Origin: Saxidomus purpurata
Lineage: Eukaryota > Mollusca > Bivalvia > Venerida > Veneridae
Length of the DNA: 64,000 nt
Direction: 5' to 3'
NCBI GenBank assembly: GCA_022818135.1
Contig: JAFMSR010000008.1
Span: forward strand, 34,610,257 to 34,674,256
Positions 1 to 64,000 of the stretch are shown in pieces. Under the pieces are notes generated by a model. That model searched no databases, had not been told where the DNA came from, and saw only the letters and a program-made list of their open reading frames with translations. The translations under genes and the position numbers were made by a program. The stretch's first letter is position 1. The number at the start of each line of letters is the position of its first letter.

Positions 1-1101
1 CTGGATTACAGCTTGACGTGCAATGTGATTATCGATAAACATAACAACAAAAAATCGTTCATTCAGATTAATTCCAAATTAATCTTCTTTAAGGTGATTA
101 ATGCGTGCACTTATACTACATTTATATTAGTTTATTTTATAAAATTATGATTGCCATTTTGTTTAAATTTGATTTAAAGCTTTTAATAAAGGTATCATTG
201 TGTGTAGGTATAGAGATACAGCAAACCATTGTACATGCTATATCATTTATCGGGTGAAAGTTCCCACCCATTAAAGCCATTTATTAATGTCTAATATGTT
301 CACATACTTTAAAGTCTTAACGTTATGGATTAAAACGAGATTTATACAGTACATACTCGTGTACAATGTGGCAGCATACATATCTAAAGTATACATGATA
401 TACGTTATTTATCATGTCGTTTGCAGAATTCATACAATTGTTGTCTACAAAAACAATCATTGTGACAAAATCGCCTGTTGAGAAACGAACTAAATATAGT
501 TTCTAAGGGACTCTATCCCTGTTTTATTTACTTTCGGTCAAATTAGGCACATACATTCCTTACAAGCAAAATACATTAACACTCACTTTCTTCATAAAGA
601 AATACATGCTTATAAATATATAATTCATAAATTGTAAAGAAACTTGCGAGAAAAACACCATAAAACAGAATGAAGAAGCAGAATTCACCAAACACATGAA
701 CATGACAAGACAACAGTAATGGTGACGGTTCACTGATAATACAGTGAAAATTTACAGTAAATAGTCACAAACAGATTCAAATATCAATTCAAAATTTTGT
801 AAACGTTTTGTTCCTCTTCATTCTAGTTAAATTACATTTAGTTTCAGACAATCCAGCAACAAAATATGACACTGTCGTAACTATCCCTGTACTAATATCT
901 ATCCCAAGATGATCAAAACGATGGACTTATTAAAATAGGGCCAAATGACAGACGGCAAAATATAGTCGTGTCTGTGGAGGATGTGAGGCACGAAAATTGA
1001 AGTATAATAAAGGTACAGCATAAACTGTTAACATATTACACATGTTCTTTGTTTGCATATGTCATTCGTTTGTGTCTTAATCTACATTTTGTCACTGCGT
1101 C
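1..1101. other. 3' flank of gene A, no coding signal
   Basis: AT-rich sequence with no supported exon on either strand; the only open frame of note (287-481, plus) is short, low-complexity and unsupported. It probably holds the 3' UTR of gene A, which ends on the minus strand at 1102. A minus-strand AATAAA (read as TTTATT at 523-528) is one possible polyadenylation signal, but it lies far from the stop and is unproven. Confidence 0.4.
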
Positions 1102-4100
1102 CTACACGGCCGCTTTTACATCTTCCTCTTGATACGGTTGATACGTAAAGTTCGGATCATCTTGATCATACATATCTGTATTATATTCTTCTAACTTAAT
1201 GTCACTTTTAGTTACTTCTTTATGGAATGGTAAAACAGGAGTTTCTATCCGTTCTTTAGCTATAGAACCAGGGAGTGATAGCTGGTCAATATCTTCATAA
1301 TTGTTAATATCAGATATCATAACTGGAGTCATAGGGATTGGTGAAAAATCTGTTTGAGTACCTCCTTCAAAGAATTCAGGTACTGGAGTAGTTTCTTTGT
1401 TATTAACCTTCTTCTTTTTATCTAGTATTTCACGTTTCTTTAACCTGCTAACCTGGGTGGAAGGCGTTCGGGGGACACGCTTATGTCCACTCCTAGAGAG
1501 TGTTGTACTACTGCGTTGAATATTGCCTGACTTCGGAGGGTCGTATCTCGAATACATACGCTTTACGTGTGACGGTGGGCGTGCAGGTATGGGTTGTTGT
1601 AATTCCCAAAACAATGCCCTACCATACAGAAACTGCAGACTTTCATCAGCTGAACTCAGCAAATCTTTCTCGGACGTTGATGTTGTTTCTGAAATGTACG
1701 TTTTGATATAGAGAGAATGGTGACTAGATACTGACAGAAGATCAATAAAAGATCCTAGTATTATACAACTGAAACAGAACTTTAAAAAATGTTATTTTCT
1801 TACGTTTGATATAATCAAAGTATTTCTTATCCCGGTAAAGTTCCTCTAGTAGCTTCTTCCACCTGTTTTCTGGAAGGCGTTTCTTCAGAGTTTCGAGATC
1901 CATACTCTCCATTCCGTTTGTGTTATCCCCAAAAGCTTCCTTCCAAGCCCGCGGGTTATCTTTTCTGTGAATACGGGCGAGTGGCGCCATTGAGGCCATA
2001 TTGGAATTGTTTCTTGTCAATGGTTGGGTGAATTCTTCTTCTTCAGGTTTCTGCCTAGATTTAGGTGGCATGTACCTCGTGTTGGGAGGCATACCTGGTG
2101 TTCGCGGGTTCGATCCTAGAGAGAACCGATCTTTCGGTCGCTGTAATATAGATTTAACAATGCTTTAATTAGCCACTAATATCTTAATTTTATACCATGC
2201 CATATCTCTCAATGAGATTATGGTCTTAGTATAACAATGACAGCAAGCGACACAATTTAACAACACTTCTGTGATTACACTTGAGAGCTAGCAGATGTTC
2301 ATACAGTTGACACAGTTTTGAGTATGAAATATTTTACCAAAGATAATCTGGATGATAACGAGCAAAATATATTATAGAAAGGTCTAATAAAATGCCAACA
2401 GATTTTTAATTGGAGACATTCTGTGTTCCGCCAGTTCCAAGATAGGAAAAGAACCGGCAAACCTACTCCATACGTCTTACCGTGTAACCTATGTCGGAGT
2501 GGTGGGATGGAGGGCATTGGAGATATAGTGTTTGCCCTTGCATTGCGTAATCGTCGGATCATTGCTGACCATGGTCTTGATCTTGGTCTAAGTTTAGGTG
2601 GCGCACTCCATGCTGGCTTCTTCTTTTTAGTTACAGATGTAGGTCGAAACAAAACAATTCTCCTGACAAAAGGAGTTTTTCCGTATGGTATATATCTAGA
2701 AACAACAAGTTTCTTTTTCTTCTGGGCTCTTTTATCATTTTTCTTCTGAAAGTGTGTAAATACTTCTGAGAATCATACTCTTAACTGAATGCTTCTGTTT
2801 CTATTGCTTCTTGGATATACTTCTGAAATTTTTCTGCTTTAATACATGCCAAAACGTTGTTTTTAAATTTATTTGATTTACTTGCTTTTCCCGCCTTTTA
2901 GTGAATACAGAAGTATTTCCAAAAATTACTGCTTACTGCAAGTAATGACCACAGAGCATTCAGTGTATCAGGTGTTTTCCTTTTTACAGAATTAAATGAC
3001 TTACTTTTCGTTTATCCTTTTTATCTGCTTTAAGGTTAGGTAAAATAAGACGTGGTTCTTTGGTTTCATCGTCTGACAAATCATCAACTGCGTTTTCATT
3101 ATCAGCAATATCACTTAGTGTTTCAACGTCTTCCAATTTCTATAAAAATATTAATAATACCAACTGAATTAAAAGGTAAACGTTGCAGTCTGAATGCTCT
3201 GTGGTTGCTATAACACTACTGTATAAATTAAACTTTACATACAGTTACAATGTAGCTGGACCTTCAAGCTGCAAGAATCCAATTAAACTTCAATTGAGCT
3301 TGCAAAGACAGAGCACTCATAAAAGTGAAAGAAATTAGTAAACATAGTAATGCATTCAAGTACCAATTATCCTGCTGGTTTTATCTTCAAGCAAGGTTTT
3401 TACAAGGCGTCAATGTGTTTGAGCCTCAAACATGGTGTGGACTTTAAAAAAAGCTACACTTGTGTTAAACCAGAGGAACTGTTTTGTTAAAACAAATGTT
3501 CAATTCATTTCAAATTTTATCGACACTTGTAGAGATTAAAAACCGGACAGGCAATTGTCGACGTACTTACTGGACTGAGTGACATCATATTACAAACCGG
3601 GCTAGCAATTACAGACGTACTAACAAGACTGAATGACAGCACATTGCAAACCTCAAGCCTCCAAAAGGGACCATGACCAGTACTAATAAGGTCTCAGCAA
3701 AAGCATTAAAAGGGCTACGATAATTTCTGCTACATTTTACTTTATGTATATATGTACATTGTATAATCATACTATAGTAAATACGCCTTAACTTTGTTGT
3801 ATTAAGTTTGTTTTATTAAAATAAAGTCATGACATATCAAGAATAACTCTTTTTAAGTATTGAAAACAAAATTTAAAGACGTTACCTTTGCCTTCTTTGA
3901 ATCTGCTTTGTCACCGCCAACGTTCTTTGTTTCTTCATCAGCAAACCTTGTCTTCCTCTTATTTTCTCCAGTCTGTTTGTCAGCCTCTTCTACTTGTATC
4001 ACAATATCCTTTGTTTGTGTAGCCCTTCCACCTTCCGTCCCATCTGGTGTGTCCGCCAGAGCTGAAAAGAAAGATTCATTTTCAGATTCTTTTTTGACCT

Positions 4101-7100
4101 TATGTATCCCATACATAAAACACATTCCGTGGAAATATAATAGTAATAGCTTCGAGTAACAGTTACAGTGAATAGCTATTACTCTTTCTTGCTTATCAGC
4201 TTTACAAACTTAAACCTAAGATTGAGACATTATTTACATAGTCATTTGAAACAACTGATTTGAAATAACCACGTACGTTTAGCCCTTGGTCGAAACTTTA
4301 ACTTTGCTAAAGCTAGAGCTCTCATGGGTCTCTTTCGTCCCTTTGCCATATCTTTTATCCTGTCTGAGAAAACTTTGTTCGTCTTTTCTGCTGCCCTGAA
4401 TTCATCCTTATTGTCTCTTCTTTTCCTCTTGTCAGCAAACATGGATGCTTCAAGCTAGAATTGATTGTAAATGGTTATTGAGCGTTTAAATTGCACGGAC
4501 AAGTTCTTTGCAGGAAAATGAACTATGGCCGTTCTTAAGAGAAAAAAGGGTTGTGTCTTCACATAATATCAATTATACTGTTGATACAATTCTTATGTTT
4601 TGTTAAAATTATTTATTTTAATTATCTATACTATCTAGTCAATCAATTACATATATTGTTTCGGCTCATCATTTCAGGTTATATTGGATTTCAATGACAC
4701 ATACCGCGGTTTGACGCTGCTCTTCGTCCATATACAGCTGACCCTCGTTGTAGCCCTGAAACAGTTAAAATCTACGTTATCAAACTGCTCAGTTCTTTTA
4801 TAGCTGTTGGAGCAAATGCTAAATATTTTTAATAAGGACTCATCAATATTTATTGTATGACTTACTTTACTAATACTATCGTTAGTCACATCAAATCAAT
4901 TTGTGCTATTTTTGCAAAAAAACGTATTATGTAAACAATGGTAAATCTATAACTGTTACTAAAAATGCTAAATAACAGTTAAATATTAGTTATGCTACAC
5001 GTGCTCATAACATAAAACACATGCTCACTGATAATTTCGGTGGATATCCGAATCTGTAAACATGGTGTATATGGCCTTCGGTCTTGGTAAATATCGCATT
5101 CCCCGGGCCCATAGATTTGGTTATTCACCTCATCATCAATAATACCTCGATAAAAGGTCGCGGCTTATTTTAATCTGATTGCTTACCTTATTATAAATAG
5201 TATAGCACTTTATCACAGTTTTATCCTTGTTCTGCCTATAGAAGAAAATGGTGGCTTATTTTTAGTCAGGCTTATTTTTAGGTTAATTTCCACTGCAAGA
5301 AATTGGTTGCTTACTTTAAAGACCGGCTTATTATCAAGACATTATGCTTTTTGTGTAAACTATCTAATGTGACAACCAGCCAAAGAGTTCCTACGAAAAG
5401 CTGTAGCTTACCTCAAGACCCTCCAAGTCCATCATATCTTTCCTCTGTGACTTTTTAATAAGACCATTCTTCATGTTGTCCGGAGAGTACATCAGACGGT
5501 CAAGGTCATACCGGGCCTCGTCAGGGAGACCAAGCCGCATGTTGGGAGATAGCGCGTCTGGATCAACCTGTGAACGAGTGGAGGGTTTTGTGCATAGCTT
5601 TGTTACTGCATATTATGCTCGATTTCAGTTAAAATTAACTCTCGCAAAAAGACCTTTGATCAAATTCTAAATTTTAAAAATACTTTTATACTTCAGACTT
5701 TCTGAAACAATTGTCCTTTTCTGACAAGTGCAAGTTCCACCCTTCACTACTCGTTTACAAAATATTAACAATATAACAATATTTGTCAGAAATAGTAACA
5801 TTTTGTCAGAAATAGTAACATTTTGTCAGAAATAGTAACATTTGCCAAAATGACTCGTATAATATGCGTTTCATTACACGCGACGGATATAGAAAAGAAA
5901 CCTAGAACAAAGTTCTACAGAGATTCTTGTTCATAGCATGAAAGAATGGAATGATAGCTCCATGGAATTCAGAACATTTGATATGAAAATTTTTGAACAG
6001 CATTATAAAAATTACGTCAATAACAAACTGACATCAAAATATATCTTACACATGAACCTACTACGAATGTTTTGTGAGTGTCTATCTTTGAGTCAGCTTT
6101 TACATGGACTTTATGTACAGCTGCTTTCTACCCAACAGCTTCAAGTCCATCCATTATGCTAAAATCTTCCAAATATAACTGCATCACCCAGCCCATAATG
6201 CATCACCCAGCCCATAATGCATCACCCAGCACATAATGCATCACCCAGCCCATAATGCATCACCCAGCACATAATGCATCACCCAGCCACTAATGCATCA
6301 CCCAGCCCATAATGCATCACCCAGCCCATAATGCACTTGTAAACAAAAATAATTTGTAGTATGAAAAAACTTACGATACAATAAACTTTGTATATAACGA
6401 CTCCGGATATAGCGAAAATCCTGATAAAAGAAAACACGTTTTCTTGGCCTGATTTCGTTTTTTTTTTCTTAATTAGATATAGATATGCTATATGGATATA
6501 TCATATTTCTGATATAATGAACAAGTTTAAATGTTCCCAAGGAGTTTGTTATATATGGAATTTACTGTGTCCTGTTTGTATAAATAAAACGTATAAGGTA
6601 ACCTTTCTGTTTGCAGCCTCCCATTCTGCTTGTCTTTTTTTCTTTCTTTTCTGATAGAAGTAGTATATTACACCAGCTATAATGAGCGCCACTATCAGGA
6701 AACAGATGATTACAATGGCTGCTATAACACCAGCAGATAGCGTTGATGTTTCATCGTAAGCTGTAAACACGAGTCATATCTATATACAAGTAACTCAATT
6801 TTATCATAAAAGGAAGCGCTGATCCACGTCTATATACAAGTTACTCAATTTTATTGTAAAAATGCATAAAAGATTGCACCGTAGCCCCAACAATTTACGT
6901 TGCAGTATAGTATATGACATCAGCTATGATGAGTGGCACCGGAAACAGATGGTTACACTGAGTGCTATAACACCAGCACATAGCCTTATATTGTACCTTA
7001 TAAGCAAGCTGTGGTTACAGATAATCAACCAATATCATAATTAAACTTTATACAACAATCGCGAGTACATAGACCATTATATACATTGCAAATGATTAAA

Positions 7101-10100
7101 ACAATGAGTTACATATCGAATTTTCATTTTAGTGGGTTATACAATGTCATATTGTTACAGATATTTGTTTCAAAGGCAAAAGTGTCAAAGTGAAAGCACT
7201 TATAATGGAAACAGAACACTTTACTTACCACACAACACTGAAACAGTTAAAAAAACAAATATAAAATAATGATATCAGACAATGTATGTTTTGACACAAC
7301 GTTTCTTTCATATCTGCACGAGATGAAACGTGCTATGACAAAATCAATTATGTTTAATATCTTCGACACCATGGTAAAACACAATTTTTTACATACATGT
7401 AGCTTAGTATGATGTCTTTATTCTTATATTTGCGTCAGAATCGCTTGTTTGGCAACTGCAGGAAACATTCTAGTAAAAAAAAGAAATAATGCACACTTGC
7501 ATATTTAAGTTCAAAATGTAAATTATTGTTCTGCATAATATATACATAAATAGATAAAAAAAAATATTGTCATAACAATATTCGGGCTGGTTGTGAAATA
7601 TGTAAAACTGGTATTACCTGATGACGTCATGACCAGTGCTGCACCAGGAGACGCTACGTAAGTTTCATTCATCGAAGCAGGACAATCGCCCGGATATTGC
7701 GTGGCGTAAACTGTTCCATAGCCCTTTGCTTGCTGAATATAAAGTACATAAAAATATGGTTGGATTGGCGCATCGAACACAAAGTTTCAATAAATTTCAG
7801 GACGTTTTTTTTGTTCTCGTGAATAGAATCTAGTAAAGATTTCCTCTTTGTCGTACAAAAATTAGAGAAGTGAAGCAAACATGAGTGAACGGCGCGTGCA
7901 TACAGCACGTGAAATGTGTTCTATGAGTGCTAAATCTATTATATCCCTTACATAAGAAATATGAACAGTGGAATGAACTGTCATACTTACGTAGCAAGTG
8001 AATCTATAAGTCGTACTTTCATCAGTGCTGGTATCCAAGTTATATACATGAATCGTGTACACGCTACTTGATGATGATGAATACACGCAATTTGTTATCC
8101 CACCAGCTGCAAAAGAACATGGAAAAATGTTTTAGAAATCTACTTTATTACGTAACAATAAAATTATATTTAAAACTTTTTCAGGTATTCCAATACTATT
8201 GCTAGAATGACATTGCGCCTACATGTATACGTTTTAGGCCGGCGGGACATTTTGCCTGTTGCTTAAGTCCCAGCAAATAGATAAAAACTAGATATTTTAT
8301 CACGAAAACAACACGTCTCCCACCTCCACGGCGGGAAATCAGATGATCAAAATAATTCCTAATCAAAAGAAGACCAATGAAAAATGTTAGAAAATAATGA
8401 AAGCCGTTTACCTATAAATGTAAAATGTACAGCCTTTCATATGGCAACATATAAGTATTCTAGAACTAAGCAGGTCTCATTCACAGTCACATTTTGATTA
8501 TTCTGAATACTTTAGAAATACATTATTTCAGTTTCTTGACGTGTTTAGCACAATCGGTGCCTGTGACTGTGATAGAGACCTGTGTATAGTTCTAGAATGT
8601 TTTATGTTGCCATACGATAGGCTATATTTTACAGATAAACGGCTTTCATATTTTTTCAATCATTTTTCAAAGATTAACTTTTGTTTAGAGAATATTTTGA
8701 TCATGTCATTCCTCATCGTGACCTCTCAGGTCACAAAACAATCCAGCAAAGAGCATATTTTATTATGTACATCTAGATTTCATACTGATGCTTGCTGCAA
8801 AGTTTTATGAAAATCTAGCAAGGGATAAATGAATGGTAATGTCCACATAGATCGCCGCTTTGTCGATCTCGCAGGAGTGATGTGCCGGATGTACCAGTTT
8901 TTACCATGGCGGTGAGTCAAATGGCTTGCCGGCTGCCGGCGAGTTACCGGAAAACAGCGGGTATTACTAACAGCCCCATTATCGAGCGCCTATTATATAT
9001 CTAAAAATCTATGTCTCTAAAACAAGCAAACCTGAATATGCTTGAATCTGTGTACATTGCGTGTAGTCCCAAGTCATTGTGACCTTGTCATTGCAAACAG
9101 TCACCAGTGAATCATTACACAAATTACCCGTGCCCGTATCGTACGTGTATGCGAAATTACCGAGGAATGGTATACCACAAGTACTTTTAACTGTGTCAAT
9201 TGTACCTGAAAATAAAACGTTTTTCAAAAACGTTCAAATCACATCATATCTCGTTAAAATGAGTTTTAGAGCTCAAATATTTCATTCAAAAGACATTTTG
9301 TATCATGACACAATTTACCTCTATTAACTGTTTTTAAAAAGTTGAGCAAAGGGAATCAAGCGTCTATTGTGTTTTTGCTTCCTATCTTTCTTGTACCTTA
9401 TAGTAGAGTTACTTGTCTTCTTACTTCTTATATGGTCAAGTCTACTTCTTTAAGTAGGGGTATTTTGCAGCATTGCGATCCGCCGGCAAAAGGTTAACAA
9501 TTTGAATCCTGGTCAGATGACACTGTATTTGTCGCCTGCTTAGGAGTGTTGGTGCATGTATTTGTATAAACACTAGGGACAAATGTATTAACCAAAATGC
9601 CTTTTTACTCAGCACAAAGAAACTGCCATTTTCATCAGCATGCAAAATGTAACTCATTTTTACTCGATGACAAACATCAGCCCCCGGGGGGAAAAAAAAC
9701 AAAAAAAAAAAAAAACCCCCCCCCCCGGGGGGCGGGGGGGTGGGGGGAAAAAAAAAAAATTGATTATTATTAAAGGGACATTATGGGCATTTTACTGCAC
9801 AAAGTGAAGACTTGCCATTTTTCAACAGCAATTTTCGGTTGCTTGGATTAAATGTGTTAACTACTGTAATTGAAGTCTGTCTACAAAAAGGACTAAAACA
9901 ATAATTCCTTTCTTGGCAGTGATCCCTTGTTTATTTTGCCTATTTTGGCAGTGGAAAGGAAGCAACTCTGCACAACTTAAATTGACAACCCCGTCAATCA
10001 CCGCCGGAAAAAGTAGTATTTGGAAAGTTAGTATTTCGTACTGGCTGGAAAAGTTCGTGCTTGTAAAAATTATTTCCTACCTTTTCAAAGGTTGGCATTG

Positions 10101-11624
10101 ATTATCATTGACTATCATTGATAGAATACACCGACTTTAAAAGTTTCATAGAACCATTATCAAGTTTTATACATTTTTAACATTATACAGTCTTGCTCTT
10201 ATTACACATTTCTTGCCCGTGAGCCCCAAAGATCTGTTTTCAAATCTATGCTTGGTTCATGCTTACCAGAAGCTTTGTAGTACTTGTATAGATCCCCTGT
10301 CGACACAGAGCTCACTTGTTGTAGGTCCAGGCATAAGTACGCATAGAAATTCAGACCAAAACGCTTGAAAGACTCCGATCTGAAAAACAGTTTCATTAGA
10401 GATTTAAATTCTTGACTGGCACCGTATGGTATACATGTTATATTCTTGATTTATAGTTCATGTCTTCAAGTTTTTCAATTGCAACCTGTAAGTTTCACAG
10501 CAGCTACTTGGATCCCGCTCCAAACATAAACGTTTTGTCGTATTTGGACTCAAACCTTTTCGTGTAAAATAAAATCTCAAATTTTATTCCATTTTTGATT
10601 GCATTCTATACTGGAAGTATTTTAGCTTCAACGACAATAAGAGTGTTAAAGACGACCGCTACAATTTAGTCTTTTGTTTAACAGCATTCAGAGTTTTCTC
10701 AAATTAGTTTTTTGTAAGGTTAATACCTGATAAGTCAGAATTTAAAATAAAAAAGTTTCGGTCATCAGCCTTATTAATAATATCAATTTAATTTGTTCTT
10801 AATGCTCCTCATGCAAAATAGTTGACTTTTTGGCAAACACCTGAATAAAACTGTGCAAAGTTTACCCATGTACAGAGGGCTGACTAGTTACACAGAGGCG
10901 GAAAAGCCTCGTCATTTTTGACCCACCCTCGTTACATATACTGACAGATGAAATCCAAGTACATTGAAGATTGCTACATAGGACTGATTTCTTGCCCTTG
11001 TCTAACCATCAACGTCATCAACAAACAGTTATTATTCCTGTATGTAGCATAGATACTCACTTTACAACATACTTTCCCGAGTATTCTTCGATGCACGTGA
11101 AATTGTCTGTTGTGAACGTGGATATCTTATACCCGGAGAAAGTGCTATCCGCAAACTGAAGCTCATTTTTTTCACTGCTTATCCACAAACCTCTTATATA
11201 ACTAGGAAATGTACATTGACCTGTTGTAAAGAAATTTGTGAAAAGGACGTCATAATATGTAACAAATATTCATATGCATTTATTATTTAAAGCTATATCG
11301 TCATATATAGAAAATTACAGCTGTGTTGTTTTGACAGAAACACTGGCCAAAAAGTAAAACTATATCTTTCAAACAGCTTTTGTTAGGTATCAAACATTGA
11401 TACCAACACTAGATACGAACAGGCAGAGCGAAATAGGTATCACAGTGTGACAGAAACTGCTGATTATAAAAGAATTTGATACATTTTTCTAAACTAATAA
11501 CGAAGTCAGCATATTTATATAATAATTTTCAAGTAAAAGAAAGTAAATCAAAACTCTTCTTACCGATACATGAGCCTACAAGACAGCCTAGAAAGACAAT
11601 CAGAACGTTGCAAATGTTTGCCAT
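1102..11624 (-). CDS. Gene A: type I single-pass membrane protein, Cys-rich ectodomain, long basic tail
   Basis: Fifteen coding exons (minus): 11624-11564, 11220-11061, 10379-10267, 9205-9032, 8106-7991, 7732-7618, 6760-6603, 5567-5412, 4755-4705, 4454-4277, 4061-3886, 3139-3005, 2745-2467, 2140-1804, 1688-1102. They total 2796 nt (931 aa) with compatible phases at every junction. Residues 1-20 look like a signal peptide (start MANICNVLIVFLGCL). The ectodomain, about residues 21-250, has paired cysteines and N-glycosylation sequons (NFT, NDS, NET). One membrane helix lies near 256-282, followed by a KRKKKR stop-transfer. The tail of about 650 aa is rich in Lys/Arg with acidic patches and no domain I recognise. 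The ectodomain matches gene B exon for exon; from memory it resembles the invertebrate Cys-rich membrane proteins annotated with DUF7042-7045 type domains. The counterpart of B's fourth exon was not found. The donor at 2467 (GTAGGT) was chosen because the stronger GTAAGA 18 nt earlier breaks the frame. Ligand and function are unknown. Confidence 0.8.
5784..5843. repeat. 20-bp tandem repeat, 3 copies
   Basis: Three near-identical units of GTCAGAAATAGTAACATTTT lie in the gene A intron between the exons at 5567 and 6603. Nothing else is visible in this intron apart from the 19-bp array at 6181-6335. Confidence 0.85.
6181..6335. repeat. 19-bp minisatellite, about 8 copies
   Basis: Units of TGCATCACCCAGCCCATAA, with a few substitutions (CCC/CAC), are arranged head to tail in a gene A intron. 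The repeats are directly adjacent with no unique spacers, so this is a minisatellite, not a CRISPR-like array. Confidence 0.9.
6395..6520. repeat. Dispersed repeat fragment ('ccggatatagcg' family)
   Basis: The stretch containing TATATAACGACTCCGGATATAGCG resembles parts of the dispersed repeat at 13345-13530. It lies in a gene A intron upstream (in plus coordinates) of the transmembrane exon. Similarity is short and the boundaries are uncertain. Confidence 0.35.
6772..6873. repeat. Tandem duplication of about 50 bp
   Basis: Two copies of a segment containing CTATATACAAGTAACTCAAT (second copy with GTTACTCAAT) stand side by side between the gene A transmembrane exon and its decayed duplicate at 6895-6985. 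Confidence 0.75.
6895..6985 (-). pseudogene. Decayed duplicate of the gene A transmembrane exon
   Basis: Read on the minus strand this stretch aligns with the membrane-helix part of the gene A exon at 6603-6760: the shared codons read roughly AGVIA...TICF, then PLIIADVIYY against ALIIAGVIYY. A 4-bp deletion in the middle shifts the frame and gives a TAG soon after, and no complete splice pair flanks it. I read it as an exon duplication that has decayed. I judge similarity to be about three bases in four over 85 bp, by eye. Confidence 0.65.
8344..8703. repeat. Long inverted repeat, arms about 145 bp
   Basis: The left arm (8344-8490) and right arm (8563-8703) are imperfect reverse complements separated by a loop of about 72 bp. 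Matching landmarks are ATGATCAAAATA/TATTTTGATCAT at the outer ends, ATGGCAACATA/TATGTTGCCAT in the middle and TCACAGTCAC/GTGACTGTGA at the loop. It sits in the gene A intron between exons 7991-8106 and 9032-9205. It is probably a palindromic non-autonomous transposon; no coding sequence is present. Confidence 0.85.
9440..9770. repeat. Repeat-like intron segment with A/C/G homopolymer block
   Basis: A probable dispersed repeat is followed by runs of A, C and G (about 9686-9760) that look like unresolved or artefactual sequence. Gene A is expected to hold its fourth ectodomain exon in this intron (9206-10266), but no open segment with correct splice sites and phase was found. Confidence 0.5.
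9775..10130 (+). repeat. Dispersed repeat, copy 1 (inverted copy at 22750-23150)
   Basis: It begins with TTAAAGGGACATTATGGGCA and TACTGCACAAAGTG. The reverse complement of 23150-22750 carries the same landmarks in the same order, including AATTTTxGGTTGCT, AAATGTGTTAA and GGCAGTGGAxxGGAAGCA. It lies in a gene A intron. The repeat family was not identified. Confidence 0.7.
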
Positions 11625-13194
11625 CTTTAGACAAGACGACACTATACGCCATTGTTTATCGTTCCAAATGTAGATCCGCCATCTTTAACTCATGCAACTA
11701 TGGTGATTCTCAATACCGGAAGTTGCTGCTATCCTGCAGGTTTCCGTCTTCTTTTTAAAAAAAATATATTAAGAATGCAGATGCTTTCAAATAATTTATT
11801 TTATTATTTTAGTCAACCTTTCCTTTATTTTATTCGTTTAAAAACAAATTGGAGACTTAATAACACGGAATATGTTATGTAGAAAATAGAGTTCCTAAGC
11901 GATTTAAATAAAGCCTCGCTGTATTAATCCGAGTTCAAATATACAAAACTTATGAGATTAACTCCTGATTAATTCTTTAGACCATGTTCTTCAGTCACTA
12001 TTGTGAAATTTATTATCCCTATTACATGCTTTCATTCAGATCATTTAAATCCCTCACAGTAATTTTGATTCACATAAAGTTCATACGTTCTCTAGGTGTT
12101 TCAATCTAATTTAAGAATTTCTTTTTAAAATATGTGGGTGTTTCCATCATGTTTTACAGAGAGAATAGGTATATCCACCTCATCCTTTTTGTTCCTGCTC
12201 TGAGAAGGCATTTACATCGCTGAATATAAATAGATGACACAAATCACGCCAATGCAACCCCACCCTTCACCCGCCCAAAGTGAAATTGGAAGACATGCCG
12301 ATTTTTTGCTCTCTGTCTGTCTATATGTATTTGCTGTCTGAATGATACATACTTAAATGTAGCGCTTCTTCTCATAAACAACTCGCAGACTACATGCGGT
12401 AGTAATCATGTTCTCATACATGAATTTTAATGAAACTTAGCAAAAGTGATATCACTATATCGCCAGGATAAGGCTCGGGATATTGTCACTTTGTTCAAGT
12501 TATGAAATCTTGTGCCTTGGTCTCTATGTCAAAAATACAGTTAATATATATAGAACTGCCTTTTCAAACTGGACGAAACTTTGCGTAAGTAATCAGTGCC
12601 AAGCCATGTTTCGCGCGTCTTAGAGAATTCTCGGTTGGATCAAGTTCGCAGTCACTGTAACTAAAATGTTTCTTATTCAAACTATACCTTTCTGTGTTCG
12701 CAATTCTTACATTGAGCCCATGTTACCTACAAAAATACTTTTTAAATGATTTGTCTGAAAACGAAATAATAAATATGTGGCTTAAAACTGCACGTCTTAA
12801 CATGGGCTTAACCATCGCGGTCAAATATTTAAAGGTCATAAACCATAATCAAAGAGGATTAATAGGGTTTTATTTTTTATAATCAATGCATCTACAATGT
12901 ATAATATGAATTTTTAAGATTTAACTAGACAAACTTTTTTTTAAAATTCGTTTGTAGGTAATCGACAAGATTCCAAAATTTCATTACTTATGTTGCATGG
13001 TGTTTTAAATTATTTGAAAGGAAATGATTTTGAGTTTTAAAAAATACGAACATCGACTTCCGGTCAAGGATTAATCTCCATAGCGTCTGTAAGGTGAACA
13101 AAAGAAAATGGAGGACTACTTGATTTACAGTCTAAGTATTTTCCGTATGAAGCCATGAATCTGTATATGCCAGAGAAAACGAACAATCATCAAA
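11625..13194. promoter_or_regulatory. Divergent intergenic region between the gene A and gene B start codons
   Basis: About 1.57 kb separates the two initiation codons, which face away from each other. No exon is supported here. Because A and B are paralogues with shared exon phases, this interval is the natural place for both promoters, possibly a shared bidirectional one. That is inference: no TATA or initiator element was confidently placed. Confidence 0.5.
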
Positions 13195-16100
13195 ATGATA
13201 ATACAGAATAGAAATGTTTTATGTATTTATATTTTTCTTCAGTTAGGATTAAAACTAGCAGGTACGTACATTTTCAATTTGTGCAAGTTCACATTATATA
13301 TATACACAGATGTGTTGCTGCTCAACATACTCTAAACAGCAACCCGGTAAACATCGTATATAACGAACATGTTAGGACCATTTAAATATGTTCTTTATAT
13401 CCGGAGTTCGTTATATCTATATATCACTTTCATATTAAATAAAGATGGAAAAAATCGGCCACAGAAAAGTTGTTCCTAATATCCGGAATTTCACTATATC
13501 CGTAGTCGTTATACTATTTTCGCTATGTGGCTTCATGTAATACAGAATTTAGTTTTTGTAGCAGGAAAGAATTGTAGATATATAATCAGGACAGCGCTTT
13601 CACTCTTTCTGCCGTTCGTGCCGTAACTTAAATAATTGATGATCAGCCATGCCCCATGATGCACGGGAACTTTAGAATTACACTACGAAAGCAAGTCACT
13701 TAGCATACAGTCTGAACGTTTCAACGTCTTGTAAGAAATAATTTATCTTTCCGTTAAAAAATCAATAAAAGTTTTCATATTTGATTTACTACCGTAGAAC
13801 AATGAATGAAAGGTACCATATTTTCCTAGATATATTTTAAAATAGTTTCCAATATAACCTGTTTATACATATGTACTTTAGACTTCTTATTTGTACAGGC
13901 GCTTGTGGTTTCCCGTCAGACCTGCAAGATGGTACGTGGCATTCCAGTGATATGGGTGATGTCACATTCAACTCTACACATTTCACGGTATCGCAGATGG
14001 TCGACTTTGGGTCATTAACGTTTACGTGTATTTCATACAGCAACTCGAAATACTATAGCGAGTAAGTATCTTTTTACATGAAATCTATTACTTGCTTAAA
14101 TATATATGGCTTAATTACTCAGTTCTTGTATCAATGACCATTTCGTCCGTCTTAACAATTTGACAGTGTTTATTCAGTTACAGAACAACCGATGAATTAT
14201 AATTTCTTTCATCCCGTTGAATTCTTTCTACCGCAAACTATTTTACTATATATTCCAAAAAGAGATATCTCTCTAATTTCAAAGAGATATATTTCGTTTT
14301 AATAGAGGTATCTCTTTCATACTGAGATAATTTTAAGAAATATCTCTTCTACTTACAGAAATATCTGTTTATTATCATTTTAGAGATATTTTTCTTTTTT
14401 CGAGAGATATCTCTCAAAGTTACAGAGATATCTCTCTATGTAAACAGTTATATTCTTTTGATGTATGAGAGATAAGATATCTCCGTATTGTACAGAGATA
14501 TCTATATTATTGGGATATATCTTTCAAATCTTTTAAAAGAAAAATATGTCCAGATTTGCACAAATAGGCCCTATCACTGAGTTTAAGAGGCATCTCACTT
14601 ATTTTAGGAGATATCTCTATGATATCAGATTAATCTCTTCTTTAATTTATAGTACAAGAAATATTTCTCCAATATTAAAGAGACGTCTTTCGATTTAATA
14701 AAGATATCTCTTTCACGCTGAGCGATATCTGTGTATCACAGAAAGATATCTCCTGAACTTTAAGATGTTTTTCTTCTGCTTACAGAGATGTCTGTTTCAC
14801 ATAATTTTCGAGATATCTTTCTTTTTTCGAGAGATATATCTACAAGGTACAGCTATATAATCTGTAAGTTTAAGAGATATCTCTTAATTTTAAACAGATA
14901 TCTTTTTTTCAGAGATATCTTTTGAGGTACGAAAGAGAAAGAGAAATACTATACTCGAACACTCCTGTACTACATTTTGTATATATTTATGATAAATGTT
15001 TTATATATTTCGAGTATCGACGGTCAAACTTTTAAACGTTTATTTTTATTTCATAAAAGTTCCTGCAAGTTTATTTCGTATAATGCTATAATTTCTCTTG
15101 CAGATCAGGTTCGTTCAGCTATTTAGGAATTACGGATCCATTCAAAGTAGCCATCTGTTTTAAATTGTCGAAACAGTCGTCTACAAAGTATTTATATATT
15201 CCACAAACAAGTAAGTACAATGTACAAGTTGGGTAAGCTTGAAAACTGCTCTTTTGACAAAGTTGCATGTATCTATGGATAACAAAATGACTGCAGTATG
15301 TGAAAAGTTAGAAGCGAGGTATTTATATTTTAATAAATAAACGATAGGAAGAGTTGAACTGTTATAATAAAGTACTGTATATTGGTAAGTTCTTTTATTT
15401 TCGCGATTTTCCAATTTCGCTTATTTAAAAATCTCGGAAAAAATTAATTTCACATAGATTAACGATTAGTGAATTCTCCTTTCACGAATTAAAAATTCGC
15501 GAATAAATATGTCTGCTTACAAATCGTGAAATGTTCGTGACGTGAAAATTACCCAGTTTACAGTATACACTAGTTTTCTTTTTGTGATTAAACTATTCTA
15601 TCTGTTGTGACTATTATTACAAGATATATCATGTGGCATCTATCTTCGGTGCTGGTCAAATATATGTACAAGGTAAACGTTTGTTTATTCTGTAAGGTTT
15701 CTGTATATGGATGATTAACTTAATGCTGAACGGTAAATGTATATGGATGACTGAGCTAATGCTGTGAAGTTAATGTATATGGATGATTGACTTAATGCTA
15801 TAAGGTCAATGAATATGGATAATTGACTTAATGCTGAACGGTAAATGTATATGGATGACTGAGTTAATGTTGTGAGGTTAATGCATATAGATAATTTAGT
15901 AAATTCTGTACGATTAATATATAGATGACTAAGTTAATGCTGTAAGGTTAATATATATGGATGACTGGGTTAATGATGTAAGGTTAATGTATATTGATGA
16001 TTGAGTTACTGTTGTACGGTTTATGTATATGGATGATTGAGTTAATGCTGTAAGCTTAATGTATGTAGATGACTGAGCTGATGTTGTAAAGTTAATGCAT

Positions 16101-19100
16101 ATGGATGACTGAGTAAATGTTTTAAGGTTAATGTATATAGATGATTGAGTTAATACAGTGCGGTTAATGTATATGGATGGTTGAGTTAATGCTGTACGGT
16201 TAATGTATATGGTTGGCTGAGTTAATACTTTACGGTTAATGTATATGGATGGTTGAGTTAATGCTGTACGGTTAATGTATATTGTCGGTTGAGTTAATAC
16301 TGTACGGTTAATGTATATGGATGGTTGAGCTAATGTTTTAAGATTAATGCATATGGATGACTGAGTTAATGTTTTAAGGTTAATTTATATAGATGATTGA
16401 GTTAATGTTGTACAGTTAATAAATTTTGCTTACAGCTACTCTAGCGAACACAGATGTGAACAGAATATATTTCAATCAATCAACTCACTCGTTCAGTTCC
16501 TCGGAGACATGTGACAGCTCATCAACCAATATAGAACACACGAGACTTCTTGTCAAATCAGGTAACATAAGCTTAGCACCAAGAATAATTGCTTTAAAGA
16601 GCAAAAAAGTAGCTATGGGCATTGTCATAAAACAAATTCAGTGATATGGTAACAGCCTTAGGCGTAGCGTTCGATATAATTTTATTTTAAGCTCACTTTA
16701 ACCGAAAGCTCTAGGTGAGCTATGATGATTGATACATGTCCCAGAGGTAATGCCCATGGAAAACAAAACTTGCTATATAATACTTTCTTTGTGGTCTGGG
16801 AATTGCATTTCTTGAGCAATCATAACCTCACTAGGAAGTATGTATGGCAAAACGTCTTAATTATGATTCAGATGGGACCAGTGTATTTAGGTAAGGGTTC
16901 CTGTGTTATCAACGATGCCATATAGAACATTTACAATCCAGAACCTTCATGTCTTTAGCAATTCAACTGATTTTAAAGGGACATACCCTACATCTAGCAG
17001 ATTATATTTTCGAAACATAGATAATGTGTTCAATGAATGTAACATGAGAAGTATTACATTGCGACTGGGGGTGTTGGAGATAAAGAGCGCACACTATATT
17101 ACTATCTCGAGCCCCTTTGACTTTGGTCATTGACCTAGTGAAACGAAACATGGGTCATGCACAGCTACGCAAGGTACTTGTCATATCTGTGAAGAAATCA
17201 TTGAATTTTGACCAGGGGTTTTTACAGGTTAATGGCGCACAATATTTTACTGTCTCGAGCCCATTTGTCCCTGACCTTTGACATTGCGATCAGAACATGG
17301 GCGATGAAGCACTAGACATTGTCCTTATCATTTCTGTGAAGTATCATTAAATTCTGACAGGGGGTTTTGGAGATTAAGAATGCACACTTTTTCACTATCT
17401 GGAGAAACATAGACCATGAAGCACTATACATGGTACTTATTCATTCTGTGAATTATCATTGAATTCTGACCAAGGGTTTTGGAGATGAAAGTCTAAAATC
17501 ATTTCTATCTCGAGACCCTGTGACATTGACCTTTACCTAGTGACCCGAAACATAGACCATGCCAGCTAGACGTGGTACCTATGACTTCTGTGAAGTATAT
17601 TAAATTCTGACCAAGGGTTCCGGAAATTTAGCGTCCACAAGATTGCGACTACAAACGAACAGACAGACACATAAGCTAAATCCAGTATACCCCACCCCTT
17701 ACACTTTGTGTGTTGGGCATATAGCTACTTATCATCACATCTGACACATTTTTCATTAAGACTTGTTAAACTCAAATGTTATAGGTTATGCAAATGTCTC
17801 TTCTGTGGACTGTGCCAATGATATCTCCGGTCAATATACGTACAACGTGACAGGAAGCACCTGCACGAATACGTTTGTCGACGGATGTACAAATAAAAAT
17901 GAGATGGTATTTAACTACACACTCTGCTCTGACGTCATGGCATACTCAGGTAAGTTTCAGTCTAATAGTCGAATAGTTTCAGTCTTATATCGTTTTAGAA
18001 AATATCTTTATGATGCAAACAATAAACCGACCCTTAGTTGATAGTCAGTTTACTATTAAATCTTTGTAATTATGTCATAGATAATTATTACTTTGACTGT
18101 AGGCTGTATATAGGAAGAAGGTACACTCGTATATACCGTCGGATTGGTAAGTTTCCGCACATCTAGAGATGTCTAACTTGAAACTAATATCTGACCTCAA
18201 ACCTCGCGAATGTAAAAAGCAATCCAAAGCCACGATTTAAATTTCAACATATGTCTAGATAAGATGGCCGTCTTGAAAATATATTTTCAGCCGGAGGCAA
18301 ACTTCTTTGCATGTACAACGCGATTTACGGAGACAAGAGTTACACCCTCCTCTATAACGATGATAATAGTACGGATGAGTCGACATACTACAGATTTTTA
18401 TGTATGGTAAGCAATCTATACACGCATGCGCAGACACATGCGCGTGCATTCTAACTTACGAGATGGAAGAAATACTGAAATGAAATTAAATTTACCTTTA
18501 ACATGTAAAAACCCGTCTTTGAATATTACAAACGGTCTCATGAATGTACAAGTCAGTATTAAATTCTCCATAGTCAAAGTTTCTAAGATACCAAGGACCA
18601 ATGGTCGTCATCACTTGGCAGTATAGGCAACATAAGTAACGAGTCAACTCCTACAATGAATCTACGCAAACTGTTTTAATTGTGGTTTCATTTTTCAACA
18701 GAATGATAGATTCTTAACTAGATCATTGTTGTGTGCTAGGTATTGGAATGTAGGTGCGGCGTGAGGTTTATCAGCTTTCAGTTTTATGTTAGTAACAAGA
18801 TGTGTCCTTTTTTCATTTTCCGAAAGCTCCGTGTTTTGTTCTCTTTTCATCGACAGGCATACAATATATTAGCCGCTATGTCATCTCCATATAATAATGT
18901 AAAATAAAAAGAAGCTATACTAGTTTTAGTATACTAGTACTACGATCTCTCTCCTCTATTGATTATTCCCTGTTAGTTTTAAAATTTGGATCCCTAATAA
19001 AAAAGTGCTATATATTGAACATTTAAGTACCATTTGTTGTCGGTACTTCATTTTGTATTGTCAGTTTTAACACCCTATGTTGCCGTTAAAACATTGACCC

Positions 19101-21911
19101 TTTTACTATGCTATATCGTCGGCAATGCATCGTCTCTTCAAATACATCACGATGTCCGTATTACGTTAAACTTTAAGAAAACCATGTTGTCGGTACTGCA
19201 TTTGTCCTTCTGACTCCGCACGTCGTCAGTAATACGTTTTCCCTTCAGACATCCTGTGGTGTGGGTATTGCATTACCCCTTTAGCATTATTGCTATTGCA
19301 TTGTCCGTTCAAACGGTCTATGATGTTGGCATTGCAAAAACCCTTTTACGGCTTTTAACATCCTATGTTAGTGCAAAAGCAATACCCTTTCAGACGGTCT
19401 ATGATGTTGGCATTGCAAAAACCCTTTTACGGCTTTTAACATCCTATGTTAGTGCAAAAGCAATACCCTTTCAGACGGTCTATGATGTCGACATTGCAAA
19501 AACCCTTTTACGGCTTTAACATCCTATGTTAGTGCAAAAGCAAACCCTTTCAGACGGTCTATGATGTTGGCATTGCAAAAACCCTTTTACGGCTTTTAAC
19601 ATCCTATGTTAGTGCAAAAGCAATACCCTTTCAGACGGTCTATGATGTTGGCATTGCAAAAACCCTTTTACGGCTTTTAACATCCTATGTTAGTGCAAAA
19701 GCAATACCCTTTCAGACGGTCTATGATGTTGGCATTGCAAAAACCCTTTTACGGCTTTTAACATCCTATGTTAGTGCAAAAGCAATACCCTTTCAGACGG
19801 TCTATATGTCGGCATTGCAAAAACCCTTTTACGGCTTTTAACATCCTATGTTAGTGCAAAAAGCAATACCCTTTCAGACGGTCTATGATGTTGGCATTGC
19901 AAAAACCCTTTTACGGCTTTTAACATCCTATGTTAGTGCAAAAGCAATACCCTTTCAGACGGTCTATGATGTTGGCATTGCAAAAACCCTTTTACGGCTT
20001 TTAACATCCTATGTTAGTGCAAAAGCAATACCCTTTCAGACGGTAATACCCTTTCAGACGGTCTATGATGTCGACATTGCAAAAACCCTTTTACGGCTTT
20101 TAACATCCTATGTTAGTGCAAAAGCAATACCCTTTCAGACGGTCTATGATGTCGGCATTGCAAAAACCCTTTTACGGCTTTTAACATCCTATGTTAGTGC
20201 AAAAGCAATACCCTTTCAGACGGTCTATGATGTCGGCATTGCAAAAACCCTTTTACGGCTTTTAACATCCTATGTTAGTGCAAAAGCAATACCCTTTCAG
20301 ACGGTCTATGATGTCGACATTGCAAAAACCCTTTTACGGCTTTTAACATCCTATGTTAGTGCAAAAGCAATACCCTTTCAGACGGCCTACGATGTTGGCA
20401 TTGCAATGACCCATTTAGCATCCTATGTTACGGCTAAAGTAAAGCCCCTTCAGACGGCCTATGATGTCGGCATTGCAATTGCCCTTTTAGCATCCTATGT
20501 TCTTGCTAAAGCAATGCCCCTTCAGACGGCCTCAGATGTCGATATTGCAGTGACACTTTTGCTGCTTTGAGCGCCCTATTTTACTGCTAAAGCAATGCCC
20601 CTTCAGACGGCCTATCATGACGGCATTACAATGACCCTTTTAGCATCCTGTGTTATTGCTTAAGCAATGTCCCTTCAGACGGCCTCAAATTGACCCTTTT
20701 AGCATTCTTTGTTATTGCGTAAGCAATGTCCGTTCTGACAGCCTATGATGTCATGATGTCAATATTGCAATGACCCTTTTAGTACTTCAAAGCTGATATC
20801 ACATCCAAATTACAGTGTGTTATTCCATGCCTCAATTATGGTCTGTGGCACTATCACATCAGAACAAGAGTGATAACTGGCGAAGAAAATTTCATATAAT
20901 CATTCAAATATTTTTGAAAAAAAAAACAACTTTCAGGTTTCAAAAGTTGGTTCGGATGGAACATATGTGACCACTTACCCAAGGGCTTGTTTAGACTACC
21001 AGAATGCGTCTGCTATCGCATCACCGGGTGTCGCCTTTGTAATGTCAGCAAACAGTGAGTGTATATTAGTATCTTTGTTAACTGTTGAGTGAAGTGTAGA
21101 AGGCTTAAGTTCAAAAGTTTAAAATTGTTGCTTACTTTGTGACAGCAAGTGTTAAAGTCTAAGTTATCTGTTTCGCTGACTGTTTAATCAATAAAGTATG
21201 TAGAAGAAGTACTCTAAGCAGTTACACATCATACATACTTAAATATATGTATTAATATATGTAATTGCAGCTACTTGTAAGACAGATAGTGACGATACAT
21301 CGACCCTGAGTGCTGGAGCTGCAGCTGCTATAGTGATAGCCCTTCTTATCCTGGCTGTTGCCGGTGTCGTCATAGGAATATGGTATTATATCAAGGTACA
21401 CAAATTGAAAAAGGTCAACCCAGACATGATCGCTGCGAAGTCGCCACCAATCGATACTAAAGAGCAAGAGAAAAACCTTGACGGGAGAGTATCTCCATTC
21501 TCACCGTATCCGACAGTCAGTGAATTGGCTTTATACAGATTTGGACCGTCGGAAATTGATGACGACGACGGTGGGATGACTCTTGGAGCAACAACTCCAG
21601 GCTTTACAGATGGAAGGCGAACGATGTTTGGGAAGGATGCAGAGAGAGAAAGTCAGGCAAGTTTGCCTATGTATAGTGAGGTGGGTGGAGATACGCCAGA
21701 ACCCACAAGACTCAGTGAAGTGCATACTAGGATGAGTGAAATATCTGAAGTCAATATCGCAGATCCAACACCGTTTACTATGACACGTGCCACTATGAAC
21801 ATTCCTGAAGAAACACGTGTTTCACCATTGCAAACCCCAACGGAAAGTAGGCCTAATGGAACGATACAATCACCACGTGAAAATGGCGGTACAAATGATG
21901 TAACACTGTGA
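13195..21911 (+). CDS. Gene B: type I single-pass membrane protein, Cys-rich ectodomain, short tail
   Basis: Eight exons: 13195-13261, 13899-14061, 15104-15210, 16436-16561, 17785-17949, 18291-18406, 20937-21054, 21271-21911. They total 1503 nt (500 aa) with every phase compatible. The start MIIQNRNVLCIYIFLQLGL gives a signal peptide joined in phase to ACGFPSDLQDGTW. The ectodomain (about 23-300) has regularly placed cysteines (CGFP, FTC, AICF, ETC, DCA, GCT, LCS, LLC, FLC, RAC, TCK) and many N-glycosylation sequons (NST, NQS, NVS, NVT, NYT, NAS). A helix at about 302-327 (AAAAIVIALLILAVAGVVIG) precedes a tail of about 170 aa rich in Ser, Thr, Pro, Asp and Glu with no recognised domain. The whole tail is in the last exon. 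The ectodomain is paralogous to gene A; exon six is 116 nt in both. DUF7042-7045 type similarity is from memory. It could be an adhesion molecule or receptor; its role is unknown. Confidence 0.88.
13345..13530 (+). repeat. Dispersed repeat ('tatatccgga' family)
   Basis: Contains GGACCATTTAAATATGTTCT, TTTATATCCGGAGTTCG and ATATTAAATAAAGATGG. The same ordered landmarks occur at 62448-62530 (GGGACCACTTACATTTGTTC, ATATCAAATAAAGAAGC), and TTATATCCGGAGTTTACTG occurs near 63613. It lies in intron 1 of gene B. The transposon class is undetermined. Confidence 0.6.
14270..14940. repeat. Array of palindromic AGAGATATCTCT motifs
   Basis: Intron 2 of gene B holds some two dozen copies of AGAGATATCTCT or one-base variants in about 670 bp. 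They sit at irregular spacing, each its own reverse complement around the GATATC core. It is not a simple tandem repeat because spacers differ. Confidence 0.85.
15690..16430 (+). repeat. 36-bp minisatellite, about 20 degenerate copies
   Basis: Units like GTTAATGTATATGGATGATT followed by GAGTTAATGCTGTACG fill intron 3 of gene B and stop immediately before exon 16436-16561. Units vary by substitution and a few small indels. Confidence 0.9.
17040..17700 (+). repeat. Degenerate tandem repeat of about 140 bp, bivalve-type intergenic repeat
   Basis: About four to five units, each with a version of GCACACTATATTACTATCTC, GACCTTTGACCTAGTGA-like and TTCTGTGAAGTATCATTGAA segments. The right edge, ACAGACAGACACATAAGC and poly-C-rich sequence, resembles ends of tandem-core elements known in bivalves. 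It is in intron 4 of gene B and has no coding potential. Confidence 0.7.
19060..20790 (+). repeat. 81-bp minisatellite, about 15 near-identical copies plus degenerate edges
   Basis: The unit contains CGGTCTATGATGTTGGCATT, GCAAAAACCCTTTTACGGC, ATCCTATGTTAGTGCAAAAG and CAATACCCTTTCAGA. The central copies (about 19310-20390) are almost identical; units outside decay progressively. It lies wholly inside intron 6 of gene B. Because 81 is a multiple of three and one frame lacks stops, it produces a spurious 240-codon open frame. Confidence 0.93.
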
Positions 21912-22057
21912 TAATTCTATATGCATAAGCTGCCTCTTTGAAACGAAGAAGCTTAAGGACAGAATATGCTGTCATGCAATTTGTTTCAACTCACACATCA
22001 GTTGCAAACATGGTCCTGTTAAAAGGAAAATTAGATGTTATCCTTTTTATTATGCAA

Positions 22058-22063
22058 AATAAA
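22058..22063 (+). terminator. Candidate polyadenylation signal of gene B (AATAAA)
   Basis: AATAAA lies about 150 bp after the gene B stop codon; a second copy is at 22259-22264. Either could be used; no transcript evidence is available. Confidence 0.4.
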
Positions 22064-22749
22064 CTAGAAACTCGTAAATAACCTAAGAGATGTTCTCCGC
22101 AACGGTATGAAACAATCTGCATTCAAATTGACTTCGCGCTTGCAAACAAAATTACTCTGCCATGTGACTTCCATGTGAGCTCGCCCTTCAATATAAATTG
22201 TGATGTTAAATGTATTCTTTCATTGATATACAAATTCATTAGCAATATCAACTATATCAATAAATCAATGCATGTTGAAAGCTACAGAAATTATTAAATG
22301 ATTGCAAGCACAAACAGAAAAATAGATGTATGAAACAAAAAAAACGAATAAGGTAAAATTATGGCGCTTTTCTGAAAATATGTTTTAAAATCACAGTTGA
22401 TCAGTATGTTTTATGTACACTGTTGTTTTTATCAAACATTCAAATGTATGCAAATTTTGTTTCGTGAAATAATTGTTTGATATTAAATGACCCCACTGAA
22501 AGTTACAATATATTGCCTTAATTCCAGACATTTACAATAGCAAATTTTACAAAAACGAGACACTTTTGTTGGTTGATTTCTGTTATTTATATAACATCAA
22601 AGTGAAATAAAAAATGTAAGATAAGACAGTTCCTTTAAAGAATGTATTTTGGATATTTAACAATTAGATGTACAATCAGAGGCCTACATATGAAGTATTT
22701 CATTTCAATTTTTTGATTTTATGTGTTACATAAATTACCAAAATTAAAG

Positions 22750-23150
22750 TACTTTCGATTTTTTTCAAGAAACACCAGCTGAAAATGGGTGTGTACAAAA
22801 GTGTAGAGGAAATAATAACTTTTAACCCAATACACCAAACTCTTCCCGCTACCAGTATGAAAAATAACTTTCAAAATATGATTTTCTTATTTGACTGGGA
22901 GAGCAATTTAAGAAAAGAACAACTGCATGCAGGAGTGCTTCCCTCCACTGCCGAAGTCCACCAACATCAACAACGACGCTTTCAACTATCATTTTATCAG
23001 TCCGATTTTTTTATATCTAAAGCACCAACTTTAAATACTAATGCGGCATAATCATTAATTTAACACATTTAAATGCACAGCAACCAAAAATTGCTTTTAT
23101 AAAACTGTCACCAAAAATACACTTTGTGCAGTAATATGCGCATAATGTCA
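22750..23150 (-). repeat. Dispersed repeat, copy 2 (inverted relative to 9775-10130)
   Basis: Its reverse complement carries TTAAAGTGACATTATGCGCA, CTGCACAAAGTG, CAATTTTTGGTTGCT, AAATGTGTTAA and GGCAGTGGAGGGAAGCA in the same order as copy 1. It lies downstream of gene B. Confidence 0.7.
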
Positions 23151-25025
23151 CTTTAACGTAGTTTAGGGTATCACTTTAACGTAGTTTAGTGTATGTAAAC
23201 ATTTAATATGACCTAGCTCAGTGATAACTACATGTACGAATAAATGCTATGTAAAAACGAGGCATAATTCAAACACTCAAAAGTCTCACTAAATGTTCTG
23301 ACTTTATCAAGTTATGACTTACCATCAATACCTATTTTTTCACTATGTTGTTGTTTGTTTGTTAAGCAAGCATTTGTTGTAAAAGACAAGGTACTTGTGC
23401 CCTTGTTCATGTTTTTAAAAAAAATAGGAAATGGAAATAATTGCACCATGATTTGGGCCAGCAAAATTAGAAACTAAACACTTTTAGATTTCTTGTTCAT
23501 CATTTCAATTATTATTACATTATCTTAATTCTTAAAGAGACAATGTCAGTTTAAGTCAAAGTAAGATCAAGTTAAAATAGATTTCTCACATAAAGTGGGG
23601 TTTTTGTTGTTGAAATATTACAGTTTTGCTTAGACCAAACATCTGGTTTTGGGTTTTGGGGTTTCATCCTAATGTGTGAGTGCACTGCGTTTTTGTTGTT
23701 ACTGTTTATACATGAAGTGTTGTTACGTACGAAATCTTTCGTTTGATATTATAGCCAATGTATTTTGCATATTTAATAGTATTATGTTAAATGTAAGTAA
23801 AGTGTTATGATTTGTTTTGATTTGTCTTATAGTCAAGTAGTAATATATATTTTAATAGATTTTGATTATGGACTTAAATCATGTTTTGTTTCTTACTAGA
23901 ACCTAGCTATTGCTTTTAATTTAATTAAATGCATTTGAAAGCTTTACTTGTTTGTGATGCTACCTCTTCCAGACTTTGGTCGTGATTACATACTGGGTGG
24001 AAAAACAGAATATGTTTCACATGATACGGATATTACATTTGTTAAGCTGATAATAAATTTGAATATTGGACAGCGGAGAAATTTATTGCACCATGCTTTG
24101 TTAGACATGGTGCATCTAACTTTCCCTGTTTAGTATCAATACTAACAGTTTCTAGTGCAATCAGCTTTCCAATAAGCACTAGGGGGAACTTGATAGATAT
24201 AGACAAAGATACTGACTCAAGATTTACACAGTATAACAGTAAAACAAATCTAATTCGGTTAAAACATTTTTATTTCTTATAAACTCAATTTCAGATGCGT
24301 TATAAATATAAATCAGTATACAATACACATGTTAAGGCATCCAGTGCTCAAAATGTTTTTGTGTCAAAAGATATACAGTACTTTAGCTTCCATGTATTCA
24401 CTTGTTCTTCGGTATCCAGTGGCCAAATGCTGAGCTGACGAAACCCCTATTGTATTTTGTGGTCATGATGGCCTTATATCGCACACTTTAGTCAACAACA
24501 CATGGTCAGACGTGTACAGTTGTGCTCCAGACTGATTTGTCCAGGTCAGGTAGATCTACTAATTACCCAAAATTTGTGACTTCTCATAACAAATTATACC
24601 GGTATTACAAAGGTCAATAATAACATTTTAGAGGAACCAAGACATATAACTGTATACCTACTGGTCCATTATTGAATTTGTTCGATATACAGTGGCCTAT
24701 GTGGCAACTAAAATTGGTTGAAATATCAAATTTCTAATTACTCGCTACATGTACAGTAATTTATTTTAGAATGTTTTTTATTTTGGTTTATTTCCACACT
24801 TCAAACCTACAGACTTTCAGTGAAGCTCATGGTTGCGCGAATGGCACATACCAAAGCTTTACAGCAATTATGAGCATCGAAGGAGCACAAAACTAGGAGA
24901 CCATGTGTATTAAGTAACTATTTTTTCGACTTTCTTTTTTTTAACACGAGTTCTTCCTTGCTTCATTCTGTGAACAGATCATGTGTTTTTGACTAAGGCA
25001 AAGTTAATTTTCAAGTTGCAACTTT

Positions 25026-25485
25026 AGCAGATGGTATGGCATAGCCGTATTCACAGAGAATAAGCATAAGTTGTTCATGAAATATTTCTAAATACGATGC
25101 CTTACTAAAGTGTATGCCAAAAGACATACGGGTAAAAATAGTGTTAATTTTCTTTTTTATCATTTATTGGCCTTTGACAACTCGAAAACATAACAATATG
25201 ACTGTATTGCAAAACGTGTTTTATATCACCTATGACGTCAACATTTGCATATATTAGGTGCCACAAGAGATACAAAGACACTGGTGGTGCTTACGTACAG
25301 TTAAAATATACAAGTCTCTTTCTTTCTTTGATATGTTCTAATGGTAGATAGTTTTGCGATAAGTTGTAATGCACTATCCATACCATTACAATCTAGATCT
25401 AGACATTTTTTGTTCTTTATTTGACCCTGATCCGATATTGTGATTTTTTATTGTCTGTGAATACGGCTATGAGATACCACCTGCT
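25026..25485. mobile_element. MITE-like element, about 460 bp, terminal inverted repeats about 37 bp
   Basis: The left end AGCAGATGGTATGGCATAGC continuing into CGTATTCACAGAGAATAA is matched at the right end by TTATTGTCTGTGAATACGGC and TATGAGATACCACCTGCT read in reverse complement. The interior has no open frame that could encode a transposase. It is a non-autonomous DNA transposon by structure; the superfamily is not determined. Confidence 0.75.
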
Positions 25486-26120
25486 GACTCGTGCTCTTTA
25501 TGCCGAGTTTTTGCCAACGCCTCAAGCACTAGGCTTACATCTTATAACAATTAATGGGCAAGATTAATATACAAGTACCTTCTACAGAAGCACGAAAGCC
25601 AGTGATCATTTGAGAGAAGTATTCAGAACAATGAACAAGTAATGTTCAAGCCTCTATGCAAACATGACTCATACCAGAAACACATTTGGTACAAAGTCTG
25701 CTTCCCTATGTATACATGGATTTCATAATTCACCTTTTCAACAAAAATGATTTTGCATATACAAGCTGCTTTTCATTGGATTAGAATTTCCTATGATGTT
25801 TGCATGTAGCTGGCACTACTACGGTCTTTCAAGACATGCTTTAAAAATCAACAACTCTTTCATATCACAGGCGGAGAATATCTTTGGCACTGTATCCACA
25901 TGGCACTGTCAAACACATCGAGGTATTGGTGTTGTTTCAAAATTATAGTTAACTCCATGTTTTAAACTCTCATGAATCAACATAATTCGGACACTGGTGT
26001 TTGTAAGCAATGCTTCATCTTAAACAGGCACATATATAAATTTGAACACAGTAAGTCTTTAATGAACGAGGCTGTCTCCATATTAATTGTTATCTTACAT
26101 AAAAAAGATGTAGCTTAATT

Positions 26121-26126
26121 TTTATT
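26121..26126 (-). terminator. Candidate polyadenylation signal of gene C
   Basis: Reads AATAAA on the minus strand, 110 bp beyond the gene C stop codon. Confidence 0.4.
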
Positions 26127-26236
26127 CAGCACACATTATATCATTTCAATCAATGTCTTTCAAAGATCATGTTTCAATGAATGCATTAACCATACTCAGC
26201 AAATGCATTATGGGTATAAACAAATGAATCACTGTT

Positions 26237-29200
26237 CTAAAAGCTGAAATCTGAAGACTTTGGTGTATCTGTGGCGAAGTTTCTCGTCACAGGACTCGGT
26301 GTCCACGCAGAGCTACATCTGATTGATGTTGGAGTTTCTGTCAATTGTATATATGAAGTCGCTTCTGACGTCGTTATACTTTCACTTGAAGGTCCACGTT
26401 GCATCGATTTACCACTTATTCCTTTACGTCGTGTGTTAAGCTTTTGTTTTATGTCTACCTGCCTGTTTTCTATAGAACGCAAATATTCCTTGTATATAAG
26501 GACGGCAACTCCGACAACAAATGCTGCACCTAGTCCACCGCTTATAACCATCAACACATAGTTTATAGCACCGATATCAGCCGCCTTTACAATCTCGAGA
26601 CCTGAAATAAATTATCAAGATTTATCTACATGCAGCAGAATAACTTTTTCACAACTACTTAAGCATTGTTTTCTTATATATTTGTTTATATATATATGGA
26701 AGAAAACAATGCTTAAGTAGTAATATATATATAGACACGTGGTGGAGTTGTTTGCCCAAAAGGTTTAGCGAAATACGTTCATGTCTAAGCTGAAAACACT
26801 ACATAATTTGGCATGAAACGTTTCATTTGATGCTTCATTAAAAGAAAAGTTGCTGTGATGTCTAAATTATCAGGAACATAAAGAAATATCAAAGTATTGA
26901 GATACTGATGCAAGGCGATTTCGAGAGATGTTGAGGTAGGATAAAGCGCTATTAATCAGTTTAATTGCCCACACATCTCTGATAAATATCAAGTTTAATT
27001 CATTACATATTTAGGTAACACTAATTGCATACATAGGTTTCAAATATTTTTCGTCGTTTCAATTCCGTTTATACACTATATATACCGAGTACACTTGTCG
27101 TTCACACACAAAATAATTGAGGAAGCCTTAAAAATAATGTAATGAAATAAATTCCCTAAATATTAAATCATTGGTATGGTGTCAACACCTGTAAACATTT
27201 TATTTCATATGGCGTTGTCTTCGAAACAGATCAATGTCTAAATATAGACAGACTTAGAAAGTTGGCCTTCTAGCTGCTTTTCCGAAAATAAGACCCATCA
27301 TTTCTATATTTTGATCAGACTTTCCCATCTGATTAATACGCAAGTGCGCACAAAGGGACTATTTGTTTATGTAGCATCATCCCTAGATGAAGCCTCCGAT
27401 TGGCAGAAATGCAGCACTATTTGAAATTAGTTTAAGTTCCTGTGCAATTGGCGAACAATATTGCATCAAACTGATTGTACATGAAAGGAGTGTTACGAAG
27501 ATTGTATCGCACTATATTGATTAGCGTATGAAAAATGTTTGTTGTAGGGTACATTCCAGTTATGGTGCAAATCGCAACGAAGGTTGATTATAACATAATT
27601 ATCACCTTCCAATAATTTAAACTGTACAGTCTCGTTCAACATATATATTGAAAAATGCCTCATTTTAGCACAAATAATCAACATAAAAACATTTTGTAAT
27701 AAATCACTATCCACCCCTTAAAGCTGCTCGCTCTCAGATTTTGGTAAAAAAATAAAGTTCTTCAAACTGTATGTAAATAACGTTTTTTAGAACATATAGT
27801 CATATAAATAGGTTCCAGTATAAATTCCTGCCACGTATATCTCTAAATTAAAAAAAAATACGCTACCAAATTCAAAAGCGTTGCAAACGCTTTTGAAATT
27901 TCAATATGAACATATAGTGCAGCGGTGCCGTGCAACCGATATATTCAATCGATTTCTGCAAATTCCTACCTAGATTTTTGCTTATAATTTGATTCAAGCC
28001 TTTAATTCTATAATTTATGTATAATTATGTCAATTTTTAATAACAAATATTTTTTTCAACGGCAACTGAGAGCGAGCAGCTTTAATACTACAACAACTTT
28101 ATATAGATTATTGACTGCTTTACGGTACTGCAACATATTTTAAACGTTGATTTTACCGAAAATGAATGGAACGTTAAGGTTAAGTTACACTACTTGCAAA
28201 TATTCTTTTATTTATGCTTCTAAAGTTATTAAATGTGACATCAGTTTTAGGTAGAGACTGAATATATACCGGTCAACCAACAAACATGTGGTGCGTATAA
28301 AATTGTTTGCATTACAACTGTCTTTATAAAGAGATTTTATTTCTTTAAAAAAATGATCGAAATTGTCGTGGTACTTTATCTTACGGAGTTTTTGAATTTC
28401 AGGATGTGTATAATACCTGGCATACGAAACGTTTAAGGTTAGTTAGTCATATATTTATTCAAAAAATCTGATAATCTATGGTAAATGTATGGCGCCTTGT
28501 TGAAATAACTATAGTCATGTTAACTTTTCTTTGATTGAAATATTCTAAATTTGAACTTGTCCTAGCTAAACGACTCAGATGTGATACGTCGACTCCGTGT
28601 GATGTAGCACGGGGACCATCACAAGTGAAATATGGATAATTGACTAACAAAAATCATCTTTCTTGCAATATGTCTTAGTATATATTCAACAATCAGTGTA
28701 ATGCTTAAAAGCAAGTCTAAAAAAACAAGGCTTCTTGGTCTGATATGTTGGTTTTCTTGGTCTGATATGTTGGTTTTCTTGGTTTGATATGTTGGTATTC
28801 TTTACTGTATCAGAAAATGTTTAAGCTGCCATCCATGTTTCTGGATGTATTGTCGGATATATCAATATCACTTTGTTTTCACTAGATAGACTTAACGTAA
28901 AGTCTTTTTTTTAAAGTATGAAAAATAAACCAATTGACGATGAGCAGTACTTCCCAGACACTTTCCTTTATTATTACCATGTTCTCTAGTGCATCGCATA
29001 CCTCAGTGCAAAGCTGTTACCACAGACAATAAGTAGTGTATTTTGTCTGATTCCTGATCGATATTCCTTAAGGAGTTTACAGACAAATTTGCGATACATT
29101 ATAACATGCATTGTCAACCAGAACTTTGAAGTAAATCGTGTAAGTTTACGGCCCACATTTACGTAATTTTACGTTTGGTAATTCTTATTACGTTTCACAC

Positions 29201-30248
29201 CAGGTGAGGTACTTCTGTGCTTTCTAGGAGGTATTATATTTTTAAACATCTCCTTATTGGTATTATCGTTTAGCCCTAAAGATATTGGTGTATGTTTAAC
29301 AGCGATATCGTGCATGGTGTCAAAATTAGATAAAATTCTAAAACTAGAAGTTGTATTGTCATTATCTTGTATTTGTTCTACTGCTTGACTTAAATCGTTT
29401 ATTTACACTGTGGCCAAATTTTCTGAAAGCATTTTATAGCTATGTTCATAAAATCATGTTTCGTTTGCTATACGCATTAAATTCCACAATTGGGATCGTT
29501 TCAAGAAAGATCCCGAAATTATGCTGTTTTTGTTTTGATAACATGAAATGATGGGATTCAAAATTGTGTCGGCTTCTTCGTATAGTTTCTCAACAAGAGA
29601 AAACCGTTGAATAATTCCACTGCCCAAGGTCACATGTTGGATGCGTAGTTTACATTAAACATAATTATTTTTCTTTCACGTTAAGACACGGCAAAGTAAA
29701 TTCAAACATTCCATTGAAATGTCATAGAGCAAATAAAAATCGTTTCATCCGGCTGATGAATGGAAACATAAATGGTTTCATAGAACCGCAAACGGTATAA
29801 AAAATCTATAAAATGTTGTTCAAATATGGCAATATGTAACTCACAGAAACACCCTGAAAGGCGCAAAGTAATTTGTTATGTTTATGAAATAACATCCGTT
29901 CCAGCGGTTTTAAACTGATTTACAAGTCTCTTCGTTAATGTCAGATTCTTAAAGTCACTGTTCCTTAAATGATTCTAATTCTCAAATACATGTATGTACT
30001 CTTAATATGGAAATAAAATTGGGGAAACAACTGTTTTGCCATTAATTTTAGTCTCCTTGTTTCATGTTCATTACCAAATGGCAAAGTTACTCAAGAACTT
30101 ACATTCAAATCTATCTGAAGTCAGATTAATCAATCTGCTTAACATCGTATATTATGAAAATACAATAACTAATTTTTGGTTTTATTATTATTCATCTTAA
30201 ATTTCCAACAAAAGTTGCAGACGACTTACCTGAATCAGTGGTTGTCAT
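26237..30248 (-). CDS. Gene C: possible two-exon small membrane protein
   Basis: The main exon (26601-26237, minus) is a convincing 3'-terminal coding exon: acceptor TTATTTCAG, a hydrophobic helix (VLMVISGGLGAAFVVGVAVL), a short basic stretch, then about 75 residues rich in Ser and Thr with YIQLTE, ending in a stop. It enters in phase 1. The only upstream donor I found in the right phase is GTAAGT at 30229; a start codon 19 nt before it (30248-30230, beginning MTTTDS) would give 127 aa over 384 nt, in frame. That small protein has no signal peptide and would be a signal-anchor protein. Alternatively the main exon is the end of a larger receptor whose ectodomain exons I could not see, or a partial gene. 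The last exon is much better supported than the first. Confidence 0.42.
26655..26720. repeat. Perfect 21-bp inverted repeat with 24-bp loop
   Basis: The left arm (26655-26675, CTACTTAAGCATTG...) and right arm (26700-26720, ...CAATGCTTAAGTAG) are exact reverse complements around an AT-rich loop. It lies in the proposed gene C intron, 53 bp upstream of the membrane exon. Confidence 0.92.
27718..28085. mobile_element. MITE with TTAA flanks, about 360 bp (copy 1)
   Basis: Ends are AGCTGCTCGCTCTCAG (27722) and its reverse complement CTGAGAGCGAGCAGCT (to 28081), each flanked by TTAA (27718-27721 and 28082-28085). TTAA target-site duplication is the hallmark of piggyBac-type transposons, so this is probably a piggyBac-derived MITE. 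The interior is AT-rich with no open frame, and holds a second small palindrome around AAAGCGTTGCAAACGCTTT (about 27869-27898). A second copy is at 48761-48981. Confidence 0.82.
28733..28799. repeat. 22-bp tandem repeat, 3 copies
   Basis: Units of CTTGGTCTGATATGTTGGTT plus TT, with one substitution in the third copy. Noncoding. Confidence 0.85.
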
Positions 30249-31609
30249 TCCAGTATGTCCTGCATGATCGTCTCAATCCAATGTATTATCACAAACACTC
30301 CATCCCGATAGCTTCTCAATGATAATCTATAAATAAACTCTTAGATTTTCCGAACACATCAGTATCATCTCAATATGTACATATAATGTATAGATATATG
30401 ATGACAATCATTTAAGTCTCATTTGATTTCGTCCACGTGTTGGGAATGTATTTAACACTTCTGCTAACACCGGCATTTAAATTTCTGAATATATTGATAA
30501 ATATTATTCCATCAGCGTCCGTTACCACGTCACTGTAAATCACCGATTGTAATTTCATATCATTATCTAAACTAATCAATTAAGCGCAAACAGAAACGTC
30601 CCAGCGCTTCATTTCAAATAGGGAACCAGTGCTTTATCGATAAAACGCTTTCAATGAAGTCTGTATACCCTCTTCAAAAGATATTTGTTCAAGCGTTCGA
30701 TCGGCAAAATGTTGGCGTATTTGTAAACAGAAATGACAAACATTGTCATGTAAAATTATATTATGAGAACAACATTTAAAGATCTTACCAACCATTGTAT
30801 AACAGGCTGTGAATGACGATCAAATTCCGCAGCGTGACATTTAATAATTTGTCAGATTTAGTTAAAAGGTCGGTACTATAGTATTTCAATACAAACTTTT
30901 CTATTTTGAAATACGATGTACGATAATTTTATAATTGTAATCTTATATATTAACCCCATCATGGTGTTTATATTGCTTAATGTTCAGTCCCGTACGTGTT
31001 TTCAAGTAAAAAAGTTTTTTTTTTTTTTTTTTTTTTTTTTGAATAACAATGGAACATTTTTTTGCCTTGTATATCATTTGATTAGACCGATCTATTCATC
31101 CACAAACTTTAACCATTCATTTGAACTGGAATGGTATTTTACATTTGGTATTTGACATCGCAATTCAATAGTAATATCCGGTGTGGGAAATGTATCATAC
31201 ATTTCATATCGATTGTGGACATTCTGTGAAAAAAGATATAAAACAACACAATGTGTTATAATACTGTCTTAGTTTAGTGATCTACATCTGCATCATTTAC
31301 ATTTAATTTGAAATTGCTGAACATATACAAACACCAAAAATTCAGACAACAAATTCCACTTTGATATCAATCTCTACATGGTGTGTAAACTGATCGACAG
31401 TGTCCATTACTTGTCTAAATTAGACTTTATTTTACTTGATAACACTAATCAATAAACACAACACTAAACAAGGCTGATCATCACAGCATATGACATTACC
31501 AATCAACACAGCACACTACTGAGCATTACACTTCAACACTGTGCACTATCGGTCATTACAAATCAACAGTGCGTACCACTGGGCATTACAAATCAACACT
31601 GCGTAATCA

Positions 31610-31850
31610 TCGCTTTGTCCGACCGTCGGTCCCTTGGTCCATCACAAAAACTTAACATTGGCTAAAACTTTGCCATTTCTTAATAATTATTCAGCAAACT
31701 TTGAAATTGTATTGCTTATGACAAAAGGGTCATACTCCAAGTTCTGTAGGCCAAGGTCATATTTGACAGAGTTATGTCCCTCTTCGTACTTAGCATTTGT
31801 AACGAAATTATTGGTTATTCTGACAAAGTGTAAGAGAGCGACACAAGTGT
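31610..31850 (+). repeat. Single copy of the 'gacagagttatgtccc' repeat
   Basis: Contains AACTTTGCCATTTCTTAA, TATGACAAAAGGGTCAT, GGCCAAGGTCATATTTGACA and GAGTTATGTCCCTCTT, the same sequence that is tandemly repeated at 48130-48750. It starts with a GTCCGACCGTCGGTCC segment. Confidence 0.75.
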
Positions 31851-32419
31851 TCTACTGAACACCCATCTAGTCTTATATACTAATCTAGAAATTTCAAAAT
31901 TCATTCACTCTGTAAGTTAGGATTAATTTTGACACACAAATAATCATGCCATAAATACACATTAAAATGCTTACTTAAAACGTGGGACCAACTGAGGTCT
32001 GGACTATTTTCTGTTATCTAATAAAACCATATCTAATATTGGAATATTAGAAAAAAACTAAGAGAAACTATACTTATAATGGTTGCTAAAACATTTTAAT
32101 ACACAGAAATACGGGTACGGTGGAATCTGTTGCTTCTTTGATAAGTTTCTTTAACCAATCGTCAGACTTTGATAAAACTTAATACTAAATAACCTTGGAT
32201 GAGATTTGACCTCTTCCAATTATGACAGTAGAAGCTGAAGTCGTATTTTCTTATAATTCTTCAGAGCCTCTTCATTTTGAGATGTCAATTATCTCAATTT
32301 GCTTACTTTATGCCAGAAATTTCTTAGTCTGTGTTGATATGGTTGAATATAGACGCTGTTGTGTAAACGCCAAGAAACGTCTTCGGTAAAATATTTAAAC
32401 CCTCATAAACATGGAATGC

Positions 32420-32955
32420 CGGTTGAGATATGCCAATTGCTACTTGCTATTTGCCAATTGCTTATTGCTATTTGCCAATTGCGTGCTTGTAAATTGCTTT
32501 TTGCGTATTGCGTATTGCTATTACTTATTGACATTTGCCAATTGCTATTTGCCAATTGCTTTTTGTCATTTGCCAATTGCTAATTGCTATTTGCCAATTG
32601 CTTATTGCTATTTGCCAACTGCTTATTGCTATATGTCATTTGCTGATTGCTATTTGCCAACTGCTTATTGCCAATTGCTAATTGCTATTTGCCAATTTGC
32701 CAATTTGCTCATTGCTTTTATGCTCTTTCCTGCAACATTATTTAATGGCCCTTTCAAACCCTGTCTACGGTCCTCCGTGCGGCCCTATACGGCACCTGTT
32801 GATTGTGCGAAAGTTTTGATTGCTGTCCTATTTCACGCAAGAACTAAGCGCTTTGATCGAGCAAATAGCAATAAGCAATTGGCAAATAGAAAATTAGCAA
32901 TTGGCAAGTAGCAAATAAGCAATTGCGCAATAAGTAAACTAAACAATAACACTGC
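32420..32955. repeat. Inverted pair of TTTGCCAATTGCTATT simple arrays
   Basis: About 32420-32715 carries many copies of TGCTATTTGCCAATTGCT in one direction; 32862-32955 carries the reverse complement (AGCAATTGGCAAATAGC). The middle (about 32720-32860) is unique and GC-richer. The arms could form a long imperfect hairpin. An open frame across the left arm is a product of the stop-poor repeat. Confidence 0.85.
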
Positions 32956-33403
32956 AAATAGCAAAAAAAAAAAAAAAAAAAAAAAAGGAAAGACCACCAT
33001 TCCATACCTCACCATAAAATGTCAAAAAGTCTACAATTTTGTAACGGTTCATATTAGCATAAAAAAGAATGCTACTGATCATAAAAAATGTATGCTGTAA
33101 GTATACACCCCGGAGCTTTGAACATTTACATGTAGTTAGAAGGGATCTAAATTGTATGTTCCTCTGTTGATTCCCTAAATTTAACATGGTAGGGTTTTTT
33201 TAACAACTGGGTAAACTATCAACAGTTGTTCTTTAAGTGAGAAATTATGCGCATGTTGAATAGTGTATTCTGGTGACAGCGGTTGTAAGGGATTACATTA
33301 AATTGTTAACCTAATACACACCCATTAACTGCAAGTTGTGCTTTTAAAATAAACATGGGGCTAATAAAATAATAATTCATTTCTCATATACCTTGGTTAG
33401 TGT

Positions 33404-33475
<72 letters not shown>

Positions 33476-33528
33476 GTTTGGGGTTGGGGGGGGGGGGGGG
33501 TTGTTTGGGGGGGGGTTGGTGGGTGGGG

Positions 33529-33602
<74 letters not shown>

Positions 33603-33670
33603 TTTTTTTTTTTTTTTTTGTTTTATTTTTTTTTTTTTTTTAAAATTTTTTTTTTTTTATTAATTTTTTT
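33404..33670. repeat. Poly-G / poly-T homopolymer block
   Basis: Runs of G (about 38) and T (tens of bases), alternating with G-rich and T-rich patches. It has the look of low-quality long-read consensus or an unresolved low-complexity tract. All open frames here (poly-Gly/poly-Phe) should be ignored. Confidence 0.85.
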
Positions 33671-34565
33671 GTTTTTTAAATCTTATAAAATAAGAAGACA
33701 TTTATAAACCATAACTCGAGCGAATTGATTTTTCTGTTAACACTTTGAAGTATTTAGCATGAAAACTGATATGATTAGTAGTGAAACATTTATATATCGT
33801 CACTGGTTCTTTTGTTCCTCATGTGAAAATAAACCACGTGTCAGTACGTCCAAATAATATCAGTAGACAATGACTATTGAAGAAATCGTTTGAAATTATT
33901 GCTTGTATGTAAGAATCTAAGTTAGTAGCAATAAGGTGAGAAGGACATAGACTTGTTTGTATTGAAGTATTATTTCAGGTAAACTTTATTCGCTTCGTCT
34001 CAGCACTTTTTCATCGGAACATTATCAAATATCACATTTCTTGTACTGAAACTTTGCTAATATACTTTTTTACATTAAGCTTACTATATGTGTATAGGAT
34101 CAAAATGAATTATCTGCCCTTGAACATAGCATTTCCAGCCGGGAACTTCGATTTTATTTCAGAGTTATATTTAAAACTTGATTCCCAGTCAAAATACCAA
34201 GTTTGAAGAAATTCTGTGAAAGGAAAATTTTGTTCCTATATACATTTAGGAAACTGAAGCAAACGTACTTTGTCGAAACTTTATTCTAAAAATATATTTT
34301 ATTCTATTGAAACATTACTTAGCATACTCTATATTATGTTAGAGTGTCCGTGTCTTGAAACTTTATTTGATATAAAAACAAAAAAATTATTTGATAAATT
34401 GTACTACAGTAAAGTTACATGTAGGCCTACCGTACACCCTTGATCATATTGTTTGGTGGTAAATATTTCCTAATGCATATAAACCTGTATAATCAACGTA
34501 ACTCTAATTTCTGTTATCAAGAAGTTGTTACTGCTTCGAAACCGAGAAAAGCCTCCATTCAACCA

Positions 34566-37500
34566 ATGGGTAAGAAGAAACTAATAGACGTGGTTACAGT
34601 CAATGTTGAAGATAGACTGGATTCCAACGGTGCCCTTCGTAACGTCGCTGTGAAGGATGCCTGGCAAAGACTTCGACAAAATATTGAAGTGGTAACTACC
34701 AACAGTTATGTTTAGATTGTGAGATACTGTGTGAATTGTCTAAAACTTGACATTCAGAAAAATAGTCAACCGAATGTAAATGAGTTGTAAAATCTTGTGT
34801 TTTGTTCGTAGTGTTTTAAACACAAAACGGTTCATAAAGTTTGAAGACGACATTTAAAAAAGGTATTACCATAATGATTATTCTACTTCAATTTACATGT
34901 TAACATCATCAGTTTAGCATGAATCGGTCTGAAAAACTCTGAATGTGGGACAAACTGTGCCATAAGTTGTAATCCCTAGTCCTGGGTTAATGATATGTTG
35001 GTAAAACGAAAATTAAATCTTGTTTGTGAAAAAAATCTGGTAAAGTACATGTATTATCATTTATGGTAATAAAGAAATCACGAATTGTGTATGTAAATTT
35101 TCGTTTCTTGTATTATGATACTTCATTCCTCCCCCGCCCCCCTTTTTGACTTGGATATCTATCATCCATATTTCATTTTATTTTATTTCAGAAAGAATGG
35201 AGGGATGCAGAAAGCATTCTCCAAGAACTGACAGATAAACTACAGAAGATAAACATGTTGAAGTCTATGACAAGTGCATTCAGTAAATTGAAAGTCGCAG
35301 TAAGAAACCTTAAATATCGTCATTGGATAAAAATAATTACACTATTTGCAATTATGGTATATTGGCATTACCTATAGTTGTTGCTGCATATAGTACGTAC
35401 TCATTCTGCGATTAATTATCTGGCAAACTAATTTTAATAGACAGGTTAAAAAAATCTAAAACCAGTATTATTTATATTTTGTTTGATATTACTAATCCAA
35501 ATTTTAAGTTTCACTGTATACATAGTTGTTAGATCCGAATATTGACCTTTAAATACTTCAGTTTCAGACTCCTGACCAGATGGTAGAAGAAAACGACTAT
35601 CTTAGTTCGAAGGACACGCCTTGGGACGATAAACGTGAACAGTTAAAGATGGCTAAGTAAATGTTAATTAATTTATAAAGATAAGGTCACAAATAATGCT
35701 GCAATACATAAAATTATATTTTCAAAATTGCACAGAGTACGACTAAATAGGACAGCAACTAATGTAGTGATTTTTATACAGCAAACATCAAGAAGCTAAA
35801 ACATAGCGATTGAAACATGCCCGGTGCTAATTTTGTGACGGTTAGATTACAACAAATGCAGGCTTCACATGTCTATGCGACAAAGGTTCATTCTTCAACG
35901 TTTGTATCCAGTATAGCCAAAATTATTATATTTTCACGATTCAAGATAGTAACTGTAGATAAAGTAAACGTTACAGAGACAGTCACAACGTTAAAGAAAC
36001 TGTAGAAAGCAGTTCTACAATGACAAAAAGGGAAGGGAAATAAAAAAACATTAACTAAACCAGTGAATGATCAGTTTTGGGAACTCCCCTCTATGGAGTT
36101 GGATTTTGATTGCTTCTGAGATTTATTTTCAGTCTTTATTGAGATTAGAATAAACTTTCTTTTTTTCAGTGATCTTAAAAAGGCAAATGAAGACATTGAA
36201 GGATTGTGTTCGTGTTTGAAGAAAGTAAAGGAAAGTTTAGAAAAAGACAACAGTGTTCCCGAAAGGATAGATGCACCGAGTGACACATCTGCTGAAATAA
36301 CAACTTGCTATCGTTCTCTCTTATCTATATGCGAGAAATGCCAAAAAGTATTAAGGTTGTAATTTATGTATTCATTAAACATTACGTTCTATCATTACCA
36401 TGTGCTATAATGTTGGTGAGAATCCATGTTGTAAAGGAGATATTTATTCATTGATGTAGCTTAGACGCTAAAACGCGTACACGAATAAAGGCAATTAAAC
36501 AATTGAATTTTGTGCCTCATGAATAAACAACTATCGTTAATTACATTTGAACTCGTGCTATAAATATTTTATTTCACATTAAAGAGAAAACGAGCATCTG
36601 AAGAAGCGTATTGACAATACCGAAGCACGCAATAAAGACATGGAAAAACAGGCAAAAGAAAAAGAAGAGAGAATAGATAAGTAAGCATCATCCATCGCAC
36701 TTTGAAATGTTGTTACGTGTTTTATGCTTTTAACATATGTTTGGGTACGTTGTCTTAATGAGGTTCAATGGCTGTTCAAATAAAATAATCTAATAATTTA
36801 TCATAGACTGGAGTTGTTTTTTTTTATTTGCTCTTTTTTTAGATATAAATGAGCTAATGTGAGAAAAGATACCTCGACGATTCAGCTCTTATTTCTTACA
36901 GACTACAGGCAAATTATACAAATTCAGTGTTGCAATTACATTGTTTTTATATTTTCATCTCCCACAAAGGCTAACACAGACAGTCGATCTTCTAGAAAAG
37001 AAACACAATAACAATAAAGAAGAGAAAATAGACAATATGAAGGAACAGCTCAAGCTGAAAAGTCTCGAAAGACAAATTGAATTGAAGGAATCAGAGATGG
37101 TTAAACTGAAGCAGGACAATGAAAATCTTAACAAACGGTATCCAAATGATCATTATAGATCCACTTTAAATCAGACATCTGTCATTTGATATCAAGCAAA
37201 AACTGGTAAAAATAAGCAAGTTTACAAACATTAGCTTGTATCCTAAGCAATATATTTATATTTTAGTGTTTTCTTTTTCCCATATTTTAGACTTTCTCAC
37301 TAATATTTTCATTTCCTTTTTGGCAGCACTGCACTTTAAGACCCTATAGTCAAGAGACCAAGTCGTTCTCTGATTGCAAAATCTTTTGATATATAATTTA
37401 AATGTATTGAATTTGAAAATATCTAAGTCTGTATCGCATAATCATTTATAATGTAGTGCTGGTCTCGTTGCCTACTTTATCATTTCGTGAATTTTTTAAA

Positions 37501-39548
37501 AACAAATTACATCTGTTAATATCTGCAATTGTTTTCTTACCTCTTAATAACTTCATATTGCAGAATAAACGAGTTCATGGATGAGAAAAGCTCCGAAATG
37601 GCCGACCTATACAATCCATACCCACCGGACAAAATAGCAGAACAATTTAAGGATCTCTTTAACACCATGTGGAAGGACGCCTTTGAATTTTACAAAACAA
37701 AACTGAAGAAAACAGAAAAACAGTCTGCAGAACGACTTCTGCATATACTCCAAGTACGTTTGATACAGTTTTCTTTAAGTCTAGTCTCATTTTTGATGGA
37801 ACCGTAGTCTGTAACTTCGGTCCCAAATTAACGCTGTTACTCAGAACAAACACAAACTTAATTACAGAATTAACTCCTTTCCAAATATCATCCCTTCTTG
37901 AAATATATAATTTCAAAGATTTACTGTTTTATTATTTTGCAGGACACATGTTCATTCTGCAATGAATCCAGTGCGAACCAAATGCAGAAACTTATTGGCG
38001 AATTCATTTACCCAAACGATGCGCCAGAGGCTATGCACGTAAGATATATGATCGTGATAATGTACAAAGATGAATTTTGCTGTAGAAAATACATTGTAAA
38101 GATAAGATTAAAATGTTCATGTACAAGAGGGGGCTTTACCAACTGGCTACATAGTATTAGGCATCAAAAATGAATCACACAGAGACAAATCCAGGTGAAG
38201 TGTAACCCGATATCAGGGATTTAGGAACCCCCAATTTATCCTTGTCGTACGATAAAATTGTGTGTTAAATCCACTGCCTTGTGTATGGATCTTACAAATT
38301 GAATTGGTTGAATGTATTACTACATAAAATAAAACATGACTTAAACCAAAACAACACTCTTGCTACTACATACATGTTAGTCATGTATGTATTTAAGTCA
38401 CTTTCCCATTTCATTCACACATCCTTAACAATTTCCTCAGCTATAGTTCTAAAGTTCAACTCTTGTGAATTTCAGGATCTGTCAAAAGTAGAAGACTCGG
38501 ATATAAAACAAGTGCAGAATCTACGGAAACAGACATGTCGGTTGTCTTGTGAATTCGTGAAAAACGTGAGTTTTTATATATGAAAGATGACTTAGGTGTC
38601 ATGTTTTTTTTATATCCTGCATAAGGATTAAAGATCTAACTAGTTTAGGCACAATTATTTTACATAAAAGCATTATACAGTTTAGACTGTTCCAATAACT
38701 CCTGTATATAGATAGACTTGCATCATAGCATTTTCATAAAATGACCACATCTCCTACATAAGTCTCTGTTGAGATGAGCTTTAATAGAAATTATATCTTT
38801 GATAGATTTCTCCTGGTATTGCAAATAGCTTTGTTTATAAGGGTTTAAAGCTAAAATGAAATCTCAATCTCTGCATGTTTTGTAAGTTTATTAGACACTA
38901 AGATTGTTAATGAGACATTTTTGGCGCCATATCTTCTTTACATTCCTACAGTACAAGTGTACTCTATAACCAAAGTATCCATGTGGCAGTCGCCATTGTA
39001 AGGTTTATATACAACACATCATTTTAATTGTTTCTGATGCATTTATACATTGACTCTAATCAAAGAAGATGTCTAGACACAATTGTAAACAAGTGGCGCA
39101 AGTGTACGCATTTAACTCTTCTACCCGTGACAAACCTAAAAAGGCACATGTTATAAACTTTGTTGTACACTATTACACATCATTTCTTATTACTGTTGCC
39201 ATTGTCAGGGATTTACTAATAGTTATGAAACTAACATGTCATATAACATTTCAGTTATTTGTTACGAAACTAGAATCTGCAAATGGCGAAACGTATACAT
39301 TTGAAGAACTCACCGAGTGCATGCCATACATAGAACGATCCGTTGAAATATGTTGGTTCCTGACACTGCAGACACCTCCAATGCATATAGGATTTGAGGA
39401 CAATGCCATGCAAGATATTGCTGTGGATAAAACTAAATACGAAATAACTTCCGGGAAAGGGACAAAGGTTGACATTGTCATGTGGCCGCCTCTGTATAGA
39501 TCACAAGGCGGACACGTGATGTCAAAGGGATGTATTCAAACGAAATAA
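34566..39548 (+). CDS. Gene D: Mieap (SPATA18)-like protein
   Basis: Ten exons: 34566-34691, 35192-35299, 35568-35656, 36170-36355, 36585-36680, 36970-37137, 37564-37753, 37943-38038, 38476-38565, 39255-39548. They total 1443 nt (480 aa), all phases compatible. The N-terminal 78 aa align with the first two exons of gene E with the boundary at the same place, which supports the start at MGKKKLIDVV. Residues about 108-258 are charged and heptad-like (coiled coil). Residues about 265-480 match the Mieap C-terminal domain: PDKIAEQFKDLFNTMWKDAF, then ICWFLTLQTPPMHIGF and IVMWPPLYRSQGGHVMSKG. In vertebrates Mieap is a mitochondrial quality-control protein; a similar role here is inference. The C terminus is shorter than in gene E and the usual QDP is QTP. 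AATAAA overlaps the stop codon (39544-39549). Confidence 0.86.
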
Positions 39549-39669
39549 AAGGAAGAGTCACCTTGAAAGACCAAACACTCTACCATATTCTGATTACTTC
39601 ACATAATAATATTTATATAAACCAAAATTATGAACAAATGAAATAGTGAATTATTTCGCAGACCATTTC

Positions 39670-40038
39670 ATATCAAGGTAGCATCAGGCAAATGCAGGAA
39701 TTTCAGTAGCTATTTTTTTTACTTTTGTCACCATGCATAGAAAGTATGTAAACTTATACATTTTCGGAAAGGTCTTTTGAATCATGAAACAATTGATGAT
39801 GCTCATGACACAAAAAGAAATACGCCATTTAATGTAATACAACTTTTTACCTGTCTTCACTTTTTGAACATGCCTCACAACTAGGGATAACCCCCCTATA
39901 TTCTAAAATGTTCTTGTATTTTATACATTGCTACATGTGAGGGAACCATGCCACTGATTTTGTAAAACGTTACTTTTTACAATTTTATTACCATTTTTGT
40001 ATTGTTGTGGGTTCTTTTGTCAGGCGCTACCTTGATAT
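39670..40038. mobile_element. Inverted-repeat element downstream of gene D, about 370 bp
   Basis: The left end ATATCAAGGTAGCATCAGGC is matched by the right end TGTCAGGCGCTACCTTGATAT in reverse complement with few mismatches. There is no coding capacity. It is directly followed by a second element at 40041. Confidence 0.72.
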
Positions 40039-40040
40039 AT

Positions 40041-40236
40041 TTAAGGAAAAAAGTTATGAACGGTTCGAAATTGTTTATGTAATTAAATTTTAATTGTAGG
40101 TTTGACGTCTACGTCAGCTTCAAGATTATTGAAGATTTGTAATCGATTTGAAAATTATGAAATTCTTATGTTTTTCTAATTATGAATAAAATATCCGACA
40201 TCAGCATTGGTACCGTGCAGAACTTTTGTCCTTGAG
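40041..40236. mobile_element. MITE copy 2 (short form; long form at 53220-53763)
   Basis: The left end TTAAGGAAAAAAGTTATGAA and right end GCAGAACTTTTGTCCTTGAG are imperfect inverted repeats matching the ends of the element in gene F intron 4. The stretch TTATGTTTTTCTAATTATGA also matches that element in reverse orientation. It is an internally deleted or shorter relative. Confidence 0.68.
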
Positions 40237-40356
40237 TATGTGTTTTTATCTACATTGATATATCTGATTTTTATTCTCTTCTTTAACGATGAATAAAAGT
40301 GTTTCAAAGCCCCATATTTTCTGTTATCATGGTAATCGTTAACGTAAAATATTGTC

Positions 40357-40523
40357 TTTTGTCGTCAAAACCACGGATATTCGGGGTTTTGACAGAAAAA
40401 AATAATTGAAACTCTTTTTTTCAAATTCTCGTTTTTACCCTAACATGTCATATACATTGTATGAGAATTTGAAAATTATTTTTTTCTGTCCAAACCCCGA
40501 GTATATGAGGTCAAAGCCGTTTG
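40357..40523. repeat. Palindromic element of about 165 bp
   Basis: CGGGGTTTTGACAGAAAAAA (from 40382) is mirrored by TTTTTTCTGTCCAAACCCCG (to 40499), and TTCAAATTCTC by GAGAATTTGAA nearer the centre. It would fold into one long hairpin. It lies between genes D and E. Confidence 0.85.
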
Positions 40524-41041
40524 ATTTCGCAGTGGACTGCTAAATTGCTTGAGAATAGCAATAAAAGGCCAAGAAAGTAGATACCAATGTTACATTTCTA
40601 TAACCTGTGACCGGAGCTTATTACACCTTACACTACAGTTCTCTCGTCTAAAAGAAATGCATTTATAAATAGATATTTAGATGATTTCTGCAACCCAATG
40701 AGTTGTCAACAAAGACCTGAAGTTAATTATCCGATACCCGAAAACATATACAACCAGGTTTAATAAATCAAGTCAACTATGAAAGTTGTAAAGTACTTCC
40801 CTTATCGGTTGATCAAAATTGAAACAAAAGAAAAGAATTTAGTTTCAATATTTGTAAAATGTTTTTGAAAAGAATTACCAACTATGGATTGTGACTAATT
40901 ATACTTACCAAAATCCTTTTTATTTTTACAGTTAGTAAAAAGCGTGTATTTTAATGCGTTTTGAAAATACTGTGCACTTGTGTAAAAAAAAGCTGGCAAT
41001 AGTTACATGTACTAGTTAATTACAAATATAATATTGATACT

Positions 41042-44000
41042 ATGCTTAAAATGACATTTAACGCTAGAAAACTGGAGTTAGTATTGAAGGAAGTGAACGC
41101 AGATCTACAAGACGAAGGTGTATTAAGAGAAAGACTCACACAAGATATTTGGACTAAATTGATGTCAAACTTAATGCAGGTAATACACTCCAATTTTACT
41201 GGTCGTAATATTTGCAGCGAAAATGAATGATTATCAATGAATATTTTTCAGTTAGTGCAATGCAAATTATATATGTCGGTATAACATTCACCCCGTAGAC
41301 GTTGTATTCTAAAGTCACAGAAATAATGACGGGTAGCGTCTGTTTGTAGGCATTACAAACATATATCGTCACACATAATTATGTTTACTTTATCTGATGT
41401 TATCCCTTAAAAATGCACAAAATGATGCAAAATTACAGTTTTGCTACATAAACATTGTCAATGGCCTCTGTCTACTAATTTTTAATACTAGTGAATTCAA
41501 TATTATGGCACACTAAGTAAATTGCAAGACAAAAGCATTTGGAAATTAGGAGGCTGGTAGATAATAATTTTTGAGCAAATGAATACAACCTGGTTGTGTC
41601 CATAGGAAGCTACTGTAATGTACTCCGTCGCTATTTATTGTGTTGGAGTGGTCGATATCTATGATTGGTGACACTATTCAATCTCAAGTTAATGATTGTG
41701 ACAAATTTCATGCTCAAGATACCTATGATTTTGATTGTCAATGTTCTTCATTTTAACTGTTTGTGTTGCAACTAAAGTAACATACAATAAAACACAACAA
41801 AGGCGGGTGTATTTTGAACTACCAGAATAGGTACCTGTGAGTAGCAATAATGATATAAGGTTCAGTCAAGCGAATACCTGCACCATCCTAAATAAGCAGA
41901 TCTAACATTGCCACCGCGTAATTCGCTAACCCCACTTCCTCTTCATTTATTATTTATATAACTGTGTGTTTTGAAACACTGTCATTTTCTTTATCTTAGG
42001 GTGAATATCTTATGGCGATTCCTATCAGACAGGAACTGCAGAAGCATATCAGAGCGAAGCGACCAGATAAAATCTTCACATTCAATCAGATTATACACAG
42101 ACTTGATGAAATCTTAGACAGATACGTGAGTTAAATCGAATCTGTGTCAGAATAACCGACAGTTTGAAATTCTCAGCTGTAAAGTTGAAAGAAATAACCA
42201 TTTTAACTCTTAACTTTTAATTTTACAAACATGATAGAAAGTCTGAAGCAGACAGATAACGTTTTGACACATGACTCCATCTTCTTGTGATTAAAATTTC
42301 TGTGCAAATTTAAATGCAAGCATCCGTCCCCTACTTCACAAAATGCCTCAGATGCATGCAGGTGACTATCCTGCACTTTTGATTTCTTTATTCGATAAAG
42401 ATAAAACTAACTATTATTCGACCAAACTGAGTAGTATTCGACCAAACTGAGTATTATTCGATTAAAGTGAGTATTATTCGATAAAACTGGGTATTATTCG
42501 ACCAAACTGAGTATTATTCGATTAAACTGATACTACCGGGAATAATTATTATTTGTCTGTCTAACATCCGTCGAACTTGTGTGAGATCATATGGGCTATA
42601 CATATTACACTCAGTTTGGTTACTGTGTCCCGTCTAGAATTATAAACATGAAATATGTTTGAGCAACTGATATAACCGGGATCAAACTTGGCAAAGATTC
42701 TGCGGTCGCATGCATGGTTCCCAAAACTTGTTGTCGACAACGGACGATAGTCCTTGATGAACTGACAGGTTTTACCATAATGCTGTCCCTTTCCTAAATT
42801 CTCTCTAACATACCGACATTAAACCACAAAGAACAGAAAAAAGTAGGACCACGATAGAGACACCATGAGCAAAATCAAGACTTGTGTTCGTATAGTCTGC
42901 TTTATGTTCTTTATTTTGCTTTCAATACTTCATGTTACCGATTGTAGTCTTATCTTAATAACATTTGCAATAAATGTTTTTGCAGATTCCACCACCCGAG
43001 CTCAATGACTTAGGAAAGGAGAGAAACCAAATGGGGAAGAAGGGAAAACATAAACAAGTAACAGTGAAGACGAGTGAGGAGCAAAGCACGAATGAGTATG
43101 TATAAATCCGGTAGCGTCTAGTGAAGCAAACTATGCTTTAGCCCTTCTGTTATTATTCAATTCAAAGGTAATGATAGTTGTTTTATCAACTTGTGTGGAT
43201 TTAATGTAGAGTTTGTATTTTGTCTTACAGAATATTTGCTTTTACTCCTCTATAGCGAAAGACTCCCTAATCCAATGCAGGCAGTGTACAAGGAGTCCAA
43301 GGTGCTTCATCAGACATCTACCAGAAATATGACTGTACAAACATCCAGGTATGTCCTAACTTTTACATGTATGTAGAAAGTAGGTTTGTACAGGCGTGCA
43401 TATGTGAATAAGAAAGAAAGAAAGATAGTTGGACAGAGAGCATACTTATAAAGTGTAAAATGACATCATTCCTTAATAAACATTAGAGCATTGCCCCGTG
43501 AACACAGAAACTAGAAACATCCATGGTGCTTATTGGTGCAGATGTACGTTGTTACGTGTAATATGCTCGAGGGCTGCTTCATAGAGTTCTGAACGGCACT
43601 GGTGAAAAAATGATTATAGGTTTACGACATTTTCAACTTACGGGGTTTGGACTTCTGATCTCCGGGCTAGGAGTCTCAACAGACATGATCTTTGTGTCAT
43701 TTCTGGAACCCTCAGATCTCGAGTTTAGGAATAACTTTAGCACTGACTTACCTTAAGTGGAAGAATAACTTAACTCACTGCTCTTACAAATCAGCACAAC
43801 ATATCTGGAATAAATAACTATAAAATGTAGTCGTTTCAGGGATATGAAGACAGATGTTTATTACGAGAGAGAAATACCGACGTCGAACAGAGAAATAGCT
43901 ATACAGACTTCAAAGTAAGTAAATGAAATTGCTCTTTCATGTTTGCTAACTGTTGAGACATTTAAGCGGCAGAACGTACTGGCTGTTTGCGACCACTGTT

Positions 44001-46479
44001 TGTGAAATTAACTGTGTTTATGTGTGTAACTCATTCAGTGGACATCTGCGCTCTCTGCAACAATTCAACAGTTACTATTATACCGTTTAATGAAATTATT
44101 ACGTGTCGAGTAGGAAAAAGTATTACCTAGTACATTTCGCGATAAGAACTAAAAGATGTTTGTAATTGTTTTACAGAGCTGCTGTAAGTGAGGCTACTAC
44201 ACAGATCAAAGGGAGTACTTTCATTACCATTTCAAAGAAAGACGAGTCAGTGGAAACCGACCGGTAAGATACTTCAAACACTCATATATACTCATATAGT
44301 TGCTTAGAATTAAACTTAAAATCACCATATACTATGAAACCGATCGGCTGTTCTTATAATCCATGACGATATTTACTCTCCTTTCTGGAATATTTTGACC
44401 TTTGTTGATAGTGTATACATAGTTTGAAACCTTAGTGATGACAACATATATCTACCAGTAGATATGTATTAATGATCATGATATTATTCTCCATACTTAG
44501 GGAAGAAAAGTATGAGGAGGATGAGATATCTCGGGAGCAGTATTTTACGATGCAAGCAAACCAAAGCGTTCTTATGACAACGATTGACGACCAACAAATG
44601 AAGATCAAGAGGTAAATGTAAAAACTTGTCCTTACCTGCATTAACCCATTTGTGCTTAGTGTTTTTACAAAATACATTCCGTATACCTTTCCAAACGACA
44701 ACGCCTTGAAGCAGACGACAAATAAAATGTCGTCTGTTCAGGTTTGAAGTTTTTAACTTTTTGGACCACTGTTATGCAAAGCACCCCTGTTTCAAATTGG
44801 AAGTCAGAAGATTCCATTGTAAAAATCTCGTGTGTGGTTCTTTCTCTGAAAAATAGTACTTTTAGTAATTTGATGTTAGGAATAGTGCAGTTTGAAAGGG
44901 ATACACCTAAGGTTTAGATATTTTTCTATGTTTAAGACTTGAAGAAGCTGTGTTCCAGCTTGAAAGGAAGAATATAGCTTTAAAGGACGAACTTAAATCA
45001 GTTGGTGCTGAAAAGGGTGAGAAAATCGATGTGTACAGTAAAGTAGAGAAGGAAATCAAGTTTCTTCGGAACGAATTGAAAATAAAGGAAAGGACATTAC
45101 AGCTTAGTTTGATAGAGAGAAATGAGCTCCTGGACAGGTGAGATAAGATAACTTTTATTATAGTCTCACTTTGCATGGTGACAGTACATATACAAGTACA
45201 TTTACATTTAAAATCATCCTCCGAACTTTTCTTTAAATAATTATGAGAGGCTTATTTGCCTTATATTCTAAAACTGTTATTTTAAAATGTATTTAAAATC
45301 TTTATGTACATATGTATTTACATGTTTATATTAAAATTATTATCAAGACTTTTAAAGAAGAACAATCGCAGGACAACGTGATTGCACAACTGATTTGTAA
45401 ATGCAGATCGCATGAAACATGTTCATACTGTTTATATATACAAGTCAACTACATTTTGTAATTTATTAACATAAAGCGGATCATCATCAGTGAAACACAA
45501 AATAGTTTACGGTCTTTTCAGGTTAAGTGCTGTGACGTCATCAAAGATTGGTAATGGAAACAGGAATATAACGGACTTGAGTGATATTCCTCGACCAACC
45601 CAGATCGCTGACAAATACTCCAAGTTATTTGATAGTGAATGGACTGATGCTTTTCATTTGCTAACACTGGAGATGAAAGAAGAGAAGACCGTTGTACAAT
45701 GGCTTTTTGAAATTCTGCAGGTATAAAGGAAATTACAATTATATTTAAACAAAACAGTGCCATAACAAGTAGCACTTTCAAAATCTTTCAATGTAAGTTA
45801 TGTCCGTTTCATATTTTTTTAATAATTATTGGAGAATTTACTGCTTCTAATTAATTGGTAGAACAATATTACACTTTGAACACGACTTTTACGGAGACTA
45901 AATAACGTCACATGTTTTCTTCGAGTAAAACAGTGATATCTTGGTAACAGTTATTAAACAATCTTAAACTCCTAAGGACATTGCTATTGAATACTGTAAA
46001 AAATACAACGTATCTAAAACTACAAAATGAGAAGGGCGGATTTTAAAGATAACGAGAAAAAATGGAAAAATATGTTTGCAAAATTTAGTTCTTGTGTGTA
46101 CATGTATATATATCGTTCCAGGACTGCTACTGGTATTGTGCAAACATAAATGAGTCACATACAAAGCATCTGATGGAAAGTTTATTACATCCTTTCAGAC
46201 GTACGAGTGAAACTAAGGTAACTAAGTTTATATTCGCAGCGAAACCAAGGTAACTAAGTTTATATTCGTAGCAAAACCAAGTTAACAAAGTTTATATTCG
46301 TAGCGAAACCAAGTTAACTACGTTTATATTCGTAGCAAAACCAAGTTTACAAAGTTTATATTCGTAGCAAAACCAAGTTAACTAAGTTTAAATTCGTAAA
46401 GTTGTGAGAAAATTGCGAGGAAACTATCGATATCGTAGAGCTCTACGTAGTTCCTCGTGACTGTCGTGATAAGACGGGA

Positions 46480-46526
<47 letters not shown>

Positions 46527-49505
46527 CTGTAACGCCACATAATATTAGTAGAATAGAAGTCATCTGTGTATCATTTCCTATTTTTGATTCTTCTCCGCCG
46601 TGCTGATGGTACTTGGATTTGTGCAGTATAAGGAATTAAGTAATAATGGTGTTTAAATATTTATGAGTCAGGAGCCGCTTTGGCGCAGTCGAAGCACGTT
46701 CACTTCAGGATTGGATGGTCTTGAGTTCGCTCCCAACCAGTGCCCAAGTAGTGGTAGCGTCCGTAGGCGAGACACATAATTCCCCATTGCCTCTCTATCT
46801 CTCTCCAAGGTTGATTACACGGCCCGTGGAGTGAATCTAAAGAGCGATTACAAAAAATGTGTAATATAAGTTGTCTGAACGTGTTTCGCAATCATCAATT
46901 AGTCAATTAGTATAAATTGACATTAGTTTTTTTTAACACCGCTGATTCAATACATTCCTGTATCCTAAGTTTATGAAGTTACTTTACCTATTTAAATCCA
47001 GGTTGTAGATCCATATGTGGTTGATGAAATTACGAAAACTATTCTTACAACCCTAAAGCAGTCAGCAGCAAAGCTTGCCGTGTCACAAATACAAGTGGTA
47101 GGTATATACATTGCTTCAACTTTAATTTTTTTAGTCAAAATCGAATTTGTTTAGGCTTTAGATAATTTCAAAAGCCTGAACACTTGAAGATTGAAAGAAA
47201 ATTAATAGGTTTATGTGTTTTAAAGAAACATAAAGGCAATATTAAACTGTTCACATAAATGCTGCAATCAGGGACACTCTAGTTTTCTCATCTGGCACAG
47301 AGTACCAGGGTGAGCTATAAGAACCATTCACCGTCCGCCGTCCGTCCGTCCGTCCGTCTGTCCACCATTTTTTAAATTTTTTTTTAAATCAATGCAGAAT
47401 TCAAGTTGCCATGGTAACGGAATGGAGGAACTTCAAAAATATTGTTCTCAAAAACCGGACGGCCAAGAGCTCAGGTATTTAGCATGTGGCATTACTCAGT
47501 GGAATTCTACCAAGATTGTTCAAATCATACCCTCGGGCCACAATTGACCCCGCCCAGGGAGTCACTTGATTTAACATAGCCTTATATAGGAAAAACTTCT
47601 TCTCTGAAAACACAAGGTATAGAGCTTAGTCATTTAGTATGTAGCATTGCTTAATGGACCTCTACCAGTATTGTTCAAATCATGACCCCCGGGTGAAAAT
47701 TGACCCCACCCGGTGGTCAGGCTTATAAAGGAAAAACTCTGAAAACACAAGGCGCAGAGCTTAGATATTTGGCATGAAGCATTGCCTAGTTGATCTCTAC
47801 TTTGACCTTGTTCAAATCATGACTCCCGGGAATCGACCAGTTGATTTAACATAGGCTTATTTAGATCTTCTTAATGTCTAGAACCACTAGACCCAAGGCT
47901 TAGATATTTGTAATATAGCATTATGTTTTGGTCCTCTGCGAACATATTTTAAGATCGGAAGCCCCAGGTCAAGACTGGCCCTTTCTCCTATTGATGACCT
48001 TGCCTTTCAGCCAATGGTAGCTAGTTGAGTGATATGGGGCCTTCTTTGCCCTTTTGTTTTTGTGTCACCCTGTTGGAGAAAAGGCGATACATAGGGATGG
48101 CTTTGTCGTCGATCCGTCTGTCCGTCCTTCCGTCTGTAAGTCACCGAAACTTTGGTTATAACTTTACGATTTCTTCATCAAACTTTCAAATTGTATTGCT
48201 TATGACAAAAGGGTCGTGATGCCGCCAACTTTGTAGGTCAAGGTCATATTTGACAGAGTTATGCCCCTTTTTGTACTAGTTTTGGCACGAAAACTTAACG
48301 TTGGCTATAACTTTGCCATTTCTTAAGATTTCTTCATCAAACTCTCAAAATGCATTGCTATGACAAAAGGGTCATGATGCCGCCAAATTCTGTAGGTCAA
48401 GGTCATATTTGACAGAGTTATTCCCCTTTTTGCACTTAGATTTTTGTTATAACTTTGCCATTTCTTAAGATTTCTTCATCAAACTTTCAAATTGTATTGC
48501 TCATGACAAAAGGGTCGTGGTGCCGCCAAATTTGAGTTCATGGTCATATTTGACAGAGTTATGTCCCCTTGTACTTAGTTATTTGACAGAGTTATGTCCC
48601 TTTTTGTACTTGTAATGTTGGCCATAACTTTGTCATTTCTTAAGGTTTATTCATCAAACTTTCAAATTACATTGCATATGACAAAAGGGTCATGATGCCA
48701 CCAAATTTTGTAGGTCAAGGTCGTATTTGACAGAGTTACTTAGATTTAGTTACTTTTTGTAGCTGCTCGCTCTCAGATTTTGGTGAGAAAAACAAGGTTA
48801 TCCGAATTGTCTGAAATTAAGATATAATTAGAACGCATCATCAAACAAAAAGGTTCCATCAAATTGCTAGTATGTAAATATTTACTTGTGTTGTTGATTC
48901 TAGCCATTACTTTGACATTTTATGCTTTAGTATATCATTTTGGAGAAGTTATTTTTTACGGGAAACTGTGAACGAGCAGCTTTAAAGGAAGCTCTCAGTT
49001 ATATGAGAGGAGTGAATGAAGTTTGTTATGTATCTTCTACAAGTGCATTTGCTATATCGGTTACTAATCTATTTGCAATTTGATTTCCCTTACCATTAAA
49101 CTTTGTAAAGTTTGACGTGTTGTGCAGAAATTGAAAATCGATTATACGCATTTTCAGCAATTTCTACAAACCATGCAGAAGACAAAAAAGAAATATTACG
49201 AGGAAAAAACAGCCAAAAAGCTTACATCATATATAGACAAATGTGTGGAGCTATGCTGGTACATGGTGAATCAGGACCCTGTCGTGTTGCTAGATGAGAA
49301 ACAACCAAACACTGGGGACGATTTTGACAGAGATATTTATAGGTTTCATTCCAAGTCTGGATCTAAAGTAGAATATGTTGTGTGGCCAGCATTATATCTG
49401 GGGAAAGGAGAATATTTATTATTACAAGGTGTGGCACAACCAAAACAAGAAGGTGTTGCATTGAGAATAGCTTCGTCCAATTCAGTCCGATTTCAGGACT
49501 TGTGA
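41042..49505 (+). CDS. Gene E: Mieap (SPATA18)-like protein
   Basis: Twelve exons: 41042-41179, 42000-42125, 42986-43095, 43256-43348, 43840-43914, 44177-44263, 44501-44611, 44937-45137, 45522-45720, 46122-46217, 47002-47097, 49128-49505. They total 1710 nt (569 aa) with all phases compatible; vertebrate Mieap is of similar length. Residues 1-88 form an N-terminal helical region shared with gene D. Residues about 89-247 come from short exons that repeat a (V/I)QTS(R/K)-like motif. Residues 248-314 are a clear coiled coil (LEEAVFQLERKNIALKDELK). Residues about 330-569 are the Mieap C-terminal domain: RPTQIADKYSKLFDSEWTDAF, CVELCWYMVNQDPVVLLDE and VEYVVWPALYLGKGEYLLLQ. Exons 46122-46217 and 47002-47097 are equivalent to exons eight and nine of D. 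The expected role is mitochondrial quality control, by family. AATAAA at 49564-49569 is a likely polyadenylation signal. Confidence 0.9.
42410..42530 (+). repeat. 20-bp tandem repeat, 6 copies
   Basis: Units of GTATTATTCGACCAAACTGA with substitutions (ATTAAAG, ATAAAAC) lie in intron 2 of gene E. Confidence 0.9.
46207..46400 (+). repeat. 32-bp tandem repeat that starts across the exon 10 splice donor
   Basis: About six units of the form AAACCAAGGTAACTAAGTTT followed by ATATTCGTAGCG. The first unit overlaps the end of gene E exon 46122-46217 and its donor (AACTAAG|GTAACT). The second unit carries an equally good donor at 46250; later units have GTTAAC or GTTTAC and are weakened. Confidence 0.85.
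46482..46525. repeat. Poly-G run of 44
   Basis: An uninterrupted G homopolymer in intron 10 of gene E. It may be a genuine poly-G tract or a consensus artefact, like the blocks near 9720, 33404 and 57064. Confidence 0.9.
46672..46915 (+). mobile_element. tRNA-derived SINE
   Basis: A pol III box A, TGGCGCAGTCG (46681-46691), is followed 31 bp later by a near-consensus box B, GAGTTCGCTCC (46723-46733). Then come about 150 bp of non-tRNA body and an AT-rich end with repeated TCAATTAG. It lies in intron 10 of gene E. No full cloverleaf is formed, so it is a SINE rather than a tRNA gene. Confidence 0.65.
47290..48755 (+). repeat. Two adjoining tandem-core repeats of bivalve type
   Basis: The first part (about 47330-48000) has units with AAAACACAAGGCGCAGAGC, TTAGATATTTGGCATG and GTTCAAATCATGACTCCCGG. 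The second (about 48060-48755) has about four units with AACTTTGCCATTTCTTAAG, TATGACAAAAGGGTCATGAT and AAGGTCATATTTGACAGAG. Both begin near pyrimidine-rich GTCCGTCCGTCCGTC runs. They lie in intron 11 of gene E; similar elements are abundant in bivalve genomes (from memory). Confidence 0.75.
48761..48985. mobile_element. MITE copy 2 of the AGCTGCTCGCTCTCAG family, about 221 bp
   Basis: The left end AGCTGCTCGCTCTCAGATTT is identical to copy 1 (27722); the right end GAACGAGCAGCT is followed by TTAA. The left flank lacks TTAA (TTTTTGT precedes it), so that side may have been lost or the insertion landed in another repeat. It sits directly after the 48-kb tandem repeat in intron 11 of gene E. Confidence 0.78.
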
Positions 49506-51612
49506 GACATTCTTGTATTTGCAATGAAGTGAAAACAGGATTAACAATTATACATCTATTTCCAATAAAGATGAAAAAAATGTGTTTTCATGGAAGAGAG
49601 AAATATCACGAATCACACAGTTTAAATGAGAACAGGGACATTCACAGATAAGAACGTTAACTATCTTCAATACTTCAAACCTTGGTCTATGACCTAAAGA
49701 AAATCTTGAACCCTCCCTCCTCCAAAACATGAAAGAAAAGAGAAAGAAAGAAAACACCAATACCGTAACATCGGACCTCGATTTTAGGACTCAGCCGAAA
49801 GACCATTAGTTATGTAAGTGGAGGAGCGGAGGATCGAACCTGCGATATATGGATTACAAGTCCAGTATGTTGTTCTTTTTTCTAGAGACGACCTTTGACA
49901 CAGGTTTGACTATGTATGTGGAATGATTGCTATACAGAATGATTGTCTAAATGTGATGCAACTGCTTTTGTTCATGGATGAATGTACAATGTATAAATAT
50001 GTATGTTATGCTTTAATTTATTATTTAGGAAAATGATAGAGGTCATGTTTTAGGTAAGGTATATTAATTTTCCTTTGATATATCTGTACATGTTACCTTC
50101 TATAAATAAAGAATTCATTATTATTATTATTATTATTATTATAAGACCACCGATCCAGTCCATCATGCGCCAATCGAAACATCTATTATAGTATCAAAAA
50201 GTTACGTGATACATCATGGAGAAATAATTTCGCCAACGAACGACAGAACGTCCCGATGTAAAATTGTTTGGGCAATAGGGTGGGCTATAGCTATTGCATA
50301 CATTCGGTAAAATTATTGTGAATTTGCAATACCCCGTCTGTTTTGGTTGTACCACTTATCTCTAGACCAGCGACATGATTTGTGAGAAATAAGGAGTCAT
50401 GTGTATTGAAAAATATATAAGTATTCATTTTTGGGAAGTTTATTATCTAATGAATTTGAGCGTTATATATCGGTTCGTGTGCAAGTAACAATAGGAGAAA
50501 CGAATGTGATATTAATCTGTATGCGTGTGGCAGTTCTTTCCCTTGTACATATTATATATGCAAAGTTAGGTATTACCGCAGACGGATAGATATGGTAGCC
50601 ACCATAGGTAGATAATGTTACAGACCCCTTGTTGGAAACTCTTAACGAATTCTTTACTAAAAAAGATCCCTGTCTAGTCAGGTTATTTTGACATACATAA
50701 AAAGGTTTGCTTATAGAATCATTACGTGTTCTCAACACGCTGCTTTGTAAATTTATATGTAAGACTTATATATGTTCACATTTCAGTCCGTTATTAACAA
50801 ATACTATCTGACATTGACTACTCCGCTTCTGGTCACGTTGGTTATATGACCCGGTAGAATAGAACAGTATAGAATATCTTTATTTTCCAATTAAAGGACC
50901 CTGTCGGGTTTATAATCAGTACAAATATACACACATAGCACAGTTACATACATGTATATGATCTGTACAATTATAGAACGACATATAGCATGTTACATTG
51001 TATTATAACAATGAATCTAAAAACATTTAACATACAATTTATATGTAAAGTGAAACTGATGGCACAGTCGTCAGGTCAAACTTGGACACAATGTTTTTGT
51101 AATCTGAAACTAATGGCTCAGGACTGAATGTCCTATTAAATAAAATAGTTGTTGTAAACTGTTTCAGAAGTAGTTCGGCTAATTCATATAGATCTACTCT
51201 ACTTGGGTTTAATGTATCGACATGGACACTGACATTTTTCATCCATATCAGTTGAGCATCGTGATAAATATTTACAAGTAAGTACACATTATCATATCAT
51301 TTCGTGGATTTTATTTCTTACCACCAGGTAAAATTTTCTTTTTCTACATGTAAACTTTTTGCAGATTCATACTTAGATACATGTATATTGCAGTATGCAT
51401 TCTGCATAAATACATTCCAGTACACAGCGCTAGTTTAACTTTCATGTCATCTTGTAAAGTTATTTTTTTGTTTTGTTTTACGTGTTAAAGTCGAACAATT
51501 TTCTGAGGGAAAAAGACTGTATCAGGATCCTCATAGCGTTTAATGAAACATTTTACAAAATCAGTTTTCCATTTACAACAGACTGTAGTTGGTTGAAAGT
51601 GGGTGAAGCAAA
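49506..51612. other. Spacer between genes E and F
   Basis: Holds the gene E 3' flank with AATAAA at 49564, an (ATT)n microsatellite (50116-50142) and, at about 50860-51290, sequence with AAGGACCCTGTCGGGTTTAT that looks like the tail of an old retroelement read on the minus strand. No supported exon. Confidence 0.4.
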
Positions 51613-54600
51613 ATGGTTGATAGTAAGTATTGATTTTTGACATCTTTGCTAAGTTTCGTTTTTATATTGCATTATTTAGTCAACTGTGACATTCCATAAT
51701 GATTGGGAAGGTAGTTGTCATCGGTAACTGTTTTTCTGTTGAAAACATATAGAACTGGTACACATTTACGGTAGCTATCTGCATATTGTATCGCCGTTTT
51801 GCATACATTACATGCAATCTGGACTTCTTATCAAACAGTTGATAAACTGATTGTTATTTACAGTGATAAAATTTGAAGGTGACTTTAAAGTTACTGATGA
51901 ACTCAAGGATCGCTATGACGAAGACGGTTTTATAGTTGTCAAGTAAGTTTTCTTTGTACTCATTGTACGAGAGTGATTGTGTCAGCTACAAACGATCATA
52001 GAGTGATATATAGGCCTCTCATCTAGTAAAGACAATGGTATTGAAATACTAATCGTCCAAACCTTTGACATTTCTGTTACTTTCTTGGCAAAAAGGCACA
52101 CACAAAAACATGCATAAAGCCTGTCAATATATCTGTCTGCATTTTGTGCCTTTCACACACAAATTACAATCAATATCCAAACTTAAGACATATTTAACAT
52201 TTTACCTTATTTTCCAACTTGTAAATCGCTGTTCTGCTAATGTTAAGACTTACACTGTTTTCATTAATGGTTAGCAGCACTGCAAAACAAAAAACAAGCC
52301 GTTATGAAAAATAAGGTGTCATTAAAGCGTTTTTTCAAAAGAGATATTTAAGGCTTTCACAAAAGATATTTAAATGTGAACATAATTATGAAAAAATAAT
52401 AACAGACAGTGTCCAGGGTATGGCACTTTATTCATTTATTATATTTATTATTTAGAGACCTGTTGGATCAGGAAGAAATTGCCCAGATATGGAAAGTGTT
52501 GAATGACCCGGATGGCATCTTGAAACATTCGTATGAGGTGACTGTAAAATACTTACTTCATGTACAATTCATTATTACAACGACATTCAGTGGAAAGTTT
52601 AAATGAAATCTTAATAAAAATTTATCGTAGATTTACTTTTTCTCACACATTAAGGCCTTGTTAAAAAAAGATCGAGCCTAAAAATAATAATGCTTCCCAG
52701 GATATGCTGGTAAACAGAAGTAATTACATATAATCTTAACACTTCTGACAATGATTAAGAACATGAGAATGAATATTTGGGTAACTGTTTCATTCATGAT
52801 TATATTGCTTCGTTTGTAGAAAGTAATGTGAACCCCGAGTTGTAACGTGTACCATTACAGAACTGGTTCTTATGAAAGCATAGCGCTATATATATGTGTG
52901 TATTATTCAGTCTTAATATTAAGAAACTTTGTTCACGTAGACGCTGGAATCTGACGGGAAGAAGATACAGCGGATTCTGTACTCTCATCCTGGCAATGAC
53001 GTCACTGGCATACTGTCACGGTCAGAGAAGATCGTCAACGCCTGTGAAAAGGTATCACTGTCCTCATTTGTGACGTAATAAAAGTAAACAACGATGCTAT
53101 ATCTCTCGTTTGTCACCATTATCGCCTCCTTAAATTTGTCAGTACTTTATTTAGTTTGTTTGTTTCCGACCTGGCCAAGTAACCGTAAGTAAGCCAATCT
53201 CATACTCGGTTATACATACCTAAGGACAAAAGTTCTGACCGGTATAATTTAAGTAATACAAAAACTGAAATTGGATATTTTATTCATAATTAGAAAAGCA
53301 TAAGAATATCATCATTTTCGAATCAATTTACACATTTTCAATGTTCGTGACGTCGACTAGAATGTTCGTGGGCGTTAAACGCACGTGCAACATGTGTTGT
53401 AGGCTCACTGACCTCCAGTCGACATACAACGCGCAAAATGTGCTATCTTGAAAGCTTCGTACTAACAACATACGTTGAGTATTTGTCTAATTTTTTACGT
53501 CTTTCGATAGGACTATCTTTTGGTAACAAAAATCACTTGACATTTTTGTGATGATGAGCTACATGTACATAAAATTTAGATAGTTGTGAAATTCATGGTT
53601 TATGCCGTCACGCTTGATTGAATGGTTTTGTATAGAATTCGTAACACCTTGTGATGTAGCAATTAGTCTCAAAATATAAATTTGCAAATAAAAAAATAAA
53701 AGTAACGTACAATTAAAATTTGATTAAACAATTTTGAACCGGACAGAACTTTTGTCCTTAAGTATCAGCAAACTTTGCAAGACAAAAATATGAGTATTAA
53801 AATGAAGTGGGAAATGCTTATAGTTTTTTATGATTCATTCGAAGTGGTATAAAAATAAACAGTACAATCTGTAAATATATAGAAGATAATATTAAGTATC
53901 TGAAACGGATTGATTAATTAAAACCGTTAGTATGTTTTGACAGCTGCTATCTGATATAAAAAAAACAACACTTAATGCACGACACATTTTACTATTATAT
54001 AGTTGCTTGGCGGCGAGGTGTACCATTATCATGGGAAGTTCATAATGAAGAATGCTCACGAGGGAGGACGCCATGTGTGGCATCAGGATTATGGGTAGGG
54101 TAGAGCAATTCATATACAAGTAATGTCTCAAAATATACAAATCTTGCAATATACATATGCATCTGCTTGCAATATACAGCTGTTTGCGATATACTTCTCA
54201 CTTGGAATTACGTTTACTTACAATATACATTATTTAGCAATATACATCTACTTGCAATATACATTTACATGCAATATACATCTAATTGGTCACTTCAAAT
54301 ACGTGTTACTTTATTGGAATATCAGTTGCAAATAAACAATCTGCCTACCTTGGTAGAAATAAGACTTATATAGACTAGTGCACACATATTTGCTGTAATT
54401 GAGAATACCATACTTTTATGGGATATCATATTTTGTATCTTGTGTGGATGCCAAGGTTGTATTTTCAAAAACTAATTTGTCGTAACGGTGGTCTAAGTCG
54501 TTCTTACTTTGCACTGCCAAGTGCCGTAACAGTACAGTTCAGGTTTAGAATAATTATAAATTCAGAAGAGCGCTAATTGTGCAGTTTTGCAGTGGTAAAA

Positions 54601-57578
54601 AATTTTCTCTATGTTTATTGACATGTTGTTGCAGTGTGGCGTGCAGAACTCACTCAGACATCGGTTATTTGTCGGGTTGTTGTAGTGATCAAGTGGTGTG
54701 AATTGTTCTTTTATCATGGTTGGTGTGTTTAGAACGCTTTTCGTATAAATTCCTATGCAGCATGATTGATTCAGATCCTGGTATGTGTTTTAAAAACTTT
54801 GTAAAGAAAATGAAATTGATTGTGTCTTTGCTTTTGCAGACATATTAAGAATAGTGAGTACTGAGATGTTCATATTCGGGCACCGGAAGTACTGAAACCA
54901 CATGCACGCGTCTGTGATAGCTCTAAATCTATTTCAGGTATTGGTACAAGCAAAACTTGTTTCCAGACATGATAACTGTATGGATGCCTCTAGATAAGGC
55001 CACAAGAAAGAACAGTTGCCTTCAGGTTGGTTGAAAACAGAAACTATTTTACGTGTAACAAATAATATTCGTTTTAGCAGTGTTCAGTGTCTTATAAACC
55101 ACGATCTGGAGTTCTGACCTTGAAGGCTGTAACAAGGCAGCTGAAACTGTCTTATATACTGCCATGCCTGAATTATCATAGATTAACTTTGCTGATACTT
55201 CCTATATATGAATAAAAATGATATGACGAAATTATACATTGGATAAAATAAATGGTACACAGAATTCAGTCTTCACAAAAGCAAACTGTCAGTGGGAGTG
55301 ATTGTCATCTACATATGTAGAATCTAACTGTCTATAAAAAGATTTGATTTCAATGTTCAATGTACTTTCTTAATCTGAAAAAAAAATGCTCCAGTTGTAG
55401 ATTTATGGCACGTGACACTTTAAAACTTTGTCACGACTTAATCACATGGTAAAATCATCTCAACATCTACCGTTGTACTACACTCTTATTTTTATAAAAG
55501 GGAAACTTGGAAAAAATTCTAACATTACCTGTTCTACAGATACTTTTTCCATTTTGATTGTATACATATAGACTCAGTATTGTCTACTCGTGTATCTTAA
55601 ATAACAAAGATTGAAACAAGAAAGGAACACACTCAGAATATATGTAACAATCTAACATATATATTGGCGTTTAGACAGCACATATATTGAAGTTTACATG
55701 AAATATTGCTATTACAAACATACTGACACTTTATAGTCTACAACTCCACACCTTACACATCCCTAATTATGTCAAAAAAGGTAAAGAATACCTTCCAAGA
55801 AAGTAACTGGCACACTATGAGCAGATAAAACTGACAAACCGGCAATGCCATAGGTGTGAACCGAGACCCGACGGACAACTTAACATGAAACATTTATATT
55901 ACAGAACAACACAAATATAGAGTAGGTAATACAACACAGAACACATCACAAAATACACTGTAGAACAAGGTACATAGCATCACAGTAGACCGCACAACTC
56001 AAAACATAACACACAATACTTAGTAAAACACAGAACAGAACACAGACACAAAACACAGCAAAGAATACAGCTCGAAATCATTGATCGTAAAGTCGGAAGA
56101 ACTGATTGGTCATTAAATATATATACGTCATATGCGGTCATTTTCAGTTATTGAAAGGTTCACATAAATGTGGTCGAGTTGACCATGGGCCTGGTTCTGG
56201 TACCATACAGACAGAGGCCGATCCGGAACGCATTGAACAACTGAAGAAAGTCTGCCCTCACATCTACTGTGAAATGGAACCAGGTAAATACAAGCAGAAC
56301 AAAACGTGATAAAATAAAAGTGCACTAATAGTAATACTAATTATATCTACCGTAGTACATGTTAAAATATTATAAGGCCCGTGATACAGAGAGAAAATCA
56401 CCAAATTAGCCAAAAATGGTTACTTTGATATATTTTAATAATTTATGGGTTCAAAATTCCATGCAAAAAACTTAGTTACTGGTACTACTGTACTGTAGTT
56501 TTCAACATTTTTCTGCCCACAGGAGACGTATTGTTTCAGCACTGTAACTTACTTCATACAAGTGATCCGAATGATTCTGACATGAGACGCTGGGCGTTTG
56601 TTGCATGTTATAACAAGAGGAGTAACTCTTCCATAATTGAACACCATCATCCAAAATACACGCCTCTTGTAAAGGTAGGACAGTTTTATTATTCGTGTAT
56701 AGTATATAATGGTTTGTGTCCAGGTTTTTGGGTCCGTATATTTCATTTCATATGAATACCATGTAACATGACACTGTCTAAGACATGTCTCTTATATGAT
56801 ACTGCCACAATATCACAATCAATTTTATTCAATATTCATTGTCATGTATAATTATTATTTACATCACATAAAGTTCTACAGTAAGATAATCAAAGAAGAT
56901 AATTTCAGCACCGTACGGGAGATGAGTTTAAGTTACTATGCTGAAAAAGCAGTTTTTAACAATTAAAAAAAAGTTATTCATAGGTGTTTCATTTTCAATG
57001 CATAGAGGTTTTTACATGTTAAAACAGTAGATTGGCAGCAGTGATGGTATAAGGCTTTTCCTTGGGGGGCGGGGGGGGGGGGGGGGCGGAGTTTAACCGT
57101 GACTTAGCACAGAATGAATTACATGTATATTATAATGGTGATGACCTTGGCTGTCTTCATCAACATGTATTTCACCAGCTTACATATGACGTATATCAAG
57201 GCTACCGAATAGAATTATGTAAACAAATGCAAATTGCAGTGTTAATTTGTTCTACATCAGTTCATAGAAAATTAAATGGAGTAAAGTGATAAATTGCTGT
57301 TGATTAACACAAGTAGTATAAAACAGAGTAGATCTACATGTATATTCCAAAATATGACCGGTTTATTTGCTTAACTCAGTATTCTTGACTTTCAGGCTTT
57401 ACGCATATTCATACTTTGGACGATATACTATCATTTTCAGGTGCCTGATGCAGAAATAAAAAGTTGCAAAAACTACACAGATTTTAGCGGCAAGACGTTT
57501 GTTAACCCAATCGGCAACGAGAATGACCGGAAACTCTACTCGCAGTACAATCTGAAGCCCTTGAAACAAGAAGCTTAG
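51613..57578 (+). CDS. Gene F: phytanoyl-CoA dioxygenase (PhyH) family protein, PHYHD1-like
   Basis: Nine exons: 51613-51622, 51864-51942, 52456-52537, 52941-53051, 54003-54094, 54938-55025, 56148-56283, 56523-56674, 57441-57578. They total 888 nt (295 aa), all phases compatible. The first exon is only 10 nt (ATG GTT GAT A). Non-haem Fe(II)/2-oxoglutarate oxygenase signature: HVWHQDYG gives the HxD pair (His121, Asp123); the distal histidine is most likely in FQHCNLLHTSDPN (His211), with Arg222 in MRRWAF as the expected 2-oxoglutarate ligand. N-terminal EDGFIVVKDLLDQEEI is typical of the family. All three metal ligands are present, so it is probably catalytically competent. Length fits PHYHD1-type members; no peroxisomal signal is obvious (C terminus KQEA). 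The substrate cannot be told from sequence. Assignment to the PhyH family is firm, the subfamily less so. Confidence 0.93.
53220..53763. mobile_element. MITE, about 545 bp, long form (copy at 40041-40236)
   Basis: Terminal inverted repeats: left CTAAGGACAAAAGTTCTGAC, right GGACAGAACTTTTGTCCTTA. The interior has no transposase frame. It lies in intron 4 of gene F. Confidence 0.8.
54120..54290 (+). repeat. Degenerate CAATATACAT repeats
   Basis: About eight copies of a loose TACTTGCAATATACAT motif at roughly 15-25 bp spacing, in intron 5 of gene F. Confidence 0.7.
55890..56075 (+). repeat. AC-rich degenerate repeat (ACACAGAAC-like)
   Basis: Low-complexity A/C-rich sequence with repeated ACACAGAACAC, CATAACACAC and similar, in intron 6 of gene F upstream of exon 56148-56283. 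Confidence 0.65.
57064..57089. repeat. Poly-G run
   Basis: GGGGGGC followed by 16 G and CGG, in intron 8 of gene F. It resembles the other poly-G tracts of the window. Confidence 0.85.
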
Positions 57579-57950
57579 TGTCACCTGGCATATTGACAAA
57601 CATTGTCGACTATTAACTGAAGCTTTTGAAATTTTCTAATGGCTTTTTGTAAGACAATATTATTGAGGTATGCAAACATATATTTTGCATGAAATTGTTG
57701 CGTACCTGCTGTGCTGTAACTATTATTGCGTTACTGATGTTTACTGTTAAAATGTCAAATCATCGTAGTTTTGGTATTACTAGTTCAATGTACATATTCC
57801 ATTACACGAGTTGCCAGTAAGCACGAAATGCTCGCGCTTGAATTTCACAGTTTTAGTCATTTTACATTCGTTTATTGTTTATTGTATGTGCTACACAATT
57901 AAAATTCTACCTGAAGGAATAATGAAATAATTCAATTGAAAAAAATATTA

Positions 57951-58035
57951 AGCTTCGATGAGGATCGAACCAGTCCTTAAAATCTTTATTGCAGACACCC
58001 AGCGCCCTACCTACTGCACTAACGCACCATTCTAC
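57951..58035 (-). repeat. tRNA-like pol III fragment
   Basis: On the minus strand the sequence reads TTAGTGCAGTAGGTAGGG (box A-like) and, near the other end, GGTTCGATCC (perfect box B core). The T-arm stem and acceptor stem do not pair well, so a functional tRNA is unlikely; a tRNA-derived SINE head or tRNA pseudogene fits better. Confidence 0.45.
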
Positions 58036-58261
58036 CGTACGTTCGTGTATTTTAAAGCCTATAACCCTTTTCTATAAACATGCTCTACCTATTTACGCAA
58101 GGCTTGTAAACTTTTGTGTACACATATATCTGTTATGTCACCGTCACATTATCCAAACTAAGTTATATACATTCGTATTTTAAAATTAAAAAAAAAGATC
58201 ATGTTATGGTCCGTATATTTCATCTCATAATTATAATATGTAACAGTGCAGTTGTACCTGT

Positions 58262-59580
58262 TTCTCTCTTATTGCTCTCTTGGCAGTTGTACTTTCTGCT
58301 CTCCGGGGAGCTATACGTGGAGTGCTAAGCTCTTGGCAGCTCTGTACTTTCTGCTCTCTGGAGTGCTATACTTGGAGTGCTCTCTTGGCAGCTCTGTACT
58401 TTCTGCCTCCGGAGAGCTATACTTGGAGTGCTCTCTTGGCAGCTCTGTACTTTCTGCTCTCTGGAGAGCTATACTTGGAGTGCTCCCTTGGCAGTTGTAC
58501 TTGGAATGCTCTCTGGAGAGCTATACTTGGAGTGCTCTCTTGGCAGATGTACTTTCTGCTCTCTGGAGAGCTATATTTGGAGTGCTCTCTTGGCAGCTCT
58601 GTACTTTCTGCTCTCTTGAGAGCTATACTTGGAGTGCTCTCTTGGCAGCTTTACTTGGCATGATCTCTGGAGAGCTATACTTGGAGTGCTGTCTTGGCAG
58701 TTGTACTTTCTGCTCACTGGAGAGCTATATTTGGAGTGCTCTCTTGGCAGTTGTACTTGGAATGCTTTCTGGAGAGCTATACTTTAGTGCTCTCTTGGCA
58801 GCTGTACTTGGAATGCTCTCTGGGGAGCTATACTTGGAGTGCTCTCTTGGCAGCTGTACTTTGAAGGCTCTCTTGGCAGCTGTACTTTGAATGCTCTCTT
58901 GGCAGCTGTACTTTGACTGCTCTCTTGGCAGCTGTACTTTGCTCTCTTGGCAGCTGTACTTGGAGTGCTCTCTTGGCAGCTGTACGTGGAATGCTCTCTT
59001 GGCAGCTGTACTTGGAATGCTTTCTGGGGAGCTCTACTTGGAGTGCTCTCTTGGCAGTTGTACTTTCTGCTCTCTGGAGAGCTATACTTGGAGTGCTCTG
59101 TTGGCAGCTGTACTTTCTGCTCTTTCGAGAGCTATACTTGGGGTGCTCTCTTGGCAGCTGTACTTGGAATGCTCTCTGGAGAGCTATACTTTAGAGTGCT
59201 CTCTTGGCAGTTGTACTTTCTGCTCTCTTGGGAGCTGTTCTTGGAGTGCTCTCTTGGCAGTTATTCTTATAGTGTTCTCTTGGCAGCTGTACTTGGAATG
59301 CTCTCTGGAGAGCTATACTTGGAGGCCTCTGGCAGCTGGAATGACATACTTGGAGTGCTCTCTTGGCAGCTGTCCTTTCTGCTCTCTGTGGAGCTATTCT
59401 TAGAGTGCTCTCTTGGCAGTTATTCTTATAGTGTTCTCTTGGCAGCTGTACTTGGAATGCTCTCTGGGAGCTATACTTGGGAGTGCTCTCTTGGCATTCT
59501 GTCCTTTCTGCTCTCTGTGGAGCTATTCTTAGAGTGCTCTCTTGGCAGTTATTCTTATAGTGTTCTCTTGGTAGCTGCTC
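58262..59580 (+). repeat. Minisatellite, 50-52 bp units mixed with 24-26 bp half units
   Basis: Units combine GAGAGCTATACTTGGAGTGC, TCTCTTGGCAGCTGTACTT and TCTGCTCTCTG in varying order. The array is nearly free of stop codons in all three plus frames and in one minus frame, giving several open frames of 127-243 codons. These are repeat by-products: no splice signals, starts or codon bias support a gene. Confidence 0.93.
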
Positions 59581-60320
59581 ATTCAACAAATTCTTTATTT
59601 TTACAATTCCTTTTTGGGGCACTGAAACAGTTTCTGGATCCAGCTCCAAGTGTATTGGTTCACACTATCAGCCAGTAGAACACTCCCAATTACATGTTGG
59701 TTTTGCTTAAATACAACAAACAGCTCATGGCAAGCAGCATTAACAAACATTGCAAATGGGATTTAATGTTGTACATACAATCAGGGATCGTAATATAATA
59801 AATCCTGGTACAATTGACCAATTGGAAAAAGCCCCTATATCAGACGAGTGTGGATGAACAAGGTAGGAAAAGAACAAGACAGGAAAACAAAGTTCTCACA
59901 ATCAGATTTATTACAAGTACAACAATCTTCTACATGTTTACAACATGTGTGCATGAAAGCAATTATTTGTACATGAATATCCAAGCCGATTCAATATTTG
60001 ACATGCAATTTCATACCTCAGTACGATCTTCAAAAGTGAACTTTTACAGGTTTCGATACCTGCAATTTTTAATCAGGTATTCAAAACAGTTAAAGTGCTG
60101 CTAGGCAGCTATCAAATTAGTCATTCATCTGCCGTGTTGTTATGTAGCTTCAGGTGATCTAGGATCACACAGATTTACTGACTTTGCAGATGTAAGTAGC
60201 TAGCACAAGAGTGCGTCAGAGATGTTGTCATTAACATGCAGAGTTAACTTGTTCAAAAAACCCAACTCATCAAGTCTTTGTGTCCAAAGTAGTCACCAAT
60301 CCTGTCTTAGAAACTCATTT
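59581..60320. other. Noncoding spacer
   Basis: AT-rich sequence between two minisatellites. I see no exon, repeat or RNA gene in it. Confidence 0.4.
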
Positions 60321-60339
60321 CACCTATATATTGCCTTGT

Positions 60340-61050
60340 ACAGAAGGCAAATCTGATTCTACCAGGTACTCTGCCCTATACAGTTGCCAAACCTATCCTA
60401 ACCACTTACTTTTCCTAGTCATCAAAACTGTTTTAACCAGACATTATGTCCTATACAGCAATCACAACCTGTTTTACCAAACATTCTGCCCTATACAGCA
60501 ATCAAAACTTGTTTTAACCAGACATTCTGCCCTATAAAGCAATCAAAACTTGTTTTAACCAGACATCATCAAAACTTGTTTTAACCAGACATTCTGCCCT
60601 ATACAGCAATCATCAAAACTTGTTTTAACCAGACATTCTGCCCTATACAGCAATCATCAAAACTTGTTTTAACCAGACATTCTGCCCTATACAGCAATCA
60701 AAACTTGTTTTAACCAGACATTATGTCCTATACAGCAATCAAAACTTGTTTTAACCAGACATTATGTCCTATACAGCAATCAGAACTTGTTTTAACTAGA
60801 CATTCTGCCATATACAGTTGTCAAACCTGTCATAACCACAAATCTGTCCTTACACAGTCATCGAATCTTACACAGTCATCAAACCTGTCGTATCCAGCTT
60901 CTCCCTACACAGTCATCAAATCTGTTTTAAACAGACATTCTGCCTTCAGACCCGTTTTATATGCCATACACAGTCATCAAACATACATGCATTGCCCTAT
61001 ATAGTCTGAAACCTGTCTTAACCAGTCATTTTACCCTATATATATGACAT
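60340..61050 (+). repeat. 41-bp minisatellite
   Basis: Units contain CCCTATACAGCAATCAAAAC followed by TTGTTTTAACCAGACATTCT. The central copies (about 60430-60800) are close to identical, some carrying an extra ATC; outer copies are degenerate. Confidence 0.92.
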
Positions 61051-61669
61051 CTGTGAAGTCTTCAAACTTGGCCGAGATATTCTGTCAATATACAATTTTT
61101 AAACAAAAATGTACTGGTACTGCTTTTTGGTGTGAACAACGTACAAATTACTACAGGAACAAACTAAAGTCTGGTATTTCTTCAAAGACAGAAGAAAAGA
61201 TTTTCAAACGATAATGTAGTGCTATTCTGATACATGTAGCCAATTTATTACCATACCCAGAAAAACATGAGGCTAAAGCACAAAGGTTTCACATCCTCCA
61301 GCACACAGTTACTCTCATGAACTACTCCAAGACAGAGACAAAACAGTCACGAGGGAAACAAACCGTGTGTTTACACTGGTATGCAACTGGCTGTGAAGTG
61401 TGTTATTGTTTACGTTACAAATCATGCAATTAACACACACTTGACAAACTTGTAACTCTTTTGTAAAAAAAACAACAAAAGCTCATGAAAAAATTCACAG
61501 AATAAATGGTAATCCTTTTTCAAAATCAATAAATGAAACAACATGATGCCTCTATCTAGAATATTTGGATCACACAGTGTTGTCTTTACTTACACCTTCC
61601 GGAGATAATTTCAAAGAAATACATGACCTTGTATATTTGATCACTTTAAATTTCATGATTTTGTTGTAA

Positions 61670-62125
61670 AAATGTGTGTTTGAATTGCAACTTTTAACAA
61701 GAGGCCCGGAAGGACTCGTATCCCTCTACTGGACTGTTCTGAGTAAGTTTTATGAAAATCTACAGGAAAATTTGACCCACTATAAAGATTTTAGATTAAT
61801 TGGCTGTAGCAAACTTGTTTTTCCCACAGCATTGCTCAATTTCAAAACAGATCATCTACATGTTACAGGCAACTTTCTTAGCAATCTTTGTGAAAATCCA
61901 TTGGAAAATGTGACATGTTTATCAAGGTTTTACAATTATCAGCTGTTGCAGTTTTGGTTTTTGCAAAGTGTAGCTCAATTTCTAGTAAGATCATCTACAG
62001 GTTGCAGGCTATCTTCTGAGCAAGTTTCATAAAAGTCTTATGAAAATTGTGACCTTTAGAGTGTTATCAAGGAAAAGTTAATGGACAAACTGAAGGACGC
62101 ACAAACCAACATCGCATAAGCTCTG
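61670..62125 (+). repeat. Dispersed repeat with three related segments
   Basis: Starts AACAAGAGGCCCGGAAGGAC and continues as three diverged segments containing TTTTATGAAAATCTACAGGA or TTTGTGAAAATCCATTGGAA. It ends near AGTTAATGGACAAACTGAAGG and ACGCACAAACCAACATCGC. The style matches bivalve interspersed repeats; it lies beyond the gene G stop. Confidence 0.55.
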
Positions 62126-62205
62126 ATGGACTTTGCCCAGTAGAGCTAAAAACCACAATCATCAATGACCTTAACAAAAATAACAGCATACAATAATAAG
62201 ACATG

Positions 62206-62394
62206 TTAACTCTCTAAATTTGATTGTAATCTGCTAACAAGTGTCTGTTTCTGTTCAGTTGTCACAGCGAAGTTCAGAGCCCATGTAATGACCTTCTGTA
62301 CAAACTCCTGCCTCTCCACTGTAGATACATGGGCTGAATGACACGCTAGATCTACTAGAACACCCACTGACTCTACAGGATTTGGAAATGGGGA
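62206..62394 (-). CDS. Gene G: C-terminal coding exon of an unrecognised protein (partial)
   Basis: On the minus strand a long pyrimidine tract and CAG (62397-62395) precede a 189-nt open segment of 62 codons and a stop. It begins SPFPNPVESVGVLVDLACHS and ends TTEQKQTLVSRLQSNLES. It reads as amphipathic helices, like the end of a helical-repeat or adaptor protein, but I do not recognise the family. The upstream exons are not visible within 1.6 kb to the right, where repeats dominate, so they probably lie beyond the window. Entry phase is 0. Confidence 0.55.
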   Translation of the reverse strand, partial: SPFPNPVESVGVLVDLACHSAHVSTVERQEFVQKVITWALNFAVTTEQKQTLVSRLQSNLES

Positions 62395-62447
62395 CTGAAA
62401 AAAGAAAAGAATATAGGTATAATAACACCAGAAAACTACTACAGTCA

Positions 62448-62530
62448 AGTCCACTTGGGACCACTTACATTTGTTCTTTATATCCTTTGTTTGTTATACC
62501 CATACAGCATTTTCATATCAAATAAAGAAG
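62448..62530 (+). repeat. Dispersed repeat ('tatatccgga' family), left fragment
   Basis: GGGACCACTTACATTTGTTC, TTTATATCC and ATATCAAATAAAGAAGC correspond to 13370-13447. A possible right fragment with TTATATCCGGAGTTTACTG is at about 63612-63660. The element at 62533-63592 lies between them. Confidence 0.55.
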
Positions 62531-62532
62531 CA

Positions 62533-63592
62533 AAACAAGAGCTGTCCCTCACAAGTGACGAATGCCCCCGAAAGAGGTGCCTCACAGTCTGTGTCCTCTC
62601 CATGTGCTCAATAAATGTGCTATATAATTTTAAAATCCTTCCATGCATGACAGAGTAATCATGCATACAGTATTCCATTACTTTAAACACTAAGTGTGAC
62701 CTTGACCTTTGAGGTAGGGACTTGGGTCTTGCACGCGACACATCCGCTTGATGTGCTAGACATTTGTGCCAAGTTATTTTAAAATCCTTCAAAAGCATAA
62801 TAAAGTTATAGTCCGGACACAAATGTATGCATATATACAGGATTCCATTACCTATAAACTGTAAGTGTGACCTTGACCTTTGTGGTAGGGATGTGGGTCT
62901 TGCACGCGACACGTCGTCTTAATGTGCTAGACATTTGTGCCAAATTATTTTAAAATCCTTCAAGGCATGACAAAGTTACAGTCCGGACACGAATGTGTGC
63001 ATATATGCATATATAGAGGAATCCATTACCTTCAAACTCTAAGTGTGACCTTGACCTTTGTGGTAGGGATGTGGGTCTTGCACGCGACACATCATCTTGA
63101 TGTGCTAGACATTTGTGCCAAGTTATTTTAAAATCCTTCAATGCATGACAAAGTTACAGTCCGGACACGAATGTGTGCATATATGCATATATAGAGGAAT
63201 CCATTACCTTCAAACTCTAAGTATGACCTTGACCTTTGAGCTAGGGACGTGGGTCTTGCACGCGACACATCGTCTTGATGTGCTAGACATGTGTGCCTAG
63301 TTATTTTAAAATCCTTCAATACATGACAAAGTTACAGTCCGGACACGAATGTGTGCATATATAGAGGATTCCATAACCTTCATACTCCAAGTGTGACCTT
63401 CACCTTTGAGGTAGGGATGTGGGTCTTGCACGCAACACGTCGTCTTGATGTGCTAGACATGTGTGCCAAGTTATTTTAAAATCCTTCAATGCATGACAGA
63501 GTTACAGTCCGGACACGAATTTGTAAGTGGGGACGCACGGACGGACAGACGGTGCGATTTTAATATGCCGCCCTTCGGGGGCATAAAAACAT
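62533..63592 (+). mobile_element. Pearl-like non-autonomous element with 168-181 bp tandem core
   Basis: Opens with ACAAGAGCTGTCCCTCACAA and GAATGCCCCCGAAAG and closes with ATGCCGCCCTTCGGGGGCAT; the GCCCCCGAA/TTCGGGGGC ends are inverted. Between them stand about five copies of a unit beginning near 62695, 62876, 63044, 63222 and 63392, each with TGTGACCTTGACCTTTG, GGGTCTTGCACGCGACAC and AGTTACAGTCCGGACACGA. From memory, bivalve 'pearl' elements have this plan (tandem core, no coding capacity). Open frames on both strands are repeat by-products. Confidence 0.75.
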
Positions 63593-63939
63593 CAAGCCTA
63601 GAATTTTTTCCCCTTATATCCGGAGTTTACTGTTATTCTTTGCCTTCACTGTTATAACTAAGTTACATGTACTTAATTATGTTCATAGAATGCAACAGTC
63701 ATAACGCCATATCCCTGTAGTTCCTTTACTGAGCCCGAGATGAAGTTTTCCTTTAGTATTTTTGTTAACAATTATGTTATAGATTTTAGATTTTATTCAA
63801 ACTGCATGAACAGATACCTATCAACATTTTCATATTCACGACCAGGAATGCTGTATGTATATTACAGTCATTCTAAATAGAATTTATCAAGTATTAACAC
63901 TGTCAATAGCTTGACTTCAGAAACTCATTGTCTATTTAT

Positions 63940-64000
63940 TATCTATCAAGCTGCAGTGGTGCAGTGGTTTTGATGTTTGCTTATTACCAATAGGACCCTG
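63940..64000 (+). mobile_element. tRNA-derived SINE head, cut by the window edge
   Basis: A box A consensus TGGTGCAGTGG at 63957-63967 begins a tRNA-like stretch. The box B expected about 30-40 bp later falls at or beyond the end of the window, so the call is partial. Confidence 0.4.

Follow-up and report, generated by a model that had tools for sequence, protein, structure and literature searches.

Introduction

Lipocalins, fatty-acid-binding proteins and avidins are mostly single-domain, soluble proteins. APCDD1 is a vertebrate cell-surface inhibitor of Wnt that, like APCDD1L, belongs to the Pfam family APCDDC (PF14921), and its published description presents it as a single-span membrane protein whose ectodomain consists of two beta-barrels distantly like lipocalin/P2 proteins (PMC10193966). 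The same description attributes to the second barrel a lipid-holding pocket and counts 12 disulfide-bonded cysteines in the protein, and its authors remark that it is unusual for two barrels to be combined with a membrane anchor (PMC10193966).

Here we describe two genes, A and B, from the clam Saxidomus purpurata, which lie in a stretch of 64,000 nucleotides (the window, C8:34610257-34674256 in a 1.135-Gb genome; positions given without a contig are those of the window). On balance, we lean slightly toward reading A and B as type I single-pass proteins of one molluscan family, situated at the end of a gene cluster, whose predicted tandem barrels bind hydrophobic or lipidated ligands and whose tails differ.

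Results

Gene B lies on the plus strand and spans 8.7 kb of genome, and splicing of its 8 exons at GT-AG junctions throughout (intron phases 1,2,1,1,1,0,1) yields a product of 500 aa composed, in order, of a signal peptide, an ectodomain, the motif STLSAG, a helix and a tail. The signal peptide is encoded by exon 1 (13195..13261, 67 nt). The first predicted barrel begins in exon 2 (13899..14061, with C-x-F-P...G-T-W), continues through exon 3 (15104..15210) and ends in exon 4 (16436..16561, 126 nt), which also supplies the link and for which no counterpart was found in A. The second predicted barrel begins in exon 5 (17785..17949, DUF7042-like) and extends through exons 6 (18291..18406) and 7 (20937..21054), while exon 8 (21271..21911) encodes STLSAG, the transmembrane helix and a highly conserved tail of 173 aa with the end D-V-T-L. 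Within the introns of B, a long stretch at 14250-14950 is rich in AGAGATATCTCT-like words, a 36-bp tandem array of about 20 copies occupies 15683-16420 in intron 3, and an 81-bp tandem array, with about nine copies at 97% and decaying further on, occupies 19308-20685 in the last-but-one intron.

A relative of B, the 493-aa P0001, is 56% identical to it across 99% of B, and the full open reading frame of P0001 comes from contigs no longer than 1,893 bases. Given that B needs 8.7 kb of genome, P0001 is most simply explained as a spliced transcript, which it probably is.

Gene A lies on the minus strand and comprises 14 exons encoding 838 aa, with a doubtful stretch at 2481-2745 omitted. Exon 1 (11564..11624, 61 nt) encodes the signal peptide. 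The first barrel is predicted to begin in exon 2 (11061..11220, with C-x-F-P...G-L-W; DUF7043 5e-5, under the cut-off) and to continue in exon 3 (10267..10379), and the second to begin in exon 4 (9032..9205, DUF7042-like at 6.6e-5, under the cut-off) and to extend through exons 5 (7991..8106) and 6 (7618..7732). Exon 7 (6603..6760) encodes STLSAG, a transmembrane helix, which is predicted in the Mactra orthologue, and a basic stop-transfer. The tail begins with exon 8 (5412..5567), which matches Mactra at 85% over 54 aa, followed by exon 9 (4705..4755), a microexon of 51 nt that matches the related proteins P0005 and P0010 and is missing from the predicted Mactra protein P0004. Exons 10 (4277..4454), 11 (3886..4061) and 12 (3005..3139) each have tblastn support, exon 13 (1804..2140) contains a conserved segment to which the Mactra model assigns a helical form, and exon 14 (1102..1688) carries the tail end and the stop.

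An earlier sequence-only reading of this DNA had placed eight exons and about 650 aa after the membrane exon of A, where we find seven exons and 555 aa. The extra exon was probably a 265-nt open stretch on the minus strand (2481..2745) that is out of frame with the next exon. When this stretch is included, the frame of the gene is lost after it; when 3005-3139 is instead joined to 1804-2140, two phase-0 ends meet, the frame is restored and the 838-aa open protein results. In tblastn searches with an E limit of 5, no match to the stretch came from P0004 (Mactra), P0005 or P0010 (Dreissena), and four Mytilus rows gave weak matches of 33-35% (E 0.47-1.8). With its frame broken and no match from P0004, P0005 or P0010, it was dropped as an exon of the main product, and given the weak Mytilus matches it may be used as an alternative exon. 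Five candidate microexons that might rescue its phase were considered, none of them convincing. Two A-type proteins, P0009 (Mytilus californianus) and P0013 (Crassostrea virginica), possess a mutually similar alternative C-terminus (E 3e-20), which was not found in the tail region of gene A; the stretch at 2481-2745 was rejected as its equivalent, with a best match of only E 0.19. The A tail had also been described as rich in Lys and Arg, which is borne out by its 110 K+R residues, but it contains 97 D+E as well.

The 126-nt exon of B has counterparts in Mactra A, in Mytilus, in oyster and in the neighboring paralogue C, and the position of this extra exon in B, C and Mactra A corresponds to an intron in gene A (9206..10266, minus strand). 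Comparison of this intron with the Mactra piece of the missing exon gave nothing better than E 0.12. The intron contains dispersed repeats at about 9416-9549 and 9762-10078, each resembling many copies, for the most part at 68-80%. It also contains an odd poly-A/C/G patch at 9681-9760, which may be an assembly fault. With no good match in the intron, and with both the repeats and the patch present, the exon was lost either by A or by the assembly. A second haplotype with the missing exon was not found among the 40 of 1,900 candidates that were scored, the rows besides the window covering repeat parts only.

A and B are arranged head to head, on the minus and plus strands, respectively, with 1,570 bp between their ATGs. 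The correspondence of their ectodomain exons was as originally reported, with lengths in A and B of 61/67, 160/163, 113/107, -/126, 174/165, 116/116 and 115/118 nt, the same intron phases, GT-AG junctions throughout and STLSAG ahead of the helix in both; B has one additional phase 1-1 exon. Across ectodomain and helix, A and B are 33% identical over 340 columns (E 2e-41), and an alignment of this strength indicates homology rather than chance. The tails are entirely different, as had been proposed, with no mutual match at E up to 1, and B does end in a single exon, whose 173 tail residues agree with the estimate of about 170.

The nearest named protein matches of both A and B are from bivalves, with Mactra antiquata first. 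The Mactra A protein (P0004, ACF0H5_011139, 887 aa) comprises ectodomain, helix and tail, and the Mactra B protein is P0002 (ACF0H5_011140). Since their tags are consecutive and the contig size is 45,786,304 for both, the two Mactra genes are probably neighbors, their orientation there not being visible. In Dreissena, the tags for an A-type tail (DPMN_107358) and a B-type tail (DPMN_107455) are 97 apart, and the contig size is 145,370,454 for both. The relatives of A are P0004-P0013, the 11th match, P0014, being from Haliotis. A single chain runs across the membrane exon in Mactra P0004, in five Mytilus entries and in two C. virginica entries, in agreement with the treatment of A as one gene. 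P0005 and P0010 (Dreissena) contain the A tail only, starting just past the membrane exon, and these tail-only sequences leave a slight doubt on this point.

In local alignments of the ectodomain, identity to A falls from 56% for Mactra A through 41% for Mytilus and 39% for C to 30% for B. In a tree built from 12 ectodomains, which left out P0002, P0007, P0008, P0011, P0013 and P0015 as broken, partial or near-duplicate, 3 of the 9 inner branches are well supported, joining A to Mactra A, B to P0001 and the two Mytilus rows to each other, and five are open; the places of paralogues D and E are unsure because of their long branches. Both genes are present in Mactra and Mytilus has the A tail, indicating that the split between A and B is older than that between the clam and Mactra and probably older than that between clam and mussel. 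On these sequence comparisons, the exon plan common to A and B is ancestral and not the trace of a recent inversion. The view of one ectodomain module joined to two unrelated tails stands, with both tails old, given that both genes occur in Mactra and the tails in further relatives.

All 13 matches from one search carry the B tail, P0001 among them (P0015-P0025 are B tails). Across these 13 sequences and B itself, 75 of the 173 columns are invariant, including four S/T-P sites. Nine of the 14 B-type sequences have a C-terminus of the form D/E-V-T/A-L/V/I, and the remaining five stop earlier without the motif; the C-terminal V-T-L of B is, we assume, class II PDZ-like. Between the window B and Mactra, the tail is 91% identical (158/173) and the comparable piece of ectodomain 58% (77/132), and between the window B and P0001 the values are 77% for the tail and 49% for the ectodomain. 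For A against Mactra, identity is 73.5% in the tail and 67.5% in the ectodomain. Helices are predicted in the A-type tail at P0004 residues 630-714 (Mactra model). Matches to the A tail were found in Mytilus and Crassostrea virginica proteins (E 1e-23 and 3e-26), so that this tail dates back at least to the divergence of Mytilus and Crassostrea from the clam. Neither the A nor the B tail had a Pfam match above the cut-off or a known enzyme domain.

The sequence-only reading had treated A and B as a divergent pair; instead, they form the right-hand end of a local array, E(+) D(+) C(+) A(-) B(+), in which five or more paralogues are spread over about 70 kb, and by identity they are not sister copies. 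The plus-strand exons left of the window were found by a genome search with P0004 and P0001, and the 70 kb read on that side (C8:34540257-34610256) contains at least three further paralogues within 50 kb of the window: E at about C8:34.563-34.575 Mb, D at about C8:34.579-34.592 Mb and C at about C8:34.593-34.605 Mb, all on the plus strand. C shares the exon plan of A and B as far as the membrane exon (58/172/104/135/163/116/118 nt). A simple join of its exons breaks the frame at exon 5, meaning that the gene is disrupted, that a splice site is unusual or that the sequence contains an error. In D, the first intron is apparently missing. The tails of E, D and C are unlike those of A and B and unlike one another, so that five genes have five tails. 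A match between C and A is confined to the helix and juxtamembrane region (E 2e-4), and one between the tails of C and of the Haliotis protein (E 3e-7 when composition is left uncorrected) lies mostly in helix and juxtamembrane, no such row being listed after correction. Three tail stretches of D have a W-x-x-K-W-E motif in common. A short C-terminal motif of 16 aa (E 0.83) is found in the C and Lottia tails and, by eye, perhaps in A too, a weak lead.

With an E limit of 1, neither the remainder of the window nor the adjoining 40 kb on the right yielded a further paralogue. Other candidates in the clam genome, for which all paralogue counts are lower bounds, lie on C8 at 17.5, 28.3, 29.4 and 30.7 Mb and on C2, C5, C7, C11, C25 and C2133, some of them weak (E to about 0.1). 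Two places on C5, at 9.77 and 9.82 Mb and thus about 55 kb apart, have two DUF7042 matches each, with 701-aa open frames, probably one per place.

The nonamer ACTTCCGGT, which we take to be ETS-like, occurs three times in the 64-kb window, and two of the three copies are just upstream of A and B: one at 11715..11723 (minus strand), 91-99 nt upstream of the A ATG and in sense with A, and the other at 13056..13064 (plus strand), 131-139 nt upstream of the B ATG and in sense with B. Its 8-base core, CCGGAAGT, has four occurrences versus 0.44 expected. ACTTCCGGT is absent upstream of C and D, and at E only a shorter form occurs, some 1.1 kb upstream of exon 2, the first exon of E not having been found. 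ETS-like sites are common in promoters generally. Taken together, the commonness of such sites, their absence at C and D and the shorter form at E make this motif a lead only. The composition profile (27-42% GC) contains no GC-rich shared promoter. The starts of bidirectional-promoter pairs are under about 1 kb apart; the 1,570 bp between A and B is a distance between ATGs, not transcription starts.

The ectodomain appears to be a divergent DUF7043/7044-DUF7042 module that is modelled, with middling fold scores, as two calycin-like barrels. Profile searches matched DUF7042 to the second barrel region of A, B, C and E and DUF7043 to the first of A, C, D and E. For DUF7042 (PF23069; cut-off 27 bits), A and B score below the cut-off at 23.3 and 26.1 and the neighboring C above it at 32.5, and for DUF7043 and DUF7044 (PF23070 and PF23071; cut-off 27 bits) barrel 1 stays below it, with a best score of 24.0 in A and none listed for B. 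Among the five paralogues, C alone exceeded a cut-off in any of these families. Precomputed DUF7042 annotation is present in 8 of the 10 A-type matches P0004-P0013, the tail-only P0005 and P0010 being without it. In a Pfam scan of a set of 23 sequences (set A3, E up to 1), in which 25 of the 86 families touched were listed, DUF7042 was found in 11 of the 23 members (best E 5.2e-12). Pfam annotates DUF7042, DUF7043 and DUF7044 as of unknown function, and no paper on DUF7042-DUF7045, PF23069-PF23071 or six locus names turned up in the literature collection searched.

The A-type and B-type models, which used overlapping alignments, have the same strand order, in agreement with a common fold for the two ectodomains. 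Among the 50 structural matches listed for the B-type model, 33 are of lipocalin, FABP/P2 or avidin types, many of them repeat entries of one protein and 8 of them presumably of the type we assigned, and both of its domains match mostly closed up-and-down barrels. Among the 50 listed for the A-type model, 22 are of lipocalin or avidin type or APCDD1, 1 of them assigned on our own presumption, and APCDD1 accounts for 3 of the 50. At the GxW position, which we take to be the lipocalin/calycin motif when at a barrel start, barrel 1 has GLW in A and GTW in B, and barrel 2 has GNF and GQY. Barrel 2 was considered as a sequence repeat of barrel 1, with nothing convincing found, and no solved structure related by sequence was detected (best E 0.59).

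Discussion

Based on these models, the ectodomain would consist of two tandem up-and-down beta-barrels of the calycin (lipocalin/FABP/avidin) type on the plan of APCDD1. At the cell surface, the barrels could capture small hydrophobic molecules or proteins that carry a lipid, and the tail of each paralogue would then couple binding to a different intracellular outcome. In B, the short tail, with its PDZ-type C-terminus (in 9 of 14 sequences) and its invariant S/T-P and Tyr sites, might be subject to phosphorylation and adaptor binding, and in A, the tail, which is long and charged and contains a conserved helical segment, might act as a scaffold. Since the tails have no known enzyme domain, A and B would be expected to act through adaptor recruitment, trafficking or ligand sequestering.

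The predicted barrels could instead be a beta-rich adhesion or matrix-binding module whose calycin matches reflect mere common beta topology. We regard this as somewhat unlikely, given that both domains of the B-type model draw mostly closed up-and-down barrels, that GxW heads barrel 1 in A and B, and that APCDD1 is in 3 of the 50 rows listed for the A-type model. A division of A into two genes, one for a short receptor that stops after the membrane exon and a separate one for a basic protein that begins in exon 8, would account for the start of P0005 and of Dreissena P0010 just past the membrane exon; yet these may derive from truncated predictions or contigs, exons 7 and 8 join in an open frame, and ectodomain, helix and tail are joined in single proteins in Mactra, five Mytilus and two C. 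virginica entries, making the division very improbable. The likeness of exon plan and phases might also suggest a recent inverted duplication in which B was derived from A, followed by the gain of a new tail through exon shuffling. We find this scarcely credible, as A and B each have a separate Mactra orthologue, A is closer to Mytilus (41%) and to C (39%) than to B (30%), 13 other sequences have B-type tails, and the groupings of B with P0001 and of A with Mactra A are well supported, even with the deeper forks open.

The significance of the divergent order is a separate matter, and here we see an even chance that it is incidental, with A flipped in a tandem array and the two genes having separate promoters, ligands and expression rather than forming a receptor pair. 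An incidental order fits the presence of five or more paralogues on mixed strands within about 70 kb, ATGs that are 1,570 bp apart, the lack of a sister relationship by identity and the lack of a GC-rich shared promoter at 27-42% GC. However, the consecutive Mactra tags imply that the adjacency is probably old, and two of the three window copies of ACTTCCGGT stand in sense about 90-140 nt upstream of the two ATGs. Co-regulation of A and B is a possibility based only on adjacency, through the consecutive Mactra tags, and on the hint from the promoter motif; a common ligand for the two is something that we infer. A more ambitious proposal, which we put forward as speculative and consider unlikely, is that clustered, membrane-anchored tandem-lipocalin receptors of molluscs sense lipids, pheromone-like molecules or lipidated morphogens, with old tails that differ and with A and B as a co-regulated two-output unit. 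To our knowledge, no counterpart of such a two-output lipid receptor has been described.

A and B are more interesting as members of a predicted tandem-barrel family with differing old tails than as a lone co-regulated pair. If the predicted fold is true, the APCDD1-like plan of two anchored barrels would occur in a second family, multiplied in clams and equipped with substantial tails, and the DUF7042 families would gain a testable function, namely hydrophobic ligand capture at the cell surface. The cluster would then also be a natural experiment in which one ectodomain is combined with five or more tails. The constancy of the B tail (75 of 173 positions in 14 sequences) amid drift of the ectodomain points to an intracellular partner.

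Compared with known systems, each barrel of A and B resembles lipocalins, fatty-acid-binding proteins and avidins in its predicted fold and in the GxW heading barrel 1, but unlike these calycins the barrels are in tandem, membrane-anchored and without a sequence-family match. As members of the APCDD1 family A and B were rejected: profile searches of A, B, C, D and E returned no row for PF14921 (APCDDC), and hhalign against the exons of the clam's own APCDD1 gave a probability under 1%, a weak test because the APCDD1 side consisted of single sequences. The APCDDC gene of the clam is a separate one, at C12:39.39 Mb. In architecture, A and B would resemble APCDD1 in having a signal peptide, two tandem barrels, which in A and B are predicted, and one transmembrane span (PMC10193966). 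The APCDD1 ectodomain covers residues 27-492, compared to 274 aa in B and 231 aa in A, and its 12 cysteines are disulfide-bonded, the B ectodomain having 12 cysteines by sequence and that of A 10; the cytoplasmic domain of APCDD1 is called small in that text, and the tails here comprise 173 aa in B and 555 aa in A (PMC10193966). By analogy, and with no detectable sequence kinship, A and B may work like APCDD1.
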